Below are positions 1-64,000 of a DNA stretch of 64,000 nt, one piece after another. The stretch is from Streptomyces sp. NBC_00457 (GTDB lineage Bacteria > Actinomycetota > Actinomycetes > Streptomycetales > Streptomycetaceae). The stretch spans positions 4,464,001 to 4,528,000 of the forward strand of contig NZ_CP107905.1 in NCBI RefSeq assembly GCF_036014015.1, given 5' to 3'. The stretch's first letter is position 1, and each line of letters starts with the position of its first letter. The translations under genes and the position numbers were made by a program. Below the pieces are notes generated by a model that saw only the letters and a program-made list of their open reading frames with translations, was not told the DNA's origin and did not search any database.

Positions 1-373
1 GCGAGAGCAGCGTGCCGACGAGATGCACGTCCGCGTCCACCGCCTCCAGCATCTCCGGCTCTAGCAGCAGCGTGGCGAGGCCGAGCCGGTCGATGGCGTC
101 ACGCTGCATCACCTGCACCACGGAGGAGGGGAAGTACGCCCGGATGTCCCCGAGCCAGCGCGCCACTGACGGCGCCGACGCCCCCAGCCCCGCCGAACGG
201 TCCCGTCCCGTCCGCGGTTTCTCCCCCTGCCCGTAGAGCGCGGAGAGCGCCCCGTCCATCGCGGCGTCCTGCCCGGCCAGCGTGCACCCGGTGCCGTCAG
301 CCGCGTCACCCCCGAGCACCAGCCGCCACCGCCGCAACCGCTCCTGCGCCGGGTCCATCGCCTCGGTCGTCAT
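1..373 (-). CDS. VWA domain-containing protein, N-terminal part (cut by window edge)
   Basis: The reverse strand is open from an ATG at 373-371 to the window edge, giving 124 visible residues. The N-terminus (MTTEAMDPAQERLRRWRLVL and onward) matches my memory of the Streptomyces VWA proteins that accompany MoxR ATPases and DUF5682. The VWA fold itself, with its MIDAS motif, would lie beyond the edge, so the domain name is inferred from N-terminal resemblance and gene order. The ATG overlaps the stop of the preceding 97-residue ORF as ATGA, which suggests translational coupling. VWA proteins usually work with MoxR AAA ATPases as adaptors or metal-dependent scaffolds; the partner here would be the MoxR gene two genes upstream. 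Confidence 0.75.
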   Translation of the reverse strand, partial: MTTEAMDPAQERLRRWRLVLGGDAADGTGCTLAGQDAAMDGALSALYGQGEKPRTGRDRSAGLGASAPSVARWLGDIRAYFPSSVVQVMQRDAIDRLGLATLLLEPEMLEAVDADVHLVGTLLS

Positions 374-663
374 ACACCCACCCCCGTGAGAGTCCGCCCC
401 GCCACAGCTCGCTGGTTCCTCGTAGGCCCCTCCACCGCAGGCCGCTGATCCCCCGCAGGCGCCTCCCCCGCAGGCCGCTGTCCCGCCGCGGGCCGCCCCG
501 TCACCGGACGCGCCCATAGCGGCATCACCCGCACAGTCATCCTCGGACCGTCTGCCACCAGGAGCGCCTGGCCGCCATCCATACCCGCGACCCCGTTCAC
601 CGCTTCAGTACACTCCCTCGGCTCACGCGGCTCCCTCGGCTCGTTCAACCCGTCGATCGTCAT
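370..663 (-). CDS. Small hypothetical protein coupled between DUF5682 and VWA genes
   Basis: This 97-residue ORF starts with an ATG that overlaps the DUF5682 stop (ATGA at 660-663). It ends in a TGA that overlaps the VWA start (ATGA at 370-373). Exact four-base overlaps on both sides are hard to explain unless it is translated in the operon. The sequence is low complexity: an EPREPREPRE run near the start and repeated GQRPAGEAP/GDQRPAVEGP-like units later, around a short ordered-looking core (QALLVADGPRMTVRVMPLW). I do not recognise a domain. It could be a small partner protein or a decaying linker ORF that keeps the coupling. Confidence 0.5.
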   Translation of the reverse strand: MTIDGLNEPREPREPRECTEAVNGVAGMDGGQALLVADGPRMTVRVMPLWARPVTGRPAAGQRPAGEAPAGDQRPAVEGPTRNQRAVAGRTLTGVGV

Positions 664-3065
664 CTCCCCACCCCCACAAGGCCCTTGTCGTCAGCGCTCG
701 GGTGATCGCCGTCATCCAGCCCCAACAGCAACCGCACCACCGGCAGCACCGCGTCAGCTCGCGCCATGTCCAGGTCGGATGCGAACCCGGGTGTCCCGGA
801 ACCGGCGGCCGCCGTGCTCCCCCGCGCCCCCGGTCCGCGCCGGACCAGTTCACCGAGGGTCCGCCGCACCCCCGGCTCGTACGCCGAGAACGTCCGCCGC
901 AGCAGCGGCAGTACGTCCGTGAACGCCTCCGCCGGTACCCCCGTCAGCCAGGCGTCGACCAGTCCGAGCAACCGCTCGTCGTGGACGAGGAGCATCCCGC
1001 CGCCCGAACCGCCGCCGACGAACCCCTCGATCCACGCGGCCCCGTCCGCCGGTGCGGTCCCCGGCGACAGCACGAGCCCCATGAGCCGCGCCGCCTCGTC
1101 CTGCCCCAACTCCCCTTCGTCCAGCAGCAACCGCACCGCACGCCCCCGGACGACGCCGGGCACGGTGTCCCGTCCCGACAGCACCCGCAGCACCGACCGC
1201 CAGCGAACCCGCAGGTCACCGTGGCCCGGCGCGGAAGCATCGCCCAGCAGCCCCACCGCCCCGTGCACGGCGTCCACATGGCGCCGCATCTCCTCCGCCG
1301 CGTCCGCGTCGAGCGCGGCGCACGCCGGAGGCAGGCCGACGAAGATCCGCTCGGCGAGGCCTGCCGCGACCTCGGCCAGGGCGCTGGTGTCCGTGCCGCG
1401 CACGTCGCCGTACCGCAGGGAGCGGACCAGGGCGGGCAGGGCCTGGGCGAGATGGCCGACGTCGGTGTCCAGGGCGGCGCGGTCGGCGAGGATCCGCATC
1501 ACCGTGGGCAACGCGTCCGGCAGTTCGGCCAGCAGGCACCGCTCAGCGAGTGCGGTGACCTCGGCGAGGCCCTGCGCCGATACGGCGTCGGCCTCCGCCT
1601 TGGCGGTCGCGGCGGCGAGCACGGTCGTCCCCCACACGCCGGCCTCGGCGACCCGCACAGACAGCTCCGGCTCCCACCGCAGCCGCCAGGTCTCCCGGAA
1701 CGTACCCGTACTGCCCCGAGAAGCCGCCGGATCACCCCACTCGACACCCAGCAGCCGCAGCCGGTGCAGCAGTCTGCTGCGTCCGGCGTCGGTCTCCTTG
1801 CGCAGGTCGAGCTCCAACTCCCGCTCCAGCGCCTCCGGTTTGAGCCGCAGCCGGCGCTGGATCCGGTCGAGGTCCCGCTGCAACGGCACCGCGGGCGCCG
1901 ACCGCGGCACCTCCCCCAGCACATCGCCCACGACCAGCCGGTCGTGCACCAGCGCCAGCGGCACGTCCGAGCCCTCGCACATCACCGCCCGTACGGCGTC
2001 GGTCGTCTCACTCAGCCCCGGCAGCGGACGTCCGCGCATCGCGGCGAGCGTCTCCGCCAGCCGCACCGCCTCGATGACATGAGCCGAGGAGACGAGCCGG
2101 TCCTCGTCGCGCAGCAGCCCCGCGACCTTCGTCAGCCACCGCTCGACCGGCCGGTCCGGCGCGCTGAACAGATGCCCGTACCAGCCCGGCGAGTCGATGC
2201 CCGCGCCGTATCCGCTGACCCGCGCCAGCCTGCGGTGCGTCCACGGCACCCAGGTCATGTCCACCTTGACCTTGGGCAGCCCCTTCAGCAGCGCCCGGTC
2301 GACCGAGACGGCAGCCTTCTGCCGCAGCGCGGGCACATGCCAGGCCCCGCACACCACGGCCACCGCGTCCCCGAACTCACGCTGCGCCGCCCGCACTTGG
2401 AGCCGCATATACGCCTCCCGCACGAGATCCCGGTCATGCCCCCCGGTCCCGTACACCTCCCGCAGCGCCCCCATCGCCTCTTCCAGCACGACGAACGGCG
2501 CGAACGCGTCCCTCTCCCCGACCCCCCGGTGCTCGACCACGTCCTCCCACCACCGCTCGGGGTCGTCATAACCGGCGGCTTCGGCAAGCACGGCCAGCGG
2601 ATCGACACGGACGTCAGCGACGGTGGGCGCCTGCGCCTCCTCAGCACCCGAGCCCTCCCCCGGCTCCGCAGGCCCGGCGTCCTCGCCCTCGCCCTCACTC
2701 CCGGCCTCCGCGTCCCGCTCCCACACCAGCGTGTGGGTGGCCGGCAAGTCGATGAAGCGGGCCGGTACTTCGTGGTCCAGGGCCCAGCGGATGGCGACCC
2801 ACTCCGGGGAGAACTCGGCCAGCGGCCAGAAGGCCGAGCGGCCGGGCTCGTCCACGGCGTGGGCGAGGAGGGCGACCGGTGGCCGCATCTCCTCGTCGGC
2901 GGCCAGCGGAATCAGCGCGTCGGCCTCGGGCGGGCCCTCGATCAGTACGACCCGCGGCCGGGCCGCGTCCAGTGCCGCCCGCACGGCGCGCGCCGAGCCG
3001 GGCCCGTGATGCCGTACGCCGAGAAGCAGTGGCCCCGCGGCAGCACCCCCGCCCTTGTCGCTCAC
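660..3065 (-). CDS. DUF5682 family protein
   Basis: About 801 residues. The N-terminus carries the family-like GVRHHGPGSAR stretch followed by VVLIEGPPEAD, recalling the TraB/ChaN-like fold that has been linked to DUF5682; the middle holds VAVVCGAWHVPAL, and the rest is largely helical. I place the start at GTG 3065, which overlaps the MoxR stop as GTGA and has GGGAGG about 7 nt upstream, rather than at the ATG at 3083 inside the MoxR gene. It lies between the MoxR ATPase and the VWA protein in one tightly overlapping operon, so it is probably the third component or substrate of a MoxR-VWA machine. The biochemical role is unknown. Confidence 0.85.
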   Translation of the reverse strand: MSDKGGGAAAGPLLLGVRHHGPGSARAVRAALDAARPRVVLIEGPPEADALIPLAADEEMRPPVALLAHAVDEPGRSAFWPLAEFSPEWVAIRWALDHEVPARFIDLPATHTLVWERDAEAGSEGEGEDAGPAEPGEGSGAEEAQAPTVADVRVDPLAVLAEAAGYDDPERWWEDVVEHRGVGERDAFAPFVVLEEAMGALREVYGTGGHDRDLVREAYMRLQVRAAQREFGDAVAVVCGAWHVPALRQKAAVSVDRALLKGLPKVKVDMTWVPWTHRRLARVSGYGAGIDSPGWYGHLFSAPDRPVERWLTKVAGLLRDEDRLVSSAHVIEAVRLAETLAAMRGRPLPGLSETTDAVRAVMCEGSDVPLALVHDRLVVGDVLGEVPRSAPAVPLQRDLDRIQRRLRLKPEALERELELDLRKETDAGRSRLLHRLRLLGVEWGDPAASRGSTGTFRETWRLRWEPELSVRVAEAGVWGTTVLAAATAKAEADAVSAQGLAEVTALAERCLLAELPDALPTVMRILADRAALDTDVGHLAQALPALVRSLRYGDVRGTDTSALAEVAAGLAERIFVGLPPACAALDADAAEEMRRHVDAVHGAVGLLGDASAPGHGDLRVRWRSVLRVLSGRDTVPGVVRGRAVRLLLDEGELGQDEAARLMGLVLSPGTAPADGAAWIEGFVGGGSGGGMLLVHDERLLGLVDAWLTGVPAEAFTDVLPLLRRTFSAYEPGVRRTLGELVRRGPGARGSTAAAGSGTPGFASDLDMARADAVLPVVRLLLGLDDGDHPSADDKGLVGVGR

Positions 3066-4213
3066 GCGCTCACCTCCCGGCATGCCCGGTAGAAGTCCTT
3101 CCAGCCGTCGCGCTCGCGGACGACCGCCTCCAGGTACTCCTGCCAGATGACCCGGTCGGCCGCCGGGTCACGGACGACGGCGCCGAGGATGCCCGCGGCG
3201 ACGTCACCGGCCCGCAGCACGCCGTCGCCGAAGTGGGCGGCCAGCGCCAGCCCGCTGGTGACGACGGAGATCGCCTCGGCGGTGGACAGCGTGCCGCTGG
3301 GCGACTTCACCTTCGTACGGCCGTCGGAGGTGGCCCCGTCGCGCAGCTCGCGGAAGACGGTCACGACGCGGCGGATCTCGTCGACACCGTCCGGCACGGA
3401 CGGCAGGTCGAGGGAGCGGCCGATCTGGTCCACGCGACGGGAGACGATGTCGACCTCGGCCTCGACGCTCTCCGGCAGCGGCAGCACGACCGTGTTGAAG
3501 CGGCGGCGCAGCGCGCTGGACAGGTCGTTGACCCCGCGGTCGCGGTCGTTGGCCGTGGCGATCAGGTTGAAGCCGCGGACCGCCTGCACCTCCTGCCCCA
3601 GCTCCGGTATCGGCAGCGTCTTCTCCGACAGGATCGTGATGAGCGTGTCCTGCACGTCGGCCGGGATGCGGGTCAGCTCCTCGACCCGCGCTGTCATCCC
3701 TTCGGCCATGGCCCGCATCACCGGGCTGGGCACGAGGGCGTCACGGGTCGGGCCGTGCGCGAGCAACTGCGCGTAGTTCCAGCCGTACCGGATCGCCTCC
3801 TCCGGCGTGCCCGCCGTGCCCTGCACGAGCAGGGTCGAGTCGCCGCTGACCGCCGCGGCCAGATGCTCGGAGACCCAGGTCTTGGCGGTGCCGGGCACGC
3901 CGAGCAGTAGCAGGGCGCGGTCGGTGGCGAGTGTGGTGACGGCGACCTCGACGATGCGGCGCGGGCCGACGTACTTCGGTGTGATCACCGTGCCGTCCGG
4001 CAGGGTGCCGCCGAGGAGATATGTGGCGACGGCCCACGGCGACATCTTCCAGCGGGCCGGGCGCGGACGGTCGTCCTGCGCGGCCAGCGTGGCGAGTTCG
4101 GCGGCGAAGGCGTCCTCGGCGTGCGGGCGCAGCGCCTCCGCTTCCTGCGCGGAATCTTGCGCGGGCGTGTTCTCGGGCACTTCGACGGACGACGGTTCCA
4201 CGGTCACAGACAT
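3062..4213 (-). CDS. MoxR-family AAA ATPase
   Basis: 383 residues. A Walker A motif GVPGTAKTW sits near residues 105-113, sensor-1 LIATANDRDRGVNDLSSAL near 215, followed by the ALRRRF arginine-finger region: the pattern of MoxR/ATPase_5 AAA+ proteins that remodel partners together with VWA proteins. I chose ATG 4213 (MSVTVEPSS) because GGAGGGGG precedes it by about 8 nt; the longer ORF to 4348 runs through the promoter region. It is the first gene of the operon with DUF5682, the 97-residue ORF and VWA. A PafBC-like motif at 4257-4279 would give a leader of roughly 35-40 nt. Confidence 0.93.
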   Translation of the reverse strand: MSVTVEPSSVEVPENTPAQDSAQEAEALRPHAEDAFAAELATLAAQDDRPRPARWKMSPWAVATYLLGGTLPDGTVITPKYVGPRRIVEVAVTTLATDRALLLLGVPGTAKTWVSEHLAAAVSGDSTLLVQGTAGTPEEAIRYGWNYAQLLAHGPTRDALVPSPVMRAMAEGMTARVEELTRIPADVQDTLITILSEKTLPIPELGQEVQAVRGFNLIATANDRDRGVNDLSSALRRRFNTVVLPLPESVEAEVDIVSRRVDQIGRSLDLPSVPDGVDEIRRVVTVFRELRDGATSDGRTKVKSPSGTLSTAEAISVVTSGLALAAHFGDGVLRAGDVAAGILGAVVRDPAADRVIWQEYLEAVVRERDGWKDFYRACREVSA

Positions 4214-4256
4214 GGCTGAGGCCCCCTCCAGCTCGGCCGGTTCGGATCTGGTGTCC

Positions 4257-4279
4257 ACCGTGCACCACGCCACTGACAA
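4257..4279 (-). promoter_or_regulatory. PafBC/RecA-NDp-like promoter motif for the MoxR operon
   Basis: The reverse strand reads TTGTCAGTG (4279-4271), 8 nt, then CACGGT (4262-4257). The known PafBC motif is TTGTCRGTG-N8-TANNNT, so the upstream half is perfect and the -10 half deviates at its first base. It forms a perfect 12-bp inverted repeat with the matching motif on the other strand at 4314-4325. Confidence 0.55.
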
Positions 4280-4316
4280 TCTGTTCTGACCTGCGCAAAC
4301 GCGCTCGCCGGACCGA

Positions 4317-4339
4317 TTGTCAGTGGTGGGATCTACCTT
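4317..4339 (+). promoter_or_regulatory. PafBC/RecA-NDp-like promoter motif for the SWIM-DUF5691 unit
   Basis: TTGTCAGTG (4317-4325), an 8-nt spacer, then TACCTT (4334-4339) fits TTGTCRGTG-N8-TANNNT exactly. Transcription would start about 7 nt after the -10, at or next to the ATG at 4347, so the SWIM mRNA would be leaderless. That agrees with the lack of a ribosome binding site there. Confidence 0.65.
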
Positions 4340-4346
4340 CGATGAC

Positions 4347-5702
4347 ATGACTCAGCAGGGGGTGCGCTGGACCGCGGACCAGGTGCTTGCACTGGCGCCT
4401 GACGCCGCGTCACGCAAGGCGGGAAGCAAACTCGGAGCGGCCGGGCCGTGGTCCGAGGCGGGCAGTTCCGACGAGGGGACGGTGTGGGGGCTGTGCAAGG
4501 GCAGTGGCAGCAAGCCGTATCAGACGGTCGTCGACATCGCGGACGCCTCCGGCCCCGCGTACAAGTGCAGTTGTCCGAGCCGCAAGTTCCCGTGCAAACA
4601 CGCGCTCGGGCTGCTGCTGCTCTGGGCGGGCGGCGACGCCGCGGTGCCGCCGGGCCGGGCGCCGGACTGGGCGGAGCAGTGGCTCGCCGGCAGACGCCGG
4701 CGCACGGAGGAGAAGCGGGCGGCGGGGCCGACCGGTGCCACGTCCGGGTCCGGTGATCCGGAGGCCGCCCGGCGCCGGGCGGAGCGTCGCGCCGAGCGGG
4801 TCACGGCGGGGGCGTCGGAGCTGGAGCAGCGCCTGGCTGACCTGTTGCGCGGCGGCCTCGCGGGCGCGGAGCAGGCGGGGTACGGGCTGTGGGAGGAGAC
4901 CGCGGCCCGCATGGTCGACGCCCAGGCCCCCGGACTGGCCTCACGCGTCCGCGAGTTGGGGGCGATCCCGGCGTCCGGTCCCGGCTGGCCGGTGCGGCTG
5001 CTGGAGGAGTGCGCCCTGCTCCACCTCCTCGACCAGGGCTGGCTGCGCCGGGAGCGGCTGCCCGAGGAACTGGCGGCGACGGTCCGCTCCCGCGTCGGCC
5101 TGCCCGCCTCGGCGGACGGCCAGCCGGTCCGGGACCGCTGGCTGATCCTCGCCCAGTACGACACGGCCGATCCGAAGCTGACGACCCGCAGAATCTGGCT
5201 GCACGGCGCCGACACGGCTCGCACCGCACTGCTCCTCTCCTACGGCGCCGCGGGCCGCGCTCCCGAACTGGCGCTGCCGGTCGGGCTGACCCTGGACGCC
5301 GAGGTGTCCGCGTACCCCGGAGCTGGGCAACTGCGGGCTTCCCTGGGTGAGCAGTTCGCGCCACCCGCTCCGGCGGCGATACGTCCGCCGGGAGTGACGA
5401 CGGCCCAGGCGGCCGCCCGTTACGGCGATGCGCTGCGGGACGACCCCTGGCTGGAGTCGGTCCCGGTCACGCTCGACCGCGTCATACCGACCCCGGACGG
5501 CGACTCCTGGGAACTGGCGGACGCCGACGGGGCAACGGCCCTGCCGCTGACCCCATCGGCCCGCTCCCGCCCCGGCCTGTGGCGACTCGTCGCTCTGTCC
5601 GGCGGCGCCCCCCTCAAGGTCTTCGGCGAGTGCGGCCACCGCGGCTTCAACCCGCTGACCGCCTGGACGGAAGGAGCGGGTGAGGCGGTGGCGCTGTGCT
5701 GA
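4347..5702 (+). CDS. SWIM zinc finger protein
   Basis: 451 residues. A SWIM zinc-finger signature CSCPSRKFPCKHALGLLLLW covers residues 74-93, with Cys74, Cys76, Cys83 and His85 as ligands (CxCx6CxH). SWIM domains bind DNA or proteins. The remainder is a family-specific region with no motif I can name. The start is ATG 4347 (MTQQGVRWTA), the conserved family start; there is no Shine-Dalgarno sequence and the predicted transcription start falls at this codon. It is divergent from the MoxR operon and followed 82 bp later by DUF5691. Conserved co-location suggests the five proteins act together, possibly after DNA damage given the promoter. Confidence 0.88.
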   Translation: MTQQGVRWTADQVLALAPDAASRKAGSKLGAAGPWSEAGSSDEGTVWGLCKGSGSKPYQTVVDIADASGPAYKCSCPSRKFPCKHALGLLLLWAGGDAAVPPGRAPDWAEQWLAGRRRRTEEKRAAGPTGATSGSGDPEAARRRAERRAERVTAGASELEQRLADLLRGGLAGAEQAGYGLWEETAARMVDAQAPGLASRVRELGAIPASGPGWPVRLLEECALLHLLDQGWLRRERLPEELAATVRSRVGLPASADGQPVRDRWLILAQYDTADPKLTTRRIWLHGADTARTALLLSYGAAGRAPELALPVGLTLDAEVSAYPGAGQLRASLGEQFAPPAPAAIRPPGVTTAQAAARYGDALRDDPWLESVPVTLDRVIPTPDGDSWELADADGATALPLTPSARSRPGLWRLVALSGGAPLKVFGECGHRGFNPLTAWTEGAGEAVALC

Positions 5703-5784
5703 GCCTGCATGTGTCCCGCCCCACCGGACACCCGACGTCGATGACCCTTCAACCACCACACAGCACCCAACGGAAGGGAAGCGC

Positions 5785-7383
5785 ATGAACACCGCGTCAA
5801 GCGCCTGGGAGGACCTGGTCACCACCGCCCTGCTCGGGACCGAGCGGCGCACTCCGCCGGGTTCCGTTCCCGGCCGGGAGGCCCCGGTGGCGCTGTTGGA
5901 CGCGGCGGCCGTGGAGACCGTACGACGGCGGGCCGGGCTACGACCCGCGCGAGCGGCCGAGCGCCCGGAACCGGCGCCCGAGGACCCGCGCCCGCACCTG
6001 CCCGCCGCGGCGGCCCGCAGGCTCGCGCTGCTGCTGGCCGACCGTCCCGGCGCGGGCGCCGGCCGTAGCAGAGGCACGGCACCGGATCTCATGGAGTTGC
6101 TGCCGCAGTGGCTCGCGAGGGCCAACACGCGCGGCTTCGCGGCGCCACCGGAGATGCTGCCCGCGCTGCTGGACGCGGCTCGCGGCCGTACGGATCTACG
6201 GCCGGCGGCGCTGACGTTCGCGGGACCGCGGGCGATGTGGCTCGCCCGGCTCAACCCTGACTGGCGGTTCGCCCTGCGTGCGGCGCCCGGCGGGGGCGCG
6301 GCGGTGCCGGACCCCGAAGACACGGAGAAGGTACGGGAGCTCTGGCAGGAGGGACTGTTCGCTGAGCGGGTCGCCCTGCTCGCGACCATCCGCGCCCGCG
6401 TGCCCGCCGTCGCACGCGAACTGCTCGCGACCACCTGGTCGACGGAACGGGCGGAGGACCGCCTGATGTTCCTGGACTCGCTGCGGACGGGACTGGGACC
6501 GGACGACGAGCCGTTCCTGGAACAGGCACTGACCGACCGGAGCCGCAATGTACGGGCGACGGCGGCGGAGTTGCTGTCGGCGCTGCCGGGCTCGGCACTG
6601 GCCGGACGGATGGCGGTCCGGGCCGGGGCGTGCGTGACCGTCGACCGTATGCGGGAGATACCGACTATCGCCGTTGAAGCGCCGCACGAGTGCGACCCCA
6701 GCATGGAGCGGGACGGTGTCGTGACCAAGGCTCCGGCGGGACGGGGTGAACGGTCATGGTGGTTCGGTCAGTTGGTCGAAGCGGCACCGCTCGGGACCTG
6801 GCCCGGCCGGCTCGGCGGACGCACTCCTCAGGAGATCCTGGCGCTGCCGGTCGCGGACGACTGGCAGGGCGAACTGCACGCGGCATGGTGCCGAGCCGCC
6901 GTGCGGCAACGCGACGCGGAGTGGGCACGGGCGCTCCTCGGCACCCCGTCGGCACCGGAAGCCAGCGGCCCAGGAGCGGTGTCCCTGGCGGAACGGGCAA
7001 AGCTCCTCGGCACGCTGGGCTCCGCCGAACGCGCCGAGTGGGTGGCCGGGTTCATCGCGGCGCACGGACTGTCCGAGGCGTTCCAACTGCTCGGAGTGTG
7101 CGCGGTGCCGTGGGCCGAGCCCCTGGGGCGGGCTGTGGTAGACGCACTCAACATCGCGCGAGACGCGGGGAGTTACCCATGGAGTTTCAGCGGAGTGATG
7201 GGCTTGGCCGAACGCTGCCTGGACCCCGGGGAGGCGTCCCGACTGGACGGCCTGATGGCCGTACCGGACGAACCGGAGGACGCGTCACCGGGAGCCGGAG
7301 GCTACTGGGCGGAGGCATTCCAACGCCTGGTCACAACCCTGCGCCTGAGGGCGGCCATGGCGAAGGAGCTGGAGACACCCTAA
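5785..7383 (+). CDS. DUF5691 family protein
   Basis: 532 residues, alanine- and leucine-rich and mostly helical, starting MNTASSAWEDLVTTALLGTE. The N-terminal WEDLVTTALLGTERR stretch is what I recognise as DUF5691. A repeat-like helical stretch (LARTxLx…SRNVRATAAELLSAL near residues 250-275) suggests HEAT-type solenoid structure, but this is inference. The start ATG 5785 is preceded by GGAAGGGAAGCGC. It is co-directional with the SWIM gene and likely co-transcribed. No catalytic motif is visible and the function is unknown. Confidence 0.85.
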   Translation: MNTASSAWEDLVTTALLGTERRTPPGSVPGREAPVALLDAAAVETVRRRAGLRPARAAERPEPAPEDPRPHLPAAAARRLALLLADRPGAGAGRSRGTAPDLMELLPQWLARANTRGFAAPPEMLPALLDAARGRTDLRPAALTFAGPRAMWLARLNPDWRFALRAAPGGGAAVPDPEDTEKVRELWQEGLFAERVALLATIRARVPAVARELLATTWSTERAEDRLMFLDSLRTGLGPDDEPFLEQALTDRSRNVRATAAELLSALPGSALAGRMAVRAGACVTVDRMREIPTIAVEAPHECDPSMERDGVVTKAPAGRGERSWWFGQLVEAAPLGTWPGRLGGRTPQEILALPVADDWQGELHAAWCRAAVRQRDAEWARALLGTPSAPEASGPGAVSLAERAKLLGTLGSAERAEWVAGFIAAHGLSEAFQLLGVCAVPWAEPLGRAVVDALNIARDAGSYPWSFSGVMGLAERCLDPGEASRLDGLMAVPDEPEDASPGAGGYWAEAFQRLVTTLRLRAAMAKELETP

Positions 7384-7410
7384 ACAAGTCGAGTGGAGTC
7401 GCCGACGGTC

Positions 7411-7478
7411 CGGCAGCGCCCCGAAGGGGCGCGGGGAACTGCGCGACCAGCCCCCACGGGCCCGCAGACAACCCACGA
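7411..7478. repeat. Dispersed Streptomyces intergenic hairpin repeat, copy 1 (terminator-like)
   Basis: A GCGCCCC-GAA-GGGGCGC hairpin at 7416-7432 is followed by a conserved tail GCGGGGAACTGCGCGACCAG and CCCCC. It lies between the convergent DUF5691 and icmB genes and probably terminates both. Similar copies occur at about 11003 and, inverted, at about 50839. Confidence 0.7.
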
Positions 7479-7505
7479 CCCATCACGGCACCCCCAGCGG
7501 AGCGC

Positions 7506-7922
7506 CTACGCCCCAGCCGGCTGCACCACGTTCGCCCTGACCCACTCCACGATCGAAGCCGTCGTCGCTCCCGGCGTGAAGATCTCGGCAACCCCCTTCT
7601 CCTTCAGCGGAGCGATGTCCGCCTCGGGAATGATGCCGCCTCCGAAGACCAGGATGTCCTCGGCGTCACGCTCCTTCAGGAGCTCGATCACGGCGGCGAA
7701 CAGGGTGTTGTGGGCACCGGAGAGGATGGAGAGGCCGATCGCGTCGGCGTCCTCCTGGATCGCCGTGTCGACGATCTGTTCCGGGGTCTGGTGGAGCCCG
7801 GTGTAGATGACCTCCATGCCGGCGTCGCGCAGCGCCCGCGCGATCACCTTGGCCCCGCGATCGTGACCGTCGAGCCCCGGCTTGGCCACCACCACGCGGA
7901 TCGGACCGGCTGCCACACCCAT
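7506..7922 (-). CDS. icmB: Isobutyryl-CoA mutase small subunit (B12-binding)
   Basis: 138 residues, essentially one cobalamin-binding domain. It shows the DxHxxG motif as DGHDRG (the histidine is the lower axial ligand to cobalt), SxL in GLSILSGAH, and GGG in [11 protein letters not shown]. The sequence closely matches my recollection of Streptomyces IcmB, which pairs with the large subunit IcmA encoded elsewhere to interconvert isobutyryl-CoA and n-butyryl-CoA, feeding polyketide precursors. I chose ATG 7922 ([10 protein letters not shown]) because GGAGG sits 6 nt upstream; an in-frame ATG at 7934 has no such site. It is monocistronic. A perfect 12-bp palindrome lies about 40 bp upstream. 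A free-standing B12-binding subunit of another mutase is the alternative. Confidence 0.88.
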
Positions 7923-8425
7923 CACTGCCTCCATGAAGCGACTACATGCATCCCTACCGCTACGTATACGTACCCCACCTCACAGCACACCGGCCGAGGA
8001 AGTGAACGAACGTTATCTCCACCATCCCGTAACCGGCAGTTTCGCGGTGCCGACCGAGGGGGAAATCACACGGTGGGACACGTTAGCCGCGCACCGTTCC
8101 AAGCGCACAGGGAGCCGCAACGAGGTCGTCGCACCACCGCGCCGCAGGCCGCGCGCCGTGGCGGTGGGACGCACCGACGGTGGCAGGCAGGGCACGTAGG
8201 ACAGGTACGGCACGACAGCGGGGAGCCTCGTCGCCACACCGACAGGGGACCTCGTCGCTTCATCGGCACCACAGGCGCGTCTTGCACCGCAGGCGCACCT
8301 CAGGCCCCCGACCGCACCCGTCCCACGCGCCCCGCCGGCACACCGTCGGCCGTCTTGGGCACGGCTTCCCACGAGGGCACACGGGGGACAGAGCCGTCCT
8401 TCCGCGTGCCGACAGGAGGTCGGCC
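7923..8425. other. Intergenic region between divergent icmB and lipase genes
   Basis: About 500 bp. It holds the palindrome at 7961-7972 and the lipase ribosome binding site (AGGAGG at 8414-8419). Short open frames on both strands lack start signals and recognisable content, so I call no gene here. Confidence 0.5.
7961..7972. promoter_or_regulatory. Perfect 12-bp palindrome upstream of icmB
   Basis: TACGTATACGTA reads the same on both strands. It ends about 40 bp before the icmB start, where an operator would be expected. It is AT-rich against the local background. The regulator is unknown. Confidence 0.35.
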
Positions 8426-9289
8426 ATGAAGGTCACCAGGGCGGTAGTGCCCTTTCTTCCCCTCTGTCAGCGTCTGCTCCCCAGCAGACTGGCGGGGCTG
8501 TCCATGAACCTCCTGAAGGCGACCGCCCTGGACCTCGCCATCCTCGCGGGACATCTCCTCCTCTACCCGTCCGGCATCATCCAGGAGCGCCGCGGCCCGG
8601 GCCCCGCGCTTCCCCCGCCCGACACCGCACAGCTGCCGACGGAGGCCAAACCCCCGGTCGTCCTCCTGCACGGCTTCATCGACAACCGCTCGGTCTTCGT
8701 CCTGCTGCGCCGCAGTCTCGCCCAGCACGGCAGGCAGCAGATCGAGTCGCTCAACTACTCTCCGCTGACCTGCGACATACGCGCCGCGGCCGAGCTGCTC
8801 GCCCGGCACATAGAGGAGATCTGCGAGCGCACGGGCAGTAATCAGGTGGACATCGTCGGCCACAGCCTCGGCGGACTGATCGCCCGTTATTACGTACAGC
8901 GACTGGGCGGTGACATCCGCGTCAGGACGCTGGTGACACTGGGCACGCCGCACTCCGGCACCCGGGTTGCTCCGCTCATGAACGCCCACCCGATCGTCCG
9001 CCAGATGCGCCCGGGCTCGGACGTCCTCGAGGAGCTCACCCGGCCGGCCCCCGGATGCCGTACGCAGTTCGTGAGCTTCTGGAGCGACCTGGACCACCTG
9101 ATGGACCCGCTGGAGACCGCCTGCATCGACCACCCCGACCTGCTGGCGCACAACGTGCGGGTGAGCGGCGTCGGGCACCTCGCCCTGCCCGTGCACCCCG
9201 CCGTCGCGACCGGCATACGCCAGGCCCTCGACTCCGCGCCGACGGGAGCCGAAGCAGCCGCCCGGACCGGTGGTCTGACCGTGGCGTGA
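8426..9289 (+). CDS. Lipase/esterase, alpha/beta hydrolase
   Basis: 287 residues. An N-terminal hydrophobic stretch (about residues 30-50, ALDLAILAGHLLLYPSGII) suggests a signal anchor or secretion. The oxyanion-hole motif VVLLHGF appears near residue 77, the nucleophile elbow GHSLGG near 145-150 (catalytic Ser about 147), TLGTPHSGT near 170, and a likely catalytic His in GVGHLALPVHP near 250. This pattern fits lipase class 2/PGAP1-like triacylglycerol lipases. ATG 8426 is preceded by AGGAGG with a 6-nt spacer. It appears to be a single-gene unit, 200 bp from the next gene. Confidence 0.9.
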   Translation: MKVTRAVVPFLPLCQRLLPSRLAGLSMNLLKATALDLAILAGHLLLYPSGIIQERRGPGPALPPPDTAQLPTEAKPPVVLLHGFIDNRSVFVLLRRSLAQHGRQQIESLNYSPLTCDIRAAAELLARHIEEICERTGSNQVDIVGHSLGGLIARYYVQRLGGDIRVRTLVTLGTPHSGTRVAPLMNAHPIVRQMRPGSDVLEELTRPAPGCRTQFVSFWSDLDHLMDPLETACIDHPDLLAHNVRVSGVGHLALPVHPAVATGIRQALDSAPTGAEAAARTGGLTVA

Positions 9290-9408
9290 CGTTCGCTCCA
9301 CCCCAAACAACTTCGAACACTCTTCGAACACAGGGCCAAACCCGCGCCCGCCGTCCCCCGAAACACGGCCGAATGCCCGTTTCCTTCAGGCGCGAAACCT
9401 GCCGAAGA

Positions 9409-9438
9409 TTGTCGCGCCCGCGTACTGCCGGGTACAGT
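9409..9438 (+). promoter_or_regulatory. Candidate housekeeping promoter for the M23 peptidase gene
   Basis: TTGTCG at 9409-9414, an 18-nt spacer and TACAGT at 9433-9438 resemble a sigma-HrdB promoter. It leaves a leader of about 40 nt to GTG 9487. A pair of TTCGAACA direct repeats lies upstream at about 9310-9330, with unknown meaning. Confidence 0.45.
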
Positions 9439-9486
9439 CACCGCACTGCTCTGGCAGCCCCTGTTGTCGAGGCGAGAGAGAAGTTG

Positions 9487-10977
9487 GTGAACGAACGTCA
9501 CCCGTCGGGGATCATCACCTCCCCGGCTCCGGCTTCCGATGCCTCGGCGCCCTACGCGCCGTACGGCGGACAGGAAGCCCACTACGGTGACTTCACCACG
9601 TACGACGCCTACGCGGCGAACGGTATTCCCGCGGGCGCGGCGGGCCTGGACACCGGTGCCTACGCCACCCCGACCTTCGACGCCGACCCGCTCTTCGGCA
9701 GCATGCCCGGCGAGAACACGGGCTCGTACGACGGCACTCAGTGGTCGACGGGCAGTCACCAGACGCTGAACTACGACGTGTACGCGGCCCAGCACCACGC
9801 GGCCTACGACACCGGCGCGTACGACACCACCGCCTGGACCGACGGCCACCAGCCGCTCTCCGTCATCCCGCCGCAGTCCACCGGCCCCGAGGCCACCGGC
9901 CAGTGGGATTCGGGTACTTGGCTGCAGCCCGAGCAGCCTGAGCACTCCGGCGCGGCGGACCAGACCCAGCAGTGGGGCTGGGGCACGCAGACCTTCGACA
10001 CCGGCGCGTACGACGCCACGCAGTGGAACTCGGACGGCGCCCAGCACCCGGCCGACGAGTACGAGCAAGTCTCGTACGACGAACTCGCCCAGGGCGAGGG
10101 CGGGTTGGACCACACGAGCCTCACCGGCTCGACCGGCGAGCAGCCCGCCGTAACACCCCTGCTCGACGACCAGGAAGAGCAGGAAGAGGCCGTCTCGCCG
10201 ACCCCTGCGCCCGGCTCACGCGCGGCCGCGCGTGGCGCGGGGCGCTCCCGTCGCCGTACGCCCGCCAAGCGCTCCGCGCTGCTGACGGTCGCCGTGCCGT
10301 CGGCGTGTGTGATGGGTGTCGCGGGCATCGCCGCCGCGTCCGTCGGCACACTGACCGACGACGGCGGCGACACGTCGACGACCGCGGCGGACACGAAGTC
10401 CGTCAAGCCGTCCGCCGCGAACAACAAGCTGGACACCCAGCTCGAGAGCCTCACCGCCGGTGCCGACGACTTCGCCGACCGGGCCAGCCGTACGCAGGAG
10501 CGCATCGACCTCAAGGCCCAGCAGGAGGCCGAGAAGAAGAAGGCGGCGGCGGCGGCGGCCCGCAAGGAGCGGCTGCGTCCGAAGTACGCCCTGCCGGTCG
10601 CCCGGCACGGGCTCAGCGCCTACTTCGGCCAGTCCGGCATCAACTGGATGTCCATCCACACCGGCATCGACTTCCCGGTCTCGTACGGCACGCCGGTGAT
10701 GGCCGCGACCGACGGCACCGTCCGCACGGAGTGGAACAGCTCCTACGGCAACATGATGATCGTGACCGACAAGGACGGTACGGAGACGTGGTACTGCCAC
10801 CTCTCCACGTACGCCGTCTCGTCCGGTACGACCGTGAAAGCCGGCGACACGATCGCGTACTCCGGCAACTCCGGCAACTCGACCGGCCCGCACCTGCACT
10901 TCGAGGTGAAGCCGTCCGGTGGCTCCGCCATAGACCCGCTGGCCTGGCTGCGCAGCCACGGGCTGGACCCGACGTAA
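9487..10977 (+). CDS. M23 family metallopeptidase (LytM type), membrane-anchored
   Basis: 496 residues. The first ~230 residues are low complexity and repeat units like DTGAYD and TQW (YDTGAYDTTAW, FDTGAYDATQW). A transmembrane or signal-anchor segment lies near 263-285, then a coiled coil near 325-355 (ERIDLKAQQEAEKKKAAAAA), then an M23 domain with HTGIDF near 390 and HLHFE near 469, the zinc-ligand motifs (HxxxD and HxH). Such enzymes cleave peptidoglycan cross-bridges outside the membrane. The start GTG 9487 is inferred from the family start and a weak GAGAGAGAAG site upstream. The repetitive cytoplasmic N-terminus is unusual for this enzyme class but typical of Streptomyces orthologues. 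Confidence 0.9.
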   Translation: MNERHPSGIITSPAPASDASAPYAPYGGQEAHYGDFTTYDAYAANGIPAGAAGLDTGAYATPTFDADPLFGSMPGENTGSYDGTQWSTGSHQTLNYDVYAAQHHAAYDTGAYDTTAWTDGHQPLSVIPPQSTGPEATGQWDSGTWLQPEQPEHSGAADQTQQWGWGTQTFDTGAYDATQWNSDGAQHPADEYEQVSYDELAQGEGGLDHTSLTGSTGEQPAVTPLLDDQEEQEEAVSPTPAPGSRAAARGAGRSRRRTPAKRSALLTVAVPSACVMGVAGIAAASVGTLTDDGGDTSTTAADTKSVKPSAANNKLDTQLESLTAGADDFADRASRTQERIDLKAQQEAEKKKAAAAAARKERLRPKYALPVARHGLSAYFGQSGINWMSIHTGIDFPVSYGTPVMAATDGTVRTEWNSSYGNMMIVTDKDGTETWYCHLSTYAVSSGTTVKAGDTIAYSGNSGNSTGPHLHFEVKPSGGSAIDPLAWLRSHGLDPT

Positions 10978-11002
10978 GACGGAACTGCGGAGTTCCGCGG
11001 TT

Positions 11003-11085
11003 CGGCAGCGCCCCGTAGGGGCGCGGGGCTGTGTCGATATGCGGCTCCGCCGCGTGGGCGCGACCAGCCCCCACCGGCCCGCAGT
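11003..11085. repeat. Dispersed intergenic hairpin repeat, copy 2 (terminator-like)
   Basis: GCGCCCC-GTA-GGGGCGC at 11008-11024 is followed by an insertion and then the shared tail GCGCGACCAGCCCCCACC. An additional small hairpin (GGAAC/GTTCC, 10981-10996) precedes it. It separates the convergent M23 and pcrA genes and likely terminates both. Confidence 0.65.
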
Positions 11086-13568
11086 CAGAGCTTCTCCACC
11101 GGCGCATACCGCAGCAGCAAGCGCTTCGGCTTGGTGTCGCCGAAGTCGATCGTGGCCTCCGCGTTGCCGCCTGTGCCCTTGACCGCCATCACCGTGCCGA
11201 GACCGAACTGGTCGTGGGTGACCCGGTCGCCGACCGCCAGCGCGACCACCGGCTTCTCCGAGGTCCGTCGCGTGGCGAAGCCGGAGGCGCCCGACGCCGA
11301 CGAGCGGGAGCGGGACGAGGACAGAGAGGCGGCGACGCCCGACACCGGGCCCGCGGGGGCCGCGGAGGGACCGGTCCGCTTCCAGTCCACGTGCTGGTCC
11401 GGAATCTCCGCCAGGAAACGCGAGGGCGGGTTGTACGACGGCTGCCCCCACGCGCTCCGCATGGCGGACCGCGTCAGATACAGGCGCTCACGCGCGCGCG
11501 TGATGCCGACGTACGCCAGGCGGCGCTCCTCCTCCAGCTCCTTGGTCTGGCCGAGGGCGCGCATGTGCGGGAAGACGCCGTCCTCCATGCCGGTCAGGAA
11601 CACGACGGGGAATTCGAGGCCCTTGGCGGTGTGCAGGGTCATCAGGGTGATGACGCCCGCGCCTTCCTCGTCCTCGTCGGGGATCTGGTCGGAGTCGGCG
11701 ACCAGGGCGACGCGCTCCAGGAATTCGGAGAGTCCGCCCGCGGCCTCGCCCTCCCCGGACTCCTGCTCAAACTCCAGGGCCACGGCCGCGAGTTCCTGGA
11801 GGTTCTCGATCCGGGTCTCGTCCTGCGGGTCGGTGGAGGCCTGCAACTCGGCGAGGTAGCCGGTGCGTTCGAGGACGGCCTCGAGGACGGTCGCGGGTCC
11901 CGCGCCCGACTCGACGATCGTACGGAGCTCCTCCATGAGCACGTTGAACCGCTTGACCGCGTTCGTCGACCGGGCGGCCATGCCGTATGCCTCGTCGACG
12001 CGGCGCAGTGCCTGCGGGAAGCTGATCTTCTCGCGCTGGGAGAGGGCGTCGATCATCGCCTCGGCGCGGTCGCCGATGCCCCGCTTGGGCACGTTGAGGA
12101 TGCGGCGCAGCGGGACCGAGTCCTCGGGGTTGGCGAGCACGCGCAGGTAGGCCAGGACGTCCCTGACCTCCTTGCGCTCGTAGAAGCGGACGCCGCCGAC
12201 GACCTTGTAGGGCAGGCCGACGCGGATGAAGACCTCTTCGAAGACACGGGACTGGGCGTTCGTCCGGTAGAAGACGGCGACGTCTCCCGCCTTCGCGTCG
12301 CCCGCGTCCGTGAGGCGGTCTATCTCCTCGGCGACGAACTGCGCCTCGTCGTGCTCGGTGTCGGCGACATAGCCGGTGATGCGCGCGCCCGCGCCCGCGT
12401 TGGTCCACAGGTTCTTGGGGCGGCGGGACTCGTTGCGCTCGATGACGGCGTTGGCCGCGGTGAGGATCGTCTGGGTGGAGCGGTAGTTCTGCTCCAGCAG
12501 GATCGTCGTCGCGTCCGGGTAGTCCTCCTCGAACTGGAGGATGTTGCGGATGGTCGCGCCGCGGAAGGCGTAGATCGACTGGTCGGCGTCACCGACGACG
12601 CACAGTTCGGCGGGGAGCAGGTCGTGGTCGCTGGGCGGTACGTCCTCATCGTGTTCACCGGTGCCGACGAGTTCGCGTACCAGGGCGTACTGCGCGTGGT
12701 TGGTGTCCTGGTACTCGTCGACCATGACGTGCCGGAAGCGGCGGCGGTAGTGCTCGGCGACGTCGGGGAAGGCGCGCAGCAGGTTGACCGTCGTCATGAT
12801 CAGGTCGTCGAAGTCGAGGGCGTTGGCCTCGCGCAGGCGCGACTGGTACATCGCGTACGCCTGGGCGAGGGTCTTCTCGAAGCCGTCGGTGGCCTGGGCG
12901 GCGAAGTCCTCCTCGTCGATCAGCTCGTTCTTCAGGTTGCTGATCTTGGCGCTGAAGGACTTGGGTGGGTAGCGCTTGGGATCGAGGTCCAGGTCGCGGC
13001 AGACCAGGGCCATCAGGCGCTTGGAGTCGGCGGCGTCGTAGATCGAGAAGGACGAGGTGAAGCCGAGCTTCTTGCTCTCCCGGCGCAGGATGCGCACGCA
13101 CGCGCTGTGGAAGGTCATCACCCACATCGCGTTCGCGCGTGGGCCGACGAGTTGCTCGACGCGCTCCTTCATCTCGCCGGCGGCCTTGTTGGTGAAGGTG
13201 ATCGCGAGGATCTGGCCGGGGTGCACCTTGCGCTCGCCGAGCAGGTACGCGATGCGGTGCGTCAGCACGCGCGTCTTGCCGGAGCCTGCGCCGGCCACGA
13301 TGAGCAGCGGGGAGCCGGAGTGGACGACGGCCGCTCGCTGGTTCTCGTTCAGCCCGTCCAGGAGCGCGGCCGGGTCCACCGCCGGGCGGTGCGCGCCGTC
13401 CCGGTAGTACGCGTCCCGGTCCGGCGGCGCGTCGAACTTCCCGCCGAACAGATCGTCCGGAACCGGCTCCGGCACATGCTCGTCCTCGGGCGGCGGCGGG
13501 GGTTCCTCCGCGGGGCCCCGCGGGGCCTGGAGGTCCGCCAGAAAGCTGTCATCAAAGAGGCTGCTCAT
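11085..13568 (-). CDS. pcrA: ATP-dependent DNA helicase PcrA/UvrD
   Basis: 827 residues, full length for actinobacterial PcrA/UvrD1. Superfamily 1 motifs are present: the Q-motif region LNENQRAAV, Walker A AGAGSGKTRVL near residue 93, motif II VDEYQDTNH near 281, GDADQSIYAFRGA for motif III, and motif VI YVGITRARERLYL near 690. The C-terminal VGDRVTHDQFGLGTVMAVKG is the Tudor-like RNA-polymerase-binding region. It unwinds DNA 3' to 5' in nucleotide excision repair and at stalled replication forks. The gene stands alone. A PafBC-like motif about 140 bp upstream suggests DNA-damage induction, as known for uvrD in mycobacteria. Confidence 0.97.
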   Translation of the reverse strand: MSSLFDDSFLADLQAPRGPAEEPPPPPEDEHVPEPVPDDLFGGKFDAPPDRDAYYRDGAHRPAVDPAALLDGLNENQRAAVVHSGSPLLIVAGAGSGKTRVLTHRIAYLLGERKVHPGQILAITFTNKAAGEMKERVEQLVGPRANAMWVMTFHSACVRILRRESKKLGFTSSFSIYDAADSKRLMALVCRDLDLDPKRYPPKSFSAKISNLKNELIDEEDFAAQATDGFEKTLAQAYAMYQSRLREANALDFDDLIMTTVNLLRAFPDVAEHYRRRFRHVMVDEYQDTNHAQYALVRELVGTGEHDEDVPPSDHDLLPAELCVVGDADQSIYAFRGATIRNILQFEEDYPDATTILLEQNYRSTQTILTAANAVIERNESRRPKNLWTNAGAGARITGYVADTEHDEAQFVAEEIDRLTDAGDAKAGDVAVFYRTNAQSRVFEEVFIRVGLPYKVVGGVRFYERKEVRDVLAYLRVLANPEDSVPLRRILNVPKRGIGDRAEAMIDALSQREKISFPQALRRVDEAYGMAARSTNAVKRFNVLMEELRTIVESGAGPATVLEAVLERTGYLAELQASTDPQDETRIENLQELAAVALEFEQESGEGEAAGGLSEFLERVALVADSDQIPDEDEEGAGVITLMTLHTAKGLEFPVVFLTGMEDGVFPHMRALGQTKELEEERRLAYVGITRARERLYLTRSAMRSAWGQPSYNPPSRFLAEIPDQHVDWKRTGPSAAPAGPVSGVAASLSSSRSRSSASGASGFATRRTSEKPVVALAVGDRVTHDQFGLGTVMAVKGTGGNAEATIDFGDTKPKRLLLRYAPVEKL

Positions 13569-13705
13569 CGCTCTCCGAGTTTAGGGCCTGCCCGATGGCC
13601 CAGTCCGTGGGTCGCGGGCCCTGGCACGCACATCTGCCGCACCAGACCCCGCTCGGGTCTGTTGATCAGGAACCGGCGCGAAACCCGAACCGGTCCACCG
13701 GACAG

Positions 13706-13728
13706 ACCCTAAGGCGCCCCACTGACAG
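13706..13728 (-). promoter_or_regulatory. PafBC/RecA-NDp-like promoter motif upstream of pcrA
   Basis: The reverse strand reads CTGTCAGTG (13728-13720), an 8-nt spacer, then TAGGGT (13711-13706), one mismatch from TTGTCRGTG-N8-TANNNT. It predicts a leader of about 130 nt before pcrA. Confidence 0.6.
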
Positions 13729-13801
13729 CCCGCCGCCGCCCTGAGAACATCGCCGAATTCCAAGGCCCAAGGGTCTCAGAGTTGGCGACGCCCCAGTCCG
13801 C

Positions 13802-14890
13802 TCAGAAGCCGAGGATCTTCCAGACCTGGCCGCCCGGCGTCTTGCCCTGTCCCAGATCCGTTCCGTCCCGGTCGGCGACGGACCAGGCCGAGACGTAGAC
13901 CTTGCTGTCGTGCGGGTCGACGGCCACGCCCGCCGGGAACGGGACCTTCACGTTCGTCCGCTTGCCGTGGGAGACCTTGGTGACGACGCCGGCGAAGAGC
14001 TGGCTGACGTACAGGTCGCCCTTGCCGTTGAGGGCGAGCCCGGTGATCGAGCCGAAGCCGGACTTCCAGCCGAGGATCTTGCCGGTCCGGGGGTCGACCT
14101 GCCACACGCGCGCGGTGGGCTTCTCGCTCTCGCCGTTGAGCTCGCCGACGTAGAGCTTGCCGTCGGGGCCGAGCGCCAGGGAGGTCGGGACGGACTGGTT
14201 CTTGTCGTGGTCCGGGAAGACGGTGAAGGGGCGGGCCCGGCCCGACGGCGAGACCTCGATCAGGTCGTTGCCGGCGGCGTCGGCGACGATCTTGCGGCCG
14301 TCGGGGAGGGCGAGGACGGCGTACGGGTTGGACTCCACGGATGCCTTGTGCGGGTTGTGCTTCAGCTCCACGGCCGCGATGTCCGCGGCGATCTTCGCCG
14401 TGCCGTGGCTGATCTTCAGCAGCTTGCCGAGCTTGTCCCAGGGCGGGGTCGTGGGCACTCCGGCCTCCGGCGGGGCGAAGGTCTCGACGCCCCAGACCTT
14501 GCCGTGCCGCGCGGAGACACCGTCGACGCCGGTCGCGAAGCCGCCGTCAGGGGCGGCGGCCGAGGGCAGCCCCTGCACCACCCTGTAGTGCTTCCACGCG
14601 CCCCCGTTCCAGTAGATCTTGGTGACGGCCGACGTGAGGCCGATGCAGGTCTCGCCCTCCGGCCCCTCCCCGATGCACTTCTTGCCGCCGCGGCCCGCCT
14701 CGGCGACGTACAGGCGCCCGTGGTCGTACGACAGCTGGCGTGGATTGTCGAGGCCCTTCGCGATCACGCGGACGACGGGTTTGCCGCCGGTGCGGCCGGC
14801 CTGATCGGCGCCCGCGCTCGCGGGTGCGATGCCCGCGGTGACGGTGAGTGCGACTCCTGTGGCGATGACGAGTGCGGTGCGGTTCCTCAT
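13802..14890 (-). CDS. Secreted ScyD/ScyE-like beta-propeller protein
   Basis: 362 residues with a Sec signal peptide (MRNRTALVIATGVALTVTAG, likely cut after ASAG near residue 27). The mature part is made of repeated blades such as LSYDHGRLYVAEAG, YAVLALPDGRKIVADAAGN, SLALGPDGKLYVGELNG, GLALNGKGDLYVSQL and GVAVDPHDSKVYVSAW: an NHL/SMP-30-like propeller that I recognise as the ScyD/ScyE family. In cyanobacteria the name comes from the scytonemin cluster, but in Streptomyces these are simply exported proteins of unknown function. No enzyme residues stand out. It is flanked by pcrA (co-directional, with a gap over 230 bp holding the pcrA promoter) and the divergent NlpC/P60 unit. Confidence 0.82.
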   Translation of the reverse strand: MRNRTALVIATGVALTVTAGIAPASAGADQAGRTGGKPVVRVIAKGLDNPRQLSYDHGRLYVAEAGRGGKKCIGEGPEGETCIGLTSAVTKIYWNGGAWKHYRVVQGLPSAAAPDGGFATGVDGVSARHGKVWGVETFAPPEAGVPTTPPWDKLGKLLKISHGTAKIAADIAAVELKHNPHKASVESNPYAVLALPDGRKIVADAAGNDLIEVSPSGRARPFTVFPDHDKNQSVPTSLALGPDGKLYVGELNGESEKPTARVWQVDPRTGKILGWKSGFGSITGLALNGKGDLYVSQLFAGVVTKVSHGKRTNVKVPFPAGVAVDPHDSKVYVSAWSVADRDGTDLGQGKTPGGQVWKILGF

Positions 14891-15160
14891 GGCCGTACTC
14901 CCTCTCAGCCGCCACGGCTCCCGACCGTGGCTGGCTGGAAGCTACCGCCCCGAAGCGGGCGGACGACGTCACTCCGGACAAAATACGAGCAACGCACCGC
15001 AGACCCTTCCGTATTGACCACGGCGAGCGACGCCCTGGGCTAAGGTCACGAAAATGTATCGGGCATTTCGCCCATCAACCTTCACAGAGGCCACACGAGT
15101 TGGTTAGCGTTCCTCCAGGCCGCACGACCCCTACCGGCGAACGTCGCCGGGCCGTACGGC

Positions 15161-15310
15161 CTCCGCCGAGTCCGGCACGCCCACGGGGCAGTCCGGAGCC
15201 GGGGACCCACCGAACTTGGGGTGAATCGGCCGGACTTCCCTTCGGGAAGCGGTCGTAGGGCAACCCTTCCGAACCACCCGCCCGAACCCGACAGCTAACT
15301 CGGTAGGCGG
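15161..15310 (+). ncRNA. ydaO/yuaA-type c-di-AMP riboswitch
   Basis: The leader of the first NlpC/P60 gene contains the conserved actinobacterial ydaO elements: GGGGTGAATCGG (about 15219), GTAGGGCAACCCTTCCGAACC (about 15255-15275) and CCCGACAGCTAACTCGGTAGGCGG (about 15287-15310). The closing helix pairs CCGCCGAGT (about 15163) with ACTCGG-TA-GGCGG (about 15298-15310). In Streptomyces this riboswitch is known to turn off cell-wall hydrolase genes when c-di-AMP is high. Confidence 0.85.
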
Positions 15311-15332
15311 ACGATGGAAGGAGTCGCCTCCC

Positions 15333-16496
15333 TTGGCGTCGCACCGCAAGTCGCGTCCTTCGGGTTCGCGCGTCGCAGGCATACGGACCCCCGCCCTCGC
15401 CACCGCGGCCCTCACCTCCGTAGCCCTGCTGTCCCAGTCGGCCAACGCCGCCCCCGCGGCCGACGACAAGCCGAGTCTCGAAGAGGTCGAGAAGAAGGTC
15501 GGCGATCTCTACCGCCAGGCCGAGTCGGCGACCGAGAAGTACAACTCGGCGAAAGAGAAGACCACCAAGCAGCGCAAGCGTGTCGACACCCTCCTCGACG
15601 ATGTGGCGCAGCGCACGCAGAAGCTCAACGAGGCGCGCGAGGAACTGGGTTCCTTCGCCTCGGCCCAGTACCGCACCGGCGCCTCCGCCCCCGACACGGC
15701 GACCTTCCTGCTCGCGGACACCCCGCAGGACTACTTCGACCAGACCCAGCTGATGGACCGGATGACCGGCCGTCAGAAGGAGGCGGTCGACGACTTCGTC
15801 ACGCAGCAGTCCGCGACGATGGAGAAGCGCCGGGAAGCCACCGCGAGCCTCGAGACGCTCACCGAGTCGCAGGGCGACCTGAAGGCCGCCAAGACGACCG
15901 TCCAGCAGAAGCTGGCCGACGCGCGCGAACTGCTGTCGAAGCTGACCGCCGAGGAGAAGGCGCGGCTCGCCGAGATCGAGCGGCAGAAGCAGCAGGAGGC
16001 CGAGCGCAAGGCCGCGGAGCTCGCCAGGCAGCAGGCCGCGGCGGAGGCGGCGGCCCAGGAGGCGGCGCAGCAGCGGCAGGAGACCGGCACCGGCACGTCG
16101 GAGTCCTCCGACACCTCCGTGGCCGACTCCTCGTACGCCACCAAGGCCGAGAAGGTCCTCGCCTTCGCCCGCTCCACGATCGGCAAGCCGTACGTCTGGG
16201 GCGCCACCGGCCCGGACTCCTACGACTGCTCCGGCCTCACCCAGGCCGCCTGGAACGCCGCCGGCATCTCCCTCCCGCGCACCACCTGGGACCAGGTGAA
16301 CGCCGGCACGACCGTCTCCCTTTCCGCCGCCCAACCCGGCGACCTGGTCTTCTTCTACGACGACATCAGCCACGTCGGCATCTACATCGGCAACGGCATG
16401 ATGATCCACGCACCGAAGCCGGGCGCCTATGTGCGCGAGGAGTCGATCTTCTACGACGGTGAGTCGTCGATCCACAGCGTGGTACGGCCGGCCTGA
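15333..16496 (+). CDS. NlpC/P60 peptidoglycan endopeptidase 1
   Basis: 387 residues. A signal peptide (ALATAALTSVALLSQSANA, cut near residue 40) is followed by a long coiled coil (about 45-240, KEKTTKQRKRVDTLLDDVAQ and onward) and a C-terminal NlpC/P60 domain with catalytic Cys in YDCSGLTQAAW and His in ISHVGIYIG. These enzymes (RipA-like) cut the D-Glu-mDAP bond in peptidoglycan stems during germination, growth or division. The start is TTG 15333, with GGAAGGAG about 10 nt upstream and immediately after the riboswitch. The architecture is shared with the paralogue at 17385, which lacks a recognisable riboswitch. Confidence 0.94.
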   Translation: MASHRKSRPSGSRVAGIRTPALATAALTSVALLSQSANAAPAADDKPSLEEVEKKVGDLYRQAESATEKYNSAKEKTTKQRKRVDTLLDDVAQRTQKLNEAREELGSFASAQYRTGASAPDTATFLLADTPQDYFDQTQLMDRMTGRQKEAVDDFVTQQSATMEKRREATASLETLTESQGDLKAAKTTVQQKLADARELLSKLTAEEKARLAEIERQKQQEAERKAAELARQQAAAEAAAQEAAQQRQETGTGTSESSDTSVADSSYATKAEKVLAFARSTIGKPYVWGATGPDSYDCSGLTQAAWNAAGISLPRTTWDQVNAGTTVSLSAAQPGDLVFFYDDISHVGIYIGNGMMIHAPKPGAYVREESIFYDGESSIHSVVRPA

Positions 16497-16519
16497 GGAA
16501 GCGTCTTCCCGTTGGGGTT

Positions 16520-16565
16520 GACGGCGGCGGGGACCGAGGCGATCGCTCTCGCGCGGGCCGCCGTC
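16520..16565. terminator. Long hairpin between convergent NlpC/P60 and membrane-protein genes
   Basis: GACGGCGGC (16520-16528) pairs with GCCGCCGTC (16557-16565), with GC-rich sequence between. There is no U-tract, as is common for Streptomyces terminators. It lies between two gene ends, which supports termination. Confidence 0.45.
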
Positions 16566-16590
16566 ATCTCCGCCGCCGCACCTCAGGACC

Positions 16591-16944
16591 TCAGGTCCAC
16601 AGCACCGCGATGAAGACGTTCGCCGTGGTCAGCAGTCCGACCAGGCCGAACAGCGGCTTCTCCACCTTCTCGTCGTCGCGCTTCACATAGACGAGCCCGA
16701 GGATCACGACCAGCAGCGCCAGCTTCACACCGATCTTGATGTTGTTGACGGACTGGTCGTCGGCCTGGTTGAGGCCGACCAGGATCATGCCGGTGACCAG
16801 CATGGTCAGCGCGCCGTGCAGCATCGCGGGGACGAAGCGGGCGGTGCCCTGCCCCATCGCCTTCAGCTGGGTGAAGAAGCCGCCGAGCAGGGCGGCGATG
16901 CCGATGATGTGCAGGCCGACGAAGAGATGGATGAGTACGTCCAT
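16591..16944 (-). CDS. Small integral membrane protein, function unknown
   Basis: 117 residues with about four hydrophobic segments: LIHLFVGLHIIGIAALLGGF, FVPAMLHGALTMLVTGMILVGL, IGVKLALLVVILGLVYV and PLFGLVGLLTTANVFIAVLW. A charged loop (KRDDEKVEKP) separates the last two. The layout recalls small DoxX/CopD-like membrane proteins but no catalytic or heme ligands are conserved enough to name it. It is a single gene, conserved in Streptomyces next to the NlpC/P60 pair as far as I recall. Confidence 0.8.
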   Translation of the reverse strand: MDVLIHLFVGLHIIGIAALLGGFFTQLKAMGQGTARFVPAMLHGALTMLVTGMILVGLNQADDQSVNNIKIGVKLALLVVILGLVYVKRDDEKVEKPLFGLVGLLTTANVFIAVLWT

Positions 16945-17384
16945 GAGGCCGGAGCCTAATCAGAGGCGGTCGGGGCACATGACACCGGCCTGTGGCAGCG
17001 ACACCCCGGCCCGGCTTGGCGCGGAGGTTGCATATATGCGGCCCATAGCAGCCCGTCATCCGCAGGAGTCCCGGAATCCTCACTTCGGTCACCACACTGC
17101 GTGAAGTCGACGGCCCAGGAACGGGATCACGATCGCTTACGGTCACCGCGCGGTCCGCTCACGTCAGTTCCGCGCAAGGCGTTACCCGTCCGACACACCC
17201 GGGTTTAGCGTCCTCCTCCAGGTGACCGGCTCCCCACCGCCGCCCGGGCCAGGGGCGGCAGTCGATCACCCCGCCGAAAAGGTCCGGCGGCGGTCCGCTC
17301 CCCCTGTGCGGGTCGCCGCCGGACGCAGAGCCGCCGGCGGCCCCCACGGCCCCGGCGGTCGGACGAAAGGACGTGCAGGTCCAC
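16945..17384. other. Intergenic region upstream of the second NlpC/P60 gene
   Basis: About 440 bp with no convincing gene. It shares a short element with the leader of NlpC/P60 gene 1: GGTTTAGCGTCCTCCTCCAGG here (about 17202-17222) versus GGTTAGCGTTCCTCCAGG (about 15101-15118), perhaps a common promoter or transcription-start region. The c-di-AMP riboswitch signature elements are absent. Several GC-rich hairpins are possible near 17290-17350. Confidence 0.5.
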
Positions 17385-18425
17385 GTGGCAGCGCACCGCA
17401 AGCCCCGACAGCGTTCGACCGGCGGCACATCGGTCCGTACGGCCGCCACGATCGCCCTCGCGGGCGCCGCGACCGCGACCGGTCTGGACGGGACCGGGCA
17501 TGCGGAGCCGGAGCTGACGCCCGCTCAGGTCAAGGCGAAGGTGGACAAGCTGTACCAGGAGGCGGAGGTCGCCACCGAGAAGTACAACGGCGCGAAGGAG
17601 AAGTCGGAGGCGGCCGAGCAGCGCCTGCGGGACCTGCGGGACGAGGCGGCGCGCAAGACGGACGGCCTCAACTCCGAGCGGGCCGCGCTGGGTTCGATGG
17701 CGGCGGCACAGTACCGCGACGGCGGCCTCGACCCCGCGCTCCAGCTCGCGCTCTCCGCCGACCCGGACGGATACCTCCAGGGCGCCGAGTTCGCCGAACG
17801 TGCGGGCAGCCGTCAGGCCGCGTCCGTCGACCGCGTACGCAAGCAGCTGCGCGAGATCGAGCAATTGCGCGGCGCCGCGCACATCGAGCTCACCTCACTG
17901 AAGTCCCGGCAGGCCGAGCTGAAGCGGCACAAGAAGACGATCACCGGCAAGCTGGACGCGGCCCGGCGGCTGCTGTCCCGGCTGACGGCCGAGGAGCGGG
18001 CCCGGCTCGAGGACGCCGGACGCGCCTCACGTACGGACGCACGGGACGGCCTGACGGGTCCGGTGCAGGCCCCCAACGCCCGTGCGGCATCCGCCGTTTC
18101 GTACGCCTACCAGAAGCTCGGCAGCCCCTATGTGTGGGGCGCGACCGGCCCCGACGCCTTCGACTGCTCGGGCCTCATGCAGGCCGCGTACCGCTCCGCG
18201 GGCATCTCCCTGCCCCGTACGACCTACGCCCAGATCGACGCCGGCCGCCGGGTCTCCCGCGCCGAACTCCTCCCGGGCGACCTGGTGTTCTTCTACTCCG
18301 GCATCAGTCATGTCGGCCTCTACGTCGGCAACGGCCAGATGATCCACGCCCCCAACCCCTCGGCGCCGGTACGGCTGGCGCCCATCGACGAGATGCCGTT
18401 CGCGGGGGCGACGCGGGTGGCGTGA
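17385..18425 (+). CDS. NlpC/P60 peptidoglycan endopeptidase 2
   Basis: 346 residues, same architecture as the 15333 gene: short N-terminal export signal (RTAATIALAGAATATGLDG), coiled coil (about 45-215) and NlpC/P60 domain with catalytic Cys in FDCSGLMQAAY and His in ISHVGLYVG. The two proteins align well (VDKLYQEAEVATEKYNGAKE versus VGDLYRQAESATEKYNSAKE), so they are paralogues. I prefer GTG 17385 (VAAHRKPRQ), which matches the paralogue's ASHRK start and has AAAGGA upstream; GTG 17373 is also possible. Its last 42 bp are duplicated at 19487-19528, at the island edge. Confidence 0.92.
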   Translation: MAAHRKPRQRSTGGTSVRTAATIALAGAATATGLDGTGHAEPELTPAQVKAKVDKLYQEAEVATEKYNGAKEKSEAAEQRLRDLRDEAARKTDGLNSERAALGSMAAAQYRDGGLDPALQLALSADPDGYLQGAEFAERAGSRQAASVDRVRKQLREIEQLRGAAHIELTSLKSRQAELKRHKKTITGKLDAARRLLSRLTAEERARLEDAGRASRTDARDGLTGPVQAPNARAASAVSYAYQKLGSPYVWGATGPDAFDCSGLMQAAYRSAGISLPRTTYAQIDAGRRVSRAELLPGDLVFFYSGISHVGLYVGNGQMIHAPNPSAPVRLAPIDEMPFAGATRVA

Positions 18426-18525
18426 AGGTGTCCGACGGCACACCACAGGGCGTGGCATGCCCACGTCGGCACGGTAGCGTCTGCGAAACGCTTCGTACGA
18501 CGTCCCGTGCCCCGAGAAGGTGTCG

Positions 18526-19158
18526 ATGCCGCGCTCCGCACTGCCGCCGCCTCCCCCACCGCCGCAGAGCCGGATGTGGCCGGACCGGGCGGCCCTGCTG
18601 GCGGACCGGGAGCGGGCGCTGGAGGAGCTGCACCGGTGCAGCATCGGGGTTCACCGGGTACTGCTGCTGTGGCTGCTGGCGCTCTCCGCGATCATCGGCT
18701 GGGCGCTGCTGGTGATCCCGCTGCAGCAACTGGAGGAGCGCGATCCGCTCGGCTTCCTCCTCGGCCCCGTCTTCGCGCTGCTCGGCCTCGCGGCCCTGTC
18801 CCCGTCCGTCATCACGCTGGCCCACGCCATCCGCCGCGACCATCGCATACGGCAACTCCTCGACGCCTGGCTGCAGTTGGACAGCGACCCGGAGACCGAC
18901 GCCGGTCTCCGCTCCCCCGGCCTCAGCCTCTTCTGGCTGCTCTCCTCCGTCGCGCTCTGCGTGATCGGCCTGTGGGCGTCGTTCGCCTCGGCGGCCGGTG
19001 CGGAGCCGGACCGGACGCGCTACAGCGATGTCGCCCTCGACATGGGCATCGGCACGATCCTGTGGCTGACGGGTCTGATAGGCGTGATCAAGGCCGTACG
19101 GCACTACCGCTGGGCCGTACGCGCGCTGGGCCCGGCGCCGCGGCCGGGCCACCACTGA
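18526..19158 (+). CDS. Membrane protein with four transmembrane segments, function unknown
   Basis: 210 residues. After a proline-rich N-terminus (PPPPPPPQS) come a short amphipathic region (LADRERALEELHRCSIGVHR) and four hydrophobic segments near residues 45-65, 75-100, 130-152 and 172-192. No family I can name. ATG 18526 has GAGAAGG 5 nt upstream; an in-frame GTG two codons earlier is possible. In an island-free ancestor this gene would lie between NlpC/P60 gene 2 and the response regulator gene, which suggests only one copy was kept when the island arrived. Confidence 0.8.
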   Translation: MPRSALPPPPPPPQSRMWPDRAALLADRERALEELHRCSIGVHRVLLLWLLALSAIIGWALLVIPLQQLEERDPLGFLLGPVFALLGLAALSPSVITLAHAIRRDHRIRQLLDAWLQLDSDPETDAGLRSPGLSLFWLLSSVALCVIGLWASFASAAGAEPDRTRYSDVALDMGIGTILWLTGLIGVIKAVRHYRWAVRALGPAPRPGHH

Positions 19159-19192
19159 ACCGCGGCTCCCTGCTACCGCCCCCGTCCGTGGA

Positions 19193-19486
19193 TCAGACCA
19201 GCCGCCGTGCCGTCGCCCACCGGGTCAGCTCGTGCCGGTTGGACAGCTGGAGCTTCCTCAGCACCGCGGAGACATGGGACTCGACCGTCTTCACGGAGAT
19301 GAACAGCTGCTTGGCGATCTCCTTGTAGGCATAGCCACGGGCGATCAGACGCAGCACCTCGCGCTCGCGCTGGGTGAGGCGGTCGAGGTCCTCGTCCACG
19401 GGCGGGGCGTCCGTCGAGGCGAAGGCGTCCAGAACGAACCCGGCGAGCCTCGGCGAGAAGACCGCGTCGCCTTCCTGCACACGGAA
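19193..19486 (-). pseudogene. Truncated LuxR-type response regulator (3' end only); left flanking repeat
   Basis: 294 bp identical to the 3' end of the complete response regulator at 36556-36849 except for one base (G at 19232, A at 36595). It encodes the last 98 residues: linker plus the whole GerE helix-turn-helix (DRLTQREREVLRLIARGYAY and onward). The receiver domain is missing. The reading frame continues upstream without a stop to a TTG at 19600, so a free-standing 135-residue DNA-binding domain with a foreign N-terminus could be made as read-through from the hsdR-ygjP operon. It is a scar of the island insertion. Confidence 0.9.
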
Positions 19487-19528
19487 ATCGACGAGATGCC
19501 GTTTGCGGGGGCGACGCGGGTGGCGTGA
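19487..19528 (+). repeat. Duplicated 3' end of NlpC/P60 gene 2 at the island junction
   Basis: 42 bp match 18384-18425, including the stop codon, with a single change (C at 18401, T at 19504). It is joined directly to the truncated response regulator with no shared bases at the joint. Beyond it the sequence no longer resembles the sequence after NlpC/P60 gene 2. Confidence 0.92.
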
Positions 19529-19575
19529 GCGGGTACGAAGCACCGAGTCGTGGGGAGTCGCGGCCTGTGTCAGGC

Positions 19576-20373
19576 CTACTTGATGACCTGCCCAAGCCAC
19601 AGACGTCGGCCCAGGTCGTCAAGCTCCGCTTTCCGCACCTCGCACTCAGGAATCGCTCGCTTGAGGAGTGTCCAGTAGTCGGCGCCATGGCCGGAGATCT
19701 TGATGTGCGCCAACTCGTGGGCGATAATGTAGTCGACCAGATGCGCGGGAAGCTGAAAGACGGCCCAGTGGAGTGCCACTCTGCCGTTCTTCCCTTCACC
19801 CTGCCGGTAAGTCCCCCATCGGTTGCCCACGTCCCGGACGGTCACAGCGGGTTCCGGCACCTCCATGCGGGCCGCCCACGGCTGGAGCCGCCCTTGCGCC
19901 CACCGCAGACCGGCCTTGCGGTACCAGGCGATGAGTTCCCGCCGCGCCCGGCGCGGCTCCACCGCAACCGCCTTGTCCAGGGCAAGCCGTCCGGCAACAA
20001 GCCGAACGGGCGCCCCACCCTCGTCCACCAGCAGCAGCCGGTACTCACGCCCGAGGTAGCGGAATGTCTCACCTTCTCGGATCGCACGCACCGGATGTGC
20101 CGGACGATGCTGCTCGCGCAGCCGCAGCTTGGCCTCGATCCAGGGCCGACTCTTCCGGACGAAGCCCTCTGCTCTCCGGGGATCGCACTCTGGGGGAACG
20201 CGGAGGGTCAGCGAGCCGTCTCGTTCGACCGTCAGGCCCAGTTGCTTCCGCCGGACGCTCACACTCACCGAGAGCTCCCGGCCGTCGGCCACGAGCATCT
20301 GGCCGTGGACGAGCGGTACACGGTCGATGGCCTTGTCAGGGGAGGGCGGATCGGAGGCTGGCACGCGACCCAT
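19576..20373 (-). CDS. YgjP-like/DUF45 (M48-type) metal-dependent hydrolase
   Basis: 265 residues. The zinc motif is HELAHIKISGHGADYW near residues 219-234: HExxH with a third His five residues after the second. The preceding RDVGNRWGTYRQGEG and the N-terminal SVRRKQLGLTVERDGSLTLRVP are the YgjP/SprT-like family pattern. Members often sit directly next to type I restriction subunits, as here: it starts 28 bp after the hsdR stop on the same strand. Its role in restriction is not established; a proteolytic or nucleic-acid-bound protease role (SprT-like) has been suggested for the fold. ATG 20373 is preceded by GGAAGCGATGGACA. Confidence 0.88.
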   Translation of the reverse strand: MGRVPASDPPSPDKAIDRVPLVHGQMLVADGRELSVSVSVRRKQLGLTVERDGSLTLRVPPECDPRRAEGFVRKSRPWIEAKLRLREQHRPAHPVRAIREGETFRYLGREYRLLLVDEGGAPVRLVAGRLALDKAVAVEPRRARRELIAWYRKAGLRWAQGRLQPWAARMEVPEPAVTVRDVGNRWGTYRQGEGKNGRVALHWAVFQLPAHLVDYIIAHELAHIKISGHGADYWTLLKRAIPECEVRKAELDDLGRRLWLGQVIK

Positions 20374-20401
20374 TGTCCATCGCTTCCGCCGCTCCCCCCG
20401 C

Positions 20402-23400
20402 CTACCGCTCCCGCCTCAGCGCACGGAACGCCGAGGCGTGCCTCTGCGCGTGCCCCGTCAGTGATTCGGACAGGTCACGCAACGGCTTCCTGTCACGCTC
20501 CCTCGGCTTCAGACCGGCATCTCGCAGCTGGCGCCAGATGGCGCTCTGCAGCTCGTCCAGGCTCGACTCGGTACCCGACCAGGCGGCGCTGGCGACGTGC
20601 CGGGAGATGAGCGAGGTGAGATCGATCGTCAGCTGCCGCAAGAAGTCCTGTCCGGGCTGGTCGAAGGCTTGATCCTCGGCCAGCCGCTCCGACAGCTTCG
20701 TGTACAGCTGCTGCTCCACCGAGCTGAGATCGGCAACGGCTGGATCGGCCTGCTCCGCCTTCCTGGCCCGGTCGATCATCGGGCCGATACGTACCTTGAT
20801 TTCGTCCCAGCGGCCGTCGAACTCCTCAAGGATCTTCTCCAGCTCCTCGGCCAGCGTGCGGTAGACGGGCCGGTCCTCCTTCTCCCGGCGTTCTTCGAGG
20901 TGATAGCGGAGCGCCTGAACCTGCTCCGCCGCCGACTCCTCCACGTCGGAGATCCGCCCCACGGCCTCGTCGAAGTCCGGAGCGAGGATCGACACAGGCG
21001 CGATCACCTGCTGGATCTCCGGCAGCTCCAGGTGATCGGCGACCATGGCCCGCACCTTCCGGCCGTACGCCCTCATGGAGAACTCACCGCCCGCCGCATC
21101 CCGGTAGTGCCTGCGCACACGCTTCTGCAAGAGCGCCCAGCGCCGGGCATTCGGCACCTGCTCCAGGGCCCCCTGATGGGGCAGCACACGCTCCAGCGCG
21201 TCGAAGAATTCGGCGAGCTTCTCGTCAAACACGGCGCGTGCGTCCTCGTCGCCCAGGGCGCGCATACCGCCCGTGATGCCCGCGGGCGAGTCGAGGCCGC
21301 TGATTCCCCTGTCGGCAAGGAACCGCTCGACTTCCCCGGCAGCGTTGCGCAGGTCCGGGATCTCGCTCGCGAGGCTCCGCACCGTACGGAGGGTGGGGCC
21401 GTCGCCCTTGTAGGCGGGCAGCGTGACCGCGAGGTCGTTCAATACGCCGTAGTAGTCCACGACGCGCCCCTCGTGCTTGCCCTGGCGAGGCCGGTTCACG
21501 CGGGCGATGGCCTGGAGCAGTTCGGCGTCCTGGATCGGCCTGTCGAGGTAGAGGGCCTGCTCGATCGGGGCGTCGAACCCGGTCAGAAGCATGGACTTCA
21601 CGATGAGGAAGGCGATCGGCGGCTGTTCCGCCTCGCTCCATGGGTTCGCGTCCGACGCGGATGCCGTCCTTCGGGGCGGCCGTGCGCTGCTCCAGGGATT
21701 CGCGCCGGACGCGGCGGACGGGGGCGCCGGCTCGCTCCAGGGATTCATTCTGATAGCGCCGCCACCCACGGGGTCGGGCTCAGGCACATGCTCGATCACC
21801 CACGGGTTGTCCGGGGGCAGCTCCGGGAAGGGCTCCAGGAACCGCTCGATGTGCTCCTGCTGCCGCACCGGATCGGTCCACTCCCGCCACAGTCCCTGCT
21901 TCTGCTCGCTGCCCGCCGAGATGACCGGTACGAAGTCGATGCGCCGCAGCAGCTCCTGGTACTGCCAGGCCCGCAGCAGCACGAGTTCGTCCCACGAATA
22001 GTCCTTCAGGTCCTTGTGCCGCAGGGTTGCTGGATCGAACTCCCTGACCCGTTCCAGCAGCTCGGCCCGCGCGTCGTTCAGCATGTGCCGGTAGAGCACC
22101 ACCGCGTGTCGACTGACGGCCGCCACCTGTGCCTTGAAGCCGCCGGTCAGCGGCCCGGTGACGTAGTGCTCCAGCATGTCCATGGCCTTGCGGCGGATCA
22201 GTGGCAGGGACTCGGCGACATCGCGGCTGGTGGGCTTCAGCCCGTTGCGGAACTTGTCTTTGTCCTCTTCCCGCAGCCCGGCGACGAGGTCGTCGAACTT
22301 GGCGTTGAGGTCGTCCTTCTCCTTCACCTCGGCCGACCCCGTACGCCCCTCGTACCGGACGGGCACGACGACCTTGTCCCGCTCCGCCTCGTCCATCAGG
22401 TAGGAGTCGAGGAACTTGTCGTCCGGCTCAAGCCCGAAGATCCGTCCGGTGTCGGTCAGCCGGCCCTTCATGATCGGCGTGCCGGTGAACCCGATCCGCG
22501 CGGCATTCGGAACGGCATCCCGCAGGCACGCGTGCAGCACGGAGGTGTGCGACCGGTGTGCCTCGTCGACGAGCACCAGCACATGCGTCGACGTACTGCA
22601 CTCCGTGAACTGGCGTCGTACCTCCTCGACGGCCGCCGCGTCCGGGGTCGGGTCGGCGGCGGCTTCCGCGTCACCGCCCTCGTCGAGGCGGACCTGCGCC
22701 GCCGCGAACTCGGCTGCCGGGTCCCGGTCGTCGTCGGCGGCCGTCTCCCCCACGACACCGGGGATCCGCCCGAGAAACTTCTGGATCATCGTGAAGATGA
22801 CCGCACGCCCGCCCGGTTTCCCGGCCCGCTTCAGCATCCCTTCCGCGTCGGCCTGGGACTTCGCGATCCGTACGGGGCTGCCGCTGATCCGCACCGCGGC
22901 CGAGAGCTGCTGCTCCAACTGCTTGCGGTCGGTCACGACGAGGATGGTGAACCGATTCAGCCGCGGATCCCGGCTCGTGTGCAGCCTCCGGGCGAGGAAC
23001 GCCATCGTGAGGCTCTTGCCGGACCCCTGGGTGTGCCAGATGACACCGCCGCGCTCGTCGACCTCGGCGGCGGGGTCCTCGGGGGTGCGCCCGGTCCGCA
23101 GCTTGTGCACGATCTTCTCGACGGCCCGGTACTGCTGGTGCCGGCAGACCGTCTTGACGGTGACCGGCGGCTCGCCCTCCCTCGTCTTGACGGGAAGCTC
23201 GAAGACGTAGTGCCGCATGATGTTGAGCAGGTTCCGCGGCTTGAGGACGATGGCGACGAGCCTGTGCTGATCGGTGAGTTCCTGCCCCTCCCCCAACAGC
23301 CTCCGCTTGCCGTCCGCCCTCCTGGTCTTCTGCAGAGCGCGGGCCAGCGCCTCGTCGTCCTTGTAGTCCGGCGTCACACTGCGCCAGGCGGCGAAGTGCT

Positions 23401-24136
23401 CCTCGCTCGACGTGATCGTGCCGAGCGCGGCGTCGCTCCCGCTAGCCGCGACCAGCAGCTGCACGGACGCGAACAACTCGGGCACGCCGCCCGGCCGTTC
23501 ATGGGGTTCGCGTGTGTCGTCGTCGAGCGGCACACCGGCATAGGCGCGCAGATCCCGGATCGCCGAGCCGACGGGGTCCTGCCGGTCCGGGCTCTTGCAC
23601 TCGATGACGGCGACGGGAATCCCATTGACGAACAGGACAAGGTCGAGAACGACCTCCACCCCGTCGACCGTTCGCACCCTCAGTTGATCGACGACGAGGT
23701 ACTCGTTCCTCCGCAGGATCTCGTCGTCGCTGAGCCCCTCCAACTCCCAGTCGACGTACTGGACATGAACGGTCTTGCCCTGGTGATGAACTTCGTGCCC
23801 GGTGGCCGGGGTTCCGCTCAGCAGCAGGCTCGTCACATCGCTGTTGACGTCCTTTAGCTTCTCCGTGGCGACATTGCGGGCCGTCCGCCACAGCGCTGCC
23901 ACGGCGCTGCCGACATCGGCCGTGTCCATCCAGGCCTCGCCGGTGCCCGTGACACGGTTGAGCCGCCGGATGGCCGAGCTGAGGCGTTTGACGAGCAGTA
24001 CGTCACTGTAGCCGCGGTCATCATCGCCGTCCGGATCGGCGAGATCAGGCCCGTGGACGTGCTTCCACCCCATCGACGTCAGCTGGTCGATGATCGGCTG
24101 CTCGACCTCGTCCAGCTCGACGGTGCCCCGTGCCAT
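20402..24136 (-). CDS. hsdR: Type I restriction enzyme R subunit (HsdR)
   Basis: About 1244 residues. A PD-(D/E)xK nuclease lies near residues 160-182 (DLVLFVNGIPVAVIECKS), Walker A HTQGSGKSLT near 368, DEAH-box VDEAHRSH near 522, and GFTGTP motif III near 545. The C-terminus is the helical HsdM-binding region. It is the motor and nuclease that translocates and cuts DNA unmodified by HsdM-HsdS. An unusual insert near residues 795-835 repeats A/MNPWS three times within Pro/Ala/Ser-rich sequence inside the second helicase lobe, just before the FLIVKSMLLTGFDAP motif. I prefer ATG 24136 (MARGTVELDE, AAGGG upstream); an in-frame GTG at 24160 is possible. It is separated from hsdM-hsdS by the WhiJ-like module. 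Confidence 0.95.
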   Translation of the reverse strand: MARGTVELDEVEQPIIDQLTSMGWKHVHGPDLADPDGDDDRGYSDVLLVKRLSSAIRRLNRVTGTGEAWMDTADVGSAVAALWRTARNVATEKLKDVNSDVTSLLLSGTPATGHEVHHQGKTVHVQYVDWELEGLSDDEILRRNEYLVVDQLRVRTVDGVEVVLDLVLFVNGIPVAVIECKSPDRQDPVGSAIRDLRAYAGVPLDDDTREPHERPGGVPELFASVQLLVAASGSDAALGTITSSEEHFAAWRSVTPDYKDDEALARALQKTRRADGKRRLLGEGQELTDQHRLVAIVLKPRNLLNIMRHYVFELPVKTREGEPPVTVKTVCRHQQYRAVEKIVHKLRTGRTPEDPAAEVDERGGVIWHTQGSGKSLTMAFLARRLHTSRDPRLNRFTILVVTDRKQLEQQLSAAVRISGSPVRIAKSQADAEGMLKRAGKPGGRAVIFTMIQKFLGRIPGVVGETAADDDRDPAAEFAAAQVRLDEGGDAEAAADPTPDAAAVEEVRRQFTECSTSTHVLVLVDEAHRSHTSVLHACLRDAVPNAARIGFTGTPIMKGRLTDTGRIFGLEPDDKFLDSYLMDEAERDKVVVPVRYEGRTGSAEVKEKDDLNAKFDDLVAGLREEDKDKFRNGLKPTSRDVAESLPLIRRKAMDMLEHYVTGPLTGGFKAQVAAVSRHAVVLYRHMLNDARAELLERVREFDPATLRHKDLKDYSWDELVLLRAWQYQELLRRIDFVPVISAGSEQKQGLWREWTDPVRQQEHIERFLEPFPELPPDNPWVIEHVPEPDPVGGGAIRMNPWSEPAPPSAASGANPWSSARPPRRTASASDANPWSEAEQPPIAFLIVKSMLLTGFDAPIEQALYLDRPIQDAELLQAIARVNRPRQGKHEGRVVDYYGVLNDLAVTLPAYKGDGPTLRTVRSLASEIPDLRNAAGEVERFLADRGISGLDSPAGITGGMRALGDEDARAVFDEKLAEFFDALERVLPHQGALEQVPNARRWALLQKRVRRHYRDAAGGEFSMRAYGRKVRAMVADHLELPEIQQVIAPVSILAPDFDEAVGRISDVEESAAEQVQALRYHLEERREKEDRPVYRTLAEELEKILEEFDGRWDEIKVRIGPMIDRARKAEQADPAVADLSSVEQQLYTKLSERLAEDQAFDQPGQDFLRQLTIDLTSLISRHVASAAWSGTESSLDELQSAIWRQLRDAGLKPRERDRKPLRDLSESLTGHAQRHASAFRALRRER
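21634..21752 (-). repeat. Three NPWS-coding repeats within hsdR
   Basis: Codons for M/A-Asn-Pro-Trp-Ser recur about every 45-54 bp (near 21740, 21695 and 21640), separated by Pro/Ala/Ser/Arg-rich sequence. The first two copies share GCTCCAGGGATTC (plus strand) and the third has GCTCCATGGGTTC. They lie in an insertion in the helicase core and may be an expanded tandem repeat. Confidence 0.75.
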
Positions 24137-24249
24137 GTACTCGCGCCCTTCCCCGTTCACACTACGTCCCGGCTGATGGTCCTGGCCGTTGTTCTATTTT
24201 GCGGCAGGTGAGGCGAAGGGGAGGGCGGAGTCGGACAGTTCAGGCGAGT

Positions 24250-25273
24250 TCAGGCCAAGCGTGAGGGCGCCGGGGCTGGAGCCTGAGGTGGATCGTGCCG
24301 GGCGGCGAGGGTGCGGCGGAGGTGTGTGGCGTTTCGCTGTACGTCGGCGGGGGTGAGCGGTGTGGGTGGCGGCGCGGTGGGGTGGGTGCCGGTTTCGGGC
24401 CGGTACGGCGTTTCCGGCCCGCCGGCCGTTCCAGGGCGGCATGCCCGGCAAAGGCCTCCTGGCAGGGCTTCCGGGCGACCGGGGACGCCGCAGTCGGTGC
24501 ACTCCATGAGTGTGCGGGGCGCCGGGCGGGGAGGCTGAGCATCCGTCGCAGGGGCGGGTCGCTCGGGCGGCAGCTTGTCGATGAGCCTGCGGCGGACGAA
24601 GGCCCCGGGCGAGTGGACCTGCTCGGGCAGCCCGGCGGCCAGGGTGCGCACGAGGTAGTCGACAGTCACGCCGCGCGCGAGCCAGTCACCGGCCAGCGCC
24701 GCGAGTGCTGCGCAGTCGGCGGAGGAGAGGGCCAGGCGCGGGTCGTGGAGGCCGAGGCGGGCGAGGGCATCGTAGGCGGTGGAGGTGGAGGTCCGTTCCG
24801 CCGAGGGCTGCTGCGGCCTCGGCTGCAACTCGGGCTGTGTCCCGGGCTGCGGTGAATCGTCGTGTGACGGTACGACGGGAGGCGGTACGTCGGTGGCGGC
24901 GACCCCGGGCTCGGAGGCCGACGAGGCGAGAGCTGATGCCTCAGGCGCGATCGGTACGTCCGTCGAGTTCGGCCTCGGCCCGCCGCCGTACCCGGCGCAG
25001 ATGCCCGGCCCGCGACAGCTCGTTGAGCGCGCTGCGGACGCTCGCCTGACCATAGAGGGGCTGCGCCTTGGCGATGGTCTTGGCGTCCATCGCGGCGTGC
25101 TCGCAGAGCCGGTCGAGGAGTAGGGCGAGGTAGGCCTCGCGGGCGGGGAGGTGATCGAAGTCGCCTCGGCGCGGAGGCTTCTGGTCCGGGGCGGAACGCT
25201 TGCCGTAGCCGGGCTTGGCCATGGGATGCGCTGCGGGCGCGGGCAGGGCAGCGCTAGAGTTTTCGTAAGCCAC
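24250..25273 (-). pseudogene. Winged-helix (MarR-like) regulator split by a frameshift
   Basis: Two overlapping frames look like halves of one gene. The first (25273 to 24941, 110 residues) carries the N-terminal winged helix (AYLALLLDRLCEHAAMDAKT, then GQASVRSALNELSRAGHLRR) and stops early. The second (frame open from 25053 to 24250) carries AYDALARLGLHDPRLALSSA, a helical part and a C-terminal Cys-rich ECTDCGVPGRPEALPGGLCR zinc-ribbon-like motif. I recall intact Streptomyces proteins with both parts and a WW-containing linker that is missing here. The frames differ by one base, so a shift, probably with a deletion, has broken the gene. Two separate small genes are the less likely alternative. 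Confidence 0.65.
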
Positions 25274-25312
25274 GAGATCGCTCGTTTCGATCTTGGGGTG
25301 AGACCCCGGCGG

Positions 25313-25338
25313 GTGCTGGTAACACCCGACCGGGGTTG
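25313..25338. terminator. Hairpin upstream of the split winged-helix gene
   Basis: CCCCGGCGGGTG and CACCCGACCGGGG form a near-perfect stem around CTGGTAA, followed on the plus strand by TTGTTTGTTG. It could end transcription from the DUF397 side or act in the leader of the winged-helix gene. Confidence 0.5.
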
Positions 25339-25509
25339 TTTGTTGTGGCGAACGCTAGACGGCAGCGACGCCGTGTCGCAAGCCGATCACGAATAGTCAT
25401 GTCGGCTGGTATGCGAGGGAGTTGCGACACAGGTAGGGCGGGAGGGTGGGTTGAAGCAACCACCCATTCCTTACAAGAGGCTCGGGTCTCGGGGCTCGAA
25501 GCCCGAGGC

Positions 25510-25755
25510 TCAGGCTCCGGCGGCGTACGCGACGAACGAGGTCCAGGCGTCAGCGGGGACGGCGAAGCGGGGGCTTCGAGCGCCGAGCTTCGAGTTGCGG
25601 ACGTGGATGGTGCGGGGGCAGGCGGCGACTTCTACACAGGCGTCTTCGAAGTCGCTACTGTGGCTGGACTTGCGCCAGGTGTAGGCGACTTCGAGGCACG
25701 CGCTGCCCGAGGAGTCGCTGTAGCTCGACTTGAACCACGTCAGTTCGGCGCTCAT
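25510..25755 (-). CDS. DUF397 domain protein
   Basis: 81 residues with two DUF397 core motifs: WFKSSYSDSSGSACLEVAY and WRKSSHSSDFEDACVEVA, followed by VRNSKLGARSPRFAVPADAW. These small proteins accompany XRE-DUF5753 regulators across Streptomyces and are thought to antagonise or modulate them, as for whiJ and abaA loci. Its ATG overlaps the stop of the DUF5753 frame (ATGA at 25752-25755), so it was translationally coupled to it. The duplicated motif in one short protein is common but not universal. Confidence 0.9.
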   Translation of the reverse strand: MSAELTWFKSSYSDSSGSACLEVAYTWRKSSHSSDFEDACVEVAACPRTIHVRNSKLGARSPRFAVPADAWTSFVAYAAGA

Positions 25756-26563
25756 AGCTCCTCCGCCAACTTCCTGATGAACCGGGCAGACCCCTCAACG
25801 CTAAGCGCCTGCATGCGGATCATGCCATGCCGTTGCATGAGGGTGCTGAGTTTGTCCCCGCTGCCGTACAGCGCACCCGTCTCCTGACCGTCGGCAAATG
25901 CGTACTGCTCGTGATCGGTCGTCTCCACCAACACGATAGGACCGCTGAGCGCTGCCGCTGGAGCACCACTGAATGGCAACACCTGGATCGAGACGTTGCG
26001 CTGCTGCCCCACTTCCAGGAGCCGCTCAAGCTGTCGCCGCATCACGCCTTCACTACCGACCACAGCACGCAGCGCGGCCTCGTGAAGTACGAAGCTGCAC
26101 AACGCGAGCGGCTTACTGGTCAGCTTCTCCTGCCGTCTGAGCCTGGCAGCAACTCGCTCGGCCACTGTCTCCGCGTCAAGCGGCGGGCAATCATTGCCGA
26201 TCAACTCCTGTGCGTACTCCCCGGTCTGCAGCAGCCCTGGAATCAGCATCGGCTCGTACCACTGCACTGTGATTGCCTCGGCCTCGATCGCCATGTACTC
26301 CTGGGACCGCGCCGGGAAGGGTTCAGGAACTCCTGCCCAGCCAACAACTTCCCTCGCGCCCCGCACATCTGATCCGCGACCTGCAACAGCCCCAGCGTCG
26401 GCCGCCGCCTCCCGCACTCCATGGACTTGACGTACTCGTAGTCATAGCCGGCCTCGTCGGCGAGCCGCTGCCGACTGACACCCGACTCCTCGCGCCACAG
26501 CTTGATCTGACCTCCGCAGTACCGCCAGTTCTGCTGCGCCTGCTGGGACTCCCCCGTGGCCAC
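25752..26563 (-). pseudogene. XRE family regulator with DUF5753, frameshifted
   Basis: The first frame gives an XRE helix-turn-helix (LWREESGVSRQRLADEAGYD, then YVKSMECGRRRPTLGLLQVA); the second gives the DUF5753 ligand-type domain (ITVQWYEPMLIPGLLQTGEY, GVMRRQLERLLEVGQQRNVS). They belong to one protein but lie in different frames. The break is near 26318-26330, between LLAGQE and PEPFPARSQEYM. One extra G in the GAGTT stretch would restore LLAGQEVPEPFPARSQEYM, so a single-base deletion is the simplest cause. The start GTG 26563 has GGGAGG upstream. The order XRE-DUF5753, DUF397, divergent RsbW-like ATPase is the WhiJ-like module. A sequencing error cannot be excluded. Confidence 0.8.
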
Positions 26564-26700
26564 GGACTCACCCGCCTCCCGTAGACACACCGTGTACAAG
26601 CACGCTGTGTACCCGTTCCGCTACTCCCGAGGCTACGCGCCAGCCACCAGCCTGATCACTGCAAATGGCGAAGACTCACCCCCCAAGGAACGAAGAGCGC

Positions 26701-27153
26701 ATGCCGACGCCGCCCCCAGGCCTCACTTCCATTCCCCAGGACATCGAATGGCGCCTGCCCCGCCACTCCCGCAGCGTGGGCAGAGCCCGAACCCTCCTGC
26801 GCGAGCAGGCCACTTCATGGAAGCTCCCGGCCGAGCTGACGGAGACGGCGGTACTCCTGCTCAGCGAGCTGATGACGAACGCGTACCGCCACGCGAAGGT
26901 CTCCCCGGGCCGAGAGATCTGGGCCCGCTGTCTCATGGCGGACGACCGCCTACGCGTCTCCGTAACAGACGCGAACGACACGCTACCGACGCCACGGGAA
27001 GCACGCCTGGATGACGAGACCGGCCGAGGCCTCACACTGGTGACCGTGCTGGCGGATGCCTGGGGCGCGGACCCCAGACCTTGCGGGATCGGCAAGACGG
27101 TGTGGTTCGAGCTCTCGCACAAGCCCACTGACGTCTCCGAGGACCTGCAGTGA
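26701..27153 (+). CDS. RsbW-like ATP-binding protein (HATPase_c)
   Basis: 150 residues. GHKL/HATPase_c features: N-box LLLSELMTNAYRHAKV near residues 55-70, G1-like VSVTDANDTLP near 88-98, and G2 ETGRGLTLV near 109-117. This is the anti-sigma-factor-type kinase fold common in Streptomyces; partners are usually anti-anti-sigma or XRE-DUF5753 regulators. ATG 26701 is chosen because AAGGA lies about 11 nt upstream; the ATG at 26665 has none. It is divergent from the XRE-DUF5753 gene and its TGA overlaps the GTG of the next gene. Confidence 0.87.
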   Translation: MPTPPPGLTSIPQDIEWRLPRHSRSVGRARTLLREQATSWKLPAELTETAVLLLSELMTNAYRHAKVSPGREIWARCLMADDRLRVSVTDANDTLPTPREARLDDETGRGLTLVTVLADAWGADPRPCGIGKTVWFELSHKPTDVSEDLQ

Positions 27154-27460
27154 CACCTGACAGCGGTAGGCACTGGACGCCATCAGGTGCCGAGACCGAC
27201 GACCCGGAGCGGATCACTATCCGGGAGGCACTGGCTCGCGGCCAGGCCCTCTACGACCGCCGGATGGCCTTGGGCTCACCTCGGCGGAACTGGCCGAGCG
27301 GGCGGGGATGCCCCAGGACGAGATCGAGTGCATCCAGGAGGGCGGAACACAGGCCACGGTCGGCCTGCTGCGCGTTCCGGCTGCCGCCCTCGATGCCGAC
27401 GTACGACTCACGGCCGGACACGACATCGGTTCACTATCGTTCGAGGCGCATGCTGCATGA
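27150..27460 (+). pseudogene. Small helix-turn-helix protein, frameshifted
   Basis: It starts at GTG 27150, overlapping the previous stop as GTGA. The frame reads ERITIREALARGQALYDRRM, then leaves the protein at about 27272. Continuing in another frame gives LTSAELAERAGMPQDEIECI, then EGGTQATVGLLRVPAAALDA and a stop at 27458-27460: a typical XRE-type HTH. A one-base change in the TTGGGCTCACC stretch (about 27270-27280) would join the two parts. About 102 residues if intact. It is the third frameshifted regulatory gene within 2.5 kb. Confidence 0.75.
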
Positions 27461-27508
27461 TCGCATCGTGAGCTTCGAAAAGTCCTGCCTCGCTCCCAAG
27501 TACCAGTC

Positions 27509-28717
27509 CTACACGGCGCCCGGCACACGCACCCTTCCAGACAACAAGTCATCGACCAACCCTTGCCTGACCGTACGGAGCTTTGCCAGCCTTAGATCTT
27601 CCTGTTCAAGTCGCTGGTCAAAGCTACTTACAGCAATTAGAAGCTGCTCCTGATCCTGAATGGAAAGAGCAGGCAGAGAGATCGCCTGAATCGATCGGCC
27701 GGAAATCTTCACCATACTCTCAGAGGTCCCCTGAGCGAGAGCACGGATCTGTCGCCTAGCGCACTGCGACCTAAGAACCACCTCTAGAGCTTCAGCGCTC
27801 CAGCCTTCAGCCGGGGTAAGGCGCATCATCAAATCGGGATAGATAGATGGGGTGCCACTGCCTCGATATACCCCTGCGAGGCCGACTAGGTCCCTCGTGT
27901 TCGCTCGGCTCATTAGGAGATCTCCATCACGGAGCATGGCGTAATGGCCGGGCATGACCGTCGGAGGAGCGTTCTTCAACTGCCGAGGCGCAAAGCCGTC
28001 CGATGTCAGGCATCCCAGCCCGAGCACCTGCACCCCGGTCCACTCCTGCGTCGCTGTGGGCGAGTATCCATTCCGAGGTGCGCCACTGAGTACTTCTCCC
28101 AATGACACGCCCCACACACTGCGTGACAGCAACGCTTCAACTACACCCGCGCGCGTTGCGCGCAGTTTCGTGATCGACTCTTCCATGAGTCGCTCTTCCG
28201 CAGACGATGCCGCGATCATCTCAACGATGTACTGCTGCTCCGCGAGAGATCGCACAGGGAAGAGAAGCTTCGCGAACCGATCCCCTCCTAGATGCGCAAT
28301 ACTTGTAGTCTTCTTGGCGATCGACGCGAACACACCTGTACTCAGCCACCGACTAAAAACAGCCTGCGCATACTCAGGAAGAACCAGACCACCAGCCCGA
28401 AACCGCACAATCGTGTTCTGAAAGCAGAATGCCGCTGCAGGCCCCCGATAGATGGCACTACGCCCGACGAGTTCGAGACTCTGCCCCTCATTCAGCAGAA
28501 TATCTCCTGGCTGCAGCGCATACGCCTCGCGTTCGCTCTGCGTAAAGCCCATCAACTTGACGTCGGAATAGTCGATACGGCCGTCAAGCACATTCGCGAC
28601 CCTCAGATAGGGAAACTGCTCACCGTTGGCCCGACTCGACGGCGAAAGCTGCTTCCCCATGCGCACATCACCGACCTCGCCCACAGGGAGCCAGCGAATC
28701 GAGTCCTCAGCCGACAT
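27509..28717 (-). CDS. hsdS: Type I restriction enzyme specificity subunit (HsdS)
   Basis: 402 residues with two half-repeats, each a target-recognition domain plus a helical spacer. TRD1 spans about residues 5-180 (GKQLSPSSRANGEQFPYLRV and onward), the spacer is near 180-205 (EERLMEESITKLRATRAGVV), TRD2 about 206-375, and the second spacer is near the end (QEDLRLAKLRTVRQGLVDDL). The protein defines the bipartite DNA site for HsdM and HsdR. The start ATG 28717 has AAGGAG 7 nt upstream and overlaps the hsdM stop by 11 nt; a TTG two codons earlier is less likely. Its G+C content looks lower than the surrounding genes, as expected for swapped specificity subunits. Confidence 0.93.
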   Translation of the reverse strand: MSAEDSIRWLPVGEVGDVRMGKQLSPSSRANGEQFPYLRVANVLDGRIDYSDVKLMGFTQSEREAYALQPGDILLNEGQSLELVGRSAIYRGPAAAFCFQNTIVRFRAGGLVLPEYAQAVFSRWLSTGVFASIAKKTTSIAHLGGDRFAKLLFPVRSLAEQQYIVEMIAASSAEERLMEESITKLRATRAGVVEALLSRSVWGVSLGEVLSGAPRNGYSPTATQEWTGVQVLGLGCLTSDGFAPRQLKNAPPTVMPGHYAMLRDGDLLMSRANTRDLVGLAGVYRGSGTPSIYPDLMMRLTPAEGWSAEALEVVLRSQCARRQIRALAQGTSESMVKISGRSIQAISLPALSIQDQEQLLIAVSSFDQRLEQEDLRLAKLRTVRQGLVDDLLSGRVRVPGAV

Positions 28718-31514
28718 ACCCAAGCTCCTTCAGGAACCCGTCCAACGCCTGCGCAGCTTCCAGCCGCCGACCCTCGATATCCCGCAAGGAAACGGCGTAC
28801 TTCCCCTCCCAAACCCGATACGCCTCAGCCAACTCCCGCTGCCGACGCACCACATGCCCGCCCAGCTTCCCCGCCAGGTCATCCCGCAGAATCCCGAGCA
28901 CCACGTCCCGCTCCCCCGCAGCCTCGGCCAGCTTCTTCCTCGCCCGGATGAGGCGCGCCACCTTCACGGCGCCGCCCTCACCAGGGCCATCACCGTCAGC
29001 GCCGTTCTCCGCATCCGTACCCTCAACCGGACTCGGAACCGGAATTTCCAACAACGCCCCCTGCCCAGCCTCCTCCGCAGCCAGAGCCCGCCGCCCCTTG
29101 GTGGTACCCCCAGCCCTCGAACGACCGCCCCCCACCTTCTTCTTGGCCTTCTCCCGCTGCTCGGCCTTCTTCCGCTGGACTGCCGCGACCGGCCAGAAGT
29201 CGTCCTCCAGCTCCTCGATGGCCTTCTTCGCCTCGGACCGCTGCTTCGTCAGCTCCCGCATCTCGGCCTTGCTGAGCACCGCCTCGATCAACGCCGGGTC
29301 GATCTCGGCAGACCCCTCCGAGTCGGCGTCCGGTGACTCCGCCGCGGCCCGGGCCTCCTCCAGCGCGGCCTCGGCCTCCTGCGCGGCCTTCACCTTGGCG
29401 TCCAGGTCCGCGTGGGTGCGCTCCGCGGCGGCCAGGTCGTCCAGGAAGTCGGGCGCGATGGCCGCGACGACCTTGTGGTCGTAGGCCTGCCGCCGCTCCG
29501 CCGCCGTACGGTCGCGTGCTCCGCCCGTGCGCGGGTCGGGCTCGGGGGCGAGCATGGTCAGGACGGTCTCGACCCAGCCGTCGACGACGCCGCCGAAGCC
29601 GTTGACCGACAGGGCCTTGAGGTCGTTCTTGGCTTCGTGCCACCAACCGGCGACCGCGCCCGCCAGCGCGTACCGATCCAGGACGCCGACCGCGAGCAGG
29701 CTTTGCCGGAAAGAGTCGATCAAGTCGGCGCGCAGACGGGCGAGTTGGGCCTTACGTTCGTGCTCCGTGCGTTCGTCGCCCTCGATGGGCTCCAGGTTCG
29801 CGATCTGGTCGGCCTCTGCCTTCCACCACTCCTCGAAGGCGGTCCAGAGCTTCTGCTCCCGCCCGCTCGCCAGCTCGGCCAGGCGGGACGCGTCCGGTCG
29901 TTCGCCCTCGGGCAGGAAGTCGACGTACTCAGGATCGTCGGCCCGTATGTCGAACAGGTCCTGAACCTTGATCTCGTACGCGTCGAGGAGTTCCTTCTTC
30001 GCCTCGATCTCGGCGACCGGGACACCGCCCATCAGGTGGGCCCGTACGTCCTGCGGCTCGGCCGGCGGGGTGTTGTCGACGTAGCGGCGGATGTTGAGGT
30101 TGTAGCCGTTCTCCGCCAGGTCGTCGCGCCCGACCGCGCGTGCGAAGCCCTCTACGTCCTCGAAGGTCTCGTCGTCCTGGAACGCGCGGAAGGTGGAGAC
30201 GATCTTCTCGATGTGCTCGGGGAGCAGGACGTTCTGGGCGCGCTCCGCGTGGAACTCGCGGCCCGCGTTGATGAACAGCACCTGGTTACGGCGGTCCGGG
30301 CGCCTCTGCGCCGGCGGGCGCAGCGCGATCACGCACGCCGGGATGCCCGTCCCGTAGAAGAGGTTCGGCGCGAGTCCGATGACCGCTTCGATGAGGTCAG
30401 CCTTCAGGAGGTTGGCGCGGATCTTCTGTTCCTCGCCGCCGCGGAAGAGTACGCCGTGCGGCATGACGGTGAAGACGGAGCCGTCCCGCTGCTTCACCAT
30501 GTCCAGCATGTGCTGGAGGAACATCAGGTCGGCTTTGCCGCGCTCGGAGGTCTGGCCGTGCGGCATGCGGCTCAGCAGGTTCGGTACCTCGGACTGTTTG
30601 TAGTCCATGGAGAAGGGCGGGTTGCTGAGCACCAGGTCGAAGTCGCGCTCGGGGTGGAGTGGGTTGGTGAGCGTGTCGCCCGTTCTGAGGGAGAAGTGCT
30701 TGGCCCCGTGGAAAAGCATGTTCATCGTGGCCATGACCCAGGAGCCACTGTTGGCGTCCTGTCCGGCCAGCCTCAGGTCCTTGGAGTCCTCGCCGTGCTC
30801 GTCGACGTACTCCATAGCGTGGATCAGCATGCCTCCGGAGCCCACACACGGGTCGTAGATCCGCATGCCGCCGTGCGGGCGCGCCAGCTCGACCATCATG
30901 CGGACCACCGCACGCGGGGTGTAGAACTCGCCGCCCTTGCTGCCTGCCGTGTCCGCGAAGTCCTTGATCAGATACTCGTACGCGGCGCCGATCATGTCGG
31001 GGAACTCGAAGTCCTCGCCACGCAGCCGGATGCTGCCGAAGTGCTCGATGAGCGACCGGAGCCGGTTGTCGGCCAGGGCGGCGGCTGAGCCCTTGCCGCT
31101 GCCTCCGCCGCCGATGCGGTTGAAGTTGACGTGGGCGAACAGGCCACGCAGTTCGCTGTTGCCCTTCTGGCGCTCCAGCGCGTCGAGGGCGGGCTGGAGG
31201 TACTCCGTGGCGACGTCGTCGACGGCCCCGGCCAGCTTCTCCCAGCGGGCCTCCTCAGGCACGAAGATGACTCCGCGCGGGCCGTACCACTCGTACTGCT
31301 CTGCCTCGTCCTTCGCGTCCTCGGGGCTGTCGCCGGCCTCCAGTCGCTCCTTGATGATCGCTTGCTGGGCGGCCTCGAACTCGTCGTTCACCCGCTTGAG
31401 GAAGAGGAGTACGAAGATGAAGTCGCGGTACTCAGCGGCGTCCATCGTGCCGCGCAGGATGTCCGCCGCCGCGAAGAGATGGCGTTCCAATTGCGCGAGC
31501 GTGAGCTTGGCCAC
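28707..31514 (-). CDS. hsdM: Type I N6-adenine DNA methyltransferase (HsdM), long form
   Basis: About 935 residues, nearly twice a classical HsdM. The N-terminal helical domain (LERHLFAAADILRGTMDAAE) is followed by the methyltransferase: motif I DPCVGSGGML near residue 221 binds S-adenosylmethionine, and motif IV LSNPPF near 296 is the catalytic NPPF. The C-terminal half (about 500-935) is charged and coiled-coil rich (HADLDAKVKAAQEAEAALEE). It protects self DNA by adenine methylation with HsdS. I prefer GTG 31514 (VAKLTLAQ, GGAG 8 nt upstream) over GTG 31523. It overlaps hsdS and lies 160 bp after the paralogous MTase-like gene. Confidence 0.94.
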   Translation of the reverse strand: MAKLTLAQLERHLFAAADILRGTMDAAEYRDFIFVLLFLKRVNDEFEAAQQAIIKERLEAGDSPEDAKDEAEQYEWYGPRGVIFVPEEARWEKLAGAVDDVATEYLQPALDALERQKGNSELRGLFAHVNFNRIGGGGSGKGSAAALADNRLRSLIEHFGSIRLRGEDFEFPDMIGAAYEYLIKDFADTAGSKGGEFYTPRAVVRMMVELARPHGGMRIYDPCVGSGGMLIHAMEYVDEHGEDSKDLRLAGQDANSGSWVMATMNMLFHGAKHFSLRTGDTLTNPLHPERDFDLVLSNPPFSMDYKQSEVPNLLSRMPHGQTSERGKADLMFLQHMLDMVKQRDGSVFTVMPHGVLFRGGEEQKIRANLLKADLIEAVIGLAPNLFYGTGIPACVIALRPPAQRRPDRRNQVLFINAGREFHAERAQNVLLPEHIEKIVSTFRAFQDDETFEDVEGFARAVGRDDLAENGYNLNIRRYVDNTPPAEPQDVRAHLMGGVPVAEIEAKKELLDAYEIKVQDLFDIRADDPEYVDFLPEGERPDASRLAELASGREQKLWTAFEEWWKAEADQIANLEPIEGDERTEHERKAQLARLRADLIDSFRQSLLAVGVLDRYALAGAVAGWWHEAKNDLKALSVNGFGGVVDGWVETVLTMLAPEPDPRTGGARDRTAAERRQAYDHKVVAAIAPDFLDDLAAAERTHADLDAKVKAAQEAEAALEEARAAAESPDADSEGSAEIDPALIEAVLSKAEMRELTKQRSEAKKAIEELEDDFWPVAAVQRKKAEQREKAKKKVGGGRSRAGGTTKGRRALAAEEAGQGALLEIPVPSPVEGTDAENGADGDGPGEGGAVKVARLIRARKKLAEAAGERDVVLGILRDDLAGKLGGHVVRRQRELAEAYRVWEGKYAVSLRDIEGRRLEAAQALDGFLKELGYVG

Positions 31515-31675
31515 GTACGGCACTCCCTGTGGTGACTGGCTTGTCCGGCTGCATCGGGAAGCCTACGGCTTCTCACGAGTCAGGGATCACCACATCCCAT
31601 CAAGAGCACATTGTGAGCGGATGTGCCTTTCCGTAATCACGAGATTCTTGCTTCCGTACGTCAACCGGCACCAGG

Positions 31676-34507
31676 TCAGCTCACAAAACCGACCGAGGTC
31701 CGGTCGGATTCCAGGTCCTTCATCATGGTCCGCTTGATCAGGTCGATCTTGGCCAGCTGAGCGTGCCGCAGTTCACGCTGCTCGGCGAGTGCGGTCACCG
31801 CATCCACGATGCGCTGCTGTTCCTCAAGACCCGGCAGTTCGATCTCCACGTTCAGCAGTCGGCCGGCAGGCAGGTCGTACAGCTCGTCGCGGCTCTCACG
31901 CGCCTGAGCATAGAGACGGGGGTGTACCGAGCGGTGTGAGAGCCAGGCCGCCAGATATCCCGGCAGGACGCGGGTGGCGTCCGGCAGGAGCCTGAGGACG
32001 CTTCCGCCGTATGTGGCGTTGGGAAGCTGCTCATTCCAGACGATCGCACGGTATCCCCGGGCTGCCGTGACACGAGCCGTCAGCAGAACGTCGCCGACTG
32101 TCAGGATCTCCGAGAGTCTGGGAGGGGAGTCCGCACGCCGGTAACGGAGCCCGGCCGCCACGAAGCCGCGCTCGGTGAGGTGACGAGCCTCCACTGCGGG
32201 GACACCGTTGGGCTCCTCACTCAGGCGACCGGATGTTCCGGTCCTGGCGGTCTTGATGACCTCTCCGAGGGTGCGGCGATCAACTCGGCCGTCGGTCTCG
32301 GACGCGGCGTCGAGCACCGGTAGCAGAATCATCAACTCGTCCACGTCCAACTTGGCCAGGGCCCCTTCGACAGTCTTCTCCGTGTCTGTCAGGGCATGGA
32401 CCCGCTGTGCGGTCTGGCGCCGTCTGTCCGCCACATCCGCGCCGGCCAGGGAGGAGAGATCCCACGCGCTCTGCTGGGACCACGGGTTGTTCTGGAGGAA
32501 GCTGGCGCTCGGGCCGGTCAGCTGGGACTCGATCTCACGGAACGACAGCCCGTACTTCTCCTGCCACCTCTCGTACGTGTCGACAAGCTCCCTTCGCCTC
32601 GACGCGACCAGGGCATCGAGCCTGCTCGTCAGACCTTCCCGAAGCGCGGACAGGTCCTCCTCCGGCGGCAGCGGACAGCCCCGTCGCGCCAGGGTCCTGA
32701 GATGGGGGCCGACCTCACGCCACCAGTCCGTGAACGCCCCGGAGAGGGAATACGGAGCCAGGATGCTCGACGCTCCCATCAACTCGGCGTAGGCCTTGAG
32801 TAGTTGGCGCTTCACGAGACCCGTCCGGTTGTTGGACGTCTCAGCTCCGCTCTGGGCTGGTGCAAGCCCTGCGATGTGCCTCTGTGCCAGCCCCCACCAC
32901 TGATCAAAGGCGGCGAGCAGGCGCTGCTCGCTGTCTCGGGCCAGTTCTGTCAGCGTTCGGGGGTCCGGCCGCTCGGGCGGCGGCAGGAAATCCATGTAGG
33001 CCGGATCTCCGTATCGCGCGGTGAAGAGCTGGCGTGGCGCGATTCCGTAGGCTCCCAGCAGCGCTTCTTTGTCATTGATCTCGGCTACCGGCATTCCACC
33101 GCTCAGGTGGGCCTGTATGTCCTGCGGTTCCGGTAGCGGGGCGCTGTCAACGTACCTGCGGATATTGAGACTGTCGTCATTCTCGGAGAGATACGACCGG
33201 TCCACGACCCGAGCGAAACGGCGGACATCTGCGAAACCTCGAACTGCGGAAGCGATCTTCTCGATGTGTTCCGATCGCATCAGGTTCTGCGCGAGCCCAC
33301 GTTCGTATTCACGAGAGGCATCGATAAACAGCACCTTGCCGCGCCGTTCCGCCGTCTTTTGCCCGGGAGCACGCAGGAGCAGCACGCAGGGCGCGATTGC
33401 CGTCGACGAGAAGAGGTTCGGCGCGAGACCGATGACAGCCTCGACCACGTCAGCGTCCAGCAGTGCCGTGCGCGTGGCCTGGTCTCGCCCGCCACGGAAC
33501 AGTGGACCGTGCGTAACCACCGTGCAGACCGATCCCCCACGCCGGGTCACCAGTCCGAGCATGTACTGGAGAAAACCCCAGTCCGCCGGGCCCCTTTCGG
33601 AAACCGGTCCGTACCGTGCGTACTGTCCCACCGCCTGTGCCTGGTCCGCCCGAAGGGACAGGCCGAACGGCGGCACACTGAGAACGAGGTCGAACTCACC
33701 TGACTCCGACGGAGCCGACAACAGGGAATCACCGCGCTCAACGGCAGGGTCCTGGATCTGGTGAAAGTACAGGTTCAGGCTGGCGAGTTCGGCGGTCGAG
33801 GCGTCGATGTCCTGCCCGGCGAGCGCTGGCGGTGGGGCATCCCTCCCCTGCTCATCCACGTACTGCTTGGCGTGCAGAAGCATGCCCCCCGTTCCGCAGA
33901 AGGGGTCATAGATCCGCATGCCAGCCTGCGGCTGGGCGACTTCAGTCAGCAAGTGGACCAACTCGCGAGGTGTGTAGTGCTCTCCCGAGTGGCGCATCGA
34001 CGCCTCAGTCGCCTTGAGGAAGGACTCCATGGCGTCGCCGAGCATCTCGGGATAAGCAAGAGCTGCGAAGTCGAGTCGCACTCCGCGGATTGCCTCGATC
34101 AATCTCTCTTGAGCCGCGTCATCCATCCGTCCGACGGCGGCGGCCGCCCGTCGAAGGAGTCCGGCGATCAGCGGAGGACGATCGCTCTCCTCGCCGGTCG
34201 CGCCCAGCACCCGAAGTGCCTGGTCTTCCAGCATGCGAGGCAGAGCACCGCCCGCGCCCGTCCCCCTAGCCCCGGTGATGCGGCGCCGGGATTCAGCCCA
34301 TCGCTCCTGGTCGAACTCATCGAGCGCGTGCTGCGAGAAGAGCATGGCGAGGACCACGTCTGGCCGGTCCCGATGATCACTGACAATGCGGGGCACCGCT
34401 TCCATGGCGTTACGGAGAGCGCGCTCCACGTCATTCGGCACAGTGAAGTTCAAAGCCACGCTCCCCGCCGTCTCTCGCTTCTCCCACAGCGCGGCGCCCT
34501 CCGCCAC
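31676..34507 (-). CDS. HsdM-like protein with degenerate catalytic motif, fused to half an HsdS
   Basis: 943 residues. The N-terminal domain (about 25-150) is unlike HsdM; the methyltransferase core has motif I DPFCGTGGML near 195, but motif IV reads LSVPPF near 277 where active enzymes have N/D-PP-Y/F. The middle is clearly paralogous to the neighbouring hsdM (LNIRRYVDSAPLPEPQDIQA versus LNIRRYVDNTPPAEPQDVRA). Residues about 735-930 resemble one HsdS target-recognition half (GDVLLTARVTAARGYRAIVW, then PGLEEQQRIVDAVTALAE). Val in place of Asn should abolish base methylation while leaving cofactor and DNA binding possible, so I infer a DNA sensor or specificity protein. GTG 34507 lies 17 bp after the rloB stop, in one operon with the AAA ATPase and RloB. 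Confidence 0.85.
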   Translation of the reverse strand: MAEGAALWEKRETAGSVALNFTVPNDVERALRNAMEAVPRIVSDHRDRPDVVLAMLFSQHALDEFDQERWAESRRRITGARGTGAGGALPRMLEDQALRVLGATGEESDRPPLIAGLLRRAAAAVGRMDDAAQERLIEAIRGVRLDFAALAYPEMLGDAMESFLKATEASMRHSGEHYTPRELVHLLTEVAQPQAGMRIYDPFCGTGGMLLHAKQYVDEQGRDAPPPALAGQDIDASTAELASLNLYFHQIQDPAVERGDSLLSAPSESGEFDLVLSVPPFGLSLRADQAQAVGQYARYGPVSERGPADWGFLQYMLGLVTRRGGSVCTVVTHGPLFRGGRDQATRTALLDADVVEAVIGLAPNLFSSTAIAPCVLLLRAPGQKTAERRGKVLFIDASREYERGLAQNLMRSEHIEKIASAVRGFADVRRFARVVDRSYLSENDDSLNIRRYVDSAPLPEPQDIQAHLSGGMPVAEINDKEALLGAYGIAPRQLFTARYGDPAYMDFLPPPERPDPRTLTELARDSEQRLLAAFDQWWGLAQRHIAGLAPAQSGAETSNNRTGLVKRQLLKAYAELMGASSILAPYSLSGAFTDWWREVGPHLRTLARRGCPLPPEEDLSALREGLTSRLDALVASRRRELVDTYERWQEKYGLSFREIESQLTGPSASFLQNNPWSQQSAWDLSSLAGADVADRRRQTAQRVHALTDTEKTVEGALAKLDVDELMILLPVLDAASETDGRVDRRTLGEVIKTARTGTSGRLSEEPNGVPAVEARHLTERGFVAAGLRYRRADSPPRLSEILTVGDVLLTARVTAARGYRAIVWNEQLPNATYGGSVLRLLPDATRVLPGYLAAWLSHRSVHPRLYAQARESRDELYDLPAGRLLNVEIELPGLEEQQRIVDAVTALAEQRELRHAQLAKIDLIKRTMMKDLESDRTSVGFVS

Positions 34508-34524
34508 GCTCGAAGACAGTTGGC

Positions 34525-35241
34525 TCAGTAGTCGACCACGTCCAGGCCTTCCTCAACGAAGCGCCAGACGTCGGTATACGGGTCCCAGCGGTTCTGGTCA
34601 GAGCCGGTGTGCACGGAGTTGATCTGCTGCGCGTACTGGCGAGCCTTCTTGTAGTTGCGCGCCAGCTGCCCCGATTTGATCCGCTTGGCGTCCTCCGGAG
34701 AGACAGCCCGGCCATTGGGGCCGTATGTCTGGAGAAAGCCGGGCTGCCGCTTGAGGCGGGCGGCGACATCGTCGCAGACACCGCCGAAGGTGCTCGTGTA
34801 GTTCTGATAGTGGAGCAGGCGCCACAGCTCGAAACAGGGGTGAGAGTAGGCGACGTGCACCCCTGCCTTCTTCGCCCGTGAAAAGGCCGTGGGGATGTCC
34901 TTGTGCTGATCCCGGTCGAACAGACACCAGACCTGAGGCCAGTTCCAGTCCTCGGGTTTCAGGCCGGCCTTCTTGGCGGCCTTCTGCACTTCGACCAGCT
35001 TGTCGATGGCGTCTTCCACGAGAGGCAGGGGCTTGCGGCGGCTCGACGAAACTGCGGCGTTCTCGATGGAGTGATTGATCCTGCGCCCCTGCTGCGCGCG
35101 GGTCCCGTGCCCCATCACGTACTCGACGAACTCCGGCTCGGTGACCTCGCCCTCCGTGAAGACGTACACCTCACGAGGCCGGTCACCGGCTCGTGGCTTC
35201 TTGCCGCGGCTTATGCCGTCCCGCCCCTTGACCCTCGCCAT
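34525..35241 (-). CDS. rloB: RloB family protein (TOPRIM-like)
   Basis: 238 residues. VFTEGEVTEPEFVEY near residues 27-41 and WCLFDRDQHKDI near 104-116 are the acidic motifs of the RloB/TOPRIM-like fold (Glu in the first strand, DxD later), followed by SHPCFELWRLLHY near 133-145. RloB was named from genes lying in restriction loci and pairs with RloA-type AAA ATPases; related ATPase-TOPRIM pairs (such as AriA-AriB of PARIS, or the domains of OLD/Gabija proteins) are anti-phage nucleases or toxins. Its ATG overlaps the ATPase TGA by one base (TGATG), so the two are translationally coupled. The enzymatic activity is inferred. Confidence 0.9.
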   Translation of the reverse strand: MARVKGRDGISRGKKPRAGDRPREVYVFTEGEVTEPEFVEYVMGHGTRAQQGRRINHSIENAAVSSSRRKPLPLVEDAIDKLVEVQKAAKKAGLKPEDWNWPQVWCLFDRDQHKDIPTAFSRAKKAGVHVAYSHPCFELWRLLHYQNYTSTFGGVCDDVAARLKRQPGFLQTYGPNGRAVSPEDAKRIKSGQLARNYKKARQYAQQINSVHTGSDQNRWDPYTDVWRFVEEGLDVVDY

Positions 35242-36494
35242 CAGGAACGCTCTGCCTCCCCTGCCAGTGCTGTCAGCACCCTGCGGCCGATTTGCCCTTG
35301 AGTCACACGCGGGACCGCGCCGAAGGCGCCCGCGAGGTAGGAGTCACTCAGGTCTTCTTCAGGCCCAGGGTCGACATCGCTGAGCGGATACAGCTCCGTG
35401 GCTCCGCTGTCGTCCTTCTCCGTCAGCCAGACCTGCCCGGATTCCAGTGGGCGACCGCCCCTTGGGCTCTTGAGCAGCGACGGGTCGTGCGAGGTGAAGA
35501 CGAGCTGTGCGCCCTTGGTGTTGACCCACGGAGCTTGGAAGAGCCGAACGACTTCGGCCGCGAAACGAGGGTGGAGGCTGGCATCCAGTTCATCGATGAG
35601 CAGGACAGCGCCTCGGTCCAGCGCCAGCAGCAGAGGTCCGATCAGCGCGAACCAAGAACGCGTGCCGAACGACTCGCGCTGCCAGTCGAAGGCGACAGGC
35701 TCACCGGTGTCGCTTCCGTGGAGAAGACGAACCCGTGGGCTCTGTCCCGGCTGTTGCTCCACTTCGGCGCCTCTGATGCCGAGATCGGCTACCCGGAGCA
35801 GTTCCTCGATACGGTCACGGGACGTCTCGTTCAGAAGCTCACGAGCCGTGAAGGCTTCGCGCTGACTGCGCTCGGTCTCCGGGGTGATATCCCATAGGTT
35901 CTGGTTGAACCAGGTGTAGATCTGGGTGAGTTGAGGGTGGTTGTCGTTGGCGGCTCTGCTGAGCAAGAGGGCGTTGGGGCGCGTCGTACGGGCCAGGAGG
36001 GCACGGTCCTGGATGCGGTCGCCCGGGAAGTCGAAGACGTTGCCGCGCGTGGCGTCGCGATCCAGCCACACCTGACGCCGACCCTTGGGGTACGAATGCA
36101 GCCACTCGGACTCCACCCTCGTCGAGCCGAGCTCGAACCCGTAAGTCCACCGAACTCCGTCTTCCAGGACGAAGTCGACTTCGTAGAAGGTGCTTTCGGT
36201 GGCCGACTTGGGGTCGAGTGCGAACTCCTCCCTAGGGATACCCTGGTAGGACGTCCACCCCCCATACGACCCGAGGACAGCTTCCTTCATCTTCATGAGG
36301 GCCGTGATGACGTTCGACTTGCCTGATGCGTTGGCGCCGAAAATGCCGAGAACCGGGTAGACCCGGAGCGTCTTTCCATCGGAGAGCGTCAGCTTGCGCG
36401 CCGCGTCCGATTCATCGCCCTGCGGGACCACGAAGGACAGCTCTTGCTCGTCCCGCAGCGATCGCACATTCGCCGCGCGGAATCTCAGCAGCAT
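35241..36494 (-). CDS. AAA15/RloA-type SMC-like ATPase
   Basis: 417 residues with ABC/SMC-type ATPase motifs: the N-terminal LLRFRAANVRSLRDEQELSF, Walker A GIFGANASGKSN near 51-62, ABC-like signature ESFGTRSW near 272, Walker B GAVLLIDELDASLH near 290-303, and the His switch VFTSHD near 330. This is the AAA15/AAA21 (RloA-like) class, which senses infection in several defence systems and activates a partner effector. ATG 36494 has AGGAGG 5-6 nt upstream. It is the first gene of the operon with rloB and the MTase-like protein, and begins only about 60 bp from the island's right edge. Confidence 0.93.
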   Translation of the reverse strand: MLLRFRAANVRSLRDEQELSFVVPQGDESDAARKLTLSDGKTLRVYPVLGIFGANASGKSNVITALMKMKEAVLGSYGGWTSYQGIPREEFALDPKSATESTFYEVDFVLEDGVRWTYGFELGSTRVESEWLHSYPKGRRQVWLDRDATRGNVFDFPGDRIQDRALLARTTRPNALLLSRAANDNHPQLTQIYTWFNQNLWDITPETERSQREAFTARELLNETSRDRIEELLRVADLGIRGAEVEQQPGQSPRVRLLHGSDTGEPVAFDWQRESFGTRSWFALIGPLLLALDRGAVLLIDELDASLHPRFAAEVVRLFQAPWVNTKGAQLVFTSHDPSLLKSPRGGRPLESGQVWLTEKDDSGATELYPLSDVDPGPEEDLSDSYLAGAFGAVPRVTQGQIGRRVLTALAGEAERS

Positions 36495-36555
36495 GCCGCC
36501 CTCCTCTCGTCGCGCACAGAGTAACCGGGTGATCGCTCACGCAGCTACCGGATGG

Positions 36556-36849
36556 TCAGACCAGCCGCCGTGCCGTCGCCCACCGGGTCAGCTCATGCCG
36601 GTTGGACAGCTGGAGCTTCCTCAGCACCGCGGAGACATGGGACTCGACCGTCTTCACGGAGATGAACAGCTGCTTGGCGATCTCCTTGTAGGCATAGCCA
36701 CGGGCGATCAGACGCAGCACCTCGCGCTCGCGCTGGGTGAGGCGGTCGAGGTCCTCGTCCACGGGCGGGGCGTCCGTCGAGGCGAAGGCGTCCAGAACGA
36801 ACCCGGCGAGCCTCGGCGAGAAGACCGCGTCGCCTTCCTGCACACGGAA
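36556..36849 (-). repeat. Right flanking direct repeat of the island
   Basis: The 3' 294 bp of the response regulator gene, matching 19193-19486 with one mismatch. The orientation is the same in both copies. Confidence 0.93.
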
Positions 36850-37293
36850 GATGGAGGCGACCAGGTCCGTGCCCGTGATCGTCTTGGTCACGTAGCCTCG
36901 CGCGCCGCCCCGGATCACGCCGATCACGTCCTCCGCCGCGTCCGAGACGGACAGGGCGAGGAAACGGACGGGCTGCTCGGTGTCCGCCATCAACGGGGCG
37001 CAGCGGCGCAGCACTTCGACCCCGCCGCCACCCGGGAGGTGCACGTCGAGGAGGACGACCTCGGGCCGGGTCGCGGTGATGACCGTGACCGCCTGGTCGA
37101 CGTCCGCGGCCTCGCCGACGACTTCGACGCCGGTCTGCTCGGTCTGTCCGATCTCGGCCTGTACGCCGGTACGGAACATGCGGTGGTCGTCGACGAGGAC
37201 CACGCGGACCCGGCGCTCGCCGCCGCCCGCCTTGGCGGACTCGGCCGACTCCGCCGCTCCCGCCGTACCGCTTGCCTCGGTCGGGTCGCTCAT
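36556..37293 (-). CDS. LuxR/NarL-type response regulator (LiaR-like)
   Basis: 245 residues: receiver domain (RVVLVDDHRMFRTGVQAEIG; phosphoacceptor Asp in VVLLDVHLPGGGGVEVL; Lys in GYVTKTITGTDL) and GerE helix-turn-helix (LTQREREVLRLIARGYAYKE, then IAKQLFISVKTVESHVSAVL). Its start overlaps the kinase stop (ATGA at 37290-37293), so the pair is coupled. Its last 294 bp are the right-hand flanking repeat of the island; the copy here is complete and should be functional. Confidence 0.95.
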   Translation of the reverse strand: MSDPTEASGTAGAAESAESAKAGGGERRVRVVLVDDHRMFRTGVQAEIGQTEQTGVEVVGEAADVDQAVTVITATRPEVVLLDVHLPGGGGVEVLRRCAPLMADTEQPVRFLALSVSDAAEDVIGVIRGGARGYVTKTITGTDLVASIFRVQEGDAVFSPRLAGFVLDAFASTDAPPVDEDLDRLTQREREVLRLIARGYAYKEIAKQLFISVKTVESHVSAVLRKLQLSNRHELTRWATARRLV

Positions 37294-38582
37294 GTCGTCT
37301 TCTCCGCCCTCTCCATCTCCAGCTCGACCTCAGTGCCGCCGTCCGGCACGGCACGCAGCCGGGCCGAACCGCCGTTGCGCTCCATGCGGCCGATGATCGA
37401 TTCTCTGACACCCATACGGTCGGCGGGTATCGAGTCGAGATCGAAGCCCGGTCCGCGGTCCCGGACGGACACGAAGACCGTCTTCCCCTCCACTTCGGCG
37501 AAGACCTGGACGGCGCCGCCCTCGCCACCGTACTTGGCGGCGTTCACCATCGCCTCGCGTGCGGCTTGCATTTGTGCGGCGATTCTCTCGTCGAGCGGGC
37601 AGTCGCCGACCACGACGACCTCTATGGGGACGCCGTGCTTGTCCTCGACCTCGGCCGCGTTGCGCCGCACGGCGTCGGCGAGGGTGGTGGGTTCGTCGGC
37701 CTCGTCCTTGCCGGTGCCCTCGGGTTTGTAGAGCCAGGTGCGCAGGTCGCGCTCCTGGGCTCGGGCGAGGCGGCGCACCTCGCTCGCGTTCTCCGCGTTG
37801 CGCTGGATCAGGGTCAGGGTGTGCAGCACCGAGTCGTGGACGTGCGCGGCGACTTCGGCGCGTTCCTGGGCGCGGATGCGCATCAGCCGCTCCTCGGACA
37901 GGTCCTGGGTCATGCGCACGAGGTAGGGACCGGCGAGGAGCGTTATCCCGACGAGGACCGCGAGGGCGGCCTGCAGGACCGAGCCGAGGTGGGCGGCGGA
38001 GCCCTGCAGGACGAAGATGCCGGAGACGCCGGCGGTGACCAGCAGCACCCCGCCCACGGCCCGCAGCAGGTTGAGCGTGCGCTTGCGGCGGCCGGCCTCG
38101 ACCCAGCGGGCCCGGCGGGCGTTGTCCGCCTGGCGCCAGACGAGGGCGACGCCCGCGCCGACGAGCACGGCCGGCACGAGATACGCCTGGGCGCCGCTGC
38201 CCAGATTCACACTGCCGACGAAGACCATGGCCACGACGACCATGAGGAGCAGGGCGACGATCTGGCCCTTGTCCGGCTTGCGGGCGACGAGTCTGCGGCG
38301 GCCGTCGGGCGAGGTTTCCGTGCCGACGAGGGAGGGGGGCCGCTGGGCTTCGACGCCGCCGATACCGAGCGGCACGAAGAACCAGAACGCGGCATAGAGC
38401 AGAGCGCCGAGGCCGTCCGCCATGAAAAGGCCGACGAAGACCAGCCGCACCCAGATCACAGGCAGCCCGAGATGCCCGGCGAGCCCCCGCGCCACGCCAC
38501 CCAGCCAGCGTCCGTCACTGCTGCGGTAGAGCTTGCGCGGCGGCCGCGGTTCCACGAGTGGCGCTGTTGCGGCTTCCGGCAT
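37290..38582 (-). CDS. Sensor histidine kinase with PspC domain (LiaS-like)
   Basis: 430 residues. An N-terminal PspC domain (KLYRSSDGRWLGGVARGLAG, then a hydrophobic GLGALLYAAFWFFVPLG) precedes several transmembrane segments (about 115-240), then a dimerisation helix with the phosphoacceptor His in EVAAHVHDSVLHTLTLIQRN and a HATPase_c domain (NAAKYGG, VRDRGPGFDLD, GVRESIIGRM). This is the NarL/LiaS-type HisKA_3 family, probably sensing envelope stress. I prefer ATG 38582 (MPEAATAP) over the upstream ATG 38618. It is coupled to the response regulator and divergent from a second PspC protein. Confidence 0.92.
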   Translation of the reverse strand: MPEAATAPLVEPRPPRKLYRSSDGRWLGGVARGLAGHLGLPVIWVRLVFVGLFMADGLGALLYAAFWFFVPLGIGGVEAQRPPSLVGTETSPDGRRRLVARKPDKGQIVALLLMVVVAMVFVGSVNLGSGAQAYLVPAVLVGAGVALVWRQADNARRARWVEAGRRKRTLNLLRAVGGVLLVTAGVSGIFVLQGSAAHLGSVLQAALAVLVGITLLAGPYLVRMTQDLSEERLMRIRAQERAEVAAHVHDSVLHTLTLIQRNAENASEVRRLARAQERDLRTWLYKPEGTGKDEADEPTTLADAVRRNAAEVEDKHGVPIEVVVVGDCPLDERIAAQMQAAREAMVNAAKYGGEGGAVQVFAEVEGKTVFVSVRDRGPGFDLDSIPADRMGVRESIIGRMERNGGSARLRAVPDGGTEVELEMERAEKTT

Positions 38583-38761
38583 GCCATCGATGTTCACACG
38601 CCCGGACGGCCGAGGCATCAGGGTCGACCCCCGAGACTCCCCTGATCTTCGAAACCCGTCCCCGTCGAACGCTTCCCCGCCGCCGGCTCAGGGCCGATAT
38701 CAGGGTCCGGCCAGGGTCGTTCCGACTCCCGCCGAGGCACTGCGCCCGTCACCATGGACTC

Positions 38762-40390
38762 ATGACAGATCACCAGCACGCCGCGACGGGTCCGGGACCC
38801 GGCTCCGGCCCACGCCCCGCCCCGGGCACCGGGCAGGACGCCACGGACGCGCCCGGCACCGAGGGAAAGGAGCCTCGCGCGTACGAGAAGGGGGGCGCGC
38901 AGGCGCCCGGCCCGACCACGGCATCCGAAGCGAACGACGCACCCGCCGCGACCGGAGGTGAAGGGACGACCGCCGCGACCGGAGCCGAAGAGGCGGCCAC
39001 CGCGCCCGACCAGCCCGCCGACGCATCCGGCCGGCCGACCAACACACCCCGCCCACCCACCGACGCACCCGCCCAGCCAGCCGACGCAACCGCCCAGCCC
39101 GCCGACGTCCCCGGTCCGCCTCACCGCTTCCGGCGGGATCGGTCGCACAAGATGCTGGCCGGGGTGTGTGCCGGGCTCGGGCGGCAGTGCGACATGGATC
39201 CGGTGATCTTCCGGATCACGCTGGCGGTGCTGTCGGCGACCGGTGGCCTCGGTCTCATCTTCTACGGCTTCGCCTGGCTCTTCGTCCCGTACGAGGACGA
39301 GGAGCAGAACGAGGTGCGCAAGCTGCTGACCGGCAGGGTCGACGGCCAGGCGCTGACGGCCGTGCTGTTCGCGCTGGTGGGCTGCGGGGTGTTCTTGACC
39401 CTGCTGAACAACGGCGGGGTGCTGACCTTCGCCGTGGTCCTCTCCCTGCTCCTCGCGGGCGCCGCCTACTGGTCCCGGCACCGCGGCACGCCCGACCCCG
39501 ACCCCCTGGCCGCCCAGGCGGTCGCGGACGCCCCGCCGGAGGCACAGGCCCCGCCCGTCCCCACCGTCTACCCGTCCTGGTGGCGCGACCCCATCGTCAA
39601 GGACGGCACGCACGAGGGCGGGACGGGCTATCTCTGGGGCCCGGGGGACTCCCACGCCCGCGACATCGCCGCGGCCGTCAACATCGGCCTCGGCCCATGG
39701 GGCAACAGCCCCGACGACATACGCCGCCGCACCCCCGTCCAGGCAGCGCGTCCGCGCGGCCCCCGCTGGATCGGCGGCTGGGTCTCCCTGCTCGCCCTCC
39801 TCGCCGGCGGCCTGGGCACCCGCCTCACCTGGGACGAACACCCCCTCGGCACCAGCCTCCAGACCGGGCTCGCCTGCGCGCTCATCGTCCTCGGCCTGGG
39901 CATAGCCGTCAGCGCGTTCCTGGGCCGCACGGGAGCCGGTTCGTTCTTCCTCGCGGTCTTCACGGCGAGTCTGCTCGCCGCGGCGGCCGCGATACCGAAG
40001 GACATCAGCACGCAGTGGATAGAGGAGACATGGCGCCCCACCGCGGTGGCGGACGTGCGGCAGCACTACGAGCTGGGCACAGGCGTCGGCACGCTCGACC
40101 TGACGGAAGTGCCCCTCGCCAAGGGCCGAACGGTCGACACGGGCGCCGACGTCGGCGTGGGCCGGCTGAAGGTGATCGTGCCGAAGGACGTGACCGTGAA
40201 GGTGACCATCGACGTGGGCGTGGGCGACATCCAACTGCCGGGCGACGAGCAACAGGACGTGGACGTGGAACCGGGCCGACACCAGGAACTGACCCTCACA
40301 CCGCCCTCGGGCACCAAGAGCACCGGCACACTCGACCTCGATCTCCGGGTCGGCGTCGGACAGGCGGAGGTGAGCCGTGCTACGTCATGA
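38762..40390 (+). CDS. PspC domain/LiaF-like membrane protein
   Basis: 542 residues. The first ~120 residues are Pro/Ala/Thr rich with PAQPADA-type repeats, followed by a PspC domain (HKMLAGVCAGLGRQCDMDPV), transmembrane segments near 155-240 and 340-410, and a C-terminal beta domain (VDTGADVGVGRLKVIVPKDV, then DVGVGDIQLPG) like the LiaF/DUF4097 cell-wall-stress domain. Together with the divergent PspC kinase and response regulator it forms a LiaFSR-like set: the LiaF partner normally keeps the kinase off without stress. The start is ATG 38762. Confidence 0.85.
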   Translation: MTDHQHAATGPGPGSGPRPAPGTGQDATDAPGTEGKEPRAYEKGGAQAPGPTTASEANDAPAATGGEGTTAATGAEEAATAPDQPADASGRPTNTPRPPTDAPAQPADATAQPADVPGPPHRFRRDRSHKMLAGVCAGLGRQCDMDPVIFRITLAVLSATGGLGLIFYGFAWLFVPYEDEEQNEVRKLLTGRVDGQALTAVLFALVGCGVFLTLLNNGGVLTFAVVLSLLLAGAAYWSRHRGTPDPDPLAAQAVADAPPEAQAPPVPTVYPSWWRDPIVKDGTHEGGTGYLWGPGDSHARDIAAAVNIGLGPWGNSPDDIRRRTPVQAARPRGPRWIGGWVSLLALLAGGLGTRLTWDEHPLGTSLQTGLACALIVLGLGIAVSAFLGRTGAGSFFLAVFTASLLAAAAAIPKDISTQWIEETWRPTAVADVRQHYELGTGVGTLDLTEVPLAKGRTVDTGADVGVGRLKVIVPKDVTVKVTIDVGVGDIQLPGDEQQDVDVEPGRHQELTLTPPSGTKSTGTLDLDLRVGVGQAEVSRATS

Positions 40391-40643
40391 GGTCCAGCCC
40401 GGCCGACTGGTCGCCGGCGCCTTCCTGACCCTCGCGGGCATCATCTACGCCGGCGACGCGGGCGGCGCCTGGGAGACACCGTGGTTCGCGGTGATACCGC
40501 TCGTCGTGATCGGCTTCTGCCTGGCAGCCACGGTGGGTGGTCTGACCCGGGGCATACGCCGCCGCAGACGCCGAACCGGCGCACCCGGCCCGACCGGGGC
40601 CCAGCCGCAAGCACCGGGCCACAACCCCACGCAGGCGGGCTGA
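40377..40643 (+). CDS. Small membrane protein, function unknown
   Basis: 88 residues with two hydrophobic segments (LVAGAFLTLAGIIYAG and FAVIPLVVIGFCLAATVGGL) and a basic tail (RRRRRRTG). GTG 40377 has GGAGG about 6 nt upstream and overlaps the end of the PspC/LiaF-like gene by 14 bp, so it belongs to that operon. It may be an accessory of the stress-response set. Confidence 0.8.
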   Translation: MLRHEVQPGRLVAGAFLTLAGIIYAGDAGGAWETPWFAVIPLVVIGFCLAATVGGLTRGIRRRRRRTGAPGPTGAQPQAPGHNPTQAG

Positions 40644-40646
40644 GGG

Positions 40647-41177
40647 TTACCGAAATGCCCCCGTCCGCTGTCGTCGTCGCCCTCGTAGCGCGGCGTCCAG
40701 CGACAGCATGGGCGCGCCCGCGAGGACGAGAGGCAGCCAGGCCATCAGGTAGGCGAGGTCATTGCCGTAGTAGTAGGGCTCGGTGGCCCAGCTCACGGTC
40801 AGCCACAGACTGAGGGAGATGAGCGCACCGCCCAGCGCGGCGATGCGGGTGAGCAGGCCGATCAGTGTGCCGATGCCGACGGCCAGCTCGCCGAAGGCGA
40901 TGGCGTAGCCGAAGCCGACGGGGTTCTTGAGCGCCTGGTCGACCAGGGCCGGGATCGCCGATGAGTCACGCACCGTACGCATCAGATCGCCGACGGACCC
41001 GGAACCGGAGTCCTTCATGAAGGCGCTGTCGGTGAGTTTGTCCAGGCCGGCGTAGATGAAGGTGACGCCGAGGAAGACTCGGAGCGGTAGCAGGGCGTAA
41101 CGGGTGGCGGTGTCCCGCCAGTCGCGGCCGCCGTCGAGATAGGGGGAGTGCGTGTCCGTACGAATGCCGTGAGTCAT
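40647..41177 (-). CDS. DoxX family membrane protein
   Basis: 176 residues with four transmembrane segments: YALLPLRVFLGVTFIYAGLD near the start, FGYAIAFGELAVGIGTLIGL, LGGALISLSLWLTVSWA, and AYLMAWLPLVLAGAPML. The RVFLGVTFIYAGLDKLTD opening is typical of DoxX/TQO small-subunit-like proteins. These are linked to redox and membrane-stress functions in actinobacteria; no direct function can be read here. I prefer ATG 41177 (MTHGIRTD) over GTG/ATG 41219. It is convergent with the previous gene, their ends 3 bp apart. Confidence 0.85.
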   Translation of the reverse strand: MTHGIRTDTHSPYLDGGRDWRDTATRYALLPLRVFLGVTFIYAGLDKLTDSAFMKDSGSGSVGDLMRTVRDSSAIPALVDQALKNPVGFGYAIAFGELAVGIGTLIGLLTRIAALGGALISLSLWLTVSWATEPYYYGNDLAYLMAWLPLVLAGAPMLSLDAALRGRRRQRTGAFR

Positions 41178-41295
41178 CGCTCGTAGCCGCCTCTCGCCCG
41201 CTGTGACGTGACCCCTCAAATGACGATACGCACGAAGAGGCTGCCCCGCTCAACCTCGTCCAGACCAGTTTTTCCGACTTGGTCCAGCTTCCGCG

Positions 41296-42591
41296 TCACT
41301 CCGTCACATCGATCGCGTACCGATTCGTCTCGGCCCCCGCGGCCGTCACCACCTGAACGTCCAGCCGCCCGGGCTCCACGTCCACCGGCACCGGCACCGT
41401 GAGCACCGCGTCCGTGGGGTTGCTGAACCCGCCGGTCACCGGCACCAGCGGTACATGCACATGGACCGCACCGATCCGGACGACCATCCGCGCCAACCGG
41501 TCCGCGCCCTGCGCTCCCGGCGGCACGAATCCGGCTCCCCGGATCTCGATGTCGTCGCCGGTGCGGATGGGCGCGTCCAGAGCACCGGTCTCCCGGGACC
41601 GCACGACCGAAAGGATCACCGGCCGACCCCCTTCCGCGTACTTCCCGGCCACATACGTCGCCGCCGACACCAGCACCACGACCGCCAGCCCCCACGGCAG
41701 ATCGGGCAGCTGATCCGGCCGTCGCGCCAGCCGCACCGCCGCGAACAGCAACGCGACCCCGCTGATCACGACGTACTGAAGGTCGGCGAACGACCCCCGC
41801 CCCGAGTCGTCCGTCAGCAGGTCGGCAGCCCGTGGCCGGTCCGCCCGTACCTTCTGCAGCCGTTGCCCCAGCACCCGCATCCCGACGACCCGCCGCACCA
41901 GCACCGCGATCCCGCAGACCACGGCGAGCACGGTCACGACCCCGGCACCCCGGGCGAGTTCGAGCCCGGCGATCAGCGCGTCCCGCTCCTCGTGCCCGGA
42001 GGCCGCCGCGAGACGGCCGGCCAGCACCAGCACTGCGTACGCCACGAACAGCACCCACGCCCCGGCCACCGCACGCGACGTGGACAGCCGGTTGTCCTCA
42101 CCGATGACCGGCGCGAGCGCACCGCCGCGCGCCCGGTGGAACCACGAGGCCGCCGTCAAGGCACCGGCCACGACCAACGCGGCGAGCAGCCCGGCGGTCC
42201 GCGCACTCGTCCAGCCCGCGCCGATCGCGGTGAGCGCCTGGGCGAGCAAGAGCAGCAGGGCCAGCGCCCCCACGGCACAGGACGTATGCCACCACAGGCG
42301 GACGAGCCAGGCGTCGCCCTCGGCACGGCCGCGTTCGGCGACGAGTTCGGCGGACTGGGCCAACTCCTCGGACACCCACTGGCGGGAGGCCGAGGCGGAG
42401 TGCGCCACGGCGGCGGGCAGCCCTTGCCCCGCCGCGAACTCGTCCCGCTTCAGCAGGAATTCGGCGACGGCCCGCCGATGCCCCGCACGGGCCCCGTGCG
42501 GACAGTCACCACACGTGCAGCCACCCCGATGCCCACCCGTCGGCCCGCCCGAGTCAGCACCCCCACCCTGTCTCGCCTCCTGCACCGCCAC
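41296..42591 (-). CDS. Membrane protein with Cys-rich N-terminus and IPT/TIG-like C-terminal domain
   Basis: 431 residues. The N-terminus carries GGCTCGDCPHGARAGH (residues about 22-37), a CxCxxC cluster with nearby His that could bind metal. Six to eight hydrophobic segments follow (about 105-340), and the last ~95 residues (GDDIEIRGAGFVPPGAQ, then PVPVDVEPGRLDVQVV) look like an extracytoplasmic IPT/TIG beta sandwich. I do not recognise the family. The start GTG 42591 is plausible, with other starts possible. It is a single gene; no neighbour gives a clear functional clue. Confidence 0.75.
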   Translation of the reverse strand: MAVQEARQGGGADSGGPTGGHRGGCTCGDCPHGARAGHRRAVAEFLLKRDEFAAGQGLPAAVAHSASASRQWVSEELAQSAELVAERGRAEGDAWLVRLWWHTSCAVGALALLLLLAQALTAIGAGWTSARTAGLLAALVVAGALTAASWFHRARGGALAPVIGEDNRLSTSRAVAGAWVLFVAYAVLVLAGRLAAASGHEERDALIAGLELARGAGVVTVLAVVCGIAVLVRRVVGMRVLGQRLQKVRADRPRAADLLTDDSGRGSFADLQYVVISGVALLFAAVRLARRPDQLPDLPWGLAVVVLVSAATYVAGKYAEGGRPVILSVVRSRETGALDAPIRTGDDIEIRGAGFVPPGAQGADRLARMVVRIGAVHVHVPLVPVTGGFSNPTDAVLTVPVPVDVEPGRLDVQVVTAAGAETNRYAIDVTE

Positions 42592-42624
42592 GCATCCTCC
42601 TCAGACGCCATCAGATCCCGAACG

Positions 42625-42715
42625 AACACACGAACCCACGAACCGAACCGAACAACCCACGAACCGAACCCAAGAACCCACGAACCCGGCGAAAAGGCCC
42701 CCGACCCACGAATCC
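42625..42715. repeat. Short degenerate tandem repeat (CCACGAACCGAACC type)
   Basis: Units like CACGAACCC, CACGAACCGAACCG and CAAGAACCCACGAACCC follow one another in the intergenic region before the DUF4429 gene. It is A-rich for this genome. No gene is seen in 42592-42828. Confidence 0.7.
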
Positions 42716-42828
42716 CCCACGACGACTGCGAATTGTGCCCTACCACACCCACCCCCCCATCCGGCAGGTCAGGTCACCGCGAGGGAAAGGGAGGCCCGCC
42801 GTGTTGACCCTGCTGCGAGAATTTCCCT

Positions 42829-43713
42829 ATGGCCGAGATCATCCAGCGCGACGGGACCTGGGCCTTCGACGGCAGCACGGTCAGGATCACGCCGGGCCTG
42901 CACCGCTCCGTGCCACTGTTCCGGCAGACGTACGGAGAGATCGCCGTGCCGCTGGAGGCCGTCTCCGGCATCGTCTTCGAGCCCGAACGCAAGCGCGGCC
43001 GGCTCCGGATGCGGCTGAGGGAAGGCGCCGACCCCCTCCTCCAGGCGACGGGCGGCCGGCTGCCCGACGCGGCCGACCCGTACCGGCTGGTCGTGGACAT
43101 CGACCGCTCCGGAGTCGCCGAGTACGTGGCCGAGGAGATCCGCCGCGCGCTGCTCCTGGACCAGATCCCGAGCGACCCGGCCAAGACCTATCTGCTGCCG
43201 GGCCCGCCGGTGCCCGTCTCGGTCCGCTCCTCCGACGGGACGGTCTCCTTCGACGGTACGCAGGTGCGGATCGACTGGTCCGACACCTCCGACCGCGTCA
43301 AACGCGCGACGGGCCCACGGATCATCAACATCGGCGACCTCGAACAGGTCGAGTGGCTGCCCAACTCCGGCTACGAGGACGGCTTCCTGCGCTTCGTGAC
43401 CCGCGAGACGGTGTTCTCCAAACTGCCGCCGGAGAAGGACCCGTTCGCCCTGGACCTGTGGGGCAGCGCCCGCCGCGACCTGCTCACGGCCCTGGTCGCC
43501 ACCGCGGTCACCGCGCGACTGCCGCACCCGTCGACCCGCACGGGCAGCGATTACGCGGACCGCCGCCAACTGACGGCCGCCGTACCGCCGCAGGCCGACC
43601 ACCACGACGTACTCCTGCGCCGGCTGCGGGAACTGGGCGAACTGCACCGCGACGGCGTCCTCACCGACGAGGAGTTCGCGATGACCAAGGCGGCGGTGCT
43701 ACGAGGCTTTTGA
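42829..43713 (+). CDS. DUF4429 domain protein with C-terminal SHOCT motif
   Basis: 294 residues. Two DUF4429-type halves are visible: GTWAFDGSTVRITPG to about 110, and DGTVSFDGTQVRIDWSD from about 145, each a beta-rich PH-like domain. The C-terminus is a SHOCT helix pair (LLRRLRELGELHRDGVLTDE). Such proteins are usually cytoplasmic or membrane-peripheral and of unknown role. ATG 42829 starts the conserved MAEIIQRDGTWAF. It is a single gene, convergent with the aldolase gene 30 bp downstream. Confidence 0.88.
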   Translation: MAEIIQRDGTWAFDGSTVRITPGLHRSVPLFRQTYGEIAVPLEAVSGIVFEPERKRGRLRMRLREGADPLLQATGGRLPDAADPYRLVVDIDRSGVAEYVAEEIRRALLLDQIPSDPAKTYLLPGPPVPVSVRSSDGTVSFDGTQVRIDWSDTSDRVKRATGPRIINIGDLEQVEWLPNSGYEDGFLRFVTRETVFSKLPPEKDPFALDLWGSARRDLLTALVATAVTARLPHPSTRTGSDYADRRQLTAAVPPQADHHDVLLRRLRELGELHRDGVLTDEEFAMTKAAVLRGF

Positions 43714-43743
43714 GCCGCCGCCACCCCCAACACGCCCTACGCC

Positions 43744-44538
43744 CTACGACAACAAGTCCGGCTCACTGCGGCTGACGTCCTGCCACAACGGCTGATAGTT
43801 GATCCACGCCACCAGATCCCCGCCCAACTGCTCCCGCGTGGCCACCGCGGCCTTGTGGTCGATGAGGAACGGCCGCCCGGCCGCCTTCGCCGTCAGCTGC
43901 ACCTTGCAGGACCGCTCCAGCGACAGGAACCACCAGGCCGCCGCGTCGACCGAGTCCCCCACCGTCAGCAGCCCGTGGTTGCGGAGGATCAGCGCCTTGC
44001 GCGAGGCGAGCGCGTCGGCGATGCGGCGGCCCTCCTCGGCGTCGACGGCGACGCCGGTGTAGGCGTCGTAGAGGGCGTGGTCCTCGTAGAAGGCGCAGCT
44101 CTCCTGGGTGATCGGGTCCAGCAGATCGCCGAGGGCCGACAGCGCCCGCCCGTACACCGAGTGGCAGTGGGCGACCGCGACAACGTCGGGCCGGGCCGCG
44201 TGCACCTGCGCGTGGACGGTGAACGCGGCCTGGTTGACGTGATAGCGGCCCTCGATCACCTGCCCGTCGGCGTTGACGAGCACCAGGTCGCTCACGGTGA
44301 CGTGCTTGAACGGCATCCCGAACGGATTGACCCAGAAGCAGTTGCTGTACTCCGGGTCGCGCGCGGTGATGTGCCCCGAGACACCGTCCTCGAAGCCGAG
44401 CCGCCCGAAGATCCGCAGCGCGCCCGCGAGCCGCTCCTTGCGATGCCGGCGCTCGTCGTCGACCGACTCGTGCATCGGCGGCATGGCGAACTGCAGCCGG
44501 TCGGTGGGCAGCGGCGTGGGCGGTGTGGGCCCGTGCAT
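43744..44538 (-). CDS. Class II aldolase/adducin family protein
   Basis: 264 residues. The family features are GHITARDPEYSNCFWVNPFG, VAVAHCHSVYGRALSALG with the two zinc His residues near residue 125, and LILRNHGLLTVGDSVDAAAW with a third metal His. Related enzymes cleave L-fuculose-1-phosphate or similar ketose phosphates, but fungal/actinobacterial homologues of this length with an N-terminal DRLQFAMPPM segment often have unknown substrates. ATG 44538 has AGGAGG about 5 nt upstream, favouring it over GTG 44553. Confidence 0.88.
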   Translation of the reverse strand: MHGPTPPTPLPTDRLQFAMPPMHESVDDERRHRKERLAGALRIFGRLGFEDGVSGHITARDPEYSNCFWVNPFGMPFKHVTVSDLVLVNADGQVIEGRYHVNQAAFTVHAQVHAARPDVVAVAHCHSVYGRALSALGDLLDPITQESCAFYEDHALYDAYTGVAVDAEEGRRIADALASRKALILRNHGLLTVGDSVDAAAWWFLSLERSCKVQLTAKAAGRPFLIDHKAAVATREQLGGDLVAWINYQPLWQDVSRSEPDLLS

Positions 44539-44677
44539 AGGTTCCTCCTGCACTGGGTTCCTTTACGGGGCGGAAGTTACCGTCGGTCAGCGCAGGAGAA
44601 CAGGGGTGATGTGTAAAGAAGCAGCGTGCAATCGAAATCGGACAGAAGGTGTCGGGTATCGGCGGCACACTCGCCGT

Positions 44678-45151
44678 ATGACAAAGAACTGGGCGGCCTT
44701 CGTCACCGCGGAACCCGACCTCGCCAAGACCGTCGAGGAGCGATTCGGCGCCTTCACCCACCACATCCTCGCCACCCTCCGCAAGGACGGCTCTCCCCGC
44801 ACCACCGGCCTGGAGGTCCGCTTCCTGAACGGCGAGCTCTGGCTCGGCATGATGCCGGACTCCCGCAAGGCCCTCGACCTGCACCGCGACCCGCGTTTCG
44901 CGCTCCAGGCGAACCCCGGGGAAGGGCAGTCCATGGGCGGTGGCGATGTGCGGATCAGCGGGCGGGCGATCGAGGTCACCGACCCGGAGACCAAGGCCGG
45001 ATACGGCGAAGAGGTGGAACCGCCGGAGCCGTTCCACCTCTTCCGCACCGCGCTGACGGAGGTCGTACGGACCTACGTCGAGGACGACAAGTACCTGGTC
45101 GTCGAGGTCTGGAAGCCCGGCGAGCCGGTGCGCGTCATCAAACGCACCTGA
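44678..45151 (+). CDS. Pyridoxamine 5'-phosphate oxidase-like split-barrel protein
   Basis: 157 residues forming one flavin-binding split barrel: HHILATLRKDGSPRTTGLEV near residues 28-47, NGELWLGMMPDSRKALDLHR, then GGGDVRISGRAIEVTD and a final YVEDDKYLVVEVWKPGEPVR. The family includes FMN- and F420-dependent reductases and oxidases; the cofactor cannot be fixed by eye. ATG 44678 lacks a clear ribosome binding site and may be leaderless. It is divergent from the aldolase gene and convergent with guaA. Confidence 0.87.
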   Translation: MTKNWAAFVTAEPDLAKTVEERFGAFTHHILATLRKDGSPRTTGLEVRFLNGELWLGMMPDSRKALDLHRDPRFALQANPGEGQSMGGGDVRISGRAIEVTDPETKAGYGEEVEPPEPFHLFRTALTEVVRTYVEDDKYLVVEVWKPGEPVRVIKRT

Positions 45152-45169
45152 ACACCGGAGAATCCGGGG

Positions 45170-46750
45170 TCACTCCCACTCGATCGTCCCCGGCGGCTTG
45201 CTCGTCACGTCGAGCACGACCCGGTTGACGTCCGCGACCTCGTTCGTGATCCGCGTCGAGATCTTCGCGAGCACGTCGTACGGCAGTCGCGACCAGTCGG
45301 CCGTCATCGCGTCCTCGCTGGAGACCGGGCGCAGGACGATCGGGTGGCCGTACGTCCGGCCGTCGCCCTGGACGCCGACGCTGCGGACGTCCGCGAGCAG
45401 GACGACCGGGCACTGCCAGATGTCACGGTCGAGCCCGGCCGCGGTCAGCTCCTCGCGGGCGATGGCGTCGGCCTCGCGCAGCAGGTCGAGCCGCTCCTTC
45501 GTCACGTCGCCGACGATACGGATGCCAAGACCCGGGCCCGGGAACGGCTGCCGCTGGACGATCTCGTCCGGCAGGCCCAGCTCCTGGCCGACCATCCGGA
45601 CCTCATCCTTGAACAGCTTGCGCAGCGGCTCGATCAGCTGGAACTCGAGGTCTTCCGGCAGCCCGCCCACATTGTGGTGGGACTTGATGTTGGCGGTGCC
45701 GGTGCCACCACCGGACTCGACCACGTCCGGGTACAGGGTCCCCTGCACGAGGAATTCCACCGCCGGACCCTCGTCCGCGATGATCTCGGCCTGCGCCTGC
45801 TCGAAGACGCGGATGAACTCGCGGCCGATGATCTTCCGCTTCTCCTCGGGGTCGGAGACACCCTTCAAAGCGGACAGGAACCGCTCCTGAGCATCCACGA
45901 CCTTCAGCTGTACGCCGGTCGCGGCCACGAAGTCCTTCTCGACCTGCTCGGTCTCGCCCTTGCGCATCAGGCCGTGGTCGACGTACACGCAGGTCAGCTG
46001 GGAGCCGATGGCCTTCTGTACGAGGGCGGCGGCGACGGCGGAGTCCACGCCGCCGGACAGCCCGCAGATGGCGCGCTTGTCGCCGACCTGCTCACGGATC
46101 GCGGCGACCTGCTCCTCGATCACATTGCCGGTGGTCCAGCTCGGGGTCAGCCCGGCACCCCGGTACAGGAAGTGCTCCAGCACCTGCTGGCCGTGCGTGG
46201 AGTGCATGACCTCCGGGTGGTACTGGACGCCGTACAGCTTCTTCTCGTCGTTCTCGAAGGCGGCGACCGGGACGACGTCCGTGGAGGCCGTCACGCTGAA
46301 GCCCTCGGGGGCGGCGGAGCAGGCGTCGCCGTGCGACATCCACACGGACTGCTCGGCCGGCGTGCCCTCGAAGAGGGTGGAGCCGGACTTGCTGACATGC
46401 AGGTCCGTACGGCCGTACTCGCGCGCCCCCGTGTTGTCGACCGTGCCGCCGAGCGACGTCGCCATCAGCTGGAAGCCGTAGCACATGCCGAAGACGGGGA
46501 CGCCGGACTCGAAGATCTCGCGGTCGAGGCGCGGGGCGCCCTCCGCGTACACCGACGAAGGGCCGCCGGACAGGATGATCGCCGCCGGGTTCTTGGCGAG
46601 CATCTCCGCCACCGGCATGGTGCTCGGCACGATCTCGCTGTAGACCCGGGCCTCGCGGACGCGACGGGCGATGAGCTGGGCATACTGCGCGCCGAAGTCG
46701 ACGACCAGGACGGTGTCGGGGGCGGCGGCAGCAGGGGTCGCTGATGACAC
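45170..46750 (-). CDS. guaA: GMP synthase (glutamine-hydrolysing)
   Basis: 526 residues, standard length. Class I glutamine amidotransferase at the N-terminus ([13 protein letters not shown], catalytic Cys in [10 protein letters not shown] near residue 92), ATP-pyrophosphatase with [14 protein letters not shown] near 235 and the C-terminal dimerisation domain ending [15 protein letters not shown]. It converts XMP to GMP using glutamine and ATP. GTG 46750 has GGAAGG 6 nt upstream. It is a single gene, divergent from the chorismate mutase leader. Confidence 0.98.
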
Positions 46751-46839
46751 GGGTTGCCTTCCGGCGGCTTGACAAGGGCTGTGCCACCGATTCTAACGGG
46801 GTATACGTGCACCCCTCCCGTCTCAGGATGCGAACCGGA

Positions 46840-46868
46840 TTGGCCGTCACCGACGGCCACGTCATACT
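46840..46868 (+). promoter_or_regulatory. Predicted promoter of the chorismate mutase leader
   Basis: TTGGCC (46840-46845), a 17-bp spacer and CATACT (46863-46868). Transcription would start at about 46875, the first base of the leader ATG, implying a leaderless leader peptide. Confidence 0.6.
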
Positions 46869-46874
46869 GACCCC

Positions 46875-46949
46875 ATGCTCACGCACACGAAGACCTTCGT
46901 CTTTACCTATGGCACCCGGCCCGCCGGCTGCCATGGTCGTGCTGCTTGA
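46875..46949 (+). CDS. Aromatic-codon leader peptide of the chorismate mutase gene
   Basis: ATG 46875 opens a 24-codon ORF ending in TGA 46947-46949. It reads MLTHTKTFVFTYGTRPAGCH, then GRAA. Phe, Val, Phe, Thr, Tyr in a row within such a short ORF, directly before a strong terminator and a chorismate mutase gene (the branch enzyme to Phe and Tyr), is the classic layout of a ribosome-mediated attenuator. The predicted promoter starts transcription at the ATG. A competing hairpin GCTTG/CAAGC (46944-46948 with 46958-46962) overlaps the stop codon. Not tested; known attenuators of this type regulate aromatic genes in other bacteria. Confidence 0.65.
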   Translation: MLTHTKTFVFTYGTRPAGCHGRAA

Positions 46950-46970
46950 GAGACTGACAAGCGACTCACC

Positions 46971-47003
46971 AGGCGCCCCGGGCCGACAAGGCCCGGGGCG
47001 CCT
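46971..47003 (+). terminator. Attenuator terminator hairpin upstream of chorismate mutase
   Basis: A perfect 14-bp GC stem (46971-46984 with 46990-47003) around a GACAA loop, followed by GACGTTTTCC. It lies 22 bp after the leader-peptide stop and 61 bp before the chorismate mutase ATG. Confidence 0.8.
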
Positions 47004-47064
47004 GACGTTTTCCGGGTCGTGTCGATCCGGGGCACCCTGCCCAGCCCTATGGAGGAGCCCCGAG

Positions 47065-47352
47065 ATGACCACCACCGCAACGGAGAAGACCGGCGCGCAC
47101 ACCCGCGAGGCCGCCGAGACGATCACCGGCGCCCGTGAGCGCATCGACGCACTCGACGACCGGATCATCGGCCTGATCCAGGAACGGATGGCCGTCTCCG
47201 CCGTCGTCCAGGAGGCCCGGATCGCCTCCGGCGGCCGGCGCGTGAACCTCTCCCGCGAGATGGAGATCCTCGCCCACTACAGGGAGGCGCTGGGCAAGCC
47301 GGGCACCTCGCTGGCGATGACCCTGCTGGAGCTGTGCCGCGGCAAGATCTGA
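47065..47352 (+). CDS. AroQ-type chorismate mutase
   Basis: 95 residues. The AroQ helical pattern is clear: RERIDALDDRIIGLIQERMA with the catalytic Arg, AVVQEARIASGGRRVNLSRE with the second Arg/Lys set, and SLAMTLLELCRG at the end. It rearranges chorismate to prephenate, the first step to Phe and Tyr. No signal peptide, so cytoplasmic. ATG 47065 has GGAGG about 9 nt upstream. Expression is probably controlled by the upstream leader peptide and terminator. Confidence 0.93.
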   Translation: MTTTATEKTGAHTREAAETITGARERIDALDDRIIGLIQERMAVSAVVQEARIASGGRRVNLSREMEILAHYREALGKPGTSLAMTLLELCRGKI

Positions 47353-47933
47353 AACCGCGTTCCCGGCACAGACGTGCGCATTCCTCTCACCCGTACGGCG
47401 CGTGACCGGCGTGCAAAAGGGTTCGTTGGTCTCGATGTCCGTGCCAGCCAGGGGCGGGCCCGAAGAACCACGCGTGGCTCGCTGGTGACCGGACGGCAGG
47501 GGACAGCAGCCCGGTCGCCCAGGAGAACGGCCGGCTCCGGGGACGCCCGGGGCCGGCCGGCGGGAAGATAGACCCCCAGGATCCCCCCGGACAGGGCCAA
47601 GGAAACGTACAAGGATGGGTCAAAAGGTTGCGGAGGTCCCGCCCGTCCAGCACGATGCGTAACAAGCCTCTGCCAAAGGTCGAGACCAGGCAAGCGGCGC
47701 AACCCCCCGGCGCCGCTCCCCAGGCACCGGCGCTGCCCTGACGTCGGTGCTGACCAAAGAAGGGCCCCGCGGCTCACGCCCGCGGGGCCCTTCTGCATGA
47801 CCCGGGCGGTCACCCAGTGACTCAGGCCACATAAGAATTCCGTGAAGCGGAGGGCAACCTTTCACAGGGTTCGCGGATCAAACCAGGCGTATCAAGGGCC
47901 ACACCCGTGTCGTATGGACTATTCGAGGGCTGC
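47353..47933. other. Intergenic region with possible small transcript and strong terminator
   Basis: About 580 bp. No normal-sized gene is convincing. Two short ORFs follow each other on the plus strand: 47615-47662 (15 codons, MGQKVAEVPPVQHDA) and 47655-47741 (28 codons, MRNKPLPKVETRQAAQPPG and onward). They are followed at once by the strong hairpin at 47758-47794. A GGAAAC element with AGGTT 18 nt later (about 47601-47629) resembles an ECF-sigma promoter. This could be a small RNA or a leader with small ORFs. Confidence 0.4.
47758..47794. terminator. Strong 15-bp GC hairpin
   Basis: AGAAGGGCCCCGCGG (47758-47772) pairs perfectly with CCGCGGGGCCCTTCT (47780-47794) around CTCACGC. It separates the upstream small ORFs from the LAxTG gene. 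Confidence 0.75.
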
Positions 47934-48938
47934 ATGAAGCTTCGCCGTGCCATGGCGGTCGCGGCCGCGACGGCTGCGATATCGCCGTTCGCGCTGCTGT
48001 CCGCGCCCGCCGCGTTCGCGGAGGGGTCGGCTTCCCCGACTCCCACCGAGACCGTCACCGAGACGCCCTCCGGGACGGCGAGCGACACGGCCACGGCGAC
48101 ACCGAGCACCACCACGCTCCCGACGGGCACCACGTCGGCCGTCGCCGCCCCGACGAGTTCCGCGCCGACCGGGAGTGCCACGCCCTCCGCCTCCGCGAGC
48201 CAGTCGGGCCGGCCCGAGCCGAGCGAGGAGCCGGACGTCCCGTTCTGCGAGGAAGTCGACCAGGACTTCGCCGACGCCAAGGTGTCCGCGGACGTCAAGG
48301 GCCTGCCCGGCAAGATCGTCGCGGGTGACGGCTTCCACGGCTTCAAGCTGATCGTCACCAACGAGTCCGGCACGGACGTCGAGGACCTCGCCTTCTACGC
48401 CGAGGTCGAGAACTTCGAGCTCGACGAGTCGAAGTATCTGAGCCCCTACGTCGACCTGGAGTTCAAGAACCCCGAGTCCGGCTCCTGGGAGCGGATCGGG
48501 GACTCCGAGTGGGCCGGTGACCTTTTCTTCGCCGTCGAGACGCTGAAGTCGAAGGCCAGCCAGACGCTGGATCTGCGCGTCAGCATCGACGCCAAGGCCC
48601 CTGCCGGTGACGCCTACTCCTTCGGCTCCGGTGCCTACCTCGACAACGTCGACGGCCAGGACTGCATCGCCGAGGGCTGGGCCCAGGACGACTTCGAGGT
48701 CCTGAAGGCCGGCTCCGCCAACCCGGACCCGGGGACCGCCACGCCGGGTGACAACGGCGGCAAGGGCCCGGGGAAGAAGCCGCAGGGCAGCATCTCCGAC
48801 CTGCCGACCGGCAACCTCGCCGACACCGGCGCGAGCTCCGCGCTGCCGGCCATCGGCCTGGTCAGCGGCGTCGCCATCGTCGCCGGTGCGGGCGCGGTCT
48901 TCGCGATGCGCCGACGGAAGGCCGGCGCGAACGCGTAA
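47934..48938 (+). CDS. Sortase-anchored (LAxTG) surface protein
   Basis: 334 residues. A signal peptide (AMAVAAATAAISPFALLSAP, cut near residue 30), a Ser/Thr/Pro-rich stalk (about 30-105), a beta-rich domain with GFKLIVTNESGTDVEDLAFY, and a C-terminal sorting signal: LADTG, a hydrophobic segment (LPAIGLVSGVAIVAGAGAV) and a RRRK tail. The LAxTG form suits the class E sortases of Streptomyces, which attach proteins such as chaplins to peptidoglycan. ATG 47934 has GAGGG just upstream. Ligand or role unknown. Confidence 0.9.
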   Translation: MKLRRAMAVAAATAAISPFALLSAPAAFAEGSASPTPTETVTETPSGTASDTATATPSTTTLPTGTTSAVAAPTSSAPTGSATPSASASQSGRPEPSEEPDVPFCEEVDQDFADAKVSADVKGLPGKIVAGDGFHGFKLIVTNESGTDVEDLAFYAEVENFELDESKYLSPYVDLEFKNPESGSWERIGDSEWAGDLFFAVETLKSKASQTLDLRVSIDAKAPAGDAYSFGSGAYLDNVDGQDCIAEGWAQDDFEVLKAGSANPDPGTATPGDNGGKGPGKKPQGSISDLPTGNLADTGASSALPAIGLVSGVAIVAGAGAVFAMRRRKAGANA

Positions 48939-48958
48939 CCGGAGCTTCCCGCAAGACT

Positions 48959-48998
48959 AAGAAGGACCTGCGCTCGGAGGGGGGCGCAGGTCCTTCTT
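48959..48998. terminator. Bidirectional terminator between convergent genes
   Basis: AAGAAGGACCTGCGC (48959-48973) pairs with GCGCAGGTCCTTCTT (48984-48998). The A-run and T-run at the ends make it work in both directions, for the LAxTG and GMC genes. Confidence 0.88.
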
Positions 48999-49023
48999 GC
49001 TGCTACCGGCTTGTTGGTACCGG

Positions 49024-50802
49024 TCACTTCTTCGGCGGCACCGCCGGTATCCCCAGGAACGGCAACTTCAGCGCGCCGAACGCGTCCGCCGGGACCGTCG
49101 GCGACTTGGGCTCGACCGGCTTCAGCCGCTCGTACGGCACGCCCTGCGCGGGACGCGGGTCGTCCTCGCCCTTGTTGGGCCAGAACGACATCGCCCGCTC
49201 GGCCTGGGCGGTGATGGTGAGGGACGGGTTCACGCCCAGGTTGGCGGAGACCGCGGCGCCGTCGACGACGGAGATGCCGGGGTGGCCGTAGAGGCGGTGG
49301 TATGGGTCGATCACGCCGGTCTCGGGTGAGTCGCCGATCGGGCAGCCGCCGAGGAAGTGGGCGGTCAGCGGGGTGCCCATCAGTTCGCCGACGTTGGAAC
49401 CGGCGAAGCCGTTGATCGACTCCGCGATCGCCGACGCCGCCTGTGAAGCCGCCTTGATCTGCTTGGGGTTGGGGGCGCCATGGCCCTGGCGTGCGGTCAG
49501 CAGGCCTTTGCCGACGCCGTCCGGTTTCAGGTACGTCGTCAGGGAGTTGTCCAGCGACTGCATCACCAGGCCGATGATGGTCCGCTCCGACCAGCGGCGG
49601 TTGGAGAGGGAGCGCAGGACGAGGAGCGGGTGCCGGGCGGAGTTCTTCAGCCAGGCCGCGACGCGGGACCCGCCGTCCACGTAGGGGACCTGGAGGATCG
49701 ACAGGCCGCCCATCGAGTTGGAGCCCTTGCCGTAGCGGACCGGCTCGATGTGCGTGTTGGCGTCCGGGTGGATCGAGGACGTGATGGCGACCCCGCGGGT
49801 GAAGTCGGCCTTCCGCTCGCCGGTGACCTTGCGGTAGCGCCGGTTGTCGGTCTGCGCGCCGACCAGTGCCTCGGAGTTGGTGCGGGTCAGTTCGCCCAAC
49901 CGGCCCGAGATGTATGGGAGTTGGCCGGTCGCTTTCATGCGGTGCAGCAGGGTCTGGGTGCCGTAGGTACCGGCGGCGAGGACGACCCGGCGGGCCTTGA
50001 AGGTGCGGCCCTCGCCCTTCTTCTTGTCGTCGGTCGGCAGCGTGGCCACCGCGTACCCGCCCTGCGAGTCGTCCGTGACCGACACGACCGTCGTCATCGG
50101 GTGCACGACCGCGCCCGCCTTCTCGGCGAGATAGAGGTAGTTCTCGTTGAGGGTGTTCTTGGCGCCGTGGCGGCAGCCGGTCATGCACTCGCCGCACTCG
50201 TTGCAGGCCCTGCGCACGGGGCCCGCGCCGCCGAAGTACGGGTCGCCGGCCTGCTCGCCGGGCGCGGCCTTCGTGGTCCCGTCGGCGTCCTTGCCGTCCC
50301 CGAAGAACACGCCGACCGGCGCGAGGTGGAAGGTGTCACCGACGCCCATCCGCTCGGCGGCCGCCTTCAGATGTACGTCGGACGGGGTCATGGTCGGGTT
50401 GAGCCGTACGCCGAGCATGCGCTGGGCCTGGTCGTAGTACGGCCGCAGCTCCTCCTGCCAGTCGGTGATGTCACGCCACTGGGGGTCCTCGAAGAACGGC
50501 TTCGGCGGTACGTAGAGGGTGTTGGCGTAGTTGAGCGAGCCGCCGCCGACGCCGGCGCCCGCCAGCACCATGACGTTGCCCAGCAGGTGGATGCGCTGGA
50601 GGCCGAACATTCTGAGCCGGGGGGCCCAGAGGTAGTTCTTCAGGTCCCAGGAGTTCTTGGGGAGGGTTTCGGGGGTGAAGCGGCGGCCGGCTTCCAGGAC
50701 GCCTACGGTGTAGCCCTTTTCGGTGAGGCGGAGGGCGGTCACTGAGCCGCCGAAGCCGGAGCCGACGACTATGACGTCGTAGTCGTAGGTGTCCTGGGGC
50801 AC
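49024..50802 (-). CDS. GMC oxidoreductase (cholesterol oxidase-like)
   Basis: 592 residues. The FAD-binding Rossmann motif VIVVGSGFGGSVTALRL is near residues 10-26, LAGAGVGGGSLNYANTLY near 80-98, and the C-terminal GMC segment GHPGISVVDGAAVSANLGVN, then PSLTITAQAERAM, near 535-570. A cluster CNECGECMTGCRHGAKN near 200 contains four Cys and may bind a metal or iron-sulfur cluster, as in the cholesterol-oxidase-like branch. The substrate is unknown. No signal peptide. It is followed on the same strand by the SSADH gene upstream, about 75 bp away, so the two may be co-transcribed. Confidence 0.88.
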   Translation of the reverse strand: MPQDTYDYDVIVVGSGFGGSVTALRLTEKGYTVGVLEAGRRFTPETLPKNSWDLKNYLWAPRLRMFGLQRIHLLGNVMVLAGAGVGGGSLNYANTLYVPPKPFFEDPQWRDITDWQEELRPYYDQAQRMLGVRLNPTMTPSDVHLKAAAERMGVGDTFHLAPVGVFFGDGKDADGTTKAAPGEQAGDPYFGGAGPVRRACNECGECMTGCRHGAKNTLNENYLYLAEKAGAVVHPMTTVVSVTDDSQGGYAVATLPTDDKKKGEGRTFKARRVVLAAGTYGTQTLLHRMKATGQLPYISGRLGELTRTNSEALVGAQTDNRRYRKVTGERKADFTRGVAITSSIHPDANTHIEPVRYGKGSNSMGGLSILQVPYVDGGSRVAAWLKNSARHPLLVLRSLSNRRWSERTIIGLVMQSLDNSLTTYLKPDGVGKGLLTARQGHGAPNPKQIKAASQAASAIAESINGFAGSNVGELMGTPLTAHFLGGCPIGDSPETGVIDPYHRLYGHPGISVVDGAAVSANLGVNPSLTITAQAERAMSFWPNKGEDDPRPAQGVPYERLKPVEPKSPTVPADAFGALKLPFLGIPAVPPKK

Positions 50803-50838
50803 GTGTGCTCCTCGTTGAGTGTCCGTGCGGGTGATCGG

Positions 50839-50878
50839 TGGCTGGTCGCGCAGTTCCCCGCGCCCCTATCGGGGCACC
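50839..50878. repeat. Dispersed intergenic hairpin repeat, copy 3 (inverted)
   Basis: The reverse complement reads GGTGCCCCGATAGGGGCGCG then GGGAACTGCGCGACCAG, matching copies at 7411 and 11003. It lies between the SSADH stop and the GMC start on the minus strand. Confidence 0.7.
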
Positions 50879-50879
50879 T

Positions 50880-52493
50880 TTACCTGAACCGGAATGCCTT
50901 CATCAGCCGGAGACTGCGGCTCATGAAGGCCGCGTACTTCTCGTCGTCCATTCCCAGTGACGGGGCCATCGGCAGCAGTCGCTGGTGGGCCACCGTCTGG
51001 GCCTCCGTGTACTTGAGGATGCCCTCGGAGCCGTGGCGGCGGCCGAGGCCGGAGTCCTTCATGCCGCCCATCGGGGACTGGACGCTGCCGTAGGCGGGGG
51101 CGTAGCCCTCGTTGACGTTGACGGTGCCGGTGCGCAGGCGGGCGGCGACCGCGCGGCCGCGGGTGCCGTTCTTCGTCCAGACGGAGGAGTTCAGGCCGTA
51201 CGGCGTGGAGTTGGCGAGTTCGACGGCCTCGTCCTCGGTCTTGAAGCGGTAGAGGGAGACGACGGGGCCGAAGGTCTCCTCCGTGCAGACCGACATGGGT
51301 TCCGTGACGCCGTCGAGGATGGTGGGCTCGTAGAAGTACGGGCCGATGTCGGGGCGGGCCACGCCGCCCGCGACGACCTTCGCACCCTTCTCCACGGCCT
51401 CGTCGACGTGCCGCGTCACGGTCTCCAGCTGGCGTTCGCCGACCAGCGATCCCATGTCGGCGCCGTAGGCGAGGGACGTGCCGAGCCGCATCGCCTTGGT
51501 GCGGGTGGCGAAGCGTTCCAGGAAGGCGTCGGCGATCGACTCATGGACGTACAACCGCTCGATGGAGATGCACAGTTGGCCGGCGGAGGAGAAGCAGGCG
51601 CGCACCGCGCCGGCCGCCGCCTTGTCGATGTCGGCGTCGTCGAGGACCAGCATGGCGTTCTTGCCGCCGAGTTCGAGGGAGACGCCGATCAGCCGGGCGG
51701 CGGCGCCCTGGGCGACCTCGCGGCCGGTGCGGGTGGAACCGGTGAAGGAGACGTAGTCGGCGTGCTTGACGAGTTCCGGGCCGACGACGGGGCCCTCGCC
51801 GAGGACGACCTGGAAGACGTCGGCGGGCAGTCCGGCCTCGCTCAGCAGGTCCCGGGCCCACAGCGCGGTCAGGCACGTCTCCGTGTCCGGCTTCATGACG
51901 ACCGCGTTGCCCGCGACGAAGGCGGGGAGCGCGTCGCCGACGGAGAGTTCGAGGGGGTAGTTCCAGGGGGCGATCTGGCCCACGACGCCGCGCGGGTGGC
52001 GCAGTTCGGTGACGCGGGTGAGCGTGGGCACGGCGCCGGCGTGCCGCTTGGGCCGGAGATACGCGGGCGCCCTACGGCCGTAGTGGCGGGCCGCGACGGC
52101 CACCGCCTGCACTTCCTCGTGGGCGTGCAGCCGCGCCTTGCCGGTCTCCAGCTGGATGAGGTCGAGGACCTCGGCCTGGCGTTCCAGCACCAGGTCGTGG
52201 AAGCGGAGCAGGACGGCGGCGCGCTGCCGCACCGGAACCTGCGCCCAGACGGACTGGGCCTTGCGGGCCGCCTCGAAGGCCTGCCGTACGTCCTCCGGTG
52301 TGGACTCGGGCAGGTCGGCCAGCTTCTCGCCGGTGAACGGCGTGTGGTTGGCGGTCCGGCCGGATCCGGCCACGCCCTTGGTGAGCTGCGCGATCAGCTC
52401 GGGGGTGACCACGTCGGCGGCGGTACGGGCGCCCGCGGGGGCGGGGGCGAGCGGGTTGGTGCCGGTCTTTACCGGGGCCTGCGAGTCCGTCAT
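50880..52493 (-). CDS. gabD2: Succinate-semialdehyde dehydrogenase, NADP-dependent
   Basis: 537 residues of the aldehyde dehydrogenase fold: NAD(P) region PWNYPLELSVGDALPAFVAG near 175-195, FTGSTRTGREVAQ near 250, catalytic Glu in LELGGKNAMLVLDDAD near 275-290, and catalytic Cys in SAGQLCISIERLYVH near 310. It closely resembles the actinobacterial GabD2-type SSADH that oxidises succinate semialdehyde to succinate. The start at 52493 is ATG (MTDSQAPVKTG). It is upstream of the GMC oxidoreductase on the same strand. Substrate specificity remains inferred. Confidence 0.88.
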   Translation of the reverse strand: MTDSQAPVKTGTNPLAPAPAGARTAADVVTPELIAQLTKGVAGSGRTANHTPFTGEKLADLPESTPEDVRQAFEAARKAQSVWAQVPVRQRAAVLLRFHDLVLERQAEVLDLIQLETGKARLHAHEEVQAVAVAARHYGRRAPAYLRPKRHAGAVPTLTRVTELRHPRGVVGQIAPWNYPLELSVGDALPAFVAGNAVVMKPDTETCLTALWARDLLSEAGLPADVFQVVLGEGPVVGPELVKHADYVSFTGSTRTGREVAQGAAARLIGVSLELGGKNAMLVLDDADIDKAAAGAVRACFSSAGQLCISIERLYVHESIADAFLERFATRTKAMRLGTSLAYGADMGSLVGERQLETVTRHVDEAVEKGAKVVAGGVARPDIGPYFYEPTILDGVTEPMSVCTEETFGPVVSLYRFKTEDEAVELANSTPYGLNSSVWTKNGTRGRAVAARLRTGTVNVNEGYAPAYGSVQSPMGGMKDSGLGRRHGSEGILKYTEAQTVAHQRLLPMAPSLGMDDEKYAAFMSRSLRLMKAFRFR

Positions 52494-52630
52494 GAGCCGC
52501 AGGGTATGCCGCGGCGGAGGCTTTGTGTACCCGGCGGTAATAGGGATTCACCGAGTGCTCACAGGGCGCCAGCGATCACTGGCAACAAACGCGCTGATCA
52601 GGGTCTTGAGTGGAGACGATCAGCGATGGT

Positions 52631-54352
52631 TCAGCCCGTTCCGATCTCAAGACGGTCACGGGCGCCCTTGAACGCCGCCGTGCCCTTCTTCTCGTCCGCC
52701 GTCCCCTTGGGCATGTCCACACGCAGCTCGTACATCCGGCCGTCGTCGGTCAGGATCATCAGCTCCATGACCCGCGTCGGGTACTCCTTCATGTCGTAGG
52801 TGGTGTCGGCGAGCACCGCCTCGTAGCCGTCGATGCTGGTGCGCGTGTACTGCGTCCGCGCGTCCCCGTTGTAGCTGTCCCAGTGGGCGTGCGCCTCCTT
52901 GGCCTGGCCCATCGGGGAGCGGGGCGCCTTGTCCCACTGGGTCAGCCGGATCTGTACGGTCTCGCTGTCGTCCGCGTAGACCACGATCCGGGGCTGGCCG
53001 GCCGCGTTGCCCTCCCGGGCGTATTCGTCGTAGCCGGCCGGGACGGAGACGACGGCCTTCATGTCCTCCTCGCGGTGCTCGGTCCAGGGCGCGGACGTGG
53101 AGTTGCCCGCTTCGACGCCGGGGGCGGAGGGCGTGCGCTCGCCCGCCGCTCCGCTGTCGGTGTCGGTGTCGGCGAGGGAAGTACCGAGCCAGATGCCGCC
53201 GGCGAGGAGGGCGCCGAGCAGGGCGGCGGGGAGGGGGTGACGGAGGAGGGCGGGGCGGGGGGATTTGGGGGTGGAGACGGTGTCGGGGGTCGGGTCGGGG
53301 TTGGGGCTCTTCGACTCGTCGGGAGCGGGCTGCGGCTCCTCCTGATCGGGCTCCGGTATGGCTTCGGCTTCCGCTTCGGGGCCGGTCGCGCCGTCGGCTG
53401 TTTTCGGGGCGGCCGCGTCTGCCAGCAGTATCGTCCCGACGTCGTCGGAGAACTCCCTCAGCTGGGAGGCGTCCTGGGCCTCCGTCACGGGTGCCCCGGT
53501 CGGACCGGCCGTCGGCCATCGTCCGGCCGCCGCCTCCAGGATCTTGCCGACCTCGTCCGGGTCCGGCCGCTGCTCGGGCTCCTTGACCAGCAGTCGCACG
53601 ATGAGCGACCCGAGCGGTCCGGCCTGCTTGGGCTCGGGCGGGTCCGCGGAGAGGATCGCGGCGAGGGTGGACTCCAGCGTCGTACGACGGAAGGGGGACC
53701 ATCCTTCTACGGCGCCGTAGAGCAGGACGCCCAGGGACCACAGGTCGGAGGGGGGACCGGCGCCCCGGCCGGACATGCGCTCGGGGGCGATGAATTCGAG
53801 GGAGCCGACGAACTCGCCGCTGAGGGTGAGGGATTCCTCGCCCTGGACATGGGCGATGCCGAAGTCGGTGAGGACGACGCGGCCGTGCGGGCCGAGCAGG
53901 ACGTTGGCCGGCTTGACGTCGCGGTGGACGATCCCGACGGCGTGCGCGGCGCGCAGCGCGCCGAGGACGGCGAGGCCGACCCGGGCCGACTCGGCGGGTT
54001 CCAGCGGCCCGCGTTGCAGCACCTCGTGCAGGGACTCCCCGCGGATCAACTCCATGACGATCCAGGGCAGTCCGTCATCCACGACGACGTCATGGATGGA
54101 GACGGCCGAGGGATGATCGACGCGGGCGGCGGCGCGGGCCTCGCGATAGAGCCGGTTGGCGGCGCGCTGGTGGCCGGCGTCCTCCGGGTCGCCCGGTAAC
54201 CGCGGCTGCTTGACGGCGACTTCGCGGTCCACGAGTTCGTCGTGCGCCCGCCAGACGGTGCCCATTCCGCCGGAGCCGATGCGCTCGACCAGCCGGTAGC
54301 GCCCACCGACAAGCCGGCCCTTGGGGCCTGCCCCACCCCCGTCGTTGCTCAT
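52631..54352 (-). CDS. Membrane Ser/Thr protein kinase 1
   Basis: 573 residues. Kinase domain about 18-275: glycine loop RIGSGGMGTVW, catalytic Lys in EVAVKQPRL, HRDVKPANVLL and LTDFGIAHVQ (the DFG motif), then PERMSG. A proline- and charge-rich juxtamembrane stretch (about 300-370) precedes a single transmembrane segment (AALLGALLAGGIWLGTSL, near 374-395), then an extracytoplasmic domain of about 150 residues (VVSVPAGYDEYAREGN to the end). All catalytic residues are present. First of the array on the minus strand, each gene separated by 60-110 bp. Confidence 0.95.
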   Translation of the reverse strand: MSNDGGGAGPKGRLVGGRYRLVERIGSGGMGTVWRAHDELVDREVAVKQPRLPGDPEDAGHQRAANRLYREARAAARVDHPSAVSIHDVVVDDGLPWIVMELIRGESLHEVLQRGPLEPAESARVGLAVLGALRAAHAVGIVHRDVKPANVLLGPHGRVVLTDFGIAHVQGEESLTLSGEFVGSLEFIAPERMSGRGAGPPSDLWSLGVLLYGAVEGWSPFRRTTLESTLAAILSADPPEPKQAGPLGSLIVRLLVKEPEQRPDPDEVGKILEAAAGRWPTAGPTGAPVTEAQDASQLREFSDDVGTILLADAAAPKTADGATGPEAEAEAIPEPDQEEPQPAPDESKSPNPDPTPDTVSTPKSPRPALLRHPLPAALLGALLAGGIWLGTSLADTDTDSGAAGERTPSAPGVEAGNSTSAPWTEHREEDMKAVVSVPAGYDEYAREGNAAGQPRIVVYADDSETVQIRLTQWDKAPRSPMGQAKEAHAHWDSYNGDARTQYTRTSIDGYEAVLADTTYDMKEYPTRVMELMILTDDGRMYELRVDMPKGTADEKKGTAAFKGARDRLEIGTG

Positions 54353-54415
54353 GCCCCATGACTACCGTGCGGGAAGGCGCTTTGTCGACGCGATGCCTTG
54401 CGATCAGGCCGCCGG

Positions 54416-56095
54416 CTACAGCTTGTCGATGTCCAGGTTGGCGATCGCCGTCCGCGCCACGTCGCGTCCTCGCTCGGTGAAGTCGCCCTTGCCGGGGTAG
54501 CTGATCGTCACCTTGTACATATCGCCGGCCGAGGTCTTGTAGTAGAAGAGCTTCAGCTCGCGGGGGCGCGGGTTCTGGGTGTCGGTCGTGGTGTACGTGA
54601 CGGTGTTCTCGGCCGACTGCTTGCCCTGGTACGTGGTCTCCTTCGGGCTGGTCCGAGCGTTCTCCGGCATGGCGAAGTCGTAACTGCCCTGGTCCTTGAA
54701 CACCTCGTTGTCGGCGTACATTTCGGCCGCGGCGGAGTTCTTGATCTCGTTCGAGGTGTCCTCGGACTTCCTGGCCAGGTTCACGCCGATCCAGATGCTG
54801 CCGCTCCAGTCGGTGTAGGTGACCCAGTTCTTGTCGTTGTCGTCGGCGTCCGGCTTGCCGACCTGGTAGTTCGCCGGCACCTGGAGTGTCACCCCCAGCT
54901 TCGGGTGCGCCCGCTCTTTCCAGCCGTCCGGCTGGGACCCCGCGAACGGGTCGGCGATCACCAGATACGCCGCCACCGCACCCGCGACGACCGCCGCACC
55001 GATCCCGAGCAACGCCTTGCGCCCCAGCCGGACGCCTCCCCTGCCGTCGTCCCCGGCGATCCGCACGACCTGCGTCGGCGCGGGCGCCGGCGGATTCACG
55101 GCCGACTCCAGCAGGGCGCGTACCTGGCCCGCGTTCGGGCGGCGGGCGGGATCCTTCTGGAGCAGGCCGTTGATGGTCTCGGCGAGCGAGCCGGAGGCCG
55201 ACGCCGGCGGTGCGGGCGTGGCGTTGAGGACGGACTGGAGCGTGGCCGGGGTGTTGCTGCGGCGGAATGGTGAGACGCCCTCCGCGGCCGCATAGAGGAC
55301 CACACCCAGGGACCACAAGTCGCTTGCGGGGCCGGGGCGTTGGCCCAGCACCCGCTCCGGCGCGATGTACTCCGGCGAGCCGACGAAGCCACCGGTGTCG
55401 GTGAGGTTGGTCTCGCCCTCGATCTGCGCGATGCCGAAGTCGGTGAGGACGACGCGGTCGTGCCGGCCGAGCAGGACGTTGTCCGGCTTGACGTCCCGGT
55501 GCAGGATGCCCGCCGCGTGCGCGGCCTCCAGCGCGCCCAGCACTTCGAGGCCGATTCTCGCCGCTTCCCGGGCCCCGAGCGTGCCCTCCTGCAACGCGTC
55601 GCCCAGCGAACGGCCCTGCACCAGCTCCATCACGATCCATGGCCGGCCGTCCACGACCGCGACGTCGTACACCATCACGACCGCCGGGTGGTCCAGCCGG
55701 GCCGCGGCACGCGCCTCGCGACGCATCCGCTCGAAGGCGTTGGCACGTTCGCGTTCGGGAAGGTGATCCGGAACGCGCGGCTCCTTGACGGCGACCTCGC
55801 GGTCCATCGTCTCGTCCTTGGCCCGCCATACCGTGCCCATACCGCCGTGTCCGAGCTTGGCCAGCAGCCGGTAACGGCCCGCGATCAGCCGCCCGGCGCC
55901 CGGGTCCTGCGCTGGCGCGGACTGCGCGGACTGCGCGGGCGCGGACGACTGCGCGGGCGCGACCTGTACGGGCGCCGCATACGGGTTATTGGGGTGCGGC
56001 ACCGCTGCGGGCGGTCTCGGCGGTTGCAGATCGAAACTCGTCGGCTCGTCGGACCCGTAAGGGGCTCCCCCGTTGCTGCTCATGTGTTTATCCAT
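54416..56095 (-). CDS. Membrane Ser/Thr protein kinase 2
   Basis: 559 residues. An Ala/Gln/Ser-rich N-terminus (about 20-65) leads to the kinase domain: KLGHGGMGTVW, Lys in EVAVKEPRV, HRDVKPDNVLL and LTDFGIAQIE near 190-230. A transmembrane segment (LLGIGAAVVAGAVAAYLVI) is near 358-380, and the C-terminal extracytoplasmic domain carries LGVTLQVPANYQVGKPDADD and ENTVTYTTTDTQN. MDKHMSSNGG gives two start choices, ATG 56095 and ATG 56083. Catalytically complete. Confidence 0.95.
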   Translation of the reverse strand: MDKHMSSNGGAPYGSDEPTSFDLQPPRPPAAVPHPNNPYAAPVQVAPAQSSAPAQSAQSAPAQDPGAGRLIAGRYRLLAKLGHGGMGTVWRAKDETMDREVAVKEPRVPDHLPERERANAFERMRREARAAARLDHPAVVMVYDVAVVDGRPWIVMELVQGRSLGDALQEGTLGAREAARIGLEVLGALEAAHAAGILHRDVKPDNVLLGRHDRVVLTDFGIAQIEGETNLTDTGGFVGSPEYIAPERVLGQRPGPASDLWSLGVVLYAAAEGVSPFRRSNTPATLQSVLNATPAPPASASGSLAETINGLLQKDPARRPNAGQVRALLESAVNPPAPAPTQVVRIAGDDGRGGVRLGRKALLGIGAAVVAGAVAAYLVIADPFAGSQPDGWKERAHPKLGVTLQVPANYQVGKPDADDNDKNWVTYTDWSGSIWIGVNLARKSEDTSNEIKNSAAAEMYADNEVFKDQGSYDFAMPENARTSPKETTYQGKQSAENTVTYTTTDTQNPRPRELKLFYYKTSAGDMYKVTISYPGKGDFTERGRDVARTAIANLDIDKL

Positions 56096-56194
56096 ATCGC
56101 GGCAACCGCTCCCGGTTCCACAGGGAACGCATTCCGGTCACAGAGCCGTGACGCAGTTCGCCCCTTATCCACCGTTTGCGGCTCTATCTCCCGT

Positions 56195-57625
56195 TCACGC
56201 CCACATGAACGTGTCGAGCGCTACGTCGAAATACGCGCGCCCCTGCCGCGCCTCCTCCACCGGCGCCGACACCTGAACCTCGTACAACCGGCCGTCCTCC
56301 TGCCACCACAGCTCGTACGTGTACTTCGCCGGACCTGCCGGATTCCAGGTGAACTCCCGGCGGGCGGCGGGGTGTCCGTGGTGGGTGGTGGCGATGACCC
56401 GGCCGTCGCGGTACCCCGCGTGGGTCTCCGGCCCCTTCTCGTGCGCTCGCCGCATCGCGTCCAGGGCGCCGCCGGGCTCGGCCTCGCTGATCCGGACGCT
56501 CAGGCGGAAGGTTTCTCCACTCGACACGTACAGCCCCTGAGCGCGACGGGTGAACCCCGCCGGCACGGCCAGCGAGAACCCCGCCGGCTCCTCGACGACC
56601 CGGTAGCCGGCGGGTGCGGACACTTCCGCACGAGGCGTACCGTCCCCGCCGCTCATGAGCAGTGCCGCCGCCGACGCCCCCGCCCCCGCCGTCGCGGCGA
56701 CCAGCAGCGCGCCCACCAGCACGCGCCGCCGCCGGTACGTCACCGCCTGCGGCGGCAGTCGCCCCATGTCGAGAAAGTCCCGCAGCATCCGCTCGGCCCG
56801 CTCGGCGTCCAGCCGCTGGTCCGGATCGCGCTCCAGCAGCCCTCGTACGACGGGCAGGATCGGCTCGGCCTGGACGGGCGGACGGATGTCGTCGGCGATC
56901 ACCGCGTGCACGATGCCGCCCAACGAGTCGCGCCGGAACGGCGATTCACCGCTCAGGCTCGCGCACAGCAGCGCTCCCAGCGACCACAGGTCGGACTCGG
57001 GGCCGGTGCGGGCGCCCGTCATGCGCTCGGGCGCGGTGTACTCGGGCGAGCCGACGAAGGTGCCGCTCTCGGTGAGCGTGGGGGCGCCCGTCAGCCGGGC
57101 GATGCCGAAGTCGGTGAGGACGACGCGGCCGGTGGCGGGCTCCAGCAGGACGTTCGCGGGCTTGAGGTCGCGGTGCAGGACACCGGCCGCGTGCGCGGTG
57201 CGCAGGGCGCTGAGCAGGGCGATACCGATCCGGGCGGCCTCAGGGGCGTCGAGCGGGCCGTCCCTGGAGATGCGCTCGGCGAGGGAGCAGCCGTCGATCA
57301 ACTCCATGACGATGAACGGGCGTTCGTCGTGCTCGACCACATCATGGACGACGATGATGTGCGGGTGGCTGAGCTGGGCGACCGCGCGGGCCTCGCGCAG
57401 CGTGCGGTCGCGCTGCTGCCGGACCTCGTCAGCGGAGAGGGTCTCGTCGAGGAGCAGTTCCTTCACCGCCACCCGCCGGCGCAGGAGCCGGTCGGTGGCC
57501 CGCCACACGACACCCATGCCGCCACGGCCCAGCCGCACATCGAGCCGGTAACGACCCGCGATCAGACGGGGGTTGCCCCATCGGCCGTCCCCCTGCTCCC
57601 TCTGGGTCCCCATGCGCCCCATCAT
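56195..57625 (-). CDS. Membrane Ser/Thr protein kinase 3
   Basis: 476 residues. Kinase motifs: RLGRGGMGVVW, Lys in RVAVKELLL, HRDLKPANVLL and LTDFGIARLT, followed by APERMTGARTG. The cytoplasmic part is shorter than in kinases 1 and 2. A transmembrane segment (VLVGALLVAATAGAGASAAA) is near 295-320 and a short extracytoplasmic domain (GFSLAVPAGFTRRAQG) ends the protein. MMGRMGTQREQ leaves starts at 57625 or 57613 open. Catalytically complete. Confidence 0.94.
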   Translation of the reverse strand: MMGRMGTQREQGDGRWGNPRLIAGRYRLDVRLGRGGMGVVWRATDRLLRRRVAVKELLLDETLSADEVRQQRDRTLREARAVAQLSHPHIIVVHDVVEHDERPFIVMELIDGCSLAERISRDGPLDAPEAARIGIALLSALRTAHAAGVLHRDLKPANVLLEPATGRVVLTDFGIARLTGAPTLTESGTFVGSPEYTAPERMTGARTGPESDLWSLGALLCASLSGESPFRRDSLGGIVHAVIADDIRPPVQAEPILPVVRGLLERDPDQRLDAERAERMLRDFLDMGRLPPQAVTYRRRRVLVGALLVAATAGAGASAAALLMSGGDGTPRAEVSAPAGYRVVEEPAGFSLAVPAGFTRRAQGLYVSSGETFRLSVRISEAEPGGALDAMRRAHEKGPETHAGYRDGRVIATTHHGHPAARREFTWNPAGPAKYTYELWWQEDGRLYEVQVSAPVEEARQGRAYFDVALDTFMWA

Positions 57626-57688
57626 GCCGCACCGGATGGGTCCCCTCCGGAGCGCCGATCGGCCAAGTCACGGGCGGTGGCCGAAAGT

Positions 57689-59353
57689 TCAGGGCGTGCG
57701 GGTGGGCTCCCGCCAGCTCTGCAGAATCCGCTTGAACTGCTTGTCGGCCGTCGCCCAGTCCTTTGCCGGCGACGACATGTAGATCACGTACTCGGTGCCG
57801 TCCCGGGCGATGTACATCTCTTCGACGGCACGGCGCGGCCCGGCGACGTACGGAGGATCCTTCTTCAGCGCGGTCCAGGTGTACTCCCACAGCGAACCCT
57901 TGTGATCGCGGTAGGTGTTCTCCTCCATGGTCACGCGGTTGTAGTTGACCAACCCGTTGATCTTGAGCTGTTCTTCCAGGTCAAGCTGATGCTGGTACGG
58001 GTCGTCGAAGTCCGGTGAGAGGTCGATGGCGATGCGAACGAAGTGCTTGCCGCCGTCGGGCGTGTAGTCGATCTGCGTGAGGTCGCCGTCTACGCCGTAG
58101 GGCTTCCGCTCCCAGCCCTTGGGGAGGGAGAGTCCGAAGCCGAGCGGGTCTTCGACGGCCACCCAGCCATCTGATGGCGGAGTGGGGCTGGGCGAAGGCG
58201 GCGTCGACGTACTGTCCGTCCGCCGTCCCTCGTCCCACTTCTGGTACGCCACGGCGCCACCACCGCCGACCAGCGCGGCGAGCACGACGACCAGGGCGAG
58301 CGTGCGCAGACGGCGGCGCTTCGGCCGGGCCGGGGGCACCGGCCCGATGCCGGTCGGTGGCGCGAACGTCGTCGGGCCGGTGGCGGGCGGATACGGCGCC
58401 CCGGTGTCCGGACTCTGGCTCTGCGGCATATGCACGGCGCCGGTCTCATGGTGCGGGGCCCCATGGTGCGGGACCCCATGTTGCGGGACCCCATGTTGCG
58501 TCGGCACATACACCTGCGCCCCGCTGGGCCGACGCCCCTCCGCCGCCTCCGCGAGCATCAGCTCGGCGGCCTCCGCGTCGGGTCGTACGGCCGGATCCTT
58601 GTGCAGCAGGGCGGTGATGACGTCGCCGAGCGGGCCGGCGTGCTGCGGTGGCGCGGGCTCCTCCTCGACAACCGCCTGCATGGTGGTCAGCGGCGAGGTG
58701 CGGCGGAACGGCGATCTGCCCTCCACCGCCGTGTACAGCGTGGCGCCCAGCGCCCACAGGTCGGAGGACGGCCCGGGATCATGGCCGCGGATGCGCTCGG
58801 GGGCCAGGTAGTCGACCGAGCCGACGACCTCTCCGGTGCGGGTGATCGTGTTGTCGCCCTCGATCTGCGCGATACCGAAGTCGGTGAGGAGCACGCGCCC
58901 GTCCTGCGAGAGGAGGACGTTGCCGGGCTTCACATCGCGGTGCAGGACACCGGCGGAGTGGGCGGCACGCAGGGCGCGCAGCACCCACAGTCCGATACGG
59001 GCGGTCTCCTCCGGCGCGACCCGGCCCCGCTCCTTCACCGCGTCGGCGAGCGAGTGGCCCTCGATCAGCTCCATCACGATCCACGGCCGGCCGTCGTGCT
59101 CCAGCACGTCGTGCACGGTGACGACGGCGGAGTGGTTGATCCGCGCGGCAGCGCGCGCCTCGGCCCGGGTACGGGCGAGGAGTCGCTCCTGGTCCGCCTC
59201 GGAGACATAGAGCGCGGCGGTCAGTTCCTTGATCGCCACCGCCCGGTGCAGCACCTCGTCATGCGCGCGCCACACGCGGCCCATGCCGCCGCTGCCGATC
59301 GAGTCGGCAAGCCGGTAGCGGCCCGCGAGAAGCAGGCCCTGCATCTGATTCAC
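57689..59353 (-). CDS. Membrane Ser/Thr protein kinase 4
   Basis: 554 residues. Kinase motifs: SIGSGGMGRVW, Lys in RAVAIKELTAA, HRDVKPGNVLL and LTDFGIAQIE. A transmembrane segment (LALVVVLAALVGGGGAVAY) is near 348-372 and the extracytoplasmic domain has LGFGLSLPKGWERKPYG. The linker carries a repeat of HGVPQHGVPHHGAPHHE (about residues 295-310). I prefer GTG 59353 (VNQMQGLLLAGRYRL, the conserved start); the ORF to 59470 has no support. Catalytically complete. Confidence 0.94.
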   Translation of the reverse strand: MNQMQGLLLAGRYRLADSIGSGGMGRVWRAHDEVLHRAVAIKELTAALYVSEADQERLLARTRAEARAAARINHSAVVTVHDVLEHDGRPWIVMELIEGHSLADAVKERGRVAPEETARIGLWVLRALRAAHSAGVLHRDVKPGNVLLSQDGRVLLTDFGIAQIEGDNTITRTGEVVGSVDYLAPERIRGHDPGPSSDLWALGATLYTAVEGRSPFRRTSPLTTMQAVVEEEPAPPQHAGPLGDVITALLHKDPAVRPDAEAAELMLAEAAEGRRPSGAQVYVPTQHGVPQHGVPHHGAPHHETGAVHMPQSQSPDTGAPYPPATGPTTFAPPTGIGPVPPARPKRRRLRTLALVVVLAALVGGGGAVAYQKWDEGRRTDSTSTPPSPSPTPPSDGWVAVEDPLGFGLSLPKGWERKPYGVDGDLTQIDYTPDGGKHFVRIAIDLSPDFDDPYQHQLDLEEQLKINGLVNYNRVTMEENTYRDHKGSLWEYTWTALKKDPPYVAGPRRAVEEMYIARDGTEYVIYMSSPAKDWATADKQFKRILQSWREPTRTP

Positions 59354-59489
59354 GTTGCCCCGCAATGGTCTTGACAGGGTCAGACTAAGGACCGGCCCGC
59401 CCGCAGGGAACCGCGGGGGTGGCACGGAGACAGTCCTGTGACGGTTGTCGCTTCGGCGGCCGACAGGCAACCGAACACCGCAAGCGCTG

Positions 59490-62279
59490 TCAGCCCGTGA
59501 CCCGATAGGTCGCCGCCGCCTGCTCGTACAGCCGCGTCACTTCGTCCCGCTCGGCGTCCGGGCCGCGCAGTTGCAGCACGTGATAGCGCCCGTCGATCAG
59601 GATCGCGAGGTTGCGCACGAACAGCTCGCGGTCGTCGGCGCCGGTCCAGGTGAACTGCCCCTCGGCCATGGTCCGCCCGCCCACCTGAATCGTCTTCAGG
59701 CCGGTGGAGGTGGCCCAGCTGGAGTCACGGTACGGCTGCAACTCGGGCTCCTTCTCCCGCTGATACGCCATCGGATCGGTGCCGTACTCGTCCGCGGTGT
59801 CCCGTCCCGGTACGACGATGAGGTCGAAGTCGCCGTTCGAGTAGACGACTTGTCCACGCCCGTTCTTCGCTGTCCGGTCCCAGCCGCCCGCGACGGCGAC
59901 GGCGAAGCCCTCCTGGTCCGTGCGCAGCGCGAAGCCGTCGGGGAGGTCGGGAGTGGTGGTCTGCGTCTCGTCGGAACCGGCCGACGCCGAGGGGCTCTCC
60001 GCGCCCGGCGAGGTCTGGTCGGGCCGCGGCTCACTGCTCGCCTCGGGCGACTGCTCGGGTTCCTGGCTCACTGCACCTGCGGTCCCGGTCCGGTCGGTGT
60101 CCTCGGTGCCGGTGCTGTCGGACTTGGGCATGAACAGCATCGCGTACGCGATCGCCGCGGCCATCGCCAGCAACACCAGCAGCAGCAACGTACGGCCGAG
60201 ACTGCGCGGCGAACGGGCCTGCTGCCGCGCCCGCTTGTGCCGCCCGTGCGTCGCGGGCAGCCCGGCCCGCCGCCTGCGCACCAGCTCGCCCTTGCGCCGT
60301 ACGATCGGCAGCCGGCTCGCGTCGACGGGCGGCGCGGCGACGACATGCGCCCCGGCTTCCGGCTCGGGCGCCGACCGCACCAGCGAACGCAGCCAGCCCC
60401 GCAGCTCCTCGAACTCGAGCCGGTCCGTGGGGTCCTGACGCAGCAACGACTCGACGACCGGCCGCAGCGGACCGCACTCCTCCGCGAAGGCGGGCGGCTC
60501 CGCGCACACCAGCTGCACCAGCTCGGCCGTCGACTCCTCCGGATACGGCCCATGCCCCTGCACGGCCCGGAACAGCAACGCCCCCAGCGCCCACAGATCG
60601 GTGGCCGGCCCGATCGGCGCCGCCAACTGCCAGTTCTCGTGCACCGGCCCGGCCTGCTCCGGCGCCCAGCGCTCCGTCACCGGCCCCACCACGGCCATCC
60701 GCGCCTGCCGCGCCCGCTCGGCGGCCAGCGCGGTCGTCGGCCCCCGCCGCACCGGCGCCCCGGCGACGAGGTCGTCCCAGCGGCTGGGGGGCGGGGTCTG
60801 AGAGGCGTCGGGAAGGGGGGCGGGGGCGTTCCCTCCGGGAGGGAGTGCCGTACGACCCCCCTGGTCGCCGCCGACTTGGCCATTGGCCCCGGTCTGCACA
60901 CCGCGAGGGGCCGCCCCGTGCCAGGAGGCTCCGCCCACTCCGTACGGGTCGGCGATCTGTCCCGGGGCAAGGGAATTCGGCGGGATGCCGAGACCGTGGT
61001 CGTAGGGGTACGACGACGGGTCGACGCCGGTTTCGGACGCGGGCCGGAGGTTGGACGCGTCGCTTCCGGGGGCGTACGGCGGCTGCTGGGCGCCGTCGGC
61101 ATACGGCCGCTGCGTCGAGCCGTCGGTCTGTGCGTGCGGGGTGCCCTCGGGGGAGGGGCGGGCCCCGGGGAGGGCGGCCCGGCTGCTCTGCTCCGCCTCC
61201 TGGACGCGGGCTGCGGCCCTGGCGCCCGCTCGGTACGCGGCGATCGCCCCGGCGCGCGCGGCCCGGATGTCACCGCCGGTGTCGGGAGCCCTGCGGGCGA
61301 TCGCGCTCGACGCGCCCGCCCCATTCGCCGCTTCCGCCCCGACAGCCGGCAGCCCTCCGGCCGCCCGAGCCTCGATCGCGGCCCTCCGCGCGGCCTCGGG
61401 ATCGACGTCCGCGGCCCCGGAACCGCCACCGGTGCCGCCGGGCCCTCCGAAGCCGGCCGGACTCACCGGACCACCAGCACCAGCGAACCCGCCGGACGGA
61501 CCACGGCCATCCGCACCCCGCAAACCCGCGGAGCCCACAGACCCGTCGGAGCCTCCGCCCTCGCGCCCGTCACCGAACCCGGGAGCGCCACCCTCCCCCG
61601 CGCCCTCGCCCGCGTCGCCGTCCTCGGCCGGTACCGGGTCGTACCCGCACAGCGCCTCCTCCGCCGCCCCGACCGCGAGGCCGGTCAGCATGACGCGGCC
61701 GTCGTCGCAGACGAGGACCGTGCGGGCGGTGATGTTGCGGTGGACCCAGCCGTGGGCGTGCAGGACGCGCAGCGCCATCAGGACGTCGGAGGCGACCTCG
61801 GCCGCCCGGTACGGCGTCAGCGGCTTCTCGGCGAGGAGGGCCGCCAGCGGCCGTGCGGCCACCAGTTCGCTGACGATCCACAGCGAACCGCCCTCGGCGA
61901 ACACGTCGAAGACCTGGTCGAGCCGGGGGTGGTCGGGAATTCGGGCCGCGGCCTGCGCGGCCTCGACGGCACGCCGTACGGCCGGATCGGTGGGCCGCCG
62001 CGTGGCCTTCCGCACCGGAGGGCGTCGCGCACCACGCTCCCGCGCCCCACGGTCCCGGGCCGCGAAACCGTCCGGCAACCGTGCCGTGAACCCGTCCGGC
62101 AGCCCCTCCGCGTCGAGCACCTCGGCCTCGACGATCTCCGGCAACGGCACCTGCCTGACCAGGACTTCCTGCCCGCTGTAGGTGTCGAAGGCCCGGGACT
62201 CGGTGAGTTCGTACTCGTCGGACGGCGGCAGCGGCAGGCGGTAGCGGTCGGCGAGTACCCGACCCGCATAGTCGTCCAC
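59490..62279 (-). CDS. Predicted membrane pseudokinase (Ser/Thr kinase-like, degenerate)
   Basis: 929 residues. Kinase-fold landmarks are visible but the key residues are lost: the ATP-binding Lys is replaced (EVLVRQVPLP), HRD reads HRN (HGWVHRNITARTVLV near residue 185) and DFG reads TGL (VMLTGLAVGAAEE near 200). A long Gly/Ala/Pro-rich insertion (about 215-530) splits the fold before a second part with WALGALLFRAVQGHGPYPEE, then a transmembrane segment (GRTLLLLVLLAMAAAIAYAM, near 690-713) and the extracytoplasmic domain (GFAVAVAGGWDRTAKNG). GTG 62279 has GGGGAGG just upstream. Probably a regulator or scaffold for the neighbouring kinases. Confidence 0.9.
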   Translation of the reverse strand: MDDYAGRVLADRYRLPLPPSDEYELTESRAFDTYSGQEVLVRQVPLPEIVEAEVLDAEGLPDGFTARLPDGFAARDRGARERGARRPPVRKATRRPTDPAVRRAVEAAQAAARIPDHPRLDQVFDVFAEGGSLWIVSELVAARPLAALLAEKPLTPYRAAEVASDVLMALRVLHAHGWVHRNITARTVLVCDDGRVMLTGLAVGAAEEALCGYDPVPAEDGDAGEGAGEGGAPGFGDGREGGGSDGSVGSAGLRGADGRGPSGGFAGAGGPVSPAGFGGPGGTGGGSGAADVDPEAARRAAIEARAAGGLPAVGAEAANGAGASSAIARRAPDTGGDIRAARAGAIAAYRAGARAAARVQEAEQSSRAALPGARPSPEGTPHAQTDGSTQRPYADGAQQPPYAPGSDASNLRPASETGVDPSSYPYDHGLGIPPNSLAPGQIADPYGVGGASWHGAAPRGVQTGANGQVGGDQGGRTALPPGGNAPAPLPDASQTPPPSRWDDLVAGAPVRRGPTTALAAERARQARMAVVGPVTERWAPEQAGPVHENWQLAAPIGPATDLWALGALLFRAVQGHGPYPEESTAELVQLVCAEPPAFAEECGPLRPVVESLLRQDPTDRLEFEELRGWLRSLVRSAPEPEAGAHVVAAPPVDASRLPIVRRKGELVRRRRAGLPATHGRHKRARQQARSPRSLGRTLLLLVLLAMAAAIAYAMLFMPKSDSTGTEDTDRTGTAGAVSQEPEQSPEASSEPRPDQTSPGAESPSASAGSDETQTTTPDLPDGFALRTDQEGFAVAVAGGWDRTAKNGRGQVVYSNGDFDLIVVPGRDTADEYGTDPMAYQREKEPELQPYRDSSWATSTGLKTIQVGGRTMAEGQFTWTGADDRELFVRNLAILIDGRYHVLQLRGPDAERDEVTRLYEQAAATYRVTG

Positions 62280-62433
62280 GTTGCCTCCCCCGGCCGCCCG
62301 GTTGGTCAAATCCGTTCGCCTTGCGGCCCGTTATGGATGCGTACGGTCCGCAACCACTCACGATACGTGCCGGAGGCAACCCGCACCGAGGTGATGCCCA
62401 GATCTCATGCCCCGTTACGCCGGGCCCGTCACG

Positions 62434-64000
62434 TCACGACTTGGGTTCGAAACTCTTCGCCAGCGTCTGCCAGGTGTCCTTGCGCAGCTCGCTGCCCCAG
62501 TTCGCGGCTTTCGCGGTGTACATCAGCGCATAGCCCTGGTCGTCGTCGACGACGAACCCGCGGTCGATGACCCGGTACTTGGTCCCGCTCTCCACATAGG
62601 TGAACTCCCAGTCGGCCGCGTTCCAGCCGCGGTAGCCCACCGCCACTATCCGGATCTTCTTGTACTGGGAGCGCGTCATGTACCGCTCCTGGCTCTTCCA
62701 GTCCGCCACCGGGTCACCCTTGGGCGTGGACGTCCAGGCGATCAGCAGCTTCTGCCCGTCGGGCCCGGTGAACCGGTCGCCCGAAGCCCCCGCGGTCTGG
62801 AACTTCCACCCCTTGGGCAGCCCGATCGCATAGGTGCCGCCCTGGTGCGTCGACGCCACCCCGGCCGCCCCGCCGGCCTCGGCACCACCGCCACCGCCAC
62901 CGGACGCACTCGCGCTCGGCGTACTTCCGGACCCGGAACCGGACGTCGAACCCGCCGTCGACCCCGCTCCGGCGGACTCCGTCGCCTTACTGTCCGTACG
63001 CGTGCCCCCGCCCGCGTCCTCCTTGGTCGAGGCGCTCGCACTCGCCGAGGCGGAGGCCTTGCCGCCGCCGCTCGCCGAGTCGTTCGAACCGTCGTCGTCC
63101 CCGAACATGAACGCCAGCACCGTGCCGAGCACCGCGAGCACGACGACCACCGCGATGATCACCAGCGTGCGCTTCGGCACCACATCGGTGAGCGGCGCCC
63201 GGGGCACGGGCCGCGGCGGCAGGTCCGGCGGCGGCATGACGGGCCATCCCGAACTCCGCCCGCTCGAAGCCGTGTTCGCGGCTTGCGATGATCCGGAGGC
63301 CTCACCCGATGCGAGGCGCTCGCCGGCCGACGCCGACGCCGTACCCGACTCCCCGGACGCGGTCTCAGCCGCACCCTCGGATTCCGAAACCGTCGTCTCG
63401 CTCCCGGACTTGGGGCGAGCGGTGGCCGCGGCCGACGCCGTGGCCGCCCCGGCCGACGCGGCGGCCTTCCGCATGGAACGCAGCGCGCCGCGCAGCCGCT
63501 CACCCGCCTCCGCGCCCGCGGAACCCGCCTTGGCCGCCTTGTCCTTCGGCTCGTCCGGCTGTGCCGGCAGCGGCACGACCTTCGTCGCGTCCGCCGGCGG
63601 CTCCGGCTCGGCCTCCTTCGGCTCGGGCGCGTGGATCACCGCGTTGAGCATGGCGCGCGCACCGGCGTCGTCCAGCCGCTGGGCCGGGTCCTTGGTGAGC
63701 AGGCCGTAGATGACGTCCTTGAGCGGTCCCGCGTTCTTCGGCTCCTCCAGCGGCTCGGTCATCACCGCGGTGAGGGTCGCGATCGCGGACCCCTTGTCGT
63801 ACGGCGGGGCGCCCTCCACCGACGCGTACAGCAGCCCGCCGAGCGACCACAGGTCGGCCGCCGGTCCCGGCTTGTGCCCGCGGGCCCGCTCCGGAGAGAT
63901 GTAGGAGGGGGCGCCGACGAGCATGCCGGTCGATGTGATGGACGGGTCGCCCTCGACCTGCGCGATACCGAAGTCGGTGAGCACGACCCGGTCGGAGCCG
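62434..64000 (-). CDS. Membrane Ser/Thr protein kinase 6, C-terminal part (cut by window edge)
   Basis: The frame is open to the window edge (522 visible residues). It begins within the kinase domain at RVVLTDFGIAQVE (DFG present), then SPERARGHKPGPAADLWSLG. A long acidic/Ser/Ala-rich linker precedes a transmembrane segment (TLVIIAVVVVLAVLGTVLAF, at about 63100-63175). The extracytoplasmic part has a Ser/Ala/Gly-rich spacer, then GTYAIGLPKGWKFQTAG, homologous to the ends of kinases 1-5. The catalytic loop and N-terminus are outside the window. Confidence 0.93.
   Translation of the reverse strand, partial: GSDRVVLTDFGIAQVEGDPSITSTGMLVGAPSYISPERARGHKPGPAADLWSLGGLLYASVEGAPPYDKGSAIATLTAVMTEPLEEPKNAGPLKDVIYGLLTKDPAQRLDDAGARAMLNAVIHAPEPKEAEPEPPADATKVVPLPAQPDEPKDKAAKAGSAGAEAGERLRGALRSMRKAAASAGAATASAAATARPKSGSETTVSESEGAAETASGESGTASASAGERLASGEASGSSQAANTASSGRSSGWPVMPPPDLPPRPVPRAPLTDVVPKRTLVIIAVVVVLAVLGTVLAFMFGDDDGSNDSASGGGKASASASASASTKEDAGGGTRTDSKATESAGAGSTAGSTSGSGSGSTPSASASGGGGGGAEAGGAAGVASTHQGGTYAIGLPKGWKFQTAGASGDRFTGPDGQKLLIAWTSTPKGDPVADWKSQERYMTRSQYKKIRIVAVGYRGWNAADWEFTYVESGTKYRVIDRGFVVDDDQGYALMYTAKAANWGSELRKDTWQTLAKSFEPKS

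Follow-up and report, generated by a model that had tools for sequence, protein, structure and literature searches.

The pair of an ATPase and an RloB-family protein has been described before. AbiL, composed of AbiLi and AbiLii, dates from 1999 (via PMC10440598), and the occurrence of RloB in type I operons, as well as RloB as AbiLii, is already in print (PMC10440598). In Campylobacter, rloA and rloB overlap slightly within an R/M island, a type I locus, and they are reported there with "no inferred function" (PMC2928727). In the literature covered, no description of the AbiL trigger was met. Precedents for the guarding of restriction systems are PARIS and PrrC (jointly PMC12707154, PMC12839542, and PMC3506569).

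The locus described here is on the minus strand of a 64,000-nucleotide stretch of Streptomyces DNA (the window). The ATPase gene is followed by RloB, by a fusion of HsdM with half of HsdS (pMS), by hsdM-hsdS and, further on, by hsdR:

35241..36494, minus strand: ATPase, AbiLi/RloA-like (AAA_21), 417 aa; Pfam PF13304 3e-38, PADLOC AbiLi 1.2e-85, AriA 5.1e-38
34525..35241, minus strand: RloB/AbiLii-like protein, 238 aa; Pfam PF13707 7.1e-31, PADLOC AbiLii 5.4e-23
31676..34507, minus strand: pMS, M-half-S fusion predicted to be catalytically dead; N6_Mtase 6.9e-67, Asn of NPPF missing in 15/15 of the family
33140..34048, minus strand: N6_Mtase domain of pMS, residues 154-456 (domain match)
33665..33676, minus strand: motif IV of pMS, VPPF for NPPF, residues 278-281 (sequence and family alignment)
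31706..32278, minus strand: single target-recognition half of pMS with conserved C-terminal helix, residues 744-934 (PADLOC Specificity_I, phrog_2668 over 744-934, conserved columns)
28707..31523, minus strand: HsdM, NPPF intact, 938 aa; N6_Mtase 1.4e-91, HsdM_N 7.7e-22
27509..28723, minus strand: HsdS, 404 aa; several PADLOC models match two specificity stretches
25752..26417, minus strand: DUF5753 gene within the locus, also in loci L001, L003, L011, L075, and L111
20402..24160, minus strand: HsdR, 1252 aa; TIGR00348 340.9 bits (cut-off 284.55), HSDR_N, SWI2_SNF2
19576..20373, minus strand: YgjP-like metallopeptidase at the far end of the locus; PF01863 3.7e-45
36553..36849, strand not given: direct repeat copy 1, the 3' end of a LuxR-type response regulator gene
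19189..19486, strand not given: direct repeat copy 2, at the opposite end of the island

The two repeat copies are 99.3% identical across 298 columns. The linkage of three minus-strand genes reported in an earlier note was observed: the ATPase and RloB genes share one base (TGATG), and RloB is separated from pMS by 17 bp if pMS starts at the first GTG. The true gap might be approximately 65 bp, since the other 14 members of the pMS family begin 16-18 alignment columns later. The length of pMS is 943 aa from the first GTG and ~927 aa with a homologue-like start. The distance from pMS to hsdM is 152 bp. Three small genes, one of them with DUF5753, separate hsdS from hsdR, as does one gene on the opposite strand. 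HsdM (with NPPF), HsdS, and HsdR next door qualify as a type I R-M system, and HsdM is 45% identical to pMS over residues 128-610; the adjoining complete, paralogous system claimed before is present. A scan for sigma-70-type promoters and terminators gave no signal above chance.

As far as profile matches and gene order tell, the ATPase and RloB are the known phage-defence pair AbiLi/AbiLii (AbiL). The AbiLi match spans residues 1-405 of the ATPase, and the AbiLii/RloB-type partner is directly downstream, which is the AbiL gene order. The pair itself is therefore not new. The reading of the first gene as an AAA15 ATPase was correct as to the ATPase and incorrect as to the family: the protein belongs to AAA_21, whereas its AAA_15 score of 31.6 bits is just below the cut-off of 32.1. 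The AriA profile of PARIS matched over the same span as Pfam AAA_21; the AbiLi match is far better. At E 0.001, the second protein, correctly named RloB, matched only RloB (Pfam) and AbiLii (PADLOC), and no AriB-type TOPRIM partner was found. Among 58 sequences, its TOPRIM-like acidic residues E30, D111, and E138 are invariant, and D109 is conserved in at least 90%. The RloB profile found no relative among the PDB sequences (best E 0.15). RloB is present in 80/392 Streptomyces genomes.

In pMS, motif I (DPFCGTGG) is intact and is invariant in all 15 family members. The Asn of motif IV is missing from all 15 in the alignment: it is replaced by Val in 10, Ala in four, and Arg in one. The Phe of the GGEF/AGEF pocket motif is changed to His in 11/15 and retained in 4/15. 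The HsdM_N domain, present in the neighbouring HsdM, was detected in 0/15 members at E 0.01. In the C-terminal part, residues 697-933 match type I specificity models of PADLOC (1.7e-15); Pfam Methylase_S gave only E=0.006. The C-terminal helix is the part by which HsdS halves pair. The TRD was modelled poorly, with pLDDT mostly <50. The best structural matches of pMS are type I enzymes of the PacII kind, which contain two different M subunits. In the m6A/m4C M1M2S enzymes of this type the motif IV pair is NPPF and NPPY, whereas it is NPPF and VPPF here. The two M subunits of PacII are reported to carry NPPF and NPPY, the latter being the form of known m4C subunits, with Asn retained in both; the M1 double mutant N276A/F279A is reported to be impaired in m6A and m4C activity (PMC9613975). 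Judged by its residues, pMS should not methylate, in agreement with the earlier description of a pseudo-methyltransferase with VPPF and one HsdS-type recognition half.

The pMS family forms one Streptomyces clade (n=15; SH-aLRT 100 in a quick tree). It was found in 3/392 Streptomyces genomes, including that of the window, each time directly after RloB, and it adjoins RloB in all four readable loci. The gene order in S. lanatus (L001) and genome G104 (L011) is as in the window, and S. dysideae (L002) shows ATPase-RloB-fusion up to the contig end. This means that the arrangement is not due to chance; the third gene is linked to the pair elsewhere, a point on which the earlier note had staked its proposal. 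S. lanatus has broken copies of hsdM and hsdS alongside open pMS, ATPase, and RloB genes. In G104, hsdM, hsdS, and hsdR are open, and pMS carries a frameshift, which might be a sequencing error. All 14 listed database homologues of pMS are full-length, down to ~47% identity, as retrieved by a protein search, which favours intact frames. For six of the 14, an ATPase relative is listed on a contig of identical length, a proxy for linkage. Among 395 genomes of 86 genera, no pMS was found outside Streptomyces (matches at 1e-150). An MTase-anchored search at 1e-150 matched 13/395 genomes, all Streptomyces; two of the 15 matches are pMS and the rest M or MS. RloB-bearing loci contain 14 of these matches, in 12/13 genomes, and the 15th (G198) begins near a contig end. 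A further search added no pMS genome; it drew largely the same genomes as the MTase-anchored one. A plasmid origin was rejected, as 0/2181 matching plasmid records cover 80% of pMS. A phage origin was also rejected: in the stretches retrieved for the best 80 of 100 viral loci, neither the ATPase nor RloB had a match at 1e-6.

Of the 41 other RloB-linked loci in which the MTase domain could be read, 40 keep NPPF. Therefore, the dead form is a derived branch, and the linked ATPase-RloB pair of Streptomyces normally sits with an active-looking MTase; the expectation of a non-NPPF HsdM-like gene after rloB held within the pMS clade and failed in the wider association. The ATPases with a linked MTase form one clade of 56 rows, 47 of them linked (SH-aLRT 99, quick tree). 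The remaining nine pairs have no MTase gene alongside, so that the ATPase-RloB pair can stand alone. The RloB-linked MTases have two forms: M+S+R, or an M-half-S fusion mostly without a full HsdR. In loci mostly found through RloB, a full HsdR is missing in 11/12 fused cases (two of the 11 keep a fragment), compared with 0-1/28 for separate M and S. Fusion goes with a missing full HsdR in six of seven independent pairs, and 9/13 genomes with HsdR-less fused loci have no match to this HsdR genome-wide at 1e-20. Fusion of M and S with loss of HsdR is a repeated switch. Outside the genus, 33 RloB loci were compared, and the order ATPase-RloB-M-S-R occurs only in L238. A piece of HsdM follows RloB in L253, and another is at the locus edge in L241, 7 kb upstream. 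ATPase-RloB-MS has the look of a defence cassette that is linked to methylation and lacks HsdR; in the window, a catalytically dead form of it stands next to a type I system.

The pMS clade is under purifying selection. In the two open copies, the dN/dS of the MTase part is 0.19 and 0.24; the MTase part of the frameshifted G104 copy has 0.44. The dN/dS of the TRD is 0.20-0.24, and that of the N-terminal part 0.39-0.47. pMS evolves faster than HsdM (0.19-0.44 for its MTase part vs 0.05-0.16). Between the window and G104, the identities are 97% for the ATPase, 95% for the pMS TRD, and 96% for HsdM, and 61% for HsdS. The pMS TRD thus does not follow the neighbouring HsdS, which speaks against its reading the same site as the adjacent R-M system. 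A target shared with HsdS was dropped: the identity between the TRD and each of the HsdS halves is low (21% and 26%), and HsdS varies where pMS does not. A frozen TRD as a mark of dead fusions only was also rejected. The freeze is clear with the MTase part as the clock (10/32 active fusions left out, as the marker motif was not found in them). With the ATPase as the clock (10 pMS and 13 active fusions, none dropped), it nearly vanishes against active fusions: 77% vs 74% at an ATPase identity of 90-95% (n=19 and 3). It was therefore left out of the evidence for a decoy.

The catalytic residue is lost, yet selection retains pMS, which suggests a sensor or adaptor rather than an enzyme. In the reading preferred here, to which we give a probability of about 0.42, the dead pMS is a non-catalytic sensor, decoy, or adaptor that would trigger the AbiL pair. 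On this view, an ATPase and a nuclease of AbiL type (RloA/RloB) are coupled in this locus to a type I methyltransferase. The window unites both Streptomyces forms: ATPase-RloB-MS, with MS lacking the catalytic residue, directly before hsdM-hsdS...hsdR. The ATPase and RloB might stay together in a silent complex until the MS protein triggers it. With its SAM-binding motif, recognition half, and C-terminal helix retained, dead MS could bind DNA; alternatively, it could bind an anti-restriction protein with which a phage mimics DNA and attacks type I methyltransferases. Ocr and ArdA are reported to bind PacII (PMC9613975). Upon binding, pMS would release RloB to cut nucleic acid (abortive infection), a guard role similar to that of PARIS and PrrC for restriction systems. 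The frameshift in G104 beside open hsdM, hsdS, and hsdR counts against a role of pMS, as it would be dispensable there. The same side includes the nine pairs that stand alone, the faster evolution of the pMS MTase part compared with HsdM, the pocket Phe kept in 4/15, and the near absence of a TRD freeze with the ATPase clock. A related possibility, which we hold to be rather unlikely, is that ATPase-RloB-MS is a defence system of its own with the AbiL pair in the place of HsdR, where the dead pMS is a decoy that baits anti-restriction proteins and fires the AbiL nuclease.

The same frameshift, together with the faster evolution of pMS than of HsdM and the higher dN/dS of its N-terminal part, as relaxed constraint would give, fits a relic in decay, left over from an earlier ATPase-RloB-MS cassette, with ATPase-RloB and M-S-R doing all the work. 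This seems fairly improbable: dN/dS is ~0.2 across most of the two open copies compared, motif I and the TRD are conserved, replacement of Asn by Val or Ala in 14/15 is unlike random decay, and the 14 listed homologues have full-length frames, with the bias mentioned above. pMS might instead pair with HsdM as a silent second modification subunit of the adjacent type I enzyme, altering the specificity of that enzyme or dampening its activity, with ATPase-RloB uninvolved. It is an HsdM paralogue in the same gene run, and its best structural matches are type I enzymes that, like PacII (PMC9613975), contain two different M subunits. However, pMS has no detectable HsdM_N, which is the N-terminal domain of M subunits. 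It carries its own recognition half, does not change with HsdS, and is close behind RloB yet 152 bp before hsdM; in S. lanatus it is open while hsdM and hsdS are broken. A silent subunit is therefore considered unlikely.

In an extension of the model in the earlier note, the fused loci without HsdR could also mean that ATPase-RloB is a restriction effector replacing HsdR: MS would read sequence and methylation and hand unmodified DNA to RloB, and the dead form would read without writing. Engineered M-half-S fusions are reported to dimerise and methylate, in keeping with such reading, but they still restrict with HsdR (PMC6158711), so that fusion alone does not explain the loss of HsdR. Where pMS is present, self DNA would need to be marked through an HsdS whose recognition domains differ from the pMS TRD and change independently of it; moreover, most loci were found through RloB, and the TOPRIM protein AriB of PARIS is reported to cut tRNA and not DNA. 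Replacement of HsdR is thus quite doubtful for the window. Altered chemistry or an altered target base in a still-active pMS is very improbable. Motif I is intact and known m4C subunits differ at motif IV, but these are reported to keep the Asn too (PMC9613975), which all 15 pMS have lost, and the pocket Phe is lost in 11/15.

What is new is a Streptomyces clade of apparently dead MTases under purifying selection, directly after RloB, together with the retention of NPPF in 40/41 other RloB-linked loci and the repeated switch between M+S+R and a fusion mostly without full HsdR. Searches of the open-licence literature found neither an M-S fusion nor a dead MTase described in company with ATPase-RloB. 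Most pairs begin an MTase run, HsdR was lost repeatedly on fusion, and one branch has a dead MTase; therefore, the common part of the linked lineage seems to be the MTase protein, rather than methylation or HsdR, which makes the AbiL trigger directly testable. A decoy methyltransferase, if real, would give bacteria an equivalent of the decoys known from plant immunity.

MADS unites an MTase, specificity-type proteins, and ATPases in one defence system. Its likeness to this locus consists of profile matches only, far from the curated cut-offs: MAD2 gave 41.7 bits for pMS and 62.9 for HsdM (cut-off 720), and MAD5 gave 24.1 for HsdS (cut-off 400). In AbiL of Lactococcus and rloA-rloB of Campylobacter, an ATPase is followed by an RloB-family protein, as here, whereas the passages covered contain no methyltransferase-specificity fusion, dead or active, as a third component (PMC2928727, PMC10440598). 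PARIS (AriA-AriB), as described, also combines an ATPase with a TOPRIM nuclease and guards restriction systems; the locus here has RloB (PF13707) instead of an AriB-type partner, and AriA scores far below AbiLi. PrrC of type IC loci is reported to be a translation-blocking toxin embedded in hsd genes and silenced by the Hsd complex. It is a single protein, whereas two proteins and a putatively dead MTase are present here. The non-canonical type I enzyme PacII_M1M2S, the best fold match of pMS, contains two different M proteins, both of which, unlike pMS, are reported to keep the motif IV Asn (NPPF, NPPY; PMC9613975). The domain order of the MS proteins is that of the engineered HsdM-half-HsdS (SauSTORF499P) and HsdM-HsdS (EcoKI) fusions, which are reported to be active MTases and to become restriction enzymes once HsdR is supplied (PMC6158711, PMC3510504). 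Unlike the engineered fusions, the natural MS fusions are mostly without HsdR and follow ATPase-RloB.

The genome carrying the window is a single contig of 10.8 Mb, with Streptomyces as its closest relatives. The genes at the locus are arranged as follows:

36494-35241, minus strand: ATPase (AAA_21; top match AbiLi, 1.2e-85)
35241-34525, minus strand: RloB (top match AbiLii, 5.4e-23)
34507-31676, minus strand: pMS, 943 residues, an N6 methyltransferase domain with one recognition half at its end
31523-28707, minus strand: HsdM, with NPPF and HsdM_N
28723-27509, minus strand: HsdS
between HsdS and HsdR: small genes
24160-20402, minus strand: HsdR
20373-19576, minus strand: YgjP-like metallopeptidase

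The earlier note had described a three-gene ATPase-RloB-fusion arrangement; this observation was correct, the shared (minus) strand, the genes and the VPPF sequence all being confirmed. The third protein, pMS, a fusion of an HsdM-like methyltransferase (MTase) and one HsdS target-recognition half (TRD) that is predicted from its residues to be catalytically dead, is unusual. Its motif I (DPFCGTGG) is unbroken, and VPPF stands where NPPF is expected. HsdM_N was sought in pMS, and none was detectable. The ATPase-RloB pair, part of the operon put forward as a candidate new one, is already known: AbiLi and AbiLii are the best profile matches of the ATPase and RloB, and therefore the pair is AbiL by profile.

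A search of a protein collection, in which 8000 candidates were scored, gave 53 relatives of pMS among them. The 14 closest ones are 47-94% identical to pMS over 86-98% of the query and form one clade with it (SH-aLRT 100, quick tree). In the alignment, the Asn of motif IV is missing from all 15 clade members, its position being occupied by Val (10), Ala (4) or Arg (1). The aromatic position of the second pocket motif is His in 11 and Phe in four of the 15. This motif is GGEF in 40 of the 41 readable RloB-linked MTases, and the 41st reading is probably a pattern mis-hit. According to PMC9613975, AGEF/NPPF and AAEF/NPPY are the m6A and m4C pocket motifs of PacII, respectively, and both activities were impaired in its M1 double mutant N276A/F279A. 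Loss of the Asn is also observed outside the pMS clade: P0042 (Val), P0043 (Val), P0045 (Ala) and P0044 (His) group together, with a tree support of 90 and a long-branch warning, and P0039, with His for Asn, is placed among NPPF fusions. All five are further Asn-less M-S fusions, and in the tree they lie outside the pMS clade. The contig of P0039, 23,078 long, has the same size as the contigs of the listed ATPase P0194 and the listed RloB P0067.

RloB was found in 80 and pMS in three (at 1e-150) of 392 Streptomyces genomes, the window's own genome included in both counts; pMS is directly after RloB in 3/3. In S. dysideae (L002), pMS again follows RloB, up to the contig end. When equal contig size was used as a proxy for linkage, drawn from the best 120 of 259 and the best 120 of 5282 matches, an ATPase relative was present for at least six of the 14 pMS homologues (P0011-P0015, P0019), and RloB also for at least three of those six. 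Since most loci were found through RloB, the keeping of ATPase-RloB after HsdR loss is not measurable from them, and the MTase-anchored search is the sole check in the direction from MTase to RloB. Of 395 genomes, 13 were positive in this search (1e-150, two candidates scored per genome), with 15 matches in total. Judged by coordinates, 14 of the matches, in 12 of the 13 genomes, fall inside RloB loci, and the 15th (G198) starts close to a contig end.

The 92 RloB match rows led to 80 fetched loci and three pMS loci; the nine rows left out were fragments, contig ends, the second piece of one gene, or lower-listed. Among the 80 loci, 27 are ATPase-RloB-hsdM-hsdS-hsdR (M-S-R) and 13 are ATPase-RloB-MS, in which M is fused to one HsdS half. 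Three have M or M,S without visible R (L101, at a contig end; L102, decayed; L105, with N gaps at the R position). The other 37 are without an MTase gene nearby, one of them (L080) retaining small HsdS and HsdR pieces. All MTase-linked ATPase-RloB pairs are in one ATPase clade of 56 (SH-aLRT 99, quick tree), nine rows of which are without an adjoining MTase; 28 of the 37 MTase-less loci (L042-L063 and others) lie outside this clade. Among 33 RloB loci outside Streptomyces, the ATPase-RloB-M-S-R order occurs only once, and one further locus has an HsdM piece after RloB. A non-NPPF MTase is not the usual partner of RloB: the linked MTases normally look active, with the motif IV Asn in 41/41 readable domains of the fetched RloB loci, as NPPF in 40 and NPSF in one. 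The latter, the MS of L107, shares its chromosomal site with the window locus.

In the fused-MS loci, HsdR had no match in 10/13, was a fragment in two (L081, L098) and was present in one (L104); the locus sequence stops about 1 kb (L092) and about 2.8 kb (L091) after MS. R is present in 27/28 separate-M/S loci versus 1/12 fused loci (Fisher p = 6e-8, loci not independent), where L092, L101 and L102 were excluded, fragments were counted as absent and L105 as without R. The fused state changes nine times on the MTase tree. Among independent pairs on supported branches (without L092, L101, L102 and L105), six of seven were in the same direction and one showed no difference (p = 0.031). In nine of the 13 fused-form genomes, the window-type HsdR had no match anywhere at 1e-20, in a search that recovered all four controls (G000, G379, G340, G387) and that other HsdR families may escape. 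ATPase-RloB-MS without a full hsdR nearby was seen in several neighbourhoods (L076, L082, L088, L089, L091, L093, L097, L100, L107), likewise in L081 with the hsdR fragment. No description of the HsdR-less cassette or of the dead branch was found in the open-licence literature searched; such cassettes are possibly an unreported methylation-linked defence system.

The response regulator and kinase genes of the window also adjoin seven other loci. Of these alleles, L107 and L003, the latter sharing a contig with L098, are fused MS, and L001, L011, L075, L095 and L111 are M-S-R, with or without pMS. In L003, the small genes have counterparts, and hsdR and the YgjP-like gene are each represented by short pieces; therefore, its fused form seems to be derived from an M-S-R locus. 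In the window, a direct repeat (36553-36849 / 19189-19486; 298 columns, 99.3% identical), corresponding to the 3' end of a LuxR-type response regulator gene, brackets 17 kb of sequence with the ATPase at one end and the YgjP-like gene at the other. A second copy was not found in the available stretches of L001, L003, L011, L107, L111, L075, L095 and L219-L222, and the repeat may therefore mark a recent insertion. In L064, with the same response regulator gene, a lone ATPase-RloB pair lies between exact 24 bp direct repeats (7740-7763 / 9832-9855) located at the 3' end of that gene, an arrangement that would be as in a small mobile cassette.

The window genes were compared with those of S. lanatus (L001), S. 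dysideae (L002) and G104 (L011). The dN/dS of the pMS MTase part was 0.24 (L001), 0.19 (L002) and 0.44 (G104, frameshifted copy), that of its TRD 0.20-0.24, and that of its N-terminal 111 codons 0.39-0.47 (L001, L002). The values were 0.07-0.08 for the ATPase, 0.19-0.28 for RloB, 0.05 (L001, first 298 codons) and 0.16 (L011) for HsdM, and 0.10 for HsdR (L001, L011). pMS is under purifying selection, though looser than the active MTase. The G104 pMS has a frameshift at motif I. The S. lanatus hsdM has one shortly upstream of motif IV, and its hsdS is frameshifted as well (L001 12955-16993); the ATPase, RloB, pMS and the part of hsdR covered by the locus sequence are open there. These frameshifts may be caused by sequencing error.

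With the MTase part as the clock, the median TRD identity at 70-80% MTase identity was 80% for pMS versus 49% for active fusions (27 and 23 pairs). With the ATPase as the clock, the gap narrowed to 77% versus 74% at 90-95% ATPase identity (19 and 3 pairs), and the whole separate HsdS showed 50% (9 pairs), far below the TRDs. Between the window and G104, the pMS TRD is 95% and HsdS 61% identical. The result that holds is that pMS does not track HsdS changes.

AbiL, PARIS and PrrC are described as abortive or translation-blocking systems (AbiL: PMC10440598). PrrC is kept silent by its own Hsd complex and released by an anti-restriction peptide, and Ocr is the PARIS trigger. PacII, a type I MTase, is bound by Ocr and ArdA (PMC9613975). 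Engineered M-half-S fusions dimerise and methylate, and restriction is possible with HsdR (PMC6158711). Taken together, the triggering of PrrC and PARIS, the binding by Ocr and ArdA and the activity of the engineered fusions suggest that the MTase protein might be the sensing partner of ATPase-RloB. In the pMS branch, this partner might have turned into a pure sensor or decoy, with the neighbouring HsdM-HsdS able to supply methylation. Beyond gene identity, we infer each step of this mechanism. Compared with the open-licence literature searched, the ATPase-RloB pair is known, and the HsdR-less ATPase-RloB-MS cassette and the dead pMS branch appear to be new.
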